From positions 1 to 40,095 of IMG/VR virus record IMGVR_UViG_3300022871_000041: 40,095 nucleotides of DNA; one strand, 5' to 3'. Of this stretch, positions 1-40,095 are shown piece by piece (position 1 is the stretch's first letter; every line of letters begins with the position of its first letter). The notes beneath the pieces are model-generated. The model did no database searches and had not been told where the DNA came from. It saw only the letters and a list, made by a program, of their open reading frames with translations. The DNA is from a virus. Made by a program: the position numbers and the translations under genes.

Positions 1-16
1 TAATATATAAAGATAA

Positions 17-88
17 AGAATAACTGATATCGAAACTTTAACAGATATAGAATGGTTAAAAACTATTAAAAAAGAATTTAAATTATAA
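17..88 (+). CDS. 3' end of an unidentified reading frame
   Basis: An open frame runs in from near the window edge and stops at 86-88. It ends in residues TDIEWLKTIKKEFKL and is followed after 13 bases by the start of the next cistron, with an AAGGATAAA ribosome-binding site between. It could be the tail of a homing endonuclease or of the N-terminal polymerase half, but a stop codon at 14-16 limits the visible frame to 23 codons, so this is only a remnant call. Confidence 0.25.
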   Translation, partial: RITDIETLTDIEWLKTIKKEFKL

Positions 89-101
89 AAGGATAAATAA
101 T

Positions 102-1002
102 ATGACAAGAGGTAATAAGAGTGTAGAGGATGTACAGGATTACATCCTCTACATTTGACGGAGTTGACACTGATTCACTTTTTATTAATCTCGGATCGTT
201 TCTTGATAAGCATATAGGAGACAAATGGAGATCTTTAGATGAAGAAAAAATTATTGATTATATTAGAAAAATATCTTCTGTAATAGAAGATAATGTTGAT
301 TCAAGATCTTATAGAGAAATACAAAGAAAATGCTATAACTCTAATGTAACTGATTTTAGAATTACATTTAAGCAAGAAATTGTAGCTAAGTCAACATTAT
401 TTGTTAAAAAGAAGAAATATTCATTTTGGTGTGTTGATGAAGAAGGGGCGCCGGTAGATAAACTCAAAACAACAGGACTTGAAATTATTAGATCAGAGAC
501 ACCAGAAGCAGTAAGACCAAGACTTAAAAATATAATGAATCTTATTTTAAAAGATACATCTGATGATGAATTAATAAATATTATAGAAAGATATAAGAAA
601 GAATTAAAAGAGGTATATCCAGAAGAAATATCTGTCAATACAAGTGTTAATAATATCAATAAATATATATCACCTACTGGTCCTAGAAAGGGTACACCTT
701 GGCATGTTAAAGGTGTTTATAATTACAGAGAAATGCTTAAGCATCTGGATATAGTTGATAAATATGAGGATATACATAATAAGAGTAAAGCTAAAATAAT
801 TTATGTAAAGAAAAATGCATTTGGTTTTGAAAGTGTTTCTTTTTTAAGATGGCCAAAAGAATTTAATGAAATTGTTCAGATAGATTATGATAAGATGATT
901 AAAAAATATTTCACAGCCAAGATTGAGATATTATTAGATCCTATGAATAAAAAAGACTTGTTGAATTCTGTCAACAAGTCTAATTTGAATTTATTTTTTT
1001 GA
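102..1002 (+). CDS. Family B DNA polymerase, C-terminal part, with a frame break before motif C
   Basis: This is the C-terminal third of a T4 gp43-like replicative DNA polymerase. The long frame (130-1002) starts at the catalytic DTDS motif C (GVDTDSLFI, about residues 11-19). It continues through the KKKKY segment and the KTTGLEIIRSETP region typical of the thumb of B-family polymerases. A preceding frame starts at ATG 102 behind AAGGATAAA. It reads MTRGNKSVEDVQDYILYI, exactly what should precede DTDS, then hits TGA at 156-158. One +1 shift at ATT-TGA-C would join the two frames into YILYI-DGVDTDSLFI. A long hairpin (120-155) ends at this point. The N-terminal exonuclease half is not in the window. 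The gene is therefore split, and either frameshifted, spliced or broken. Identity is clear; the mechanism is not. Confidence 0.8.
120..155 (+). repeat. Long hairpin abutting the polymerase frame break
   Basis: GTAGAGGATGTA (123-134) and TACATCCTCTAC (141-152) are perfect inverted repeats around the 6-base loop CAGGAT. T122-A153, G121-T154 and A120-T155 extend the stem to about 15 pairs. The stem lies inside coding sequence and ends directly at the ATT-TGA-C frame break. Confidence 0.85.
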
Positions 1003-1009
1003 TTAAATA

Positions 1010-1222
1010 TTATGCTTTTTTCATTTCATGTCTATATAATTCAACTTCTTCACCTTTTTTACGTCCTTTTGGTAATACAAGATGATATTCACCATCTATT
1101 TTAGTAATAACACCTTTATGATTAGATTTTAAACCATGTATTTTAGATGTAATAAATATATTATCACCAACTTTATATCTTTCAACATTTAAATATTTAT
1201 CAATTCTTTTATTAATTTTCAT
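1010..1222 (-). CDS. Small basic protein with a KOW/SH3-like pattern
   Basis: A 70-residue protein preceded by AGGAGATATT before its ATG. The middle reads YKVGDNIFITSKIHGLKSNHKGVITKIDGEYHLV. The alternating beta-strand and glycine pattern resembles small barrels of the KOW or SH3 type. It is lysine rich (pI clearly basic), so nucleic-acid binding is possible but unproven. It lies 8 bases from the convergent polymerase gene end. Function unknown. Confidence 0.6.
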   Translation of the reverse strand: MKINKRIDKYLNVERYKVGDNIFITSKIHGLKSNHKGVITKIDGEYHLVLPKGRKKGEEVELYRHEMKKA

Positions 1223-1237
1223 AATATCTCCTAATTT

Positions 1238-1286
1238 TGATTCATATATGAGTCATAACATATCTTTATGTTTTATATATGAATCA
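1238..1286. repeat. Nested inverted repeat in the intergenic space
   Basis: TGATTCATATAT (1238-1249) pairs with ATATATGAATCA (1275-1286). A second, inner pair CATAA/TTATG lies at 1254-1258 and 1266-1270. It sits between two minus-strand genes. There is no U-tract on the minus strand, so it is more likely an RNA processing or structural element than a classical terminator. Confidence 0.5.
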
Positions 1287-1289
1287 TTT

Positions 1290-1793
1290 TTATATTATAA
1301 TTTTATGTTCTATTTTTTTATCTTTTGATTCCTGTAAAGCATATTTATTAGCTATATCATCTATTGTTAAATTTCGGCTATATTGACCATTCATAGTCAT
1401 TATTTTAACATCCATATATTTATCAACTTCTTTAACACCTTTTATACCTTTTAGTATTTTTTTTGACCAGTCGGATATAACATCTCTTACTTTTTTAGTC
1501 ATTCTATCTGCATTAATAATCCAGTATTTGTTAGGTCGTCTTCTTAAATGAATCCAACCTTTTTTTATTAGGTCAAGTATGATTTCTTCTCTAGCTTTAC
1601 CCTCTTGACCCATTTTTTCATTATATTTAAAAAATATTTTTTTTATTTTTTCATCAGTATATCCAAATTTTTTAGGATCATCTATTATTATGTTAATATG
1701 TTTTTTAGCACCAGCTCCTATTAACTCACCCTTTGGACTAATAAAAAAAGCACCTGTTATCATTTGTTCAATCATATATTTTTCAAATCTCAT
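1290..1793 (-). CDS. Hypothetical phage protein with N-terminal MRFEKYM motif
   Basis: A 167-residue, lysine-rich protein of unknown function. Visible features are an amphipathic N-terminus (MRFEKYMIEQM), a basic segment RRRPNKYWIINADRMTKK near residues 84-101 and an acidic-basic C-terminus. The N-terminus resembles that of the gene at 2470-2913 (MRFIKYLQEKY), suggesting a shared short targeting or assembly peptide. It is next to the neck genes, so a virion or head-assembly role is plausible but inferred from position only. Confidence 0.6.
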   Translation of the reverse strand: MRFEKYMIEQMITGAFFISPKGELIGAGAKKHINIIIDDPKKFGYTDEKIKKIFFKYNEKMGQEGKAREEIILDLIKKGWIHLRRRPNKYWIINADRMTKKVRDVISDWSKKILKGIKGVKEVDKYMDVKIMTMNGQYSRNLTIDDIANKYALQESKDKKIEHKIII

Positions 1794-1857
1794 TATTTTT
1801 CCTTTTATTATATAACAATATTAGTAATAAGTAAATTTTTATATTTTTTCAGAATTT

Positions 1858-2469
1858 TTAAAATCCATATATACTAGTATCTACATCATCATAATCATCT
1901 ATTTTTTCACTTTGTGCTTCAAGCCATTCATTATCACCATATGCACTAACTGGTTTGGATAAAGATATTTCTGAAGCAGTATCACTTTGTTCTGAAAATC
2001 TGTAAGGTTTTAGTACCATCAACCATATAAATCTTTTTAATTGAAATACTTTATCATCATCATCCACATTAGCTATCTCAAAATTTCTATTATTCCATTT
2101 AATATTAATAATATCACCGGGTCTAGGCTCTACAGTTTTGCTTACATCTCTATAATATATAGATTTAGGCATTTGTATTGTTATAGTATCTTCGCCATAA
2201 ATACCAAAAGCAGTCATTATACTAGGCTCTTGATCAATATCATATAATATTTTTGTTTCTTTATAACTATCAAATTCTATAGAATCATCTTCACCATACA
2301 AAGGATCATATGAAGCATCAGCAGATCTTATATAATATTTAACTTCAATACCTGAAACATCTGTATATTCTGATATTAATGATTCCATTAATCCATGTTC
2401 TGGATTACCTTGTAAATCATGTAAAGACCATCCAGGTTTATTAAGTCCACCAAAAGGTTGTCTTGTCAT
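1858..2469 (-). CDS. T4 gp14-like neck (head closure) protein
   Basis: A 203-residue protein that follows the layout of T4 gp14, which closes the head after DNA packaging and joins head to tail. The visible signature is GIEVKYYIRSADASYDPLYGEDDS, then MTAFGIYGEDTITIQM, then PRPGDIINIKWNNRNFEIANVD, followed by the FQLKRFIWLMVLKPYRFSEQ strand. T4 gp14 is about 256 residues; the shortening is mainly C-terminal. It is two genes from the gp13-like protein and upstream of TerL, as expected for a neck/packaging block. The next gene upstream in transcription (2470-2913) stops directly beside its ATG. Confidence 0.75.
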   Translation of the reverse strand: MTRQPFGGLNKPGWSLHDLQGNPEHGLMESLISEYTDVSGIEVKYYIRSADASYDPLYGEDDSIEFDSYKETKILYDIDQEPSIMTAFGIYGEDTITIQMPKSIYYRDVSKTVEPRPGDIINIKWNNRNFEIANVDDDDKVFQLKRFIWLMVLKPYRFSEQSDTASEISLSKPVSAYGDNEWLEAQSEKIDDYDDVDTSIYGF

Positions 2470-2913
2470 TTATATGCCTCTTTCTTTTTTAAAAATTTTT
2501 ATCCAATTATCTACTATAATATATTTATTGACCCACTTCCAATTATAACTAAATAATTCCTTAATTTCATCATCCGATCTATCTTCTTTTATACTATCAG
2601 ATCGTATCATATACCATTTATTACCTATTTTTTCAGCTTCACCTGATAACATTTCAGGACCATCATATCCTCTTTTAGTTTTAGCATTTTTTTTAACACA
2701 TCCATACCACATCCACGAATGAATTGTATTACCATTTGCTATCCAAATTTTTTTAGATTCTATATCAGCCATAAATCTCACACTTTTTACTTTAGGTTTT
2801 TCTTCTAAAGCCATTTTAAAATCTAAAGGAGTCGGATTTTCATAAACAGAATATTTATTACTACTTCCATCTATTCCTGTATATTTTTCTTGTAAGTATT
2901 TGATAAATCTCAT
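2470..2913 (-). CDS. Hypothetical protein between the neck genes
   Basis: A 147-residue protein starting MRFIKYLQEKYTG. It has many aromatic residues (IHSWMWYGC, YNWKWVNKYIIVDNW). No family is recognised. It lies between the gp13-like and gp14-like genes with almost no spacing, so it is co-transcribed with them. Its first 12 residues resemble the start of the protein at 1290-1793. That could be a common signal such as a capsid-targeting peptide, an inference not shown by the sequence alone. Confidence 0.6.
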   Translation of the reverse strand: MRFIKYLQEKYTGIDGSSNKYSVYENPTPLDFKMALEEKPKVKSVRFMADIESKKIWIANGNTIHSWMWYGCVKKNAKTKRGYDGPEMLSGEAEKIGNKWYMIRSDSIKEDRSDDEIKELFSYNWKWVNKYIIVDNWIKIFKKERGI

Positions 2914-2917
2914 AATA

Positions 2918-3685
2918 TTATCCGATTAAAATTTCGCCTCCTTCAAAAGTTTCTTCAAGTCTCAATTCTTCTTCTAATTTTTCTATAGCTGTATCAGCTT
3001 CTGACATTAAGCTATCACCATCAAGTGCTATACCTGTATTACCAATGCTTGTGAAATTAGCAAATTTTCTTCTTATCATACCTAAAGTTTTTTTACATAA
3101 AGCTGTAACATAATCCTGTACCCATAGATTTTCATATAAATCAGCATTTTCACCAACAGTCTTATATGATCTAATAAGAATAAAACCTGGTGAATCATAT
3201 GTTACACCACTTACTGTAAGTGAACTACCTGTAGGAGGTACAGGATTTATTGTTAATATATTAGTAAATTGATTATATCTAAAATTATAAGCATCAACAG
3301 TATATCTTTTTACAGTATCTAAGAAATCTCTAGCAATATGATATGATACTAAATTATATCCAGAATCACCGTTAATTACGCTATTAAACATACCAGCATT
3401 ATAAAGATAATTCTCCATAGTAAACAGAGTGTTTATACCACCAGTAGATGATATATCATAACCAATTATACTTGTAGTACCACTAGGCATATCATAATCT
3501 TCTTGACCACCTATTAACATTTGTGTAAAGTAATATTCTTGTGTTGCTTGGCCAACCGCCCATTTTATAAATTTAGTCCTTGCATAATCAATATGGTCAG
3601 TTATTTGCATATCATCAAGCTCAATTTTTACTATAGGATATCCTAATCTTCGTTTTATTTTTTCTATTAGATCACTTTTCTTCAT
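2918..3685 (-). CDS. T4 gp13-like neck protein
   Basis: A 255-residue virion protein of the gp13-like head-completion family. It opens with MKKSDLIEKIKRRLGYPIVKIELDDMQI, an N-terminal helix plus 'D.qi...id.A' segment common in phage neck and connector proteins. It then has an YYFTQ...GGQEDYDMPSG strand-rich core and an acidic C-terminal coiled segment (EADTAIEKLEEELRLEE). Its place between the gp14-like gene and TerL supports a role in closing the filled head and docking the tail. Confidence 0.7.
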   Translation of the reverse strand: MKKSDLIEKIKRRLGYPIVKIELDDMQITDHIDYARTKFIKWAVGQATQEYYFTQMLIGGQEDYDMPSGTTSIIGYDISSTGGINTLFTMENYLYNAGMFNSVINGDSGYNLVSYHIARDFLDTVKRYTVDAYNFRYNQFTNILTINPVPPTGSSLTVSGVTYDSPGFILIRSYKTVGENADLYENLWVQDYVTALCKKTLGMIRRKFANFTSIGNTGIALDGDSLMSEADTAIEKLEEELRLEETFEGGEILIG

Positions 3686-3723
3686 ATTAATCCTCTATCT
3701 TATTTATTATGATAATTTAATTT

Positions 3724-4875
3724 CTAGAATAATTTATACATTTTTCTGCTTTTAGATGGTAATTCAATCATGTTTTTTAAATTACCGTATTTTATAATCA
3801 TAGTAATAAAATCTAATGACATTATATCATCTGAATCTTCTATTTTTAAATATTCAGGAACTTGTATAAAATGTTCTTTTACCTTTAAGGTTTTGATATA
3901 ATTTATAAATTGTTTCATTTTTGATTTTCCTTTCATAAAATGTTGATACACATTTAATCCTAAAACAATATCGAATTTTTTTTCTTTCATGCTAAATAAT
4001 GACTGATCAATAATATTAAATGTATTTTGATTTATATTTTTTAATTTATTTATCATATAAGCAAAAGTACTATTATTTTCAACAGCAGTACAATTAAATC
4101 CAGATTCTTCAAATCTATTACAGAAATACCCATAACATGATCCAATATCTAAAAGAGTTCCTTTTTTTAATGTTAAATTTTTCTTTATAACATCATATCT
4201 ATAATGATCATAAGCTGATTTAAATTCAGAAAATTCCGGATGTGTTATAGGTTGATATAGTATAGATCGTTTTAAATTATGTATGTTTTTTATTATATCA
4301 TCTTTTATTGGTATCCAGTTTTTATGTCGTAAAACAATTATCACAGGTATTCTTTCAATATTATATTTTATTGCAACTCGTAATCTATGTATACCATCAA
4401 CATGTAAAAGTTCACCATTTCTACCAATAGCTATAACTACTTCACTATTACTTTTACCCAATTCTTTTTGTGATTTATATCCTATTTCTTTTATACTTTT
4501 TTCTAAAGCTATTACTTCCTTATTTTTATAACTGATTGATGGTGTATTAATAATATCTTTTATATCCCAATCACCATCAAGTATATTATTTTTAAGTATC
4601 ATGTTATAATAAAAATTAACTCTACATTTAGATGTTTTTCCACCAAAATTATTAGCTGTTAAAATACTTTTAGTTATTTTTTTAGGATTAACATATCCTA
4701 TATTAGTATTATCATTAAAGAAAGCATTATTATATAATAATCCATTATCATGTTTATATAATATTTTTAATTCGTTACAAGTCATATCTTCAATGTTAAT
4801 TTTTTCATCAAGGGATAAATCATGTGCTAAAGTATTAGTAATCCCTGTTAGTTCTTTCCATTCTTTTTTAATCAT
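3724..4875 (-). CDS. ParB/Srx-like domain fused to a SAM methyltransferase
   Basis: A 383-residue two-domain protein. Residues around 145-185 read VVIAIGRNGELLHVDGIHRLRVAIKYNIERIPVIIV, the ParB/sulfiredoxin-like fold signature (G..G.L...DG.HRl..A...g...ipv.i). From about residue 240 follows a class I methyltransferase core, GTLLDIGSCYGYFCNRFEESGFNCTAVEN, with motif I LDIGSCYG and a later FDIVLGLNVYQHF. The substrate is unknown. It sits in the packaging block between the neck genes and TerL, separated from TerL by 14 bases, so it may act on DNA or a virion component; this is inferred from position. The fusion and its site are unusual for a neck cluster. Confidence 0.7.
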   Translation of the reverse strand: MIKKEWKELTGITNTLAHDLSLDEKINIEDMTCNELKILYKHDNGLLYNNAFFNDNTNIGYVNPKKITKSILTANNFGGKTSKCRVNFYYNMILKNNILDGDWDIKDIINTPSISYKNKEVIALEKSIKEIGYKSQKELGKSNSEVVIAIGRNGELLHVDGIHRLRVAIKYNIERIPVIIVLRHKNWIPIKDDIIKNIHNLKRSILYQPITHPEFSEFKSAYDHYRYDVIKKNLTLKKGTLLDIGSCYGYFCNRFEESGFNCTAVENNSTFAYMINKLKNINQNTFNIIDQSLFSMKEKKFDIVLGLNVYQHFMKGKSKMKQFINYIKTLKVKEHFIQVPEYLKIEDSDDIMSLDFITMIIKYGNLKNMIELPSKSRKMYKLF

Positions 4876-4889
4876 CTTATTTCCTTTAT

Positions 4890-6434
4890 TTATCCAACCA
4901 TTGAAGACCCATCAGTAACCCATGACCAATCTTCTTTAGTATCAACATCAGATAGTATTCCCCACCCATCATCTTCTTTTTTTGTTTTTCTTAATTCAAA
5001 ACCATCTTCTAAGATATTCATCTCAAAAAAATAGCATGCCCAATAAAGACCAGATACTAAATCATCAGGATATCCTTGACCAAAATACTTTTTATTTTTT
5101 TCAATAAAAGCTCCTAATTGATTTATAGTTTCTATATCAAATATATCAATAGAACCATCTTCTATAAGCCTTTTCATTAATAATACAGCTTTTGGTTTAG
5201 AAGCTCTTGATGCTCGTATACCAAGATCTTTTCGTTTACTTCCAGAATTGACTAGATTACTATTTTCAAAATCCCACCATAATCTATTCACTACAGCAGC
5301 ACCTTCTGCATTATTTTCACACATGATATAAGCATTATTATAATAATAAGATGTCCTATTAATAATATCTGAAAATCCATAAACATCTATTTTATTACTA
5401 TCAAATACAGCAACTTGTTTACATTTAACTGGTTTAACACTCTGTACTTTTAATATTTGCATTGTAGATGAATGTTCACCAGTACCTTTTGCTACATCAC
5501 ATCCAATAATATATGTTGCACTAAGTTCTGGTTTTTCAAGTATCTTAAATGCACCATCAAGATCAGTTAGAAGTGGTTCAAAAGTCATATTATATAATGA
5601 TTCTAATATGTTAGTATCTATAACAGTTCTAACACTACCCAAAAATTCAACTTCTTGCTCTTGTTTAAATTTAGTTTCACCTAAATTTCTTAATTGCTCA
5701 TCAGCCCATTTTTTATCTCTACCTGGTACATCTCTCCATGTAAATTTCAGTGGTATAAATGTGTTTTCTTTTCTATCAGCACCAGAATAAAGTTTATGAA
5801 ATAAATTGAACATACCATTCGGTGTACTAATAATAATAATTTTTGCTTCAGTAGATGTTGATATAGTAGGATAATTGGCAGCCCAAAAATCTTCTGCAAT
5901 ACCCTTTCTAACAAATGCTAATTCATCAGCAATTAAAAGGTTAAGTGTTCTACCTCTAAAAGCATCAGCACTTGTTGCTGATACAGTTATTTTAGTACCA
6001 TTATCAAACGCTATAAATGTTTTACTATATTCTTTTACACCAGGTTTTATCCATACAGGAAGTTCTTCATACATTCTTTTAATACGGGATAAAATATCAA
6101 TAGCAGATGTTTGTTTGTTAGATACGATACCAACATACTTATCAGCGTTAAAAATAGCATAATGTAATGCATAAACTGACATTACCACAGTTTTACCGGC
6201 TTGGCGAGAGCATAATATAGCAGTAAATCTATTAAGATCAACAGTTTTGAGGATTTTTTTCTGAAAATTATAGGGATTAAAGGTTATAAGACCTTTATCT
6301 GGATGGACTATCTTAACATATTTGTAAAAAATTTTTATATTATCAGAGCATGAACTAAGCTCTAATAATTCATTTTTAGAATATTGATATTCTTCTAATG
6401 GCTTTTTAACAAATTCATTATATTTAATTGACAT
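4890..6434 (-). CDS. Terminase large subunit (T4 gp17-like)
   Basis: The packaging motor ATPase and headful nuclease, 514 residues. ATPase domain: Walker A CSRQAGKT (75-82), Walker B LLIADE (166-171) with catalytic Glu, and coupling motif STPNG (203-207). RNase H-like nuclease domain: first Asp in IIGCDVAKG (D313), Glu in MCENNAEG (E373) and Asp pair in PDDLVSG (457-458). All key residues are present, so it should be active. Length is a little below T4 gp17 (610). The start is supported by AGAGGATAAATT before ATG. The small subunit is not next to it; a weak candidate lies at 11886-12350. Confidence 0.95.
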   Translation of the reverse strand: MSIKYNEFVKKPLEEYQYSKNELLELSSCSDNIKIFYKYVKIVHPDKGLITFNPYNFQKKILKTVDLNRFTAILCSRQAGKTVVMSVYALHYAIFNADKYVGIVSNKQTSAIDILSRIKRMYEELPVWIKPGVKEYSKTFIAFDNGTKITVSATSADAFRGRTLNLLIADELAFVRKGIAEDFWAANYPTISTSTEAKIIIISTPNGMFNLFHKLYSGADRKENTFIPLKFTWRDVPGRDKKWADEQLRNLGETKFKQEQEVEFLGSVRTVIDTNILESLYNMTFEPLLTDLDGAFKILEKPELSATYIIGCDVAKGTGEHSSTMQILKVQSVKPVKCKQVAVFDSNKIDVYGFSDIINRTSYYYNNAYIMCENNAEGAAVVNRLWWDFENSNLVNSGSKRKDLGIRASRASKPKAVLLMKRLIEDGSIDIFDIETINQLGAFIEKNKKYFGQGYPDDLVSGLYWACYFFEMNILEDGFELRKTKKEDDGWGILSDVDTKEDWSWVTDGSSMVG

Positions 6435-6501
6435 AATTTATCCTCTACTATATTTATATAATAAGAGGATAAATTTTAAGTTTTGTTATATTTTTAAAAA
6501 T

Positions 6502-6636
6502 TATAGAGGAAGCAGGTTCTATCCTGCATAAGCTTTCCGGTCTCATATTAAACGGATTTAAATTACCGGCCCCGCAATCTGTAATTTTGTGCTTATTAAG
6601 GGGCATATTGTGATCTAATTACCACTTTCCTCTATA
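6502..6636. ncRNA. Structured RNA candidate with pseudoknot, between terL and the SpoVR gene
   Basis: The non-coding gap is closed by TATAGAGGAA (6502-6511) pairing with TTCCTCTATA (6627-6636). Inside are hairpin GCAGG/CCTGC (6512-6525), pair ATAAGC/GCTTAT (6527-6532 with 6591-6596), hairpin CCGGT/ACCGG (6537-6541 with 6565-6569), pair GCCCC/GGGGC and hairpin GTGAT/ACCAC. The GCCCC/GGGGC pair crosses the ATAAGC/GCTTAT pair, which makes a pseudoknot. The transcribed strand is not certain; the neighbours are on the minus strand. The SpoVR stop codon (6632-6634) is inside the closing stem. It is not a tRNA. No known RNA class is recognised. Confidence 0.5.
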
Positions 6637-8110
6637 TTTTTAAAAACACATCTTTTGTACCGTCTGAATTTTTTGTTCTTAAATGTATATCACTACCCCA
6701 AATATTTTTAATATGCTTCATTGTTTCTTTAGCATATATTTTATTAAGTGGTAAGGTACTGAAACTATGATTCATTAATAAAGTACCGTTTTTATTATAA
6801 TTACTATCAATAATAGATATTTTTGGAATTGATTTATTAGCAAAACTTGATATAATCATTTCCCATACTTCTTCTATTGTATAACCCGTCCTAACATATT
6901 CAACTGAATGATTTTTCTGAATTATTTCATATACATATAAATCTGATTTATCAATAATATCTGGTGTTAAAAATTCATTCATAAAGAACCAATCCATATA
7001 TGATCGCATTACTTCATCTACTTTTTTAGCACCATTCATTTCTTTGGTGTCCCATAATTCCCTTTCTTTTACATTATCACATTCATTCCAATCACTGCCA
7101 TACTGACCTTTATCCCATCTATCCTTTATATCATACCACATTACAGAACCAATAAGATAAGGATTTATGGTTTCTCTATTAAAAGCTTTTACAAGTGAAT
7201 TACTATAATTATATTGACCATGTTCAGATGCTGTTAAATGACCTTCTCTAAATAATTGGTCCATAATCTGTTCATGTGTATATACAGCATATCCTTCATT
7301 CATATATTTTGTTTTTATATTAGGCCAATAGTATTGACCCTCTATTCTTAATACTTCAAGAATATCTTTTTGCCAATCATCTAATATCTTTGAATTATCT
7401 ATAACAAATCTTAAAATATCTTCTGTAGGTTCAACAGGTGATATAGCTTTAAGACTTTTCCATAACTTGTTATTATATGCTTCTATGTTATATTTATTAT
7501 ATTTATCATCTATAATGATATCACTAAATTCAGAGCTGATAGGTCTATCCATTTTTTTTTGATGATTATAAATTCTAAGTCTTTTTTCATCTTCTGTTTC
7601 ATCATTATCAAAAATATTAGTGTGTAATTGTAAGGCATGACCAGCATCTATAATTTTTTCAATATCATCAGTACCATAAAGTTTTTCATATTCTATAAAT
7701 CTTTTATTGGCTGAACTTAATATATTAATAATATCACGCCTTGAATTTTTAAATAGATTATTTTCAGTAAAAAAATTAACATGCCCATAAACATGTGATA
7801 TTACAAGAGCTTGAACTGCTAAAGTATTGTTATTCATCAAATATGCTCTGTGTGGATCTGAATTAATTACAACCTCATATGGTAAACTATGTGATGATAC
7901 GTTATCATAAATAGTTTTAAGTCTTTCATAATTTCTGCCAAATTTCCAGTTACTTATATTAGATGGTGAATTATACGCCATTATTTCAATCATCTTTTTT
8001 GGCGGTACAATATCAAATTCAACTTCATCAAATTTTAAGCCTTTTTGTACCATAATTTCTTTAATACGGTCTTCTATTTTTATAAGTCTATGTAAATCTG
8101 ATTTATTCAT
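6632..8110 (-). CDS. SpoVR family protein
   Basis: A 492-residue SpoVR/YcgB-like protein, close to full length for the family. Typical features are the N-terminal DVEFDIVPP..MIEIMAYNSPSNISNWKFGRNYERLKTIY and a histidine-rich core VISHVYGHVNFFTENN..., then the DAGHALQLHTNIFDNDETEDEKR segment. I place the start at 8110, where TAATG overlaps the stop of the YeaH-like gene by one base behind AAGGATCAAT. An ATG 12 codons upstream is open but lacks this context. In bacteria SpoVR, YeaH/YhbH and PrkA form a stress or stationary-phase operon. The same trio lies here on a phage, in the order prkA, (two small genes), yeaH-like, spoVR. Biochemical role is unclear even in bacteria. Confidence 0.9.
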   Translation of the reverse strand: MNKSDLHRLIKIEDRIKEIMVQKGLKFDEVEFDIVPPKKMIEIMAYNSPSNISNWKFGRNYERLKTIYDNVSSHSLPYEVVINSDPHRAYLMNNNTLAVQALVISHVYGHVNFFTENNLFKNSRRDIINILSSANKRFIEYEKLYGTDDIEKIIDAGHALQLHTNIFDNDETEDEKRLRIYNHQKKMDRPISSEFSDIIIDDKYNKYNIEAYNNKLWKSLKAISPVEPTEDILRFVIDNSKILDDWQKDILEVLRIEGQYYWPNIKTKYMNEGYAVYTHEQIMDQLFREGHLTASEHGQYNYSNSLVKAFNRETINPYLIGSVMWYDIKDRWDKGQYGSDWNECDNVKERELWDTKEMNGAKKVDEVMRSYMDWFFMNEFLTPDIIDKSDLYVYEIIQKNHSVEYVRTGYTIEEVWEMIISSFANKSIPKISIIDSNYNKNGTLLMNHSFSTLPLNKIYAKETMKHIKNIWGSDIHLRTKNSDGTKDVFLKI

Positions 8111-9405
8111 TATTGATCCTTTGTAAATAAAATATGTTTTAAACAAGGATATATATCCTCTTTCTTATCAATCCTACATGCCAAAAAATGTTTTTTATCA
8201 TTTTTATAATAATTATTACCATTTTCAGTTCTTATTTTGAAATTAAAACGATTTCTAAAACTATCTAATAAAGTTCTATATGATGGATATCCACCTATAT
8301 CATCAGGATTGGTTTCACAATAAGCTAACATATTTATTTTTCTGTTAAGAAGTTTATTAACAGAATTTATTGTTTTTTCAGATTCCCAATCTTCACCATC
8401 ACCTACATATACGCAATAGACATTCCATTCATTAACAGGAAATTCAGTTTCTATAAGATGGTCAGCTAAATCAAATGCTGTATGACAGTTAGTCCCACCC
8501 GATTCACCTTTTTTAAAAAATACTTCTTCATCAACTACCTTAGCATCAGTTGTATGTGTAATGAATTTAATATTAACATGTTTATAAGTCTTTTTAAGAA
8601 ATTCGGTAAGCCAAAACAACATAGATCGAGCAAGATATTTTTTATTAATGTCCATAGACCCTGATGTATCAATCATCGCGATAACAACTGCATTACTATG
8701 ATATTCAACATCTTCTTCTATCTGTTTATATCTTAAATCATCATCTTCAATAAAAATCATATCTTGTATATCATCACACACTTCATTATTATTAACAATA
8801 TTAATAGCTTTATCTAAATCACCTTTAGATTGTATAAGAGCTTTATTAGCAATATCTTCAGTACATCCAGTTTCACTAATAATTTCTTTAACATACATCA
8901 AAGTTCTTTTAATTGATTCTTTTAATGTTTTATGTTTATGTATTCTTGATTTAATACCAGTTTTAGTTATAGAATTAAATTTCCAACCTTTTGGAATTAC
9001 TTGCTCAATTTTAGTTCTTTCTTCAATATATGGTAATCCTAAATCCTCAAACATTAAATCTATTATATAATTAATATCAATTTCTGTTTCAATATAATCA
9101 GAGCCATCTATATTACCAGGCCCATTATTAACAGGATATTTTTTAAATACATCACCTTCTTTACCTTTGCCTTGACCTATACCACCTAATTTTTTATTAT
9201 CAAAACCATATATAAACTTATAATCTTCAAGACCTCTTATTGGAATTTTTATTTTTTTACCATGTCTTTTAGTGATTATAGTTTCTTCACCTATAACATT
9301 CTTAATATTTTTACGAATGACATTATCAATTTTTTGTTGATGTCTTTCAATATCCTTTTTTCCTTTATTTGATAAATCCCAATTTTCATGATGAACTATT
9401 GTCAT
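8110..9405 (-). CDS. YeaH/YhbH (DUF444)-type vWA protein with an inserted UBA-like segment
   Basis: A 431-residue member of the YeaH/YhbH family. The N-terminus has the family pattern (RHQQKIDNVIRKNIKNVIG, then the glycine-rich IGGIGQGKG-like linker, GGIGQGKGKEGD, residues 74-85). The C-terminal half is a von Willebrand A domain with MIDAS motif DTSGS (246-250) and conserved THTTDAKVVDEEVFF and GGTNCHTAFDLA. Between them, residues about 175-205 (TGCTEDIANKALIQSKGD and following) look like a UBA/EF-Ts-type helical domain, which I do not expect in the bacterial family. It overlaps the SpoVR start by one base. The vWA domain may bind the PrkA-like kinase or its targets. Confidence 0.85.
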   Translation of the reverse strand: MTIVHHENWDLSNKGKKDIERHQQKIDNVIRKNIKNVIGEETIITKRHGKKIKIPIRGLEDYKFIYGFDNKKLGGIGQGKGKEGDVFKKYPVNNGPGNIDGSDYIETEIDINYIIDLMFEDLGLPYIEERTKIEQVIPKGWKFNSITKTGIKSRIHKHKTLKESIKRTLMYVKEIISETGCTEDIANKALIQSKGDLDKAINIVNNNEVCDDIQDMIFIEDDDLRYKQIEEDVEYHSNAVVIAMIDTSGSMDINKKYLARSMLFWLTEFLKKTYKHVNIKFITHTTDAKVVDEEVFFKKGESGGTNCHTAFDLADHLIETEFPVNEWNVYCVYVGDGEDWESEKTINSVNKLLNRKINMLAYCETNPDDIGGYPSYRTLLDSFRNRFNFKIRTENGNNYYKNDKKHFLACRIDKKEDIYPCLKHILFTKDQ

Positions 9406-9412
9406 ATTATAC

Positions 9413-9643
9413 CTACTCTTTATTATATGTTATTCTATTGTTAGATAATTTTTCATATACTTCTCTAATATCAAGCCATCTATCACTTTCATATAAACTA
9501 AATACATTAGTACCATTCAAACGGTATGCCTCATCTTCCCATGAGGCATACCACATTTTAGATTGAATTTTAAATAAATCATTTGTATTAACAATTCTGA
9601 ATTTTTTTTTGAAAAAATTGTTAATATTATCAATAAGTTTCAA
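9413..9643 (-). CDS. Small hypothetical protein in the PrkA operon
   Basis: A 76-residue protein with a basic N-terminus (NNFFKKKFRIVN) and a middle with SKMWYASWEDEAYRLNG. No family is recognised. It lies 7 bases upstream of the YeaH-like gene and 11 bases downstream of the zinc-ribbon gene, so it is part of the same operon. Confidence 0.55.
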   Translation of the reverse strand: MKLIDNINNFFKKKFRIVNTNDLFKIQSKMWYASWEDEAYRLNGTNVFSLYESDRWLDIREVYEKLSNNRITYNKE

Positions 9644-9654
9644 ATTTATAACCT

Positions 9655-10020
9655 TTAAACTATTCTGTTAATTTTTTTACAATTTGGACAATACCATTTA
9701 ATATTTTTTGAAGTCATATCTGTTACAAGTAATGGTATATATTGATTTAATGTTAATTTATTTTTATTTATATACCATGTTGATTTCCAACCACATTTAC
9801 ATTTCCATGTTGGTTTTAAATTTAATTCTTTTACAGTTTTGTTTAGTTTAGTTAAAATTAATTTTAACTTATCTATATTTTCCTTTGAAAATGCTATTCT
9901 ATAAAGTTGTCCTTTATTAATAGCATCCTCAAAGTTAAGTGGTTTACATAATTGTTTAAAATTATCCCTCACGTCTAATTGTTTCACCGACAAATGATAA
10001 AAGAACACTTGCACATTCAT
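9655..10020 (-). CDS. Zinc-ribbon-like small protein overlapping the kinase gene
   Basis: The C-terminal half has two Cys pairs, WKCKCGWKST (CxC) and WYCPNCKKINR (CxxC), consistent with a zinc ribbon. Function unknown. The start is uncertain. ATG at 10020 makes 121 residues and overlaps the PrkA-like gene by 59 bases. A GTG at 9972 would reduce the overlap to 11 bases and leave about 105 residues, which fits the tight overlaps seen elsewhere in this genome. Confidence 0.55.
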   Translation of the reverse strand: MNVQVFFYHLSVKQLDVRDNFKQLCKPLNFEDAINKGQLYRIAFSKENIDKLKLILTKLNKTVKELNLKPTWKCKCGWKSTWYINKNKLTLNQYIPLLVTDMTSKNIKWYCPNCKKINRIV

Positions 10021-11896
10021 CACAATATCCCATCTTTTTAAGTCTGTTAATAGCACTCTTTCGTCTTGCTTTAACTTTTTTACTATCATTTGATTTATCA
10101 GCTATAGTCAATGATACTATATTTTTAAGGTCTGATATTAATTTCTTTTCAATAGCTTCTTTTAATGGTTCATAATCATTAAATGTAAATGGTTCATTTT
10201 TTTCAAGTTTAGATGCTTTATATACAAAGATACCATTTCTAAACGTATTTTTAGAATTTACAGGAACTCCTATATATTCTTCAATTTGTCGCATAAGTTT
10301 TTCATCAGGATTACTATATTCACCTGTTATTGAATCAATAAGTTTATCTTTTTTACAAAACGCTTCTGCATTTAAGATATAATTGTCAAATAAAGACTGA
10401 GCTTGTTCTTCATATGCTTCCAAAAATGCTTTATTAACTTCTTTTTTGGCAATGTCTTTATATTCAGAACTTACAGAATCTTTACCACTTGTAATCATTC
10501 CAATATATCTATCTTTATCTTCTGTACTGATACCTATATGATGATTAAAATTTGACATTAATGCTCTTATAATATCAATAGGATTTATACATTTTTTGTC
10601 CTCTTTCATACCAAGAGCTATATTTAAAGCGTTTATAATAAATCTTGGTGAAATACCTGACATTCCTTCATCTTGAGCCTTACCCTCTGATCTAAGAGAT
10701 TTAACATCAACATCTTCTTTTCTCATAGATTCAGTAATTTCACCATTATAGATTTTCATCTTTTCAATAAGTGATGATACTTTTGTTGATGGTGTAAGTC
10801 TTGTTAATATTGCAAATTCTGCAGCTATCTTCAATGTATGTGGTGCTATATGAATATTTCTGAAATCACTCTCTGCAATCATTTTTTCATAGATTTTAAC
10901 TTCATCATCTATTTTAAGATTCCATGGCACTTTTATTGGATACATTCTATCATGTAATGCCTCATTTTTCTTATCAGATTTAAATGTATCATATTCAGTT
11001 TGATTTGTATGTGCTAAAATGAGTGTATCAATATACATCTGTGGAAATCCCGGTGCCTTAATAACTTGTTCCTGGGCAGCTGTAATTAAAACATAATGAA
11101 ATTTAATATCAGCTTTAAGGATTTCAATGTATTCAATAAGACCACCATTAGCTACTTGTAGTTCACCATTAAACTGATATGCCCTAGGATCAGTTTCACC
11201 ATAACGTGTCATTTTACTCATATCAATTCTGCCAATAAGTTCTGAAACATCCTGAGACTTTGGATCACTTGGCTGAAATGTACCAATACCAGTTCTTTGT
11301 TGTTCTGAGAATTTAATTTGCTCAACTTCAACATCTTCCCATCGAACATTTTTTAATCTCATTTGACATACAGGACATAAAGTACCTTCAATTTTAATAT
11401 TGAGTTGATCTTCCCACCAAGGTCTATCCTTTTCAGGAATAAGATGTAAAGGTTCTTCATGTATAGGACAACCTTTGATAGTATATTTAGGAACAGTATC
11501 GTTTTCTAATCCCTTTTTAATTAGATTAGCTATTGTACTCTTTCCAGAACCAACAGGACCAACAAGTATTAATATTCTTTTACCTGTTTCTGTTCTACGA
11601 GCAGAAGCTTTAAGAAATCTCATAATATCATGGATAGGTTCATAAGTACCAAAAATCTTATTATCAAAGAAATCATATTTTACCAAATCTTCATATCCAG
11701 TAATTTTTAATGTATCATCAAGATCTGATGACCCCTGTGATGCTAAAATATTATATATTCTTGCTGCTGATAATTGTGATATTTCAGGATTCTTTTTTAC
11801 CTTATAAAGATAATCAATACAATTTCCTTGCCATAATTCTTTAATATCATTTTTTCTTTGATCCAAAATAACTTGTCTAAAGTCGTTATTCATCAT
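9962..11896 (-). CDS. PrkA-type serine protein kinase (AAA domain)
   Basis: A 644-residue PrkA homologue, full length for the family. The AAA part has Walker A LVGPVGSGKST (111-121), the family-typical CPIHEEPLHLIP and a CPVCQM zinc-like pair, and then the FSEQQRTGIGTFQPSDPKSQDVSELIG region. The C-terminal kinase-like region contains SDFRNIHIAPHTLKIAAEFAILTRL and ISPRFIINALNIALG. In bacteria PrkA phosphorylates regulators, and is co-expressed with YeaH and SpoVR. Start: ATG overlaps the previous gene end by 11 bases and follows AAGGAGTTTAGATA. The phage may use it to alter host stress signalling; this is inference. Confidence 0.9.
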   Translation of the reverse strand: MMNNDFRQVILDQRKNDIKELWQGNCIDYLYKVKKNPEISQLSAARIYNILASQGSSDLDDTLKITGYEDLVKYDFFDNKIFGTYEPIHDIMRFLKASARRTETGKRILILVGPVGSGKSTIANLIKKGLENDTVPKYTIKGCPIHEEPLHLIPEKDRPWWEDQLNIKIEGTLCPVCQMRLKNVRWEDVEVEQIKFSEQQRTGIGTFQPSDPKSQDVSELIGRIDMSKMTRYGETDPRAYQFNGELQVANGGLIEYIEILKADIKFHYVLITAAQEQVIKAPGFPQMYIDTLILAHTNQTEYDTFKSDKKNEALHDRMYPIKVPWNLKIDDEVKIYEKMIAESDFRNIHIAPHTLKIAAEFAILTRLTPSTKVSSLIEKMKIYNGEITESMRKEDVDVKSLRSEGKAQDEGMSGISPRFIINALNIALGMKEDKKCINPIDIIRALMSNFNHHIGISTEDKDRYIGMITSGKDSVSSEYKDIAKKEVNKAFLEAYEEQAQSLFDNYILNAEAFCKKDKLIDSITGEYSNPDEKLMRQIEEYIGVPVNSKNTFRNGIFVYKASKLEKNEPFTFNDYEPLKEAIEKKLISDLKNIVSLTIADKSNDSKKVKARRKSAINRLKKMGYCDECASVLLSFVGETIRREG

Positions 11897-12350
11897 TATC
11901 TAAACTCCTTTCATTTGTGCAATCTATTAATTTTTTGACCTTTTTATTTTCCAACATTTTTAAAATCGTTTCTCTATCTGTTACTATAATTTTTTCATTA
12001 GGTTCTTTATTATCTCTATTTTTAATTAATTTTCTTAGTTCTAATTCCCTTTCTTTTAAATGTATCATACTTTTTTTAATTTGTAAAGTTTCTATATTAA
12101 ACCCCTTCATATAGATTTTTTCTGTCGCTGTCGTAACAGCATTAACAAGTTGACCAGCAACTTCAGCTAATCTTGCTGAAAAATTACCACTATTTAATTC
12201 AGTTATAATTTTATCTAATACAGTATTAGCATTATCTATATTGTTCATTATAATACTATCTGGATTATTTGTTTGTGGTGTTACATGTTCTATGATATCT
12301 TCATCAATGATATTAGTTACATTAAATTCTTCTGATAATTTATTTGTCAT
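11886..12350 (-). CDS. Hypothetical helical protein, weak TerS candidate
   Basis: A 154-residue, largely helical protein, first gene of the minus-strand operon. The middle (NANTVLDKIITELNSG, then SARLAEVAGQLVNAVTTATEKIY, then a charged coiled coil) has the same general layout as T4 gp16 small terminase: an acidic N-tail, helices with 'ar..Ev...L', and a coiled coil. No motif proves this, and it is next to the PrkA gene rather than terL. The start has TATGGAGATATATT upstream, and a promoter at 12371-12399 reads into it. Confidence 0.5.
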   Translation of the reverse strand: MTNKLSEEFNVTNIIDEDIIEHVTPQTNNPDSIIMNNIDNANTVLDKIITELNSGNFSARLAEVAGQLVNAVTTATEKIYMKGFNIETLQIKKSMIHLKERELELRKLIKNRDNKEPNEKIIVTDRETILKMLENKKVKKLIDCTNERSLDNDE

Positions 12351-12370
12351 AATATATCTCCATAGTCTTA

Positions 12371-12399
12371 AATATATTTCATTATAATCTTATTGTAAA
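12371..12399 (-). promoter_or_regulatory. sigma70-like promoter for the minus-strand operon
   Basis: On the minus strand TTTACA (12399-12394) is followed after 17 bases by TATATT (12376-12371), about 20 bases before the start of the gene at 12350. It is divergent from the tRNA-array promoter at 12424. Confidence 0.6.
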
Positions 12400-12423
12400 C
12401 AGATTTATTTATAAATAAAAATG

Positions 12424-12452
12424 TTGACAATCATATATATATTATATATAGT
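12424..12452 (+). promoter_or_regulatory. sigma70-like promoter at head of the tRNA array
   Basis: TTGACA, 17-base spacer, TATAGT, 11 bases before tRNA-Thr. It is the first of the plus-strand promoter series. Confidence 0.7.
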
Positions 12453-12462
12453 ATAAAAATAA

Positions 12463-12537
12463 GCCGGTATCTTATAATGGTAATAAAAATGTTTTGTAAG
12501 CATTTAATGAGGGTTCGATTCCACTCTGCTGGCTCCA
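12463..12537 (+). tRNA. tRNA-Thr(UGU)
   Basis: The acceptor stem GCCGGTA/TGCTGGC and encoded TCCA end are present. Anticodon loop TTTGTAA gives UGU, reading ACA. The T stem needs one bulged A beside CCACTC, a mild irregularity. Confidence 0.8.
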
Positions 12538-12555
12538 AAAATAAAAATATTTATG

Positions 12556-12584
12556 TTGACATTATATAATATAAAGTATAAAGT
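12556..12584 (+). promoter_or_regulatory. Putative promoter before the gene at 12618
   Basis: TTGACA at 12556-12561 is followed by an AT-only stretch with TATAAA (spacing 15) or TAAAGT (spacing 17). The -10 is weaker than in the other copies. Confidence 0.45.
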
Positions 12585-12617
12585 ATAAATAAAATAAAAT
12601 AAAAAAGGAAAAATAAA

Positions 12618-12800
12618 ATGGATTCACATGATAGATTTTGGACTTATACAATATTTTATATAATATTTGGCATATGCGTTTTAACTTTTATGGTTTCAAA
12701 TGTTACTTTAAAAATTAATAAAGCAGCATTTGAGAATGGATATGAAAAACAGATACTTATAGGATATAGTGTTCCACAATGGACAAAAGTTAGAAAATAA
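12618..12800 (+). CDS. Small single-pass membrane protein
   Basis: A 60-residue protein with AAAAGGAAAAATAAA before the ATG. Residues about 9-29 (TYTIFYIIFGICVLTFMVS) form one membrane helix, followed by a polar tail. It is between tRNA-Thr and tRNA-Tyr. Function unknown. Confidence 0.6.
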   Translation: MDSHDRFWTYTIFYIIFGICVLTFMVSNVTLKINKAAFENGYEKQILIGYSVPQWTKVRK

Positions 12801-12805
12801 AATTT

Positions 12806-12893
12806 GGGAGTGTAGACAGTTATGAAGATTGGCGAGATTGTAAATCTCGTATCCTTAGCGATCAAGAAGGTTTGATTCCTTCCATTCCCACCA
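12806..12893 (+). tRNA. tRNA-Tyr(GUA)
   Basis: Acceptor GGGAGTG/CATTCCC with encoded ACCA. Anticodon loop TTGTAAA gives GUA. It has a long variable arm, as expected for bacterial tRNA-Tyr, and T arm GAAGG-TTTGATT-CCTTC. Confidence 0.9.
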
Positions 12894-12896
12894 CAT

Positions 12897-12970
12897 GGAT
12901 TGTTAGTACAATGGTAGTATATCTGACTCCAATCCAGATGATCAGGGTTCAATTCCTTGGCAATCCGCCA
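12897..12970 (+). tRNA. tRNA-Trp(CCA)
   Basis: Acceptor GGATTGT/GCAATCC, discriminator G, encoded CCA. Anticodon loop CTCCAAT gives CCA (UGG codon). It is separated by only 3 bases from tRNA-Tyr. Confidence 0.9.
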
Positions 12971-12993
12971 TTTAAAATTAAAAGGAGAATAAG

Positions 12994-13287
12994 ATGTTTA
13001 AAAAAATTATGTTATTTGTAATATGCTTAATGTTTGTGTGTACATTCTTATCTATTACAGGATGTGGTGATACCAAAGTAATTAATGGTATAGAATATGA
13101 TACTTACGGCTTAATTAATAAATCAGATAAAAAGAACTCTGATATTCAATATGAATTAATTACAGGTAATATAGTATTAAGTATTATATTTAGTGAGTCT
13201 ATTGTTGCACCTGTTTATTTTTTAGGATTTTCAATATATGAGCCTGTTGGTCTTAAAGGTGATAGTGTTATAGGTCAAATAAAATAA
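12994..13287 (+). CDS. Putative lipoprotein
   Basis: A 97-residue protein with a lipoprotein signal peptide: basic MFKKIM, a hydrophobic stretch to about residue 22 and lipobox SITGC with Cys at about 24. The mature part is followed by a second hydrophobic segment (YELITGNIVLSIIFSESIVAPVYFLGFSIYEPVG). AAAGGAGAATAAG precedes the ATG. Phage lipoproteins often alter the host surface or exclude other phages; here that is only a suggestion. Confidence 0.7.
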   Translation: MFKKIMLFVICLMFVCTFLSITGCGDTKVINGIEYDTYGLINKSDKKNSDIQYELITGNIVLSIIFSESIVAPVYFLGFSIYEPVGLKGDSVIGQIK

Positions 13288-13290
13288 TAT

Positions 13291-13376
13291 GGTAGGGTGC
13301 CAGAATGGTATCGGAGCTGATTGCTAATCAGTCGGGTGTAATAGCCCTATGGGTTCAAATCCCATCCCTACCTCCA
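13291..13376 (+). tRNA. tRNA-Ser(GCU)
   Basis: Acceptor GGTAGGG/CCCTACC with encoded CCA. Anticodon loop TTGCTAA gives GCU (AGC/AGU). Long variable arm CGGGTGTAATAGCCC, as expected for Ser. Confidence 0.9.
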
Positions 13377-13388
13377 TAAAGGATAAAA

Positions 13389-13604
13389 ATGTATAAAATA
13401 ATAATTTCTTTACTATTAACATCAATATTAATAAACTGTATATTATGTGATCTTTCATTATTGAACATATTATATATATCAGGATGTGCTGTTATAATAT
13501 CTATTATAGGATATATAGATGGTAAAAAAACAACTTATATGATTACAACAAAAGCAATAGATGCACTTAAAGATATTTTTAATCAAAGTATTAAGCCCCT
13601 GTAG
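13389..13604 (+). CDS. Small membrane protein overlapping a tRNA gene
   Basis: A 71-residue protein with AAGGATAAAA before ATG and two hydrophobic segments (IIISLLLTSILINCIL and ILYISGCAVIISIIGYI). Its last codons and TAG stop overlap the first 10 bases of tRNA-Arg. Function unknown. Confidence 0.55.
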   Translation: MYKIIISLLLTSILINCILCDLSLLNILYISGCAVIISIIGYIDGKKTTYMITTKAIDALKDIFNQSIKPL

Positions 13605-13672
13605 CCGAATGGATTGGCATCGTTCTTCTAAAGCGAGATTTAATGTGGGTTCGAGTCCCATCAGGGGTTCCA
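13595..13672 (+). tRNA. tRNA-Arg(UCU)
   Basis: Acceptor GCCCCTG/CAGGGGT (G1-U72 wobble), encoded TCCA. Anticodon loop CTTCTAA gives UCU, reading AGA, the Arg codon favoured in AT-rich genes. Confidence 0.9.
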
Positions 13673-13683
13673 AAAAATATTTA

Positions 13684-13712
13684 TTGACATAATATAAATT
13701 TTATAGTATATT
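13684..13712 (+). promoter_or_regulatory. sigma70-like promoter before the gene at 13729
   Basis: TTGACA, 17-base spacer, TATATT, 16 bases before AAAGGAGATAATATG. Confidence 0.65.
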
Positions 13713-13728
13713 AAAGAAAGGAGATAAT

Positions 13729-13935
13729 ATGTTATTTTTATTTTTTTTATTAGTATTTTTATGGTTTGCATCTGGATATCAAAGTTTTGTTTATTGGTGG
13801 ACAAAAGAGTTTGATTTTACATCAAAAAATAGAATATTAGCTATTATTATATCTTGTATTGGTCCATTTGCTTTTCTTTTAGGATGGGTTATATATGGTG
13901 ATAAAAATAAGGTGATAAAAAAGAAAAAAAGTTAA
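13729..13935 (+). CDS. Small two-helix membrane protein
   Basis: A 68-residue protein with strong AAAGGAGATAAT ribosome-binding site. Two membrane segments (MLFLFFLLVFLWFASGY and ILAIIISCIGPFAFLLGWVIYG) and a very basic tail (KKKKS). Likely inner-membrane; function unknown. Confidence 0.6.
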   Translation: MLFLFFLLVFLWFASGYQSFVYWWTKEFDFTSKNRILAIIISCIGPFAFLLGWVIYGDKNKVIKKKKS

Positions 13936-13939
13936 TTAT

Positions 13940-14011
13940 GGCATGGGGTCTGGGCACCATTTTCGGTTCATATCTGAGGAATGCAGGGCTCGATACCCTG
14001 ACATGCCACCA
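13940..14011 (+). tRNA. tRNA with CAU anticodon (Met or Ile2)
   Basis: Acceptor GGCATG/CATGCC with one mismatch at the seventh pair, encoded ACCA. Anticodon loop TTCATAT gives CAU. The sequence alone cannot tell elongator Met, initiator or lysidine-modified Ile2. T loop CTCGATA is slightly unusual. Confidence 0.75.
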
Positions 14012-14012
14012 T

Positions 14013-14086
14013 GCTGGGTTAGTACAATGGTAGTATATGTGGTTGCCAATCACATGATATGAGTTCAATTCTCATACTCAGCTCCA
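14013..14086 (+). tRNA. tRNA-Gly(GCC)
   Basis: Acceptor GCTGGGT/ACTCAGC with encoded TCCA. Anticodon loop TTGCCAA gives GCC. Its 3' end begins a 107-base sequence repeated exactly after tRNA-Gly(UCC) at 27271. Confidence 0.9.
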
Positions 14087-14187
14087 AAATCTTATTTTTA
14101 TCTTGACATGATATAATTTTTATGATACCTTATAAACAATGAGGGTGGTCATACAAAGGAATATTGCATTAGAACAAAAAGAATTTA
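14081..14187 (+). repeat. 107-bp exact direct repeat, copy 1
   Basis: Identical to 27271-27377. It contains the tail of a tRNA-Gly, a full promoter and a short frame starting MRVVIQRNIALEQKEF. Both copies follow a tRNA-Gly gene. Confidence 0.9.
14103..14131 (+). promoter_or_regulatory. Extended -10 promoter
   Basis: TTGACA, 17-base spacer ending TATGA, TACCTT. Lies within the 107-bp repeat and reads toward the SLOG-like gene. Confidence 0.7.
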
Positions 14188-14241
14188 AAACGTAAACCTA
14201 TATTGCCTGCTGCACCGCAACCAAAAAGGATAAATAAAAAA

Positions 14242-14607
14242 ATGTCTAAAGTAATTGGTATTGTTGGATCAAGAAAAAGAGATGATAGTATATCATTTGA
14301 AAGTGTTAAAAATGCTTTTCTAAAAGTTTATCAAAAAGGTGATACTATATGTTCTGGATTATGTTCTAAAGGTGCTGATAGATTTGCTGTGATATTATCA
14401 GAACAATATAACACCAAAACTATATGGTATCCTGCTCTGTGGACTAAAAATGGAATATCAGCAGGGTATAAAAGAAATACTGATATAGCAAAAATGTCAG
14501 ATATATTAATAGCATGCGTTTCACCAGATAGAACAGGCGGTACTGAAGATACAATAAAAAAATATTATAGATATAAATATGGATCGGATAATTTAATAAT
14601 TGTATAA
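14242..14607 (+). CDS. SLOG-fold (DprA/DUF2493-like) protein
   Basis: A 121-residue Rossmann-like protein. It has GIVGSRKRDD at the N-terminus, DTICSGLCSKGADRFAV in the middle and the late DILIACVSPDRTGGTEDTI. This is the pattern of SLOG-superfamily proteins, which bind nucleotides or nucleic acid (DprA, YspA and CARF-linked sensors). I place the start at 14242, where AAGGATAAATAAAAAA precedes ATG; an upstream TTG frame lacks a ribosome-binding site. Ligand and role are unknown. Confidence 0.7.
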   Translation: MSKVIGIVGSRKRDDSISFESVKNAFLKVYQKGDTICSGLCSKGADRFAVILSEQYNTKTIWYPALWTKNGISAGYKRNTDIAKMSDILIACVSPDRTGGTEDTIKKYYRYKYGSDNLIIV

Positions 14608-14616
14608 AGGAGAATA

Positions 14617-14781
14617 ATGGAAATAAAAGAATTGTGTTCAGTAGATAATGGTAAATGTGAAGGTATTTGCAGAGAAACTCATGGTGGTGAATATGTTAAA
14701 TGTTATGAATATTATACTATTGTGCAAAAAGAAAAAAAGAAAAAAAGAAAAAAATTTTATAATAAAAAGGTTAAAGATTAA
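14617..14781 (+). CDS. Short Cys-containing protein with Lys-rich tail
   Basis: A 54-residue frame behind AAAGGAGAATA. It has four Cys residues (CSVDNGKCEGIC, then KCYEYY), compatible with metal binding, and a lysine-rich end (KEKKKKRKK). No family is recognised. The next gene starts 1 base after its stop. Confidence 0.5.
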   Translation: MEIKELCSVDNGKCEGICRETHGGEYVKCYEYYTIVQKEKKKKRKKFYNKKVKD

Positions 14782-14782
14782 A

Positions 14783-15151
14783 ATGAATAAATTATCTTAT
14801 AAAGTAATGAAAATGGATGAATACCATGATACTATATTTTATAGAATAGCGTGTGCATGTGGTGATCAAGATCATGATTTTACGTTATGGTTAGAATATG
14901 ATAGAGAAATAAATGATATTACTATGATGATTGAAAAGAAATTATATTGGAACAATTATTATAATGCAAGTTCTTGGTATAAAAGAATTTGGGAACGATT
15001 AAGAGATGGTATTGTATTAATATTTGGCGGTTATCTTGAAATGCAGGCTGATATATTATTTAATGATAAAGAGCATATAACAGGATTTATTCAAGCATTA
15101 GAAGAAGCTAAAAATAAATTTAACATAATAGAGGATAAAAATGAACAGTAA
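14783..15151 (+). CDS. Hypothetical protein
   Basis: A 122-residue protein starting MNKLSYKVMKMDEYHDTIFYRIACACGDQDHD. It has mixed beta and amphipathic features (LWLEYDREINDITMMIEKKLYW) and a membrane-like LRDGIVLIFGGYLEM segment near residue 75. Not recognised. It overlaps the next gene by 11 bases. Confidence 0.55.
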   Translation: MNKLSYKVMKMDEYHDTIFYRIACACGDQDHDFTLWLEYDREINDITMMIEKKLYWNNYYNASSWYKRIWERLRDGIVLIFGGYLEMQADILFNDKEHITGFIQALEEAKNKFNIIEDKNEQ

Positions 15152-15446
15152 TTTTATTAGACCTCCTATTTCATGGGTACAGGATATTAATGGAGATAAA
15201 ATATATAATAATCCTGTTAATATTAATTTATGTGTTTCTATTAGTAAAGAAAGATATAAATGGTTGCCTTCTAATGAAGATAAACCAACAATACAATTTA
15301 AAGGTTGTGATGAAGAATGGACATTTGATGATAATAAATTAAGAAATAAAACATTTGACAAAATATCTAATAACGATTATATTATAATTAATAAAAATAT
15401 AAAATGTCCTAAATACGATATAGTAAATGATCCAGAATTAGCTTAA
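15141..15446 (+). CDS. Hypothetical protein
   Basis: A 101-residue protein with AGAGGATAAAA before ATG. It has no recognised motif. Ends 4 bases before tRNA-Ile(GAU). Confidence 0.5.
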   Translation: MNSNFIRPPISWVQDINGDKIYNNPVNINLCVSISKERYKWLPSNEDKPTIQFKGCDEEWTFDDNKLRNKTFDKISNNDYIIINKNIKCPKYDIVNDPELA

Positions 15447-15450
15447 ATGA

Positions 15451-15524
15451 GGGGATATAGTTCAATGGTAGAACACAGTGCCGATAACGCTGTAATAAAG
15501 ATTCGATTTCTTTTATCCCTACCA
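15451..15524 (+). tRNA. tRNA-Ile(GAU) with C33
   Basis: Acceptor GGGGATA/TATCCCT with encoded ACCA. Anticodon loop CCGATAA gives GAU, but position 33 is C instead of the nearly universal U. T arm is AT-rich but paired. Confidence 0.8.
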
Positions 15525-15544
15525 TAAATTATTAAAAGGATATT

Positions 15545-15730
15545 ATGACCGATAAAGAAATAGAAACAATAAACAATATGACTCAAATGCAAATGGCTTC
15601 TTTATGGAGATTTGCTCCATCAGGTCATCCATATTTTGATAAAACAAAACCGTTTTATAGAGTATTTGAAAAAAGATTTAATGAGCTTGGTGGATTTACA
15701 CCAGAGATTTCAAAAGCTATTGGATGGTGA
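15545..15730 (+). CDS. Small hypothetical protein
   Basis: A 61-residue protein behind AAAAGGATATT. It contains NNMTQMQMASLWRFAPSGHP and ends FTPEISKAIGW, the tone of conserved small phage proteins of unknown function. It stops 4 bases before the next tRNA. Confidence 0.6.
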   Translation: MTDKEIETINNMTQMQMASLWRFAPSGHPYFDKTKPFYRVFEKRFNELGGFTPEISKAIGW

Positions 15731-15733
15731 TAA

Positions 15734-15806
15734 TGCGGAGAGTTTTGGAAAACCATTTGGTTTCATAAGCCATAATACGGCGGTCCGATTCCGCCCTCCG
15801 CATCCA
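15734..15806 (+). tRNA. tRNA with CAU anticodon (Met or Ile2), second copy
   Basis: Acceptor TGCGGAG/CTCCGCA with encoded TCCA. Anticodon loop TTCATAA gives CAU. T loop TCCGATT has C at the usual T55. It differs clearly from the CAU tRNA at 13940, so the two may serve different identities. Confidence 0.75.
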
Positions 15807-15863
15807 TTAACAACAAAAGAAAGAATAAAAAAGAATAAAGATTTGCTTATTAAATATCAGTAT

Positions 15864-16097
15864 ATGCTTAAAAAAGCAAATGAATGGCAACCACCAACAT
15901 CAGACCATATAAAATTAAAAGATTTTATGATTCAGCAAATATCTGATTCAATAAAACATGATTGTTATTATGATGATAAATATATTCAAAATAACATGCC
16001 TAAACAATTAACAGGTAATGAATGGATACAGAAACATGTTAATATGAAATTAATTAATATTGAAGATATTATTTTAAAAACAAATGATAAAATATAA
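15864..16097 (+). CDS. Small hypothetical protein after tRNA
   Basis: A 77-residue frame MLKKANEWQPPTSDHIKLKD with TSDHIKLKDFMIQQISDS. The frame stays open upstream through the tRNA, so its start is unsure. A TTG at 15843 with AAAGAATAAAG upstream is another option. Function unknown. Confidence 0.45.
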   Translation: MLKKANEWQPPTSDHIKLKDFMIQQISDSIKHDCYYDDKYIQNNMPKQLTGNEWIQKHVNMKLINIEDIILKTNDKI

Positions 16098-16118
16098 ATA
16101 GATTGAGAGAATAAAAAA

Positions 16119-16196
16119 ATGATGAAAATATTAAAACCGAATAATAATATATTTAAACACAAGGTACTTATACCACAAGGAGCAACTGTATTCTAA
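16119..16196 (+). CDS. Possible 25-residue peptide
   Basis: ATG ATG start behind GAGAGAATAAAAA and ending ILIPQGATVF-like residues (KVLIPQGATVF). It is just upstream of a terminator. It may be a real small protein or chance. Confidence 0.25.
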   Translation: MMKILKPNNNIFKHKVLIPQGATVF

Positions 16197-16223
16197 TCAT
16201 TTAATATAAAATATACTAATATT

Positions 16224-16266
16224 AAAAGGTGAAGAATACATATAAAGTATCTTCACCTTTTTTGTT
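16224..16266 (+). terminator. Rho-independent terminator
   Basis: Stem AAAAGGTGAAG...CTTCACCTTTT with inner ATAC/GTAT pairs and a following T-run (TTTTTT). It closes the first part of the tRNA array just before tRNA-Lys. Confidence 0.8.
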
Positions 16267-16270
16267 TTGT

Positions 16271-16344
16271 GGGTTCATAGTTCAATAGCAGAACAACTGG
16301 CTTTTAACCAGTAGATGAAGGAGCGTTACCTTCTGGACCCACCA
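16271..16344 (+). tRNA. tRNA-Lys(UUU) with odd T loop
   Basis: Acceptor GGGTTCA/TGGACCC with encoded ACCA. Anticodon stem ACTGG/CCAGT, loop CTTTTAA gives UUU. The T stem GAAGG/CCTTC is perfect but its loop is AGCGTTA, not the usual TTCRANN. Confidence 0.8.
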
Positions 16345-16347
16345 CTA

Positions 16348-16421
16348 GGGATCATAATTCAATGGTAGAATAGTCGGTTCTTACCCGATCTACGAAGGAT
16401 CGTTACCTTCTGGTCCCACCA
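16348..16421 (+). tRNA. tRNA-Lys(CUU) with odd T loop
   Basis: Acceptor GGGATCA/TGGTCCC with encoded ACCA. Anticodon loop TTCTTAC gives CUU. T loop ATCGTTA shares the atypical form of the neighbouring tRNA-Lys, which points to local duplication. Confidence 0.75.
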
Positions 16422-16431
16422 TAAAAAATAT

Positions 16432-16507
16432 AGGGGATAATGGCAAGATGTCGACTGCGATTTGGATTCGTGGTGTGGCCAGTTTGATTCTGGCATCCCC
16501 CCTACCA
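16432..16507 (+). tRNA. tRNA-Pro(UGG), irregular acceptor stem
   Basis: Anticodon loop TTTGGAT gives UGG and the T arm GCCAG-TTTGATT-CTGGC is good. The 5' strand AGGGGAT faces ATCCCCCC followed by TACCA, so two extra C residues bulge or A1 is unpaired. It may be degenerate; an intact tRNA-Pro(UGG) lies at 17552. Confidence 0.6.
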
Positions 16508-16540
16508 TAATTATTTAATATTATTACAAATATTTTGTTC

Positions 16541-16569
16541 TTGACATAGTACAAAATATATGATACTTT
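16541..16569 (+). promoter_or_regulatory. Extended -10 promoter before the broken tRNA-Asn
   Basis: TTGACA, 17-base spacer ending TATGA, TACTTT. The sequence from here to the tRNA start closely matches that of the next promoter (16633). Confidence 0.75.
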
Positions 16570-16589
16570 ATAAAAACAATAAGAAATAT

Positions 16590-16616
16590 TCTGGTGTAGC
16601 TTAATTGGCTAAGCAT
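16590..16616 (+). pseudogene. 5' half of a split tRNA-Asn
   Basis: TCTGGTG acceptor strand, TA, D stem GCTT/AAGC with loop AATTGGCT, then the sequence departs from a tRNA. The acceptor strand is perfectly complementary to CACCAGA at 17507-17513, where the other half lies. Confidence 0.7.
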
Positions 16617-16632
16617 ACATTATAAATTAGTC

Positions 16633-16661
16633 TTGACATAATATTTTATATATGATACTTT
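16633..16661 (+). promoter_or_regulatory. Extended -10 promoter of the tRNA-Asn/HNH cassette
   Basis: TTGACA, 17-base spacer ending TATGA, TACTTT, 20 bases before tRNA-Asn. Near duplicate of the promoter at 16541. Confidence 0.75.
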
Positions 16662-16681
16662 ATAAGAACAATAAGAAATAT

Positions 16682-16772
16682 TCCAGTGTACCCGAGCGGC
16701 AGCAGGGAACGGGCTGTTAACCCGTCAGACTTTAATGTCTCACCGTTGGTTCGAATCCAACCGCTGGAGCCA
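16682..16772 (+). tRNA. tRNA-Asn(GUU) with long variable arm
   Basis: Acceptor TCCAGTG/CGCTGGA, discriminator G, encoded CCA. Anticodon stem ACGGG/CCCGT, loop CTGTTAA gives GUU. Between anticodon and T arms lies a class II-like variable arm (AGAC/GTCT stem), not expected for Asn. The D arm (CCCGAGCGGC) is also Ser/Leu-like. Confidence 0.8.
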
Positions 16773-16795
16773 AAAATATAATTTTACGAACTTTT

Positions 16796-16831
16796 ATATA
16801 AATAATTATAAAGAAAGTTAATTATTTATAT
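16796..16831 (+). promoter_or_regulatory. Hairpin directly before the HNH ribosome-binding site
   Basis: ATATAAATAATTA and TAATTATTTATAT form a 13-bp stem with a 10-base loop. GGAGG follows immediately. Such leaders limit early translation of phage homing endonucleases; that role here is inference. Confidence 0.55.
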
Positions 16832-16843
16832 GGAGGATCGAAA

Positions 16844-17398
16844 ATGAATAAATCGGAAAATGTAAAAAAATGGCGTAAAATTACAAAAGAAAGAATGGTT
16901 AAATCATTTAATAATGAATGTTGTATATGTAAAAAAGAATATCCATCAGAAGTTTTTGATTTTCATCATTTAAATCCAAAAGAAAAATTATTTTCTATGG
17001 GTGCTATTAGAGCAAATTGTATATCATGGAAAAGAATAGTTAAAGAATTAAGAAAATGTATAATGGTATGTTCTAATTGTCATAGATTAATTCATTATAA
17101 TAATGCTGAAATCCCAGAAAATCCAACATTATTTAATGAAGATTTTGTAGACTATAAAATAAAAAAAATAATGATTGATAAATGCCCTATATGTGGTAAA
17201 GATAAATTAATAACTAATAAAACATGTTCTTTAAGTTGTGGCGCTAAAATTAGATATAATGTTGATTGGGATAAAATAGATATAATGAAAATATATAAAA
17301 AACATGGTACATATGTTGGAACTGCTAAAGAATTAAATGTTAGTGATCATTGTGTAAGAACAAGAATATTAAAATTAAAAAAAGAATTAATGCTTTAG
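16844..17398 (+). CDS. HNH endonuclease (homing type) with C-terminal HTH
   Basis: A 184-residue freestanding HNH nuclease. The first Cys pair CCICKKEY and catalytic FDFHHLNP are near residues 24-45, followed by VCSNCHRLIH (second Cys pair and His) near 75-84. A second zinc motif CPICGKD...CSLSCG is at about 110-132. The C-terminus (GTYVGTAKELNVSDHCVRTRI) is a helix-turn-helix. Phage enzymes of this form cut near their own insertion site to spread their gene. It sits between the two halves of a split tRNA-Asn gene together with an intact tRNA-Asn, which suggests that tRNA-Asn is its target. Confidence 0.9.
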   Translation: MNKSENVKKWRKITKERMVKSFNNECCICKKEYPSEVFDFHHLNPKEKLFSMGAIRANCISWKRIVKELRKCIMVCSNCHRLIHYNNAEIPENPTLFNEDFVDYKIKKIMIDKCPICGKDKLITNKTCSLSCGAKIRYNVDWDKIDIMKIYKKHGTYVGTAKELNVSDHCVRTRILKLKKELML

Positions 17399-17472
17399 TA
17401 AATAAAGAAGAAACAATTGATATATAATACAAACTCAAAGAATATCATTATAAGCGTTTTTAAAAAAAATAT

Positions 17473-17517
17473 CTGTTAAACCGAAGAATGCAGGTTCGAG
17501 TCCTGCCACCAGAGCTC
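17473..17517 (+). pseudogene. 3' half of a split tRNA-Asn
   Basis: Anticodon loop CTGTTAA (GUU), 3' anticodon strand ACCGA, T arm GCAGG-TTCGAGT-CCTGC, acceptor strand CACCAGA and discriminator G. It is followed by CTC instead of CCA. Only the 5' anticodon strand is missing when joined to 16590-16616. Confidence 0.8.
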
Positions 17518-17551
17518 TTAATATTAAAAGGATAAAAATGAATATAATTAT

Positions 17552-17624
17552 CTGGGATACAGCGAGGTGCGGACTGCGCCCTGGAAGTGCGGTCAGGTTG
17601 GTTCGACGCCAACATCCCAGACCA
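17552..17624 (+). tRNA. tRNA-Pro(UGG) with C33
   Basis: Perfect acceptor CTGGGAT/ATCCCAG, encoded ACCA, C1-G72 as in bacterial Pro tRNAs. Anticodon loop CCTGGAA gives UGG, with C at position 33. Confidence 0.85.
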
Positions 17625-17652
17625 GAACTTTTAAATATAAAATAGGATAAAA

Positions 17653-17748
17653 ATGAATATTATTATATATGGTGATACAGGTGAGGGAAAAACAATTGAT
17701 GAAATAAAAGCAATGTCTGAATTAAATGGATATAATTGGGATGAATAA
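17653..17748 (+). CDS. 31-residue frame with Walker A motif
   Basis: MNIIIYGDTGEGKT and following residues, behind AGGATAAAA, ending TAATG that overlaps the next start by one base. GDTGEGKT fits the GxxGxGKT P-loop, but no ATPase domain follows. It is either a real small peptide kept for translational coupling or the truncated start of a P-loop ATPase. Confidence 0.45.
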   Translation: MNIIIYGDTGEGKTIDEIKAMSELNGYNWDE

Positions 17749-18512
17749 TGAATCTACATATATTAAATGACTTACATACTGAATTTGGTGATATGAAAGT
17801 ACCATATATTGATTCTGATATAGTTATCTTAGCAGGTGATATAAGTGTTGGTATTTCTTCATATAAGTGGATTGAAAATAAATTCAAAAATAAAAAAGTT
17901 ATTTTTGTACCAGGCAATCATGAGTATTATTATAATAACATGACAGATTTATTAAAAGAATTTAAAGAAAGATCAATAAAATCTAATAATATTACAGTCT
18001 TAGATAATGATAGACTTGATATTGATGATACTGTATTTTTAGGTTGTACCATGTGGACCGATTTTATGTTATATGATAATCAAGAAACAGCAATGCATTA
18101 TTCTGAAATTGCCATGAATGATTATAATTACATTAAAATTATGACAGAAGATAGACATAAAGAAAAATTGATTAATGCAAATGATTTATTAACTTTAAAT
18201 AAAAAATCAACAGATTTTTTAAAGCGAGAGTTAAAAAATACAGGTAATAAAAAAGTTGTTGTTATAACACATACAGCACCAAGTCTTAAATCTTCATTGC
18301 CAATATATAAAAATGATATATTGACAGCATCATTTGTTATTGATTTAGAAGATATGATAAAAGAAAATAATATTGATCTATGGTGTCATGGACATCTTCA
18401 TAATTCATGCGATTATATAATACATGATACAAGGGTTGTATGTAATCCAAGAGGGTATAAAAACCATTCAGAAAATCCGGAATTTAAAAAAGATATGATT
18501 ATAACTATTTAA
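17748..18512 (+). CDS. Calcineurin-like metallophosphoesterase
   Basis: A 254-residue enzyme with the full metal site of the family: DLH (D8, H10), GDIS (about 35-38), GNHEYYY (about 60-66), THTAPS near residue 180 and GHLHN near 219. It should be an active di-metal phosphoesterase; substrates in this family range from nucleotides to phospho-proteins and nucleic acid ends. The start overlaps the upstream stop (TAATG). Confidence 0.85.
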   Translation: MNLHILNDLHTEFGDMKVPYIDSDIVILAGDISVGISSYKWIENKFKNKKVIFVPGNHEYYYNNMTDLLKEFKERSIKSNNITVLDNDRLDIDDTVFLGCTMWTDFMLYDNQETAMHYSEIAMNDYNYIKIMTEDRHKEKLINANDLLTLNKKSTDFLKRELKNTGNKKVVVITHTAPSLKSSLPIYKNDILTASFVIDLEDMIKENNIDLWCHGHLHNSCDYIIHDTRVVCNPRGYKNHSENPEFKKDMIITI

Positions 18513-18524
18513 GAAAGGACTAAT

Positions 18525-18902
18525 ATGAAGCTTACAGCAAAAAATGTAGATACGATATTTATGGATTGTTTGTTTAAAAATGATGAAGATACTTCTGATT
18601 CTGTTATAGCTGATGGTATTACATGTCATTTTAGTTTTCATAGACAGAGATTAGAGTCACATAAAAAAGATATTTCTTCTATGCTTTCACAATTACCTAA
18701 AGAATTTCAATCTGATAGTGGTGGTGGAATGTCTTTTTTAAAAGCTTGTGATGATATGAATGGTAATCAATGGACAGGGCTTCATTCTGTAATGGATCAA
18801 CTTTTTTCACTCGGTACAGCATGTGATAAAGTTAAATGCCCCTTTTCACGTTATATGTGGCCACATTTGCCGGGCGGTATGCCTTATTATGTTGTTGTAT
18901 AA
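18525..18902 (+). CDS. Conserved phage hypothetical protein (GGGMSFLKAC type)
   Basis: A 125-residue protein with CHFSFHRQRLESHKKDISSMLSQLPKEF followed by GGGMSFLKACDDMNGNQWTGLHSVMDQLFSLG and WPHLPGGMPYYVVV. This pattern is familiar from a family of small conserved phage and bacterial proteins of unknown function. AAAGGACTAAT precedes ATG. Confidence 0.7.
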   Translation: MKLTAKNVDTIFMDCLFKNDEDTSDSVIADGITCHFSFHRQRLESHKKDISSMLSQLPKEFQSDSGGGMSFLKACDDMNGNQWTGLHSVMDQLFSLGTACDKVKCPFSRYMWPHLPGGMPYYVVV

Positions 18903-18908
18903 TATATC

Positions 18909-18937
18909 TTGACATGATATAAAATATATAGTACTTT
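18909..18937 (+). promoter_or_regulatory. sigma70-like promoter before rtcB unit
   Basis: TTGACA, 17-base spacer, TACTTT, 31 bases before the gene at 18969. Confidence 0.75.
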
Positions 18938-18968
18938 ATAAGAACAGGTCATATTAAGAAAGGAAAAA

Positions 18969-19175
18969 ATGAATAAGACTATAGATAGATATAAAAATCC
19001 AGTAGATTATAATATAAATTTTTGGAAAGAAAAAACTAAACGTATTGTTAAAATTTCTAAAAAATACGGATATAAAGATTTTGATTATGAATTTTGGTAC
19101 AGACAACCAGCAAGTGTTCTTTCATTAATAGAAGATTTAAATTCTAAAATATGTGGACCGGCAACAGAGAAATAA
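18969..19175 (+). CDS. Small hypothetical protein
   Basis: A 68-residue basic protein with AAGAAAGGAAAAA before ATG. It contains YEFWYRQPASVLSLIEDLN. Not recognised. It precedes rtcB by 12 bases and shares its promoter. Confidence 0.55.
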   Translation: MNKTIDRYKNPVDYNINFWKEKTKRIVKISKKYGYKDFDYEFWYRQPASVLSLIEDLNSKICGPATEK

Positions 19176-19187
19176 AAGGAGAATATT

Positions 19188-20599
19188 ATGAATAAAGTAA
19201 TATCAACAGAAAAAATACCAATAAAATTATGGTTGGATGACATTGAAGATGGTGCTTTAGACCAAGCAAAAAATCTTGCCAATCTTCCTTTTGCATTTAA
19301 ACATATCGCTATAATGCCAGATTCGCATCAAGGATACGGTATGCCTATAGGCGGTGTTATGGCAACTAAAGATGTTGTTGTGCCAAATGCAGTAGGGGTT
19401 AATTAATCGGCCCCTGTAAAACTCGCTCAATTGCTGGAACTCTAAGTCAGAAATGATAAGACAATCAGCAGCCAGAGTTCATGGAAACATGTTCAAATGG
19501 TTCAGAGACTTGTATCATATTAATAGGTAAGGATACAGATTATTTAAAAATAATAATACGGCGAGCCTTGAATAGATGCTATTACATCAATGATTCAAGT
19601 GATGGTATAGTCCATTCCATATAGAAATATATGAATTAATGTGATATTGGATGCGGCATGTGTGCTTTAAGAACATCATTGACTTATATAAATCATGAAG
19701 ATATTTTAAAAATTATGGGTGGTATGAGAATATCTGTTCCTGTAGGATTTAATCATCAAAATAAAGAACAAGATGAATGGTTAAATGATGTTGATAATGA
19801 AAAACTTTCGGGTTGGTCAGTTATTGAAAATGAATATAATTCATCTTTAAAACAAATTGGAACATTAGGTGGAGGTAATCATTTTATTGAAATACAAAAA
19901 GGTGATGATGGTAGAGTATGGATTATGATACACTCTGGTAGTCGTAACATAGGATATAAGGTTGCTGATCATTACAATAAATTAGCTATTAAATTAAATA
20001 GTGTATGGTGTTCTTCTGTACCTAAAGAGCATCAATTAGCTTTTCTTCCAATTAATTCAGAAGAAGGTCAAAATTATTTAACTGAAATGCGTTGTTGTGT
20101 TGATTTTGCATTAGCTAATAGAAAATTTATGATGAATAGAGTTAAAGAAGCATTTGTTAATATTATAGATGATATAAAATTTGACAACTTTATAAATATA
20201 GCACATAATTATGCTGTTATGGAAAATCATTTTAATACTAATGTAATGATTCACCGTAAAGGAGCTACAAGTGCTCGTTTGGGTGAACAAGGTATTATAC
20301 CAGGCTCACAAGGCACATCAAGTTATATTGTTAGTGGTAAAGGTAATAAAGAAAGTTTTATGTCATGTTCTCATGGAGCTGGTCGTATGATGGGTCGTAA
20401 ACAAGCTCGAAAAATGTTAAATCTTGAAGATGAACAACGTATGTTAGATGATATAGGTGTTATTCATTCTATTAGAAATAAAAAAGATTTAGATGAAGCT
20501 CCAAGTGCATATAAAGATATTTCAGTTGTTATGAAAAATCAAGAAGATCTTGTTGATATAGTGGTTGAACTTAAACCTTTAGCTGTAATAAAAGGATAA
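19188..20599 (+). CDS. rtcB: RtcB RNA ligase, gene interrupted by a group I intron
   Basis: An RNA-splicing ligase that joins 2',3'-cyclic phosphate or 3'-phosphate ends to 5'-OH ends using GTP and Mn. Exon 1 is 19188-19399 and exon 2 is 19642-20599. Joined, they restore the family core VPNAVGVDIGCGMCA and give 389 residues (typical is about 400). Visible active-site parts are DIGCGMC (metal Cys), GGGNHFIE, IHSGSRN, HRKGATSAR and SCSHGAGRMMGR (nucleotide-linked His). AAAGGAGAATATT precedes ATG. Without splicing, exon 1 stops four bases into the intron. With the Rnl2-type ligase at 38915, it gives the phage two RNA repair routes, useful against anticodon nucleases. Confidence 0.92.
19400..19641 (+). 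other. Group I intron in rtcB, no ORF
   Basis: A 242-base insertion between AGGGGT and TGATATTGG of rtcB. The exon end AGGGGTT pairs with GGCCCCT (19409-19415) to form P1 with a U-G pair at the splice site. The intron ends in G. Core-like segments are GCTGGAACTC, AATCAGCAGCC and near the 3' end TGGTATAGTCC, the P7-like motif of phage group I introns. It has no homing endonuclease gene. Confidence 0.85.
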
Positions 20600-20600
20600 T

Positions 20601-20660
20601 ATGATATATATTGACTATGAAAGCGTCTTAAATGACCTCTCAGTAAATCTGAGAGGGTAA
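20601..20660 (+). CDS. Possible 19-residue peptide with hairpin
   Basis: ATG behind AAAAGGATAAT right after rtcB gives MIYIDYESVLNDLSVNLRG. The hairpin CCTCTCAG/CTGAGAGG (20636-20656) lies in its end. The frame may be only a leader to the hairpin. Confidence 0.25.
   Translation: MIYIDYESVLNDLSVNLRG
20636..20656 (+). terminator. Hairpin downstream of rtcB
   Basis: An 8-bp perfect stem CCTCTCAG/CTGAGAGG with loop TAAAT. No strong T-run follows (GTAAATTTATT), so termination would be partial. Confidence 0.4.
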
Positions 20661-20685
20661 ATTTATTCTACACAAAGGATATAAT

Positions 20686-20982
20686 ATGATAGAATATAGA
20701 AATGATAAAGGTCAGTTACATCGTATAGATGGTCCAGCAGTAAAACAGTTTTATGCACCTTATGATGGTTTTGAAGAATGGTGGTATAATGGTTTAAGAC
20801 ATCGTATAGATGGTCCAGCAATAGAGTCTGATAATAGTAAACATAAAGAATGGTGGTGGATGGGAAAACAACATCGTACAAATGGTCCAGCTGTAGAATA
20901 TAATAATGGTGCTGTAGAATGGTGGATTGATGGTGAACTTTTAACAAAAAAAGAATATCTTGACATAACAATAAATCTATGA
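20686..20982 (+). CDS. MORN-like HR-DGPA repeat protein, copy 1
   Basis: A 98-residue protein with three units of the form W..G..HR.DGPA (HRIDGPAVK, HRIDGPAIE, HRTNGPAVE), each about 25-30 residues. These are MORN-like beta-hairpin repeats. It ends in a degenerate tail (GELLTKKEYLDITINL). The codons of this tail contain the next promoter's -35 (TTGACA at 20960), so coding and promoter overlap. Six paralogues occur downstream. Function unknown; MORN-like repeats usually bind lipid or protein. Confidence 0.75.
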   Translation: MIEYRNDKGQLHRIDGPAVKQFYAPYDGFEEWWYNGLRHRIDGPAIESDNSKHKEWWWMGKQHRTNGPAVEYNNGAVEWWIDGELLTKKEYLDITINL

Positions 20983-20988
20983 TACTTT
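20960..20988 (+). promoter_or_regulatory. Extended -10 promoter inside the end of the repeat gene
   Basis: TTGACA, 17-base spacer ending TATGA, TACTTT. The TGA of the -10 extension is also the stop codon of the upstream gene. Confidence 0.75.
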
Positions 20989-21015
20989 GTTATAAATAAT
21001 AAGAAAGGATATAAT

Positions 21016-21228
21016 ATGATTTTAAAAATGGAAATGGATATTCAACCATTTAGTATACCACAATATGTTTTTGCTAAATCAAAACCGGGATTAAAACAAG
21101 ATGGATTTCAAGAAAATCCAAAATAGGCTTTAAAAGAGCTTATATCTGATATATTAGATAAATTATGTATTAAATTTTGTAAAGATGTTTTTAAACAGGC
21201 TGAGATATGTGATCCACATGAAATGTAA
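21016..21228 (+). pseudogene. Conserved small phage protein with in-frame TAG
   Basis: A frame behind AGAAAGGATATAAT reads QPFSIPQYVFAKSKPG, GLKQDGFQENPK, then TAG (21124-21126), then ALKELISDILDKLC..CDPHEM to TAA. Both parts match one family of about 65-residue phage proteins (pattern 'qPf..P.yv......kqdGF.e.pk..l.el....l..lc..f..dvf..a...dp'). So the TAG breaks a conserved protein. The frame continues past TAA for about 40 further codons into the tmRNA start, with a protein-like AEWYSGKWLKRYFLLH. Confidence 0.6.
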
Positions 21229-21348
21229 AATGGTTATAAAAAACAAAAAGCAGAATGGTATAGTGGTAAATGGTTAAAACGATATTTTTTATTACATACT
21301 TGTCGTAAACCTGTTGAAAAATATTCTAATAATATAAATAATAAATAT

Positions 21349-21701
21349 GGGGGTGAAATGGATTCGATGTGGATAGGGAAATATTAATAACATACCGAGA
21401 AATTCTTGATACTCGTAAAACAAGAAAACTAAAGTAATTGCTGACGATTATAATTACGCTTTAGCGGCATAGCTAACGTCTTGTTAGATTTTTTCCTGTG
21501 AATCTAATAAAGGCGACGACTAACAGGATAGTTAATATTGGTAGTCTGTTCTGATGTTAATGAAACTTTAACAGAATAATCCTTTAGATATTAAGTCTGA
21601 TAATATTTAAATAGATGAAAAACAATATTCAGAATATGTATGTAAAAATTATTAATATGGAATATTTACAGACCGGGGTTCGATACCCCGCACTTCCACC
21701 A
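21349..21701 (+). ncRNA. ssrA: tmRNA (trans-translation RNA), tag ADDYNYALAA
   Basis: A 353-base tmRNA. The tRNA-like ends pair (GGGGGTG at 21349 with CACTTCC), followed by A and encoded CCA. The 5' end has the conserved GGATTCGATG, and the 3' end has T arm CGGGG-TTCGATA-CCCCG. The tag frame resumes at GCT 21440 and reads ADDYNYALAA then TAG (21470-21472) and CTAA, with the typical TACGCTTTAGCGGCA coding for YALAA. It rescues ribosomes on broken mRNAs and marks the products for ClpXP. This is rare in phages. It follows a promoter at 20960 and precedes tRNA-Phe. Confidence 0.93.
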
Positions 21702-21706
21702 TACAA

Positions 21707-21784
21707 GGGGTTGTAGCTCAGTCAGGTAGAGCGAAAGAGTGAAATTCTTTGACAGCGGCGGTTCAATTCCGTCTGACCCCACCA
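21707..21784 (+). tRNA. tRNA-Phe(GAA)
   Basis: Acceptor GGGGTTG/TGACCCC, encoded ACCA. Anticodon stem AAAGA/TCTTT, loop GTGAAAT gives GAA. It starts 5 bases after the tmRNA. Confidence 0.9.
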
Positions 21785-21785
21785 T

Positions 21786-21860
21786 ACTCCTATAGCTCAA
21801 TGGTAGAGCCATCAACCTATAATTGATAGACGAGAAGTCCGATTCTTCCTAGGAGTACCA
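21786..21860 (+). tRNA. tRNA-Ile(UAU) with C33
   Basis: Perfect acceptor ACTCCTA/TAGGAGT, encoded ACCA. Anticodon stem ATCAA/TTGAT, loop CCTATAA gives UAU, reading AUA directly without lysidine. Position 33 is C. Confidence 0.85.
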
Positions 21861-21907
21861 AAAATTAGTCAAGTATTTACCATCATATACTTGACAAAAA
21901 GAATTTC

Positions 21908-21936
21908 TTGACATAATAAAAAATCTATGATACTAT
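21908..21936 (+). promoter_or_regulatory. Extended -10 promoter for structured RNA
   Basis: TTGACA, 17-base spacer ending TATGA, TACTAT. The start of transcription would fall about 10 bases before the 24-bp stem of the RNA at 21952. Confidence 0.75.
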
Positions 21937-21951
21937 ATTTTTAACAATATG

Positions 21952-22112
21952 TAATAAATATAATAGTGGGTCAGACCAAAGAAGAGCGGGGAACGATATG
22001 TATAAAGATATAACCGGGAATATGATTTATACTTGGTGGTAGCCAATAACGGAGTTGCAACTCTACATGGATTGCTCAGACATTATTCTCTGACCCATTA
22101 TTATATTTATTA
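21952..22112 (+). ncRNA. Structured RNA candidate closed by a 24-bp stem
   Basis: TAATAAATATAATAG plus TGGGTCAGA at 21952-21975 pairs with TCTGACCCA plus TTATTATATTTATTA at 22089-22112, 24 pairs with one G-T. The inner 113 bases contain GTATAAA/TTTATAC, TTGG/CCAA and the palindrome GAGTTGCAACTC. No ORF fits. A dedicated promoter lies just upstream and a ribosome-binding site follows. Family unknown. Confidence 0.6.
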
Positions 22113-22126
22113 CAAGAAAGGATATT

Positions 22127-22411
22127 ATGAATATATAACGACTTAGAAATTTAACAACTGATATGCTTCATACAAAAATGAATGATATATATGAAGATTT
22201 GGAATATATTACAGGCCAAAAGGGATTAATGACTCATATGATACCAAGAGTATCAGAAGCAGTAAGACCATGGCTTAAAGAACATATTACGGATAAGCGT
22301 TTTTGGGATGGTAAATTTGATATAACGCATACAGGTGATATTGATTTACCTATACCAACAACAATAGATAGAGATATTATGCTTAAAAATTATTTAAGAA
22401 TAACAAAATAA
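22127..22411 (+). pseudogene. Conserved phage protein with TAA at codon 4
   Basis: From ATG 22127 behind AAGAAAGGATATT the frame reads MNI, TAA (22136-22138), then RLRNLTTDMLHTKMNDIYEDL..ITGQKGLMTHMIPR..RPWLKEHITDKRFWDG. The part after the stop is a known conserved small phage protein whose family normally begins with this RLRNLTT segment. An internal ATG (22163) could restart 82 residues but lacks a ribosome-binding site. It is either a pseudogene, a restart or a read-through case. Confidence 0.65.
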
Positions 22412-22434
22412 CAATTAAATATGAGAGGTGTAAT

Positions 22435-22611
22435 ATGAATAGATTAAGATGTACATATTGTAATTATGAATTTGATGGTATAACAGGTATACGTTGTCCT
22501 ATATGTGGTAGTATTCCTATTATTATAAATAAAAGTAACAGGTCATTAGATGATGCTGTAGATAAACTTAAATCAATACTTAATAAATTGAAAATTAAAA
22601 AAGTTAAATAA
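22435..22611 (+). CDS. Small zinc-ribbon protein
   Basis: A 58-residue protein: RCTYCNYEFDGITGIRCPICGS (two CxxC pairs, a rubredoxin-like zinc knuckle) and a basic helical tail (LDDAVDKLKSILNKLKIKK). AGAGGTGTAAT precedes ATG. Confidence 0.65.
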   Translation: MNRLRCTYCNYEFDGITGIRCPICGSIPIIINKSNRSLDDAVDKLKSILNKLKIKKVK

Positions 22612-22619
22612 TACTTGTG

Positions 22620-22695
22620 GTGGCTGGATGCATACTGATACGCAGCGGAGTTGTGGCCTCCGTGCAAAGGGATTTGAGATCCCTCAGCCACACCA
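22620..22695 (+). tRNA. tRNA-His(GUG)
   Basis: Acceptor GTGGCTG/CAGCCAC, encoded ACCA. Anticodon stem CGGAG/CTCCG, loop TTGTGGC gives GUG. A G precedes position 1, but position 73 is A rather than C. Confidence 0.85.
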
Positions 22696-22696
22696 T

Positions 22697-22770
22697 AGCC
22701 CTTTAATAGATTGGTATAATATCTCTCTTACAAAGAGAAAAAGCTGGTTCAATTCCAACAAGGGCTACCA
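22697..22770 (+). tRNA. tRNA-Val(UAC)
   Basis: Acceptor AGCCCTT/AAGGGCT, encoded ACCA. Anticodon stem TCTCT/AGAGA, loop CTTACAA gives UAC. Confidence 0.9.
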
Positions 22771-22772
22771 TT

Positions 22773-22848
22773 GAGCATGTTACCGAATTGGTTAGGTTGC
22801 GGTCTGCAAAACCGTATCATAAGGGTTCGAGTCCCTTCATGCTCTCCA
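22773..22848 (+). tRNA. tRNA-Cys(GCA)
   Basis: Acceptor GAGCATG/CATGCTC, encoded TCCA with the U73 discriminator expected for Cys. Anticodon loop CTGCAAA gives GCA. Confidence 0.9.
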
Positions 22849-22873
22849 TAATAATTTAGAGAAAGGAGAATAT

Positions 22874-23038
22874 ATGTGGCCTCAAATAATTTTAATATCT
22901 TTATGGTCAATTAGTATAGGTATGAATATATCACGTCATGGTAAACAAGAAATAACAAATGCATGGCATGCTATTTTATCCATAATTATTTTAAGTACTA
23001 TTCTTTATTTTGGTGGATTTTGGAAATCATTGTTTTAA
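22874..23038 (+). CDS. Small two-helix membrane protein
   Basis: A 54-residue protein behind AAAGGAGAATAT. It reads MWPQIILISLWSISIG, SRHGKQEITNAWHA, ILSIIILSTILYFGGFW. This layout (helix, HGK loop, helix ending LYxGGFW) is a recurrent small phage membrane protein of unknown function. Confidence 0.65.
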   Translation: MWPQIILISLWSISIGMNISRHGKQEITNAWHAILSIIILSTILYFGGFWKSLF

Positions 23039-23049
23039 AAGGATATGAT

Positions 23050-23271
23050 ATGAAAAATTATCCAAATTATTGGGGAGTTATTAGAATTGATTTTTTAAAA
23101 GTGGGGAATTTTACAACTACAAAAAGAGATATTGCCCGGGAATGGTGTAAACATAATTGTATTGGTAAATTTATTAGTTCTGATTTATATCCTTGGGCAT
23201 TTTTGAAAGAAGAAGATGCTAAAAAATTCGCGCTCACTTGTAATGGAATAGTTGTTTATAAGGGGATGTAG
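23050..23271 (+). CDS. Small hypothetical protein overlapping tRNA-Ala
   Basis: A 73-residue protein MKNYPNYWGVIRIDFLKVG..ARE WCKHNCIG-like (REWCKHNCIG)..LYPWAFLKEEDA. AAAAGGATATGAT precedes ATG. The stop lies inside the next tRNA (10-base overlap). Function unknown. Confidence 0.55.
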   Translation: MKNYPNYWGVIRIDFLKVGNFTTTKRDIAREWCKHNCIGKFISSDLYPWAFLKEEDAKKFALTCNGIVVYKGM

Positions 23272-23337
23272 CTTAATTGGGCAAGCATTTGTGTTGCAAG
23301 CAAATTCATAGGAGTTCGAGTCTCCTCATCTCCACCA
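23262..23337 (+). tRNA. tRNA-Ala(UGC)
   Basis: Acceptor GGGGATG/CATCTCC, encoded ACCA. Anticodon stem TTTGT/GCAAA, loop GTTGCAA gives UGC. Confidence 0.9.
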
Positions 23338-23519
23338 CAAATAAATGGTGGTAGTAATTATGAGTAAATTGAAATATGCTCCAAAGGCAGAAAAGAAAAA
23401 GATATAAGAAAATGTCTTTTGGAGATTAAATGGTGTACCATTAGAGGACAATGGGTGTTAATCATTAATAAAGAAAAATAGATGGAAAAAATTTGTATTA
23501 AAGGTGAGTATAAACATAT
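23338..23519 (+). other. Gap with gene remnants
   Basis: No intact gene is visible. Short frames such as MSKLKYAPKAEKKKI (ATG 23360) and a protein-like KWCTIRGQWVLIINKEK in another frame end quickly, suggesting the decayed pieces of one or two small genes. Confidence 0.35.
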
Positions 23520-23594
23520 AGCGGTATATGCTAATGGTAAGCAATGTGACTTTGAATCACATGAAGATGGGTCCGATTCCCTCTGCCGCTGCCA
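23520..23594 (+). tRNA. tRNA-Gln(UUG)
   Basis: Acceptor AGCGGTA/TGCCGCT, G73, encoded CCA. Anticodon stem TGTGA/TCACA, loop CTTTGAA gives UUG. Confidence 0.85.
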
Positions 23595-23606
23595 AAAAGA
23601 AGAATA

Positions 23607-23918
23607 ATGAATAAAGAATTGTATTATAAAGATGATGTATTAAAATATAATGAACATGGCTTATTACATTGTATAGATGGACCAGCCATAATATATGCTG
23701 ATGGTTCTAAATTCTGGTATCAACATGGTATGTTACATCGTACAGATGGACCTGCGGTAGAAAGAGCTAATGGTACTATGTTATGGTATAAAGAAGGTGC
23801 ACGACATCGTATAGACGGTCCTGCGGTAGAGTGGATTGCCGGTGATAAAGAATGGTGGGTTATGGGTAAAAGATATATTACAGAAAATATTTATGTTGAC
23901 ACAACTTATTTTTTATGA
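23607..23918 (+). CDS. MORN-like HR-DGPA repeat protein, copy 2
   Basis: A 103-residue protein with four repeat units (HCIDGPAII, HRTDGPAVE, HRIDGPAVE, then WWVMGKRY). A segment of repeats (ERANGTMLWYKEGARHRIDG) is identical in the copy at 26083, showing recent exchange. The final codons hold the TTGACA of the next promoter. Function unknown. Confidence 0.75.
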   Translation: MNKELYYKDDVLKYNEHGLLHCIDGPAIIYADGSKFWYQHGMLHRTDGPAVERANGTMLWYKEGARHRIDGPAVEWIAGDKEWWVMGKRYITENIYVDTTYFL

Positions 23919-23924
23919 TACTAT
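23896..23924 (+). promoter_or_regulatory. Extended -10 promoter overlapping a gene end
   Basis: TTGACA, 17-base spacer ending TATGA, TACTAT. Again the TGA is the stop codon of the upstream repeat gene. Confidence 0.75.
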
Positions 23925-23952
23925 ATATTAAACAATGAAATGGGGGTACAAA

Positions 23953-24171
23953 ATGTCTGAATGTATAGATGATTTAATTTGTGAATGTTGTAAAACTGAA
24001 ATGAATTTTGACTTTTCTGATAATGTATGGTGTCCTAATCAAGATTGTTTATTATATAATAAATGTTATTCATATAATTATTATAAAGGAAGATCTGATG
24101 ATATTAAGTTAAATATGCATCCTCAGAAAAAAGAAAGAATGAGGCAAGGCTGGGTTAATGAATTTGGTTAA
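23953..24171 (+). CDS. Small Cys-rich protein
   Basis: A 72-residue protein with ICECCKTEM and WCPNQDCLLYNKC, two Cys clusters typical of zinc binding. I use ATG 23953, with GGGGGTACAAA upstream, not the ATG at 23941. Confidence 0.6.
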   Translation: MSECIDDLICECCKTEMNFDFSDNVWCPNQDCLLYNKCYSYNYYKGRSDDIKLNMHPQKKERMRQGWVNEFG

Positions 24172-24192
24172 AATTAAAGGAAAGGATATAAA

Positions 24193-24471
24193 ATGTTTGA
24201 TTTTACAAGTACAAAAGATTTACAATATGAAATAGATAAGCGTAAATTAGAAATAGATAAGCGTAAAAAAATTGCAGCTAATACACTTATTCCTAAATTA
24301 ATAAAATCACCTGATTTTATACCACTTCAAAATCTTTGTAAAAAATATTTAGATGATATTATCGAAGATGCATATTTAAATGATGGCGATTATAAACAAT
24401 GGTTTTTTGAAACATCAATGGAAACTTTTTTTGGTAAAGATGTTTGGGATTTTATTAATTCAAAAGGATAA
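24193..24471 (+). CDS. Small hypothetical protein
   Basis: A 92-residue helical protein behind GGAAAGGATATAAA. It begins with a charged helix (DLQYEIDKRKLEIDKRKK, a short internal duplication of EIDKRK) and ends with aromatic residues. Not recognised. Confidence 0.6.
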   Translation: MFDFTSTKDLQYEIDKRKLEIDKRKKIAANTLIPKLIKSPDFIPLQNLCKKYLDDIIEDAYLNDGDYKQWFFETSMETFFGKDVWDFINSKG

Positions 24472-24482
24472 TTAATACAATT

Positions 24483-24625
24483 ATTGTATTGTGGGGGGTA
24501 CGGACAGCCGAAATTGAAAACTATATAATATTTTTTATATAAATAGCTTTTATATAAGGTATTTGAAGGCCGTATTAATGGAGAAATGTCGACAATGGTT
24601 TTTTCCGCCCCGCCCAGAATACAAT
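24483..24625 (+). ncRNA. Structured RNA candidate
   Basis: Non-coding stretch closed by ATTGTATT (24483-24490) and AATACAAT (24618-24625), then TGGG/CCCA. Inside are TACGG/CCGTA and two AT-rich hairpins (ATATAA/TTATAT and ATATAAA/TTTATAT). The G/C runs stand out in this AT-rich region. No ORF. Class unknown. Confidence 0.5.
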
Positions 24626-24639
24626 AAGAAAGGATAATT

Positions 24640-24960
24640 ATGAGTGATATAAAATGTGAAGACCGTATTAACAGTAGATTAAAAAGTGAACTTTTTGATA
24701 TGAAAGCATCATTAAAAGATTTAAAAGATTTAAAAGATTATAGAAAAGACATTTTATCTATAACAAAAAATGTTATATATGATATTAAGTTATCATGGGG
24801 TGGTCCAGAAGATGGGTTTCTTGTTGAAGTTGATCCAGATTATAATAATGATATTGTTAGTATAGAATATTATTATAAAGACTGGATGGATGGAGCAAAA
24901 CGTGAATTAAGAGGTGATGATTTTAGATTGGCTTGTACAATGTTTGGTCCAATGTTATAG
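24640..24960 (+). CDS. Conserved phage hypothetical protein
   Basis: A 106-residue protein with a tandem-like LKDLKDLKD helix and then SWGGPEDGFLVEVDPDYNND, SIEYYYKDWMDGAKRELRGDD. The last part matches a small conserved phage family known only as hypothetical. AGAAAGGATAATT precedes ATG. Confidence 0.65.
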   Translation: MSDIKCEDRINSRLKSELFDMKASLKDLKDLKDYRKDILSITKNVIYDIKLSWGGPEDGFLVEVDPDYNNDIVSIEYYYKDWMDGAKRELRGDDFRLACTMFGPML

Positions 24961-24969
24961 GAGCATATT

Positions 24970-25518
24970 ATGAATAAAAAACTTAAAGATTTTTATGAAA
25001 CTATTAAAGATAACATATATAATATAATAAAATGGCCTTTAAAAAAATTAAGATATCTTAAATATAGTATATCTAATTTAATCAGATGGTTTCCTGTTAT
25101 ATGGTCAGATAGAGATTGGGATCATATTTTTATACTTGAAATACTGAAGTTTAAATTAAAAAATACAGAACATATGTTTAGACGTTATGGCAATCATGTT
25201 GATTCTGAAAAGGATGCTAATAAAGTACATAAAGCTGTTTTATTGCTTGACAGAATACTTAATGACAAGTATTATGAAAATACTTTTAAACATCATGATA
25301 TTAAATGGGGTAATATGAAAATGTCATTTGAAGATATTAAGGGAAGTGAATTCACTTCCCTTAATATCACAAGACCTAATATCAAAACAAAAGAAGATGA
25401 AGTTCAAGAAAATAAAGAGTATAAAAAACTTTTAGTAGTATCTGATAAACTTAAAGAGCAAGATTATAGAATGTTGTTTAATCATTTAAATAAGTATATT
25501 GAATCATGGTGGGATTAA
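24970..25518 (+). CDS. Conserved phage hypothetical protein with a palindrome in its gene
   Basis: A 182-residue protein with WFPVIWSDRDWDHIFILEILKFKLKN followed by EHMFRRYGNHV and a helical C-terminus. The segment WSDRDWDH..LE.LKFKL is typical of a small phage protein family of unknown function. A perfect 36-bp palindrome (25333-25368) lies in the middle and codes for DIKGSEFTSLNI. Confidence 0.65.
   Translation: MNKKLKDFYETIKDNIYNIIKWPLKKLRYLKYSISNLIRWFPVIWSDRDWDHIFILEILKFKLKNTEHMFRRYGNHVDSEKDANKVHKAVLLLDRILNDKYYENTFKHHDIKWGNMKMSFEDIKGSEFTSLNITRPNIKTKEDEVQENKEYKKLLVVSDKLKEQDYRMLFNHLNKYIESWWD
25333..25368. repeat. Perfect 36-bp palindrome inside a coding region
   Basis: GATATTAAGGGAAGTGAA is followed directly by its exact reverse complement, with no spacer. 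It contains GAATTC at its centre. It would form an 18-bp stem in RNA (minus a tight turn) or a cruciform in DNA. Confidence 0.9.
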
Positions 25519-25531
25519 AGGAGTTAATAAA

Positions 25532-25684
25532 ATGTTAGAGAAAATAAAAGAATATACAAAAATTTGTTTACATCCAGAACATAATCCACCAACAAATATA
25601 GTATTAAAAGCTGGTGATTATAAACATATATGTCCTGGATGTGGTAATGTAATTATATTTACAATACCGTTAATATCATTTTAA
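25532..25684 (+). CDS. Small zinc-finger-like protein
   Basis: A 50-residue protein with CLHPEHNPPTNIV..GDYKHICPGCGNVIIFTIP. Cys-His-His and CxxC suggest one zinc site. This is a recognisable small conserved phage protein of unknown role. AAAGGAGTTAATAAA precedes ATG; the stop touches tRNA-Arg. Confidence 0.7.
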   Translation: MLEKIKEYTKICLHPEHNPPTNIVLKAGDYKHICPGCGNVIIFTIPLISF

Positions 25685-25761
25685 GCCCTTGTAAACCTAA
25701 TGGATAGGTATCTGTCTACGAAACAGAATAAATGTGAGTTCGAGTCTCATCAAGGGTTCTA
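25685..25761 (+). tRNA. tRNA-Arg(ACG)
   Basis: Acceptor GCCCTTG/CAAGGGT, U73, then CTA rather than CCA. Anticodon stem TCTGT/ACAGA, loop CTACGAA gives ACG. It resembles the tRNA-Arg(UCU) at 13595. Confidence 0.85.
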
Positions 25762-25767
25762 TAATAA

Positions 25768-25845
25768 GGGGGTTTACTCCACGATGGCAGAGAGAACAGT
25801 CTTAAAAGCTGTAAAGGACGGGTTCGACACCCGTAACCCCTACCA
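25768..25845 (+). tRNA. tRNA with UAA anticodon (Leu), short variable loop
   Basis: Acceptor GGGGGTT/AACCCCT, encoded ACCA. Anticodon stem ACAGT/GCTGT, loop CTTAAAA gives UAA. Variable loop only 5 bases (AAAGG), whereas bacterial Leu tRNAs carry a long arm. First of three near-identical tandem copies. Confidence 0.8.
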
Positions 25846-25858
25846 AAAATTAATTTTT

Positions 25859-25936
25859 GGGGATTTACTCCACGCTGGCAGAGAGAACAGTTTCAAAAGC
25901 TGTACAGGATGGGTTCGACACCCATAATCCCTACCA
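25859..25936 (+). tRNA. tRNA with CAA anticodon (Leu), short variable loop
   Basis: Acceptor GGGGATT/AATCCCT, encoded ACCA. Loop TTCAAAA gives CAA. D arm, T arm and variable loop nearly identical to the copies on each side. Confidence 0.8.
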
Positions 25937-25959
25937 TATAAAATATATTAAAAATTTAG

Positions 25960-26037
25960 GGGGGCTTACTCCACGCTGGCAGAGAGAACAGTTTTAGACG
26001 CTGTACAGGATGGGTTCGACACCCATAGTCCCTACCA
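25960..26037 (+). tRNA. tRNA with UAG anticodon (Leu), short variable loop
   Basis: Acceptor GGGGGCT/AGTCCCT, encoded ACCA. Loop TTTAGAC gives UAG. Third tandem copy. A separate class II tRNA-Leu(UAG) lies at 26370. Confidence 0.8.
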
Positions 26038-26082
26038 TATAAAATAGTCTTACAAGTCATCTCAGCAAGTCTGAAGGGATAT

Positions 26083-26340
26083 ATGAAGGTATATAGAAAC
26101 GATAAAGGACAATTACATCGTATAGATGGACCTGCGGTAGAAAGAGCTAATGGTACTATGTTATGGTATAAAGAAGGTGCACGACATCGTATAGATGGTC
26201 CAGCTATAGAATATGTATCAGGAACGGTATCATATTGGATTAATGGTAAAAATATTACTAAAAAGGAATTTAAAAAAGAATTTAAAAAACAATCAAAAAA
26301 ATTAAATCCGATAATACCTAAAGAAATGTGGTTAATATGA
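26083..26340 (+). CDS. MORN-like HR-DGPA repeat protein, copy 3
   Basis: An 85-residue protein, MKVYRNDKGQLHRIDGPAVE, with three units and the tail IIPKEMWLI. It shares a stretch of identical DNA with the copy at 23607. GAAGGGATAT precedes ATG. The tail module is the one seen in the 30-36 kb cluster. Confidence 0.75.
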   Translation: MKVYRNDKGQLHRIDGPAVERANGTMLWYKEGARHRIDGPAIEYVSGTVSYWINGKNITKKEFKKEFKKQSKKLNPIIPKEMWLI

Positions 26341-26369
26341 TTTACAATAACAGTATTGTTTGATACTAT
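26341..26369 (+). promoter_or_regulatory. Promoter directly before tRNA-Leu
   Basis: TTTACA, 17-base spacer ending TTTGA, TACTAT. It ends one base before the tRNA. The mature 5' end would then lie inside the expected start region, so this promoter more likely serves downstream RNAs or the placement is fortuitous. Confidence 0.45.
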
Positions 26370-26453
26370 GCCCTTATAGGAGAATTGGTATATCTGATAG
26401 GTTTAGACCCTATGCTTTCGAGCGTTCTGGTTCGAGTCCAGATAAGGGCACTA
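26370..26453 (+). tRNA. tRNA-Leu(UAG), class II
   Basis: Acceptor GCCCTTA/TAAGGGC, A73, then CTA instead of CCA. Anticodon stem ATAGG/CCTAT, loop TTTAGAC gives UAG. It has a proper long variable arm (GCTTTCGAGCG). Confidence 0.85.
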
Positions 26454-26457
26454 TAAT

Positions 26458-26578
26458 GGGGATGAGGTACTATAAGGTACTAAGAAATGTGTAATAGGAT
26501 ACCAGCAATGGCCAATGCTTAATGTTTAGATCACAACTACAACAGGTCATCCTGTAGGTGAAAAACCTGCCATCCCCT
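26458..26578 (+). ncRNA. Structured RNA candidate with a tRNA-like 3' end
   Basis: Closed by GGGGATG (26458-26464) and CATCCCC (26571-26577). The 3' part has a T-arm-like hairpin GTAGG-TGAAAAA-CCTGC directly before the acceptor-like strand, and hairpins CAGG/CCTG and GTAC/GTAC lie upstream. A T-run (TAATTTTTT) follows. It is too long for a tRNA and shows no anticodon arm. Class unknown. Confidence 0.55.
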
Positions 26579-26602
26579 AATTTTTTATGAAAGGAAAATA
26601 AA

Positions 26603-26751
26603 ATGTTTAAAAAAATACAAAAAGAAATGGAAAAACGTAGTGAATCACGGGTAAATTCTTTTTCTGCTACTGATGATGTGTGTATCTGTTAGTTAATAAG
26701 TGAAGTAGAAAAATTATATAAATTAATAAATGAATATGGAGCAAAAAATGT
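26603..26751 (+). pseudogene. Small gene with in-frame TAG
   Basis: From ATG 26603 behind AAAGGAAAATAA the frame codes MFKKIQKEMEKRSESRV..DDVCIC, then TAG (26690-26692), then LISEVEKLYKLINEYGAKNV to TGA, overlapping the next gene. The part after the stop has the amphipathic helix expected in such a protein. It looks like one protein broken by a nonsense codon, or two short ones. Confidence 0.45.
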
Positions 26752-27032
26752 CTGATAAAACAATCAATGAAGTATTAGTGTTAATGAAAGTTATAAGAGA
26801 ACGAATAAAAGATCTTAAAGAATTAAGATTAAAAACATCTGTTAAAGAAGTTTATTATTCAACTACTGAAAAGACTATAGAACCTCAGTACAGTATAAGA
26901 GAGTTGGACAAAAAAATAACAAGTCTTCAGAACTTTTTATTTATAGCTGATTCAACAATTAAAATGTCAAATGCAAGAGTTTTGATATCATTAGAGATTG
27001 ATATGGATGAACTTCTTAAACCTTTAGAATAA
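26748..27032 (+). CDS. Coiled-coil hypothetical protein
   Basis: A 94-residue, mostly helical protein: EVLVLMKVIRERIKDLKELR, ELDKKITSLQNFLFIADSTIK. ATG 26748 has TATGGAGCAAAAA upstream. The pattern (two helices separated by a basic loop) recalls small DIP1984-like proteins, but this is a weak match. Confidence 0.55.
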   Translation: MSDKTINEVLVLMKVIRERIKDLKELRLKTSVKEVYYSTTEKTIEPQYSIRELDKKITSLQNFLFIADSTIKMSNARVLISLEIDMDELLKPLE

Positions 27033-27044
27033 AAGGGTCAGGAG

Positions 27045-27183
27045 AGATAATTTATTTATCCTTACTTGACGCAGCCTATGCAAGATTTTGTAGACTATAT
27101 CCTAAATCCTTTGTTGATGGTATGTTATGTCTAAATAATCAAATAGAATGTTGTTAGTTGTTGACTATTAAAATAAATTATCT
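27045..27183 (+). repeat. 13-bp inverted repeats flanking a start-less small gene
   Basis: AGATAATTTATTT (27045-27057) and AAATAAATTATCT (27171-27183) are perfect complements 113 bases apart. They enclose the frame at 27050-27157, and the left arm overlaps its ribosome-binding site region. Confidence 0.65.
27050..27157 (+). pseudogene. Small conserved-looking frame lacking ATG
   Basis: The frame reads IYLSLLDAAYARFCRLYPKS, then FVDGMLCLNNQIECC to TAG. The LLDAAYARFCRLYP..FVDG pattern resembles a small phage protein family. AGGAG at the right distance precedes ATT, not ATG, so the start is either a rare ATT or mutated. Confidence 0.45.
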
Positions 27184-27202
27184 AATCTATATCAACCACT
27201 AT

Positions 27203-27276
27203 GCGGGATTAGTACAATGGTAGTACATGTGGTTTCCACCCACCAGATATGTGTTCGATTCACATATTCCGCTCCA
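27203..27276 (+). tRNA. tRNA-Gly(UCC)
   Basis: Acceptor GCGGGAT/ATTCCGC, encoded TCCA. Anticodon loop TTTCCAC gives UCC. It is followed by the second copy of the 107-bp repeat. Confidence 0.9.
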
Positions 27277-27377
27277 AAATCTTATTTTTATCTTGACATG
27301 ATATAATTTTTATGATACCTTATAAACAATGAGGGTGGTCATACAAAGGAATATTGCATTAGAACAAAAAGAATTTA
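27271..27377 (+). repeat. 107-bp exact direct repeat, copy 2
   Basis: Identical to 14081-14187, including a promoter and the start of a short frame. Sequence departs right after GAATTTA. Confidence 0.9.
27293..27321 (+). promoter_or_regulatory. Extended -10 promoter (repeat copy 2)
   Basis: TTGACA, 17-base spacer ending TATGA, TACCTT. It reads toward tRNA-Glu and the structured RNA at 27499. Confidence 0.7.
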
Positions 27378-27404
27378 TGAAAGTGTTAAAATGATCTTAT
27401 AAAT

Positions 27405-27481
27405 GAAGCTGTGAGCCAGCGGTCAAAGCTACAAGACCTTCAATCTTGTTATCGGGGGTTCAAATCCCCCCAGCTTCACCA
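27405..27481 (+). tRNA. tRNA-Glu(UUC) with C33
   Basis: Perfect acceptor GAAGCTG/CAGCTTC, encoded ACCA. Anticodon stem CAAGA/TCTTG, loop CCTTCAA gives UUC, with C at position 33. Confidence 0.85.
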
Positions 27482-27498
27482 AATATATTTATTATATT

Positions 27499-27723
27499 GT
27501 TGTGATGGTGGAATGATAGATTTAACAAGTCGCATCGGGCGATAGAGAAATCTTGGTACTGAGATACTTGTTATTAATAGACACTATTATGGTGATTAGT
27601 TGACTGGGCGCTGCTCCCAGATATCCATATGTCAATATAAGTTGTGTGCGAAGGGGCAGATGATACGCTGACACACATTTGAAAAATCAACTAAATTTGT
27701 AGGTTTAAATCCTACTCACAACA
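27499..27723 (+). ncRNA. 225-base structured RNA with tRNA-like ends
   Basis: Ends GTTGTGA (27499-27505) and TCACAAC form a perfect 7-bp acceptor-like stem. A T-arm GTAGG-TTTAAAT-CCTAC precedes the 3' strand, and a Leu-like D-arm (TGGTGGAATGATAGA) follows the 5' strand. The middle has AACAAGT/ACTTGTT, AATAG/CTATT, TTAGTTGA/TCAACTAA, CTGGG/CCCAG and GTGTG/CACAC stems. No anticodon arm of normal size exists. It may be a tRNA with a large insertion, a Y-RNA-like molecule or a new class. Confidence 0.6.
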
Positions 27724-27728
27724 ATTAT

Positions 27729-27802
27729 GGCCCATTGGTGTAATGGTAACATGAATGATTGTCTATCATTTGCTATCGGTTCGACTCCGTTATGGGTCGC
27801 TC
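27729..27802 (+). tRNA. tRNA-Asp(GUC)
   Basis: Acceptor GGCCCAT/ATGGGTC, G73 as in Asp, then CTC instead of CCA. Anticodon stem AATGA/TCATT, loop TTGTCTA gives GUC. Confidence 0.88.
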
Positions 27803-27807
27803 TTTAT

Positions 27808-27894
27808 GGAAGGAATCCGGTTGGATGAGGAAGCTGTCTTGAAAACAGTTGCGTGTAACAAGCGTTGGGGGTTCAAATCCCTCTCCTTCCTCTT
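27808..27894 (+). tRNA. tRNA-Ser(UGA)
   Basis: Acceptor GGAAGGA/TCCTTCC, then TCTT, so CCA is not encoded. Anticodon loop CTTGAAA gives UGA. Long variable arm (GCGTGTAACAAGCG). Last tRNA of the array. Confidence 0.88.
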
Positions 27895-27909
27895 TTAAAG
27901 GAAAATATA

Positions 27910-28068
27910 ATGGCTATAGGTAAATCTGATAAAATTGGTTCATGGGAATGGCGTAAAAATTGTAAAATGTATTTAAAAAAAATTACAAGAAGACGTATGA
28001 GAAAATTAGGTAAAAAGATGTTAGGTGATGCACCCATAAAAAATGAATATCAAGGATGGAGTACATAA
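27910..28068 (+). CDS. Very basic small protein
   Basis: A 52-residue protein with AAAGGAAAATATA before ATG. It is dominated by Lys and Arg (MYLKKITRRRMRKLGKKML) and ends APIKNEYQGWST. It resembles small conserved phage proteins; nucleic-acid binding is likely from charge only. First gene of the downstream operon. Confidence 0.6.
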   Translation: MAIGKSDKIGSWEWRKNCKMYLKKITRRRMRKLGKKMLGDAPIKNEYQGWST

Positions 28069-28069
28069 T

Positions 28070-28963
28070 ATGAGTCATAAATTAGCAATAATATCAACAA
28101 CATTTACTGAAAATTTAATGTTTTTAGAAGATATGGCTACATCATTTAAATCAACTATAATTATTTCACCTTCCTTAGATAAAAAATCCATTATAAAAAA
28201 TATTAAAGATTGTGATAGTATTATACTAGGGTCTTATCCTATTATGGCTATCATAAATGATTTACCTAATCTTAAATATATCAGTAAGTTAGGTGTTGGT
28301 CTTGATAATATTGATATAGATGTATTAGAAAAAAGAGGTATAAAGGTTGCTTTATCTAAAGGTGTTAATGCAAGAGCAGTTGCAGAACTTGTGTTAGCAA
28401 GAATGATTCAATTATCAAGAAATTTACATTTATCAGAAAGTGTGATAAGAAATGGTGGATGGCTTAAAATTAAAGGTCGTGAATTAACTGAAATTAATAT
28501 TGGTATTATAGGGTATGGTAGTGTTGGTAAAAAAGTATGTAAAATATTGGATCAGGTTGGTGTAAGTGATAATCATATAAGAATATATGATCAATTTGTT
28601 AATATTGGTACATCTCTTGATTTATTATTAGCATCATCAGATATTATAACTATTCATATACAAGGCACAGCAGATAATATTAATTTTTTTGATAAAGATA
28701 AATTTATTAAAATGAAAAAGGGGTCATGTATTATTAACACTTCAAGAGGTAATATTATAAATACTAATGATATTATAGATGCTCTTGGCAATGGTACACT
28801 TAAAGGATGTGCTCTTGATGTTTTTGATAATGAGCCTGTCATAGATGATAGATTAAGAAATCATTCAAAAGTATTATTATCATGTCATCAGGGAAGTCTT
28901 ACAGAACGTACTATGTTAAAATCAAGTGATGTAGCTATAAAAAATCTTATAAAATTATATTAA
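28070..28963 (+). CDS. D-2-hydroxyacid dehydrogenase (SerA-like)
   Basis: A 297-residue NAD-dependent dehydrogenase. Visible motifs are LGVGLDNIDIDVLEKRGIKVA, NARAVAELVLARMI, the NAD-binding IGIIGYGSVGKKV (about 145-157), SCIINTSRGNI with catalytic-region Arg, ALDVFDNEP and a final CHQGSLTE with catalytic His. The start at 28070 has AAGGATGGAGTACATAAT upstream. Such enzymes occur in sugar and nonulosonate gene clusters; here it opens the glycan operon. Substrate unknown. Confidence 0.85.
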   Translation: MSHKLAIISTTFTENLMFLEDMATSFKSTIIISPSLDKKSIIKNIKDCDSIILGSYPIMAIINDLPNLKYISKLGVGLDNIDIDVLEKRGIKVALSKGVNARAVAELVLARMIQLSRNLHLSESVIRNGGWLKIKGRELTEINIGIIGYGSVGKKVCKILDQVGVSDNHIRIYDQFVNIGTSLDLLLASSDIITIHIQGTADNINFFDKDKFIKMKKGSCIINTSRGNIINTNDIIDALGNGTLKGCALDVFDNEPVIDDRLRNHSKVLLSCHQGSLTERTMLKSSDVAIKNLIKLY

Positions 28964-28971
28964 GAGGTAAA

Positions 28972-29817
28972 ATGTTAAATGTTCTTGTTACTGGTTCAAA
29001 GGGATTTCTTGGTAAACATATATGTGAAGAATTAGAAAAACGTGATATAGAAGTTATAGAATATGATATCATAGATGGTAATGATATATGTAATATTGAT
29101 AATCTTATATCTCATATATCGCCATGTGATTATGTTATTCATACAGCTGCTCAAGCTGATATTGACGAATCATATCATCATCCTTCCAAAACGATGCAAA
29201 TTAATGTAGTAGGGACTACCAAATGTCTTGAAGCATCATCTTTCTGTTTTAAAAATTATAGACTTAAAAAATTTATCTTTGCCAGCTCAGTATATGTAGG
29301 TGGTAACAAAGGTTCTTTTTATAAAGTATCTAAAAAAGTGTGTGAAGAATTATGCCATGAAATGTATCAAAGTAAATGGTTGCCATATGTTAATATTAGG
29401 TATGGTAGTCTTTATGGTCCGGGTGCTAATTATTGGAATAGAATTAATGATATATGTGAAAAGTTATTAGATAAAAAAGAATATGAATATAATGGTTCAC
29501 CTGATGAAAAAAGAGAATATATTCATGTACAAGATGCTGCAAAGACAACGGTTGATATAATGTTAAATAATAATTTTGATAATAAAAATGTTCTTGTTAC
29601 AGGAAATGAAAGTAAGACTGTTAAAGAATTATTTGATTTGTTTACAGAAATATTAGGATATGATATAGTAGTTAAATATAAATCAAATGATACAAGATAT
29701 ACTCATTATAAAACAACACCTTATGCATTTGATAATAATAAAGTTATAAGACTTAATATGTCTGAATACACAGAATTAGCAAACGGCTTAATACAATGTT
29801 TGGAAAATGTTAAATGA
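28972..29817 (+). CDS. NAD-dependent sugar epimerase/dehydratase (SDR)
   Basis: A 281-residue extended SDR. N-terminal VLVTGSKGFLGKHI is the GxxGxxG dinucleotide site; YVIHTAAQADIDES is the typical sugar-epimerase segment; FASSVYV supplies the active-site Ser region and FYKVSK the YxxxK pair. RYGSLYGPG follows. It likely acts on a nucleotide sugar. Its TGA stop overlaps the next ATG. Confidence 0.85.
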   Translation: MLNVLVTGSKGFLGKHICEELEKRDIEVIEYDIIDGNDICNIDNLISHISPCDYVIHTAAQADIDESYHHPSKTMQINVVGTTKCLEASSFCFKNYRLKKFIFASSVYVGGNKGSFYKVSKKVCEELCHEMYQSKWLPYVNIRYGSLYGPGANYWNRINDICEKLLDKKEYEYNGSPDEKREYIHVQDAAKTTVDIMLNNNFDNKNVLVTGNESKTVKELFDLFTEILGYDIVVKYKSNDTRYTHYKTTPYAFDNNKVIRLNMSEYTELANGLIQCLENVK

Positions 29818-30194
29818 TGGAATATAAAAATGAAAAAGGGCAATATCATAGAGAAGATGGTCCTGCTGTAGAATATACAGATGGTACTAAATTTTGGTAT
29901 ATTAAAGGTATGTTACATCGTGAAGATGGTCCAGCAATAGAAAGGGCAAATGGTACTAAAAAATGGTATAAAAATGATATTAGACATCGTACAGATGGTC
30001 CTGCTGTAGAATGGGCAGATGGGACTAAAGAATGGTATATTAAAGGTATGTTACATCGTGAAGATGGTCCAGCAATAGAAAGGGCAAATGGTATTAAAGA
30101 ATGGTTTATAAATGGTGAAGAAATAACAGAACATGAATTTAATGACAAAAGATTAAAATCAATGTTAATACCACCAGAAATGTGGGTGATATAA
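29814..30194 (+). CDS. MORN-like HR-DGPA repeat protein, copy 4
   Basis: A 126-residue protein, the longest of its family here, with HREDGPAVE, HREDGPAIE, HRTDGPAVE, HREDGPAIE units and the tail GEEITEHEFNDKRLKSMLIPPEMWVI. Units two and four are almost identical in DNA, showing internal duplication. Starts in a 4-base ATGA overlap with the SDR gene and ends in TAATG shared with the next gene. Confidence 0.8.
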   Translation: MMEYKNEKGQYHREDGPAVEYTDGTKFWYIKGMLHREDGPAIERANGTKKWYKNDIRHRTDGPAVEWADGTKEWYIKGMLHREDGPAIERANGIKEWFINGEEITEHEFNDKRLKSMLIPPEMWVI

Positions 30195-30550
30195 TGATGC
30201 ATATGAATGTTATAATAAAACGAAAAAGACATGGTAAAACTACTGAATTAATAGAGGAATTTAAAAAAGATCCCAATGGTAGATTTATAGCTCGTAATGA
30301 AAATGAAATTAATAGACTTAAAAAAGAATATAATTTACAAGGTTATAGATTTAGCACATGGTATGATATAGATCATCAAAATATTATATATAAAAGAAAT
30401 TTGTATTTTGATAATCTTGATCAATATATAGCACATAAAACAGGAAATATATTAAAATCATTTTCAATGACTTATAATAAAGATATGGGGGAAGAAAAGA
30501 AATGTATGATACCATCAGAGATGTGGAAGATATGGAAATTAAAAAATTAG
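30194..30550 (+). CDS. Small P-loop-like protein with MW tail
   Basis: A 118-residue protein, MMHMNVIIKRKRHGKTTELIEEFKK, where HGKTTEL resembles a shortened Walker A, then NGRFIARNENEI and STWYDIDHQN. The end reads MIPSEMWKIWKLKN. In the sister genes the module stops after MWxI; here loss of three bases has removed the TAA and added five residues. Confidence 0.6.
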   Translation: MMHMNVIIKRKRHGKTTELIEEFKKDPNGRFIARNENEINRLKKEYNLQGYRFSTWYDIDHQNIIYKRNLYFDNLDQYIAHKTGNILKSFSMTYNKDMGEEKKCMIPSEMWKIWKLKN

Positions 30551-30666
30551 ATGGTTATAGAACAATATATCTTTCTAATATTACTAAAAAATGGTATACA
30601 GAAAAAGAATATGAGATTTATAAATATAAATCTTTGTTAATACCTAAAAAAATGTGGGAGATATAA
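30532..30666 (+). CDS. Truncated repeat-family protein (tail only)
   Basis: A 44-residue frame, MEIKKLDGYRTIYLSNITKK, then WYTEKEYEIYKYKSLLIPKKMWEI. It keeps just the last unit and tail of the repeat family. It starts inside the ATGTGGAAGATATG module of the upstream gene and ends in the TAATG that starts the NeuA-like gene. Confidence 0.5.
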   Translation: MEIKKLDGYRTIYLSNITKKWYTEKEYEIYKYKSLLIPKKMWEI

Positions 30667-31358
30667 TGAATATATGTATAATAACAGCCCGAAAGGGACC
30701 AAAAGATAAAAATATGTGGGTGGTAGATGATAAGCCATTAGTACATTATCCTATACAAGCAGCAAAAAATGCTAAAAATATTGATGAAGTATATGTGTCT
30801 ACAGACAGTGAAGAAGTTAAAAAATATTCTTTAAAAATGGGTTGTAAGATAATAACCAGAAGTGATAGTCTATGTGGTGATGATATAAATCATGGTGATG
30901 TTATATTACATGATGTAGCTTATTTAAAGGGTTTGTATGACCCTACTGTAATAGATACTATTACAGTATTATTAGGTAATACAGTAATGGTTAATAATAT
31001 TACCATAGATAATTGTTTAAATACTCTTTTAAATAATAAAGAAGCTGATTCAGTAATGACTGTATGGAAAGCTCAAGATGATCATCCTTTTAGAGCTCTT
31101 AAAATTAATGATGATAAATATATAGAATCTTATATGGATATCATATCAAGTACTAATAGACAAAGTTATCCAGATATATATTTTTATGATCAAGGTGTAT
31201 GGATTTTTAGAACAGATGTTTGCTTTAAAAAAGAAGGACCGAATCCTTGGTTATGGATGGGTAAGAAATGCTTACCTATAGTGAGAGATTGGGTTACAGG
31301 TAGAGATGTTCATGGTGATATTGATATGTCTATATCTGAATGGTGGATAGGTGAGTGA
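30666..31358 (+). CDS. NeuA-like CMP-nonulosonate cytidylyltransferase
   Basis: A 230-residue enzyme expected to activate a sialic-like acid with CTP. It reads MNICIITARKGPKDKNMWVVDDKPLVHYPIQAA, the counterpart of the family's iPARggSk..KN....gkPLi.ysi.aA, then DEVYVSTDSEEV, a hallmark of NeuA, and HPFRALKI and YFYDQGVWIFRTD later. The ARxGPKDKN loop is slightly atypical. With the NeuB-like gene at 37142 it indicates a nonulosonic acid pathway. Confidence 0.8.
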   Translation: MNICIITARKGPKDKNMWVVDDKPLVHYPIQAAKNAKNIDEVYVSTDSEEVKKYSLKMGCKIITRSDSLCGDDINHGDVILHDVAYLKGLYDPTVIDTITVLLGNTVMVNNITIDNCLNTLLNNKEADSVMTVWKAQDDHPFRALKINDDKYIESYMDIISSTNRQSYPDIYFYDQGVWIFRTDVCFKKEGPNPWLWMGKKCLPIVRDWVTGRDVHGDIDMSISEWWIGE

Positions 31359-31819
31359 TAGATTATAGCATTTTTCTTGAAAAAAGATTCGATTTAGTCA
31401 TTAGATATCACTACTTTAAAAAATTTAATTATAATTTTAAAATGACTTCAAATTTTTTTAAAGATTATAGATGGTCATCAAGAAAAAAATCGTTATTTTA
31501 TGATCGCAAAAGATGGCAACATTTAAATGATATATTATCAAAAGATTTTTTAAAGAAGCATCCATACCCTATAACAAATAAAGTAATAGGTAAATCTTCT
31601 AAAAGATTTGTATTATCATTATATAATAATATTCATTTATATTGGACAATAAAATCAGACCTTTCAAAGATTCAATTAAGAAAAATAAAGGGGTTTGATA
31701 AAAATAATATCAGAAAATGGATATCAAAAAAAGAATTTAATGATATTATTTTAACAGAACAGGATGTTATAAAAAAAATGAATGATCTTAATTTTTTTAG
31801 CGAGGAATATATGATATGA
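31355..31819 (+). CDS. Hypothetical protein in the glycan operon
   Basis: A 154-residue basic, aromatic protein with a GTG start in a 4-base GTGA overlap. It contains KDYRWSSRKKSLFYDRKRWQH and SKIQLRKIKGFDKNNIRKW. No family recognised. Overlap on both sides ties it to the NeuA-like and methyltransferase genes. Confidence 0.55.
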   Translation: MIDYSIFLEKRFDLVIRYHYFKKFNYNFKMTSNFFKDYRWSSRKKSLFYDRKRWQHLNDILSKDFLKKHPYPITNKVIGKSSKRFVLSLYNNIHLYWTIKSDLSKIQLRKIKGFDKNNIRKWISKKEFNDIILTEQDVIKKMNDLNFFSEEYMI

Positions 31820-32439
31820 AGAAGAAAATTGATAAAATTTTAATGACTATGAATCCTAATATACATTCAAAGGATAAAAATATTAAGTTTGTAAAAAAAG
31901 GATTGTATTATCATGACATACCTGATATTAGTATTAAAGGATATAGAAATTGTTCTAGACGTATATCTGATTGGGATATATCTGATTGGGATATATCTGA
32001 TGATATAAATGATAAAATAATATTAGATATCGGATGTAATATGGGAATGATGTCTATAGAATGTGCTAAAAAAGCTAAATTTGTACATGGTATTGAAACA
32101 TCTAAAGGATATATTGAAATATCAAATTTGCTTAAAGATTTTTATGGATTATCAAATGTAGAATTTTTAAATGAAAGTTTTTTAGAGCATGTTATAAAAA
32201 ATAATAAATATGATACAATTTTATCATTAGCTGTTCATAATTGGCTTGGTGTCAGTATATATGATTTTATGATTTTATGTAAAAATTTATTAACTGATAA
32301 TGGTATTGTTATCTTTGAGACACATAGGACTAAAAAATGGCAAGATATTGAAAATGAAATAAAAAAAGCTGGATATAGTACTAAAAGAATTGGAAAATAT
32401 ATAGACAATAGAACAACCTTTAGGTGTAAAATAATATGA
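31816..32439 (+). CDS. SAM-dependent methyltransferase
   Basis: A 207-residue class I methyltransferase with motif I ILDIGCNMGMMSIE, acidic loop VHGIETSKG and YDTILSLAVHNW, as in small-molecule or sugar methyltransferases. A 15-base tandem repeat (31966-31995) gives SDWDISDWDISD near residue 50. Starts in an ATGA overlap. Substrate may be the glycan built by the cluster (inference). Confidence 0.8.
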   Translation: MKKKIDKILMTMNPNIHSKDKNIKFVKKGLYYHDIPDISIKGYRNCSRRISDWDISDWDISDDINDKIILDIGCNMGMMSIECAKKAKFVHGIETSKGYIEISNLLKDFYGLSNVEFLNESFLEHVIKNNKYDTILSLAVHNWLGVSIYDFMILCKNLLTDNGIVIFETHRTKKWQDIENEIKKAGYSTKRIGKYIDNRTTFRCKII

Positions 32440-33026
32440 CATTTGGTATCATAGCATCAGGTAAGAGTATAAAGCATTTGCCAGAAATATCAAATAATTT
32501 TGATGAATGTTATATTATGAATAACTGTTATAAAGAAATAGATCATTTTAAAGATATCTTTAAACAAAAAATAATACATCATGTAGTTAATTCAATGCCT
32601 TATGAAGTATTATCAGAAAAATATTATAATGAATATAATATTAAAGATGTTTATTTTATGGCTCCTGAGACAGAACGATATAAATATGAAAAATCTATAA
32701 ATATATTAGACGGTTATGGTATAGTATGGCATTATTTACCACAAAAATTTGTTAAAAAATATAAAAATTTATCATTGTATGCTATAGCCAGAGCGTGTTA
32801 TTATCATAAACCCGATACAGTATATATTGTAGGTCTTGATTTTTATGATGGTGATTATATGTTTGAAAAGACTTCAAAATATCTTAAAGAAAAAAGCAAG
32901 AGAATATTTATGGTAGAGAGTTTTAATGATATTGTATCAAAAAATCCAGAAATACAATTTGAGATATATACAGTATCTAAAAGGGTACAAGAAGCTAAAA
33001 ATCTTAATATACATATGGTTAAATAA
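32436..33026 (+). CDS. GT42-like sialyltransferase candidate
   Basis: A 196-residue protein. N-terminal FGIIASGKSIKHLPEISNNFDECYIMNNCY resembles the 'aGnGpSLk.id......fdvfr.N.fy' start of CstII-type sialyltransferases, and SLYAIARACYYHKPDTVYIVGLDFYDGDYMFE resembles their 'sgvymc..Ai.lGykeIyl.GiDFY......f'. CstII is about 290 residues, so this would be a short form. DUF115/MptE-like proteins share part of this pattern and are the alternative. NeuA- and NeuB-like genes nearby support the sialyltransferase reading. Confidence 0.55.
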   Translation: MTFGIIASGKSIKHLPEISNNFDECYIMNNCYKEIDHFKDIFKQKIIHHVVNSMPYEVLSEKYYNEYNIKDVYFMAPETERYKYEKSINILDGYGIVWHYLPQKFVKKYKNLSLYAIARACYYHKPDTVYIVGLDFYDGDYMFEKTSKYLKEKSKRIFMVESFNDIVSKNPEIQFEIYTVSKRVQEAKNLNIHMVK

Positions 33027-33029
33027 ATT

Positions 33030-33344
33030 ATGGATAAATTTTATAAAAATGAAAAAGGGCAATATCATAGGACAGATGGTCCAGCTATAATATATTCTAA
33101 TGGTGATATGTCATGGTATAAAGAGGATATGTTACATCGTACAGATGGTCCAGCAATAGAATGGATTAGTGGTACTATGTCATGGTGGTATATGGGTATA
33201 CGACATCGTATAGATGGACCAGCAATAGAATGGGTAGATGGTATTAAAGAATGGTATATAGAAGGTAAACAATATACAGAACAAGAATTTAATGACCAAA
33301 AATTAAAGCAACAGTTGATACCACCAGAAATGTGGGAGATATAA
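33030..33344 (+). CDS. MORN-like HR-DGPA repeat protein, copy 5
   Basis: A 104-residue protein, FYKNEKGQYHRTDGPAIIY, with three further units and the tail GKQYTEQEFNDQKLKQQLIPPEMWEI. Its end provides GGGAGATATAATG, the ribosome-binding site and start of the next gene. Confidence 0.78.
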   Translation: MDKFYKNEKGQYHRTDGPAIIYSNGDMSWYKEDMLHRTDGPAIEWISGTMSWWYMGIRHRIDGPAIEWVDGIKEWYIEGKQYTEQEFNDQKLKQQLIPPEMWEI

Positions 33345-33595
33345 TGTATAATAATATAGGTAAATTTAATATATCATATCATTTAATTAAGCATTATCCA
33401 GAAATTGTTAAAATGATAACAAAGGATATGATAATAATATGTACTGCTAATAAAGAAGATTTTATAGAGTATATTGCAATAGGTAACATGTTTGAAGAAA
33501 TTTCTGATAAAACAGATATACCATATTACATGATAATAGTGCATACACAAGATAAAATAAAAAATAAGACTATAACATATGACAGAATATTTTAA
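33344..33595 (+). CDS. Hypothetical protein
   Basis: An 83-residue protein with KMITKDMIIICTANKEDFIEYIAIGNMF, an alpha/beta pattern, no family recognised. It starts at TAATG after the repeat gene. Directly after its stop, another frame codes IIPNKMWEI, an orphan copy of the tail module, which suggests the end of the gene was replaced or frameshifted. Confidence 0.55.
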   Translation: MYNNIGKFNISYHLIKHYPEIVKMITKDMIIICTANKEDFIEYIAIGNMFEEISDKTDIPYYMIIVHTQDKIKNKTITYDRIF

Positions 33596-33623
33596 TAATA
33601 CCTAACAAAATGTGGGAGATATG

Positions 33624-33875
33624 ATGGGATATATGAAAGAATATAGAAATGATAAAGGTTTATTACATCGTATAGATGGACCGGCTGTAATATTCGTTGA
33701 TGGATCTAAAGGATGGTATAAAAATGGACATTTACATAGACTTAATGGACCGGCTATAATATATGCTTGTGGTACTAAATTTTGGTACATTAAGGGTAAA
33801 GAATTTACAGAACAAGAATTTAATGATAAAATATTTGGGTCAAGGCTGATACCTAAAGAAATGTGGGATATATAA
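33624..33875 (+). CDS. MORN-like HR-DGPA repeat protein, copy 6
   Basis: An 83-residue protein, YMKEYRNDKGLLHRIDGPAV, with two full units and the tail EQEFNDKIFGSRLIPKEMWDI. The start may be ATG 33621, 33624 or 33633; GTGGGAGAT lies just upstream. Ends in TAATG of the DNA methylase gene. Confidence 0.72.
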   Translation: MGYMKEYRNDKGLLHRIDGPAVIFVDGSKGWYKNGHLHRLNGPAIIYACGTKFWYIKGKEFTEQEFNDKIFGSRLIPKEMWDI

Positions 33876-35206
33876 TGAAACCGTATTATAAAGAAAAAAA
33901 TATAACAATACATCAAGGAAAATGTGAAGAAGTATTAAAAATTTATCCTACTGAATGTTTTGATTCACTTGTAACAGATCCACCAAGCGGTATAAATTTT
34001 ATGGGTAAATCATGGGATAGTGATAAAGGTGGTCGTGATATGTGGATTGAATGGCTTACTGGTATAATGAAAGAATGTTATAGAGTATTAAAGCCTGGTG
34101 CTCATGGTCTTGTGTGGGCTTTACCAAGAACAAGTCATTGGACAGTTACCGCAATAGAAAATGCTGGATTTGAAATAAGAGATATTATAATGCATGTTTT
34201 TGGTACAGGATTTCCAAAAAGTTTGGCAATTGGAAAGGCCATAGATAAAATAAATGGAACAGAAAAAATTATCGGCAAAGGTAAGGCTGGTAAAACAGCT
34301 CTTGGTCAGTCAAGTAATTGGAATAAAACATGTGATCCTCATGAATTTAATATAACAGAGCCAAATTCACCTGAAGCAAAACAATGGGATGGTTGGGGTA
34401 CAGCCCTCAAACCAGCAGCAGAACATTGGATATTATGTAGGAAACCAATATCAGAGAAAAATATTGCTTTAAATGTATTAAAGTATGGTACAGGTGGTAT
34501 TAATATTGATGGGTGTCGGGTGGGGACCACAGACGACTTGAACGGCGGGAGCTATGGATCTACCACGAGAGACGTGGATACCTTTTTAAAAGGAAAGAAG
34601 CCCGCCGGTGCTGGAGTATTCGTACAACCCAAAGGCCGTTTTCCTGCAAATGTAATTCATGATGGTTCAGATGAAGTTGTGGGGTTATTTCTTAATAAAA
34701 AAACAACATGGGTATCGCCAACACATGCTAATAATCGAAATGGTGAATTTCTTGGAAAATTAAAACATCCCGGACAACAAGGATTTAATGACTCAGGTTC
34801 AGCTGCAAGATTTTTCTATTGTGCTAAACCATCAAAAGCAGAAAGAAATTTAGGTTTATCAAATGTAGAAGCTAAAAAGAAAGATGAAAGTAGAAAAGAA
34901 GGTAATCCAGGTGGTGATAATCCAAGAAATAGAGGTGTTAAAAAAGAAAGTAATAATCATCCAACAGTAAAATCAATAAAATTAATGCAGTATTTATGTA
35001 GACTTATAACACCCACTTATGGTAGAATATTAGATCCATTTATGGGATCAGGAAGTACTGGATGTGCTGCAATAAAAGAAGGATTTAGTTTTGATGGTAT
35101 TGAATCAGAAAACGAATACTGTAATATATCAAAGCATAGAATACAATATGTTATCAATAAAAATAAAAATGATAATACAAATAATATAGATAATTTTTTT
35201 ACATAG
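33875..35206 (+). CDS. DNA methyltransferase (N6-adenine or N4-cytosine type)
   Basis: A 443-residue class beta DNA methylase. Catalytic motif IV is DPPSG (35-39, TDPPSGINFMGKSWD) and motif I is DPFMGSGSTG near residue 395, preceded by NHPTVKSIKLMQYLCRLITP. The middle (GKAGKTALGQSSNW, EHWILCRKP, GGINIDGCRVG) matches prophage enzymes of this type. A GC-rich patch (about 34507-34640) in the middle does not fit the rest of the gene in base use, pointing to recombination. It likely protects phage DNA from restriction. Confidence 0.9.
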   Translation: MKPYYKEKNITIHQGKCEEVLKIYPTECFDSLVTDPPSGINFMGKSWDSDKGGRDMWIEWLTGIMKECYRVLKPGAHGLVWALPRTSHWTVTAIENAGFEIRDIIMHVFGTGFPKSLAIGKAIDKINGTEKIIGKGKAGKTALGQSSNWNKTCDPHEFNITEPNSPEAKQWDGWGTALKPAAEHWILCRKPISEKNIALNVLKYGTGGINIDGCRVGTTDDLNGGSYGSTTRDVDTFLKGKKPAGAGVFVQPKGRFPANVIHDGSDEVVGLFLNKKTTWVSPTHANNRNGEFLGKLKHPGQQGFNDSGSAARFFYCAKPSKAERNLGLSNVEAKKKDESRKEGNPGGDNPRNRGVKKESNNHPTVKSIKLMQYLCRLITPTYGRILDPFMGSGSTGCAAIKEGFSFDGIESENEYCNISKHRIQYVINKNKNDNTNNIDNFFT

Positions 35207-35213
35207 GAGTAAT

Positions 35214-35804
35214 ATGATAATTTTAACAGAAAAACAAAAAGAAATGTTAAAGAATATTGATACATCTGATATGAAAAGATGGCGCGAGTTTAAGGAACCT
35301 GATAAATTTATTGACAGATGGGATACATTTTGGTATACAATATATAAAGGAGCGCCACATGATAGAATTTTAGATTATGGCTGTGGTCCAGGATATTGTG
35401 AATTCATAGGTCATTATAGAGGGTTTAGAGATATTACAAGTCTTGATATTGATAATGAAGAAGTTAGAAGATGCTTTAAAAAATATACTGACATATTAGA
35501 TATTATAGTACATTATTGGGATAACATAAAACTGCCTTTTAAAGATGGTTATTTTGATAGTATTGTATCTAAGTCATCTATACTTAAATTATCTCCTGCA
35601 GAAAATATATTAACCGCAGATAATATATTTATTAATCAAATCAATGAGTTAGTTAGAGTTTCAAGAAAAAATTGTAAATGGTATATAGCTCCAGTACTTC
35701 ATGCCGAAAGACTCACTAAAAAGTTAAAGGATACCTTAATGTCAAAAGTATTAAAAAATAAAGCAATCACTATAGTACCATGGCTTAAGGATTTGAAAGG
35801 TTAA
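35214..35804 (+). CDS. SAM-dependent methyltransferase
   Basis: A 196-residue methyltransferase: ILDYGCGPGYCEFIGHYRGF (motif I), DITSLDIDNEEV (acidic residue), LPFKDGYFDSIVSKSSILKL (motif IV region) and VSRKNCKWYIAPVL. Similar to methyltransferase 11/25-type enzymes of glycan clusters. AGGAGTAAT precedes ATG. Confidence 0.82.
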   Translation: MIILTEKQKEMLKNIDTSDMKRWREFKEPDKFIDRWDTFWYTIYKGAPHDRILDYGCGPGYCEFIGHYRGFRDITSLDIDNEEVRRCFKKYTDILDIIVHYWDNIKLPFKDGYFDSIVSKSSILKLSPAENILTADNIFINQINELVRVSRKNCKWYIAPVLHAERLTKKLKDTLMSKVLKNKAITIVPWLKDLKG

Positions 35805-35805
35805 T

Positions 35806-35985
35806 ATGTTATATTGTAATGAAAAACGTAATGAACATGGCATGCTACATTGTATAACTGGCCCTGCTGTAATATATGCTAATGGTAGAATAGAATATTG
35901 GATCAATGGTAGACTTTTATCAAAACAAGAATTTAATAAGCTAAGAATAAAATTTTTAATACCACCAGAAATGTGGGAGATATAA
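35806..35985 (+). CDS. MORN-like repeat protein, copy 7 (short)
   Basis: A 59-residue protein, MLYCNEKRNEHGMLHCITGP, one repeat unit and the tail NGRLLSKQEFNKLRIKFLIPPEMWEI. It sits between the methyltransferase and DHH genes and its end provides the ribosome-binding site region of the next gene. Confidence 0.7.
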   Translation: MLYCNEKRNEHGMLHCITGPAVIYANGRIEYWINGRLLSKQEFNKLRIKFLIPPEMWEI

Positions 35986-35993
35986 GGAGAGAT

Positions 35994-36815
35994 ATGAAGT
36001 GTTATTATCATAATGATATGGATGGACATTGTGCTGGAGCAATAATTAAAGATGCTTTTCCAGCTTGTGAAATGATTGAAATGAGCTATGACAAAATTTT
36101 TGATTGGAATGTTGTAACAAAAGGTGAAATGGTATTTATGGTAGATTTTTGTTTACAACCTTTCAGTGATATGATTAAACTTAAAGGAATGTGTGATCTT
36201 GTGTGGATAGATCATCATATAACAGCAATAAATGATTATATTAAAAGCGGTGAAGATATTTTAGGAATGTTGGGTACAGATAAAGCTGGATGTGAACTTA
36301 CTTGGGAATATATTCATAATAAAAAATTACCACAAGCTGTTGAATTAATTGGAAGATATGATGTGTGGGATCATTCGGATAAAAAAACAATACCATTTCA
36401 ATATGGTATGAAATCTTTTAATACTATACCAGATAATCAAGAAATTTGGAAAGAATTATTTAAGTCGGATAAAATGATTGATAGCATATGTTTTAAAGGT
36501 AAATCAATACTATCATATATAGAAAAAGAAAATGAAGTATTGATAGATAGTTCAGCATACTTTATTAATATTGAAGGATATAAAGCAGTTGTATTAAATG
36601 TTTTATATAAAAATTCACAAGTATTTGATTCTGTTAAAGATGATTATGATATTATGATATGTTATGGATATACCGGTAATTTATGGACTATATCATTATA
36701 TACTACCAAAGATGATATAGATGTTTCAATTATAGCAAAGAAATATGGAGGTGGTGGGCATCATAATGCAGCTGGATGTCAAGTACATGATATAGGATTT
36801 TTATTAAATGAATAA
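35994..36815 (+). CDS. DHH/DHHA1-family phosphoesterase
   Basis: A 273-residue enzyme with HNDMDGHCAG (7-16), VWIDHHITA (DHH, about 73-81) and a C-terminal DHHA1 signature YGGGGHHNAAG. Family members are nano-RNases or oligonucleotide phosphodiesterases such as NrnA. Start at 35994 behind AAGGAGAGAT. It may recycle short RNA or DNA pieces during infection. Confidence 0.88.
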   Translation: MKCYYHNDMDGHCAGAIIKDAFPACEMIEMSYDKIFDWNVVTKGEMVFMVDFCLQPFSDMIKLKGMCDLVWIDHHITAINDYIKSGEDILGMLGTDKAGCELTWEYIHNKKLPQAVELIGRYDVWDHSDKKTIPFQYGMKSFNTIPDNQEIWKELFKSDKMIDSICFKGKSILSYIEKENEVLIDSSAYFINIEGYKAVVLNVLYKNSQVFDSVKDDYDIMICYGYTGNLWTISLYTTKDDIDVSIIAKKYGGGGHHNAAGCQVHDIGFLLNE

Positions 36816-37122
36816 TAAATATGGTGCTTCACAATATTGTCCTGTATGTAATGGTTATAATATAAGTGGTTTGAAATTACCTGAAGAATGTGTATGGTGT
36901 AATCCTTATCTATTAAAAACGATTATGACCATAAAAGAAGCAATAGAAATAGCATGTAAAGAACCAACCTTACTTGATGCTTTATCATGGATATGTATTT
37001 GGGAATCTGAAAGAGTTGTTAAACAAGCTAAAAGAGGATTAAGAGGTCCAGATGGTCAAGGTTGGGACACTTGTTTTAAGTTTTGTTTAAATGAAGTGAT
37101 GATAAAATATAAAACAAAATAA
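36808..37122 (+). CDS. Conserved phage protein with zinc ribbon
   Basis: A 104-residue protein with YCPVCNG and CVWC (a split zinc site) and then EPTLLDALSWICIWESERVVKQAKRG and DTCFKFCLNEV. The second part is a recognisable small conserved phage family of unknown function. Overlaps the DHH gene by 8 bases. Confidence 0.7.
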   Translation: MNNKYGASQYCPVCNGYNISGLKLPEECVWCNPYLLKTIMTIKEAIEIACKEPTLLDALSWICIWESERVVKQAKRGLRGPDGQGWDTCFKFCLNEVMIKYKTK

Positions 37123-37141
37123 ATTTTAATGGAGATAGTAT

Positions 37142-37966
37142 ATGGAATGTAAGATTGTAAGTGAAGTTGGAATAAATCATAATGGTGATATGAATGCTGC
37201 TAAAGATCTTATTGATATGTCAGCATTGTGTGGTATAAAGTATGTTAAGTTTCAAAAAAGGGATATTAATGAATGTTATACCGCTGAGTTTTTAGATTCA
37301 CCAAGAGAAAGCTCTTATGGTACTACTCAGAGAGACCAAAAGGAAGGAATAGAGTTTGGTAAAGATGAATATGATGAAATAGACAAATATTGTAAAGATA
37401 AAAATATGCAATGGTTTGCAAGTCCTTGGGACCTTAAATCTGTTAACTTTTTATCTCAGTATGATATACCATACATTAAAATACCATCAGCTCTTATAAC
37501 AAACAGTCCTTTATTACAGAGTATTAAAAAGACTAATATACCTGTTATAATAAGTACTGGTATGTCAACTAAAGAAGAAGTTGACGGCTGTATAAATGTT
37601 TTAGGTGATCAGATAAAATATATCTTAGCTTGCACATCTACATATCCTACAGCATTAGAAGAAATGAATATGTCTTTTATTAATACTTTAAGAAAGGAAT
37701 ACGGTACAAAATATAAGATAGGGTTTTCTAATCATCATCCAGGAGTATTTTTTAGTGCGGTATCTATAGTGTATGGTGCTGAAATGATTGAAGTTCATAT
37801 AACATTGGATAGATCAATGTATGGGTCAGATCAAGCAGCTTCGATAGAACCATCTGGCTTAATGAAACTATCTAAATATGTTAAAGATTTTTGTATAGCA
37901 AGAGGTGATGGTTTATGGACAGTATTTCCAAATGAACAAAAAATAAAAGATAAATTACGAAAATAA
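37142..37966 (+). CDS. NeuB-like nonulosonic acid synthase
   Basis: A 274-residue TIM-barrel enzyme, expected to condense an acylated amino sugar with phosphoenolpyruvate. Motifs: SEVGINHNGDMNAAKDLIDMSALCG, KYVKFQKRD, QWFASPWDLKSVNFL, YIKIPSALITNSPLL, ISTGMSTKEEV, YILACTSTYPTALEEMN, GFSNHHPG and EVHITLDRSMYGSDQAASIEP. It ends right after the barrel. The C-terminal antifreeze-like SAF domain (about 60 residues) of bacterial NeuB is missing. Confidence 0.9.
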   Translation: MECKIVSEVGINHNGDMNAAKDLIDMSALCGIKYVKFQKRDINECYTAEFLDSPRESSYGTTQRDQKEGIEFGKDEYDEIDKYCKDKNMQWFASPWDLKSVNFLSQYDIPYIKIPSALITNSPLLQSIKKTNIPVIISTGMSTKEEVDGCINVLGDQIKYILACTSTYPTALEEMNMSFINTLRKEYGTKYKIGFSNHHPGVFFSAVSIVYGAEMIEVHITLDRSMYGSDQAASIEPSGLMKLSKYVKDFCIARGDGLWTVFPNEQKIKDKLRK

Positions 37967-37972
37967 TTTATC

Positions 37973-38001
37973 TTGACATGACATAATATCTATGATATAT
38001 T
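37973..38001 (+). promoter_or_regulatory. Extended -10 promoter
   Basis: TTGACA, 17-base spacer ending TATGA, TATATT; 27 bases before the gene at 38029. Confidence 0.78.
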
Positions 38002-38028
38002 ATATTAAACAATAAGAAAGGGAAAGAT

Positions 38029-38307
38029 ATGTCAATAAATTTAATAAGTAAAATGAGAACACTTGAAATTGACCATGAACCTGATGGGTGGCCAGCAGTA
38101 CAAATGAAAGATATATCTGAATTATGCGATATGATTGACAAGCAGAAATGGCCTGCAGTAGATTTGCTTGAAAAATATTTGGCAAATTTTCATATCTTAT
38201 TAAAACAAGATAATAAGTGGTGGTTATTTGATATAGATGGTGAAGGAATTGCTTCCGGGAAATCATTGAGATCCTTGCTGTTAAATCTGATATTGGTTGA
38301 TTGTTAA
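38029..38307 (+). CDS. Conserved phage hypothetical protein
   Basis: A 92-residue protein with EPDGWPAVQMKDISELCDMID and WWLFDIDGEGIASGKSLRSLLLNLIL. The DGWPAVQM..LC and GEG..SG.SLR..L.NL patterns are those of a small conserved phage family. AGAAAGGGAAAGAT precedes ATG. Function unknown. Confidence 0.68.
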   Translation: MSINLISKMRTLEIDHEPDGWPAVQMKDISELCDMIDKQKWPAVDLLEKYLANFHILLKQDNKWWLFDIDGEGIASGKSLRSLLLNLILVDC

Positions 38308-38323
38308 TATAAAAGGATAGATA

Positions 38324-38569
38324 ATGACAAAAAATATAATAGAAGGGTTAAAAACATTAGCACCATTTTATAATAATATAGATGGTTATACTGTAGGTGC
38401 AGAACATGATCAAATTTATAGTTATGCAACAGATAAGGCTCTTGATGATGTTACTATAAATCTTATGATATCTCTTGGATGGATTCAAGAATATAATGGT
38501 TTGGATTATAATAAAGATTTTTCTATAGAAGATTATAGGGAATATGAGTCTTGGATTTATTATGTATAA
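38324..38569 (+). CDS. Conserved phage hypothetical protein
   Basis: An 81-residue protein: GLKTLAPFYNNIDGYTVGAEHDQIYSYATDK, then LGWIQEYNGL. The GAEHD..Y.YATD signature recurs in small phage proteins without assigned function. AAAAGGATAGATA precedes ATG. Confidence 0.68.
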   Translation: MTKNIIEGLKTLAPFYNNIDGYTVGAEHDQIYSYATDKALDDVTINLMISLGWIQEYNGLDYNKDFSIEDYREYESWIYYV

Positions 38570-38584
38570 AGAAAGGTAAAAGAT

Positions 38585-38866
38585 ATGAATTCATCAATGA
38601 ATGTTGTTTTACTTAGAGATAAAGAAGACTCTACATATAAAAAATATTTAAATATCTTATTATCATGTAAAGAATGTGATATAAATCCACCTGCAGAAGT
38701 TGATAAATATTTTGGTGGTGGTGGTGCATATAATGATCCAGAATATCCACTTGAAATGGATTTTAAACTGAAAGAATGGGGTAATGACTATGTTCAAGGG
38801 TATGAAATAGATATTACAGATTTACCTGAAGGTGTAAAAACAATTAGATTTTATATTTCATATTGA
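38585..38866 (+). CDS. Conserved phage hypothetical protein
   Basis: A 93-residue protein with INPPAEVDKYFGGGGA and EGYEIDITDL-like GYEIDITDLPEGVKTIRFYISY. The P.EV..YFGG..G and LP.GV..IRF patterns are typical of a small phage family. Its last codons hold the next promoter's TTGACA. Confidence 0.68.
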   Translation: MNSSMNVVLLRDKEDSTYKKYLNILLSCKECDINPPAEVDKYFGGGGAYNDPEYPLEMDFKLKEWGNDYVQGYEIDITDLPEGVKTIRFYISY

Positions 38867-38891
38867 CATAACAAAAAATCTATGATATTAT
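38863..38891 (+). promoter_or_regulatory. Extended -10 promoter overlapping a gene end
   Basis: TTGACA (its TGA is the upstream stop codon), 17-base spacer ending TATGA, TATTAT; 23 bases before the RNA ligase start. Confidence 0.78.
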
Positions 38892-38914
38892 ATATTAAAC
38901 AATAAGGAGATATT

Positions 38915-39832
38915 ATGTCTGAAGATAAAAAATTTGTTAGATTTTCTGAAATTGAAAATTATAAATATATACCAAAAATTGTAGATAAATATACTGATGA
39001 TATTGATTTAGCAAATGATGTTGAAGAATTTCATATTTCTGAAAAAATTCATGGTTCTTCAATTTGTATAAGCAATAAATACAAAGATGGACCAAGATAC
39101 TTTACACGAAATGGCCATCTTTTACCTACAAAATATAAAGAAGTTATGGACGGGTATGATTGGAAGTCATTTTTTGATCTTAATACTGATATTGACTTTG
39201 CTTATGGTGAGATTGCCGGTCAGGGTATACAAAAAGGTGTAGATTATGGTGATAAAGCTTTTTATATCTTTGATTTTAAAGACAATGAAGGTAAATATCA
39301 TACATTTCAGTATTATACCATTGATATTGCTAGTGAATTTAAACCATTTCAATATGCTCCAGTACATAGTATTGTAAAAACTACATTTAATAAACTTGTA
39401 GAGACTTTAACAGCAAGTCTTGAAGGTGATCAGACTAAAATAGTTTCATTTATTAATCCTATTGAGGGTAACATAATTGAGGGATATGTTGTTAGATGTT
39501 TATCAAGACCTAAATTAACAGGTCTTTCACGATACATTTTCAAAATAAAACATCAAAATTTTGATGAGATGGTAAGAAAACCAAAGAACAAAAAACCAAG
39601 AATTGAATATGATTATAGTGATATAGATCCATATATTAATGAAAATCGTATTCAGTCAGCTATGAGTAAATTTCCTGGATATACAAAAAAACTTATAGGT
39701 GATGTTATGAGGGAGATTGTATTAGATGTTAAGAAAGATTCAGCAAAAGATGATATTGTATGGGAAAAACATTATTCTAAATACATTAACAAACAAGTAC
39801 AAAAGACTGTTATAAAAGAATGTAGTGTATGA
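38915..39832 (+). CDS. RNA ligase, T4 Rnl2 type
   Basis: A 305-residue ATP-dependent RNA ligase. Nucleotidylation motif EKIHGSS with Lys44 (KxHGS), then RNGHLLP, AYGEIAGQGIQKGVDYG (motif III region), IEGYVVRC (motif IV) and IFKIKHQNF (motif V). It seals nicked double-stranded RNA and can repair cut tRNA. It is driven by its own promoter. RtcB at 19188 uses other RNA end chemistry. Confidence 0.88.
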   Translation: MSEDKKFVRFSEIENYKYIPKIVDKYTDDIDLANDVEEFHISEKIHGSSICISNKYKDGPRYFTRNGHLLPTKYKEVMDGYDWKSFFDLNTDIDFAYGEIAGQGIQKGVDYGDKAFYIFDFKDNEGKYHTFQYYTIDIASEFKPFQYAPVHSIVKTTFNKLVETLTASLEGDQTKIVSFINPIEGNIIEGYVVRCLSRPKLTGLSRYIFKIKHQNFDEMVRKPKNKKPRIEYDYSDIDPYINENRIQSAMSKFPGYTKKLIGDVMREIVLDVKKDSAKDDIVWEKHYSKYINKQVQKTVIKECSV

Positions 39833-39872
39833 TAAAGAGAATTAATAAATATGTAGTTATAAAAGGTATAAT

Positions 39873-40095
39873 ATGATAAGCAAAAAATTATTAAAAGAAA
39901 TACAAGATAATCAAAGAGATGAATTACACAGACTTTATCAAAGAATGCAAGATTTAGAAAATAAAACAGGTAAACTTAAATCAAATCAATCTATTCTTTA
40001 TCAAAGAATGCAAGATTTAGAAAATAAAACAGGTAAACTTAAATCAAATCAATCTATTCTTTTACAAGGAAATTATAAAGAAATAACAACAAAAG
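39873..40095 (+). CDS. Repetitive coiled-coil protein, partial
   Basis: The gene starts at ATG 39873 behind AAAAGGTATAAT and runs off the window. The visible 74 residues are helical and charged, with two identical 21-residue units beginning YQRMQDLENKTGKLKS. It could be a tail-fibre-like or structural coiled coil; too short to say. Confidence 0.6.
   Translation, partial: MISKKLLKEIQDNQRDELHRLYQRMQDLENKTGKLKSNQSILYQRMQDLENKTGKLKSNQSILLQGNYKEITTK
39936..40061 (+). repeat. 63-bp perfect tandem repeat
   Basis: Two identical 63-base units, 39936-39998 and 39999-40061, in frame with the coiled-coil gene. Identity at every third position shows very recent duplication. Confidence 0.9.

Follow-up and report, generated by a model that had tools for sequence, protein, structure and literature searches.

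A candidate tRNA-like RNA without an anticodon arm, comparable in build to T4 RNA C, in the tRNA array of an environmental phage

RNA C and RNA D are small stable RNAs from the tRNA cluster of bacteriophage T4; both are late RNAs with a function listed as unknown (PMC9697503; PMC3014915). Aligned RNA C sequences from seven phages yield a consensus that runs from an acceptor-like stem through a long arm and a second hairpin to a T arm and the acceptor again, with 93% of the alignment cells paired. Two-sided changes are seen in 16 of 47 pairs, acceptor and T-stem pairs among them, and none of 500 shuffles scored as high; in Yersinia phage fHe-Yen9-01 the acceptor comprises the full 7 bp. A related arrangement is known from the tRNA-like domain of tmRNA, which consists of an acceptor and a T arm, a D loop without D stem and a long helix that replaces the anticodon arm. 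For bacterial Y RNAs of the YrlA type, a decoy- or docking-type role of the tRNA-like domain has been suggested (PMC7790460), and GOLLD and ROOL are structured phage RNAs near tRNA arrays with unknown function (PMC12286853).

The window analysed here, a virus record of 40,095 bases from IMG/VR, belongs, judging from its proteins, to an environmental T4-like phage distantly related to T4: the large terminase is ~35% identical to cyanophage terminases, and the PrkA-type kinase has IMG/VR relatives at 60-70% identity. Its tRNA array (12.4-27.9 kb) comprises a full tmRNA and 27 tRNAs called by ARAGORN; three further tRNA-like genes were overlooked by the program, one Met-like (CAT, 13939-14012), a second Pro-like (TGG, about 16432-16503) and one His-like (GTG, 22620-22694), the latter two with an A19/U56 elbow, which brings the array to about 30 tRNAs plus the tmRNA. 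The candidate RNA, whose coordinates were correctly given by the first-pass annotation, fills the spacer between two tRNA genes (Table 1), in which we found no credible reading frame. The G+C content of its body (0.41; window 0.28, tRNAs of the array 0.45) is ncRNA-like and far above background. The duplicated promoter noted upstream is real, as positions 14006-14187 and 27196-27377 are two copies, 92% identical, of a 182-nt block with a tRNA-Gly and a TTGACA/TATGAT-like promoter; the promoter-like repeat closest to the candidate lies inside this duplication (D6) and is one of seven copies in the array (family D3).

Table 1. Candidate RNA, its parts and its neighbours (positions in the window).
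Feature	Position	Strand	Description
Promoter-like repeat	27291-27330	+	TCTTGACAT...TATGATACC; upstream of tRNA-Glu, candidate RNA, tRNA-Asp and tRNA-Ser
tRNA-Glu	27405-27481	+	ARAGORN, Rfam; 17 nt upstream of candidate RNA
Candidate RNA	27499-27723	+	225 nt; flush between tRNA-Glu and tRNA-Asp genes
Closing helix, 5' strand	27496-27505	+	perfect pairing with 27716-27725; GTTGTGA at 27499-27505 is the 7-bp acceptor strand
D-loop-like segment	27506-27523	+	TGGTGGAATGATAGATTT; Leu-like, no D stem; G18 = 27515, A19 = 27516
Arm 1, in anticodon-arm place	27524-27572	+	stem AACAAGT/ACTTGTT (27524-27530/27566-27572), pair probability 0.93-0.98
Arm 2, in class II variable-arm place	27596-27694	+	stem TTAGTTGA/TCAACTAA (27596-27603/27687-27694), predicted probability ~0.6
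Hairpin within arm 2	27604-27620	+	CTGGG-CGCTGCT-CCCAG; 5 bp/7 nt, pair probability ~0.9
Second hairpin within arm 2	27630-27673	+	closed by TGTCA/TGACA
T arm	27699-27715	+	GTAGG-TTTAAAT-CCTAC; U55 = 27705, U56 = 27706; abuts 3' acceptor strand as in tRNA
Closing helix, 3' strand	27716-27725	+	acceptor part TCACAAC at 27716-27722; A27723 as discriminator
tRNA-Asp	27729-27800	+	ARAGORN, Rfam; immediately downstream of candidate RNA

Both ends of the candidate resemble those of a tRNA. The perfect 7-bp closing stem reported at first pass (GTTGTGA/TCACAAC) is present and is in fact contained in a perfect 10-bp helix, with a predicted pair probability of ~1 at its centre. The T arm said to frame the molecule is likewise perfect and adjacent to the acceptor, with a 5-bp Watson-Crick stem, a T-loop score of 6/6 and a pair probability of 0.91. 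Acceptor and neighbouring T arm thus follow canonical tRNA (RF00005), with the acceptor extended to 10 bp; CCA is not encoded at the 3' end. A tight scan for such ends (5-bp Watson-Crick T stem with G53-C61, 6/6 T-loop match, perfect 7-bp acceptor, span of 100-420) returned a single locus in the window, the candidate, while dinucleotide shuffles predict 0.0025 per 40-kb strand; the 10-bp version was found in 0 of 400 shuffles. The candidate was also the only locus found in a second scan with other settings and the ARAGORN tRNAs masked, where 0.02 were expected. A looser scan was not significant by itself, with 1.5 hits per shuffle (~1.5 per 40 kb by chance), and global folding of the candidate is modestly more stable than that of shuffles (z = -1.47; 16 of 200 as stable). 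Since loose ends and folding energy are unremarkable, the case rests on the ends as defined by the tight scan, the position, the composition and the elbow.

At the tRNA elbow, the D loop contacts the T loop through a G19-C56 pair. The D loop of the candidate, AATGATAG, is the usual one of the array, AATGGTAG, with G19 changed to A (base 19 being placed by hand from the D-loop motif), and this change is matched in the T loop, where C56 is replaced by U. U56 is found in four tRNA-like genes of the array, namely tRNA-Tyr, the His-like gene, the second Pro-like gene and the candidate, and all four have GA (A19), whereas the C56 genes of the array keep G19, as GG or, in one tRNA-Lys, as AG. Since A19/U56 recurs in the three other genes and the C56 genes keep G19, the contact between D and T loop in the candidate appears to be preserved through a compensatory A19-U56 pair. 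The Leu-like D arm of the first-pass annotation stands as far as the loop is concerned; a D stem is missing, as GTG and TTT do not pair.

The long stems described for the body, AACAAGT/ACTTGTT and TTAGTTGA/TCAACTAA, were recovered by prediction (~0.98 and ~0.6), together with CTGGG/CCCAG (~0.9). The loop of arm 1 comprises 35 nt with weak internal pairing and no anticodon, and the lack of a normal anticodon arm is borne out. The fold that contains all arms is the MEA structure, which lies 0.4 kcal/mol above the MFE. In this predicted fold, the helices follow one another as in a class II tRNA, with large arms in place of the anticodon and variable arms.

Among the described systems, T4 RNA C (rnaC, species 1 RNA, 139 nt) comes closest. 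Both molecules have an acceptor-like closing stem directly joined to a T arm, which enclose two non-anticodon arms in the same helix order; both lie among tRNA genes, the candidate between tRNA-Glu and tRNA-Asp, and neither belongs to an Rfam family. The candidate exceeds RNA C in length by 86 nt, and its arm 2 is much larger. Acceptor and arm 1 are separated by a D-loop segment of 18 nt that RNA C lacks, and the closing stem is perfect, whereas most RNA C homologues carry two U-U mismatches there. Furthermore, no similarity of sequence or to the covariance model is detectable: with filters off, the best overlap of the RNA C model R1 (7 homologues) with the candidate scored 8.6 bits, and tRNA-Glu scored 18 bits. 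The candidate thus shares the build of T4 RNA C and probably its mode of action; as the covariance model misses it, we class it as an analogue and not as a proven homologue. The proposal of a new phage RNA class therefore holds in part, given that no Rfam family matches but the kind is already known from RNA C.

The tRNA-like domain of tmRNA shares with the candidate the acceptor and T arm, the stemless D loop and a large arm in the anticodon-arm place. A second tmRNA was nevertheless rejected, as the candidate shows no match to the Rfam tmRNA family (RF00023) and no tag-like reading frame, and the phage has its own full tmRNA at 21349-21701. Class II (Leu-type) tRNAs agree with the candidate in acceptor stem, T arm, Leu-like D loop and arm positions; the candidate differs in lacking anticodon arm, D stem and CCA and in having a variable arm of near 100 nt. 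GOLLD and ROOL are similar as structured phage RNAs close to tRNA genes, yet they are far larger, and the candidate has no Rfam match.

Homologues of the candidate were found neither by blastn among phages nor by exact matching of 24-mers and 19-mers to viral contigs. The adjoining proteins (a dehydrogenase and an epimerase) led to no relatives, and a scan with the metallophosphatase returned nothing but contigs of the same virus, which stop short of the candidate. Relatives of the phage were reached through PrkA, and the tRNA arrays of four of them were read, with no homologue of the candidate among them. Kindred designs do occur in these arrays: that of relative G003 carries a 53-nt element made of a 10-bp closing helix and a T arm with almost no body (L086 5479-5531), and that of relative G030 an RNA of 126 nt (L087 10199-10324) that has an acceptor, CCA and a T arm with most of its pairs, yet does not fold as a tRNA and is not recognised as one. 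Acceptor-plus-CCA ends, when counted alone, were no better than chance in most arrays. A pair of neighbouring tRNA-like genes at L086 8635-8800 ends in CCA but has odd T loops (ATAAACA, GGCAGCA) and lacks a normal anticodon loop. YrlA-like RNAs with a permuted tRNA and a long closing stem occur in G009 (L084 17738-17880; 23.3 bits, E 0.006) and G030 (L087 10037-10188; 37.4 bits, E 1e-6), both scores lying under the Rfam gathering score of 69. The first of these has its closing arms in common with L084 16066-16146 (GTAGCGTAGTGAAGAGTTACTTCG ... CTCTTT); inside these arms lies a permuted tRNA in one case and a short hairpin in the other, which resembles an exchange of bodies.

We consider the candidate to be a stable, non-decoding tRNA-like RNA of the tRNA operon, with an RNA C-like build and tRNA-type processing, and assign to this reading a rough probability of 0.62. 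The sequence argues for it by the tRNA-type ends and their improbability, the place between tRNA genes, the A19/U56 compensation, the missing anticodon and the lack of a known family. Its acceptor stem, T arm and D/T-loop elbow would form the upper half of a tRNA; the RNA is probably excised and stabilised in the manner of tRNAs but cannot decode codons. Most likely, it would be co-transcribed with tRNA-Glu, tRNA-Asp and tRNA-Ser. Since RNase P and the 3'-end enzymes recognise the acceptor/T-arm minihelix, its 5' end would be trimmed by RNase P and its 3' end by tRNA 3'-processing nucleases, followed by CCA addition, and this tRNA-type maturation would make the RNA stable. The mature RNA would then most likely act in trans via its arms. 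More speculatively, it may serve as a decoy or docking platform against tRNA-cleaving nucleases, a suggestion based on the analogy with the YrlA tRNA-like domain (PMC7790460) and on the RtcB (PF01139) and T4 Rnl2-type ligase encoded by the phage.

The same features can be read as those of a decaying tRNA-Leu-like gene, that is, a class II tRNA swollen by insertions, still transcribed and functionless. This would agree with a Leu-like D region that has lost its stem, with the missing anticodon and with the failure to find a homologue elsewhere, whereas decay would not be expected to spare a perfect closing helix of 10 bp, an equally perfect T stem of 5 bp and the matched A19/U56 change, and the G+C of the body is that of structured RNAs, far over background. 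We thus regard decay as unlikely. It is plausible that the candidate arose in evolution from a Leu-like tRNA of class II whose arms expanded.

The first-pass annotation had also offered a tRNA with a large insertion, which, read as a spliced tRNA, did not hold. A canonical tRNA (RF00005) is rejected, as the D stem and the 5-bp/7-nt anticodon arm are both missing, and ARAGORN does not call the candidate, even with introns of up to 300 nt. A tRNA from which one or two large introns are removed, the exons being closed for example by the phage RtcB and Rnl2-type ligases, would suit a phage that encodes both enzymes and tolerates a group I intron in its rtcB. Yet cutting out a single segment yields a tRNA no better than it does in shuffled bodies: weak tRNA calls resulted from 10 of 2507 single excisions, while 12 shuffled bodies gave 2-252. 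Apparent group I motifs in the body are unsupported, as a permissive local Rfam scan gave no group I (RF00028) match in the region. Altogether, splicing appears quite improbable. More generally, the candidate matched no Rfam family in the whole-window scan or the permissive local scan; RF00005 stayed below threshold, with 13.2 bits against a cut-off of 29 and the wrong 5' strand in use. This negative result has some weight, since the same type of scan detects the rtcB intron that the window-wide one misses.

The proposal of a Y-RNA-like molecule, Ro-binding, tRNA-like and tied to RNA repair, was reasonable, since relatives encode Ro/TROVE proteins (G009, G003 and G002) and YrlA-like permuted-tRNA RNAs in their arrays. 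Bacterial Y RNAs (YrlA, RF02553) resemble the candidate in joining a tRNA-like module to non-tRNA arms, and RNA-repair genes, rtcB among them, are present in its phage. For YrlA-type RNAs, alignments of the relatives' RNAs show the T half ahead of the D half and a loop that closes the acceptor stem; the candidate, in contrast, is unpermuted, with the D loop at the 5' end, the T arm at the 3' end and tRNA ends that are the RNA ends. It gives no YrlA match at E up to 10 and lacks the Ro-binding motif GNCGAAN0-1G, and no Ro/TROVE gene was found in the 40 kb of the window. Hence, we did not retain the proposal, and a Y RNA seems very improbable. Least credible of all is a chance arrangement within ordinary spacer, which would fit the unremarkable global fold and the frequency of loosely defined ends but is opposed by the rarity of the tight ends, the flush position between two tRNA genes and the ncRNA-like G+C.

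The RNAs topped by tRNA-like ends differ widely in size, from ~50 nt in G003 and 126 nt in G030 to 139 nt in T4 RNA C and 225 nt in the candidate. A tentative and rather doubtful extension of our main reading is that phage arrays carry modular non-decoding tRNA-like RNAs, in which the tRNA top half (acceptor, T arm, elbow), as a reusable cassette that provides processing and stability, is combined with varied bodies to give decoys or platforms against host tRNA-cleaving defences. If such RNAs did act as decoys, this would account for their presence in phages that have RNA-repair genes and large tRNA arrays. T4 is the best-studied phage, and the role of its stable RNA C is still listed as unknown; with the candidate and the tRNA-topped RNAs of the relatives, what was an oddity of T4 may become a recurring design with a testable structural definition.

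Further elements were noted in the window. The rtcB gene (19189-20599) holds a group I intron at about 19406-19645 (RF00028, 66.9 bits, cut-off 50), which sits between the codons of NAVGV and DIGCGM, a conserved motif, and was missed by the whole-window Rfam scan. Just downstream of a copy of the array promoter repeat, a 165-nt element (21950-22114) is closed by a nearly perfect inverted repeat of 26 bp and is, by prediction, a structured RNA of no assigned kind. Three spacer elements are likewise candidate structured RNAs, namely 24481-24627 with a 10-bp closing helix, 26457-26577 with a GGGGATG/CATCCCC closing helix and an adjacent 5-bp/7-nt hairpin, and 27045-27183 with a 13-bp closing helix. 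Finally, a family of small proteins with HRIDGPAVE-type repeats is encoded in and beyond the array (20686-20982, 23607-23918, 26083-26340, 29814-30194 and 33030-33344).
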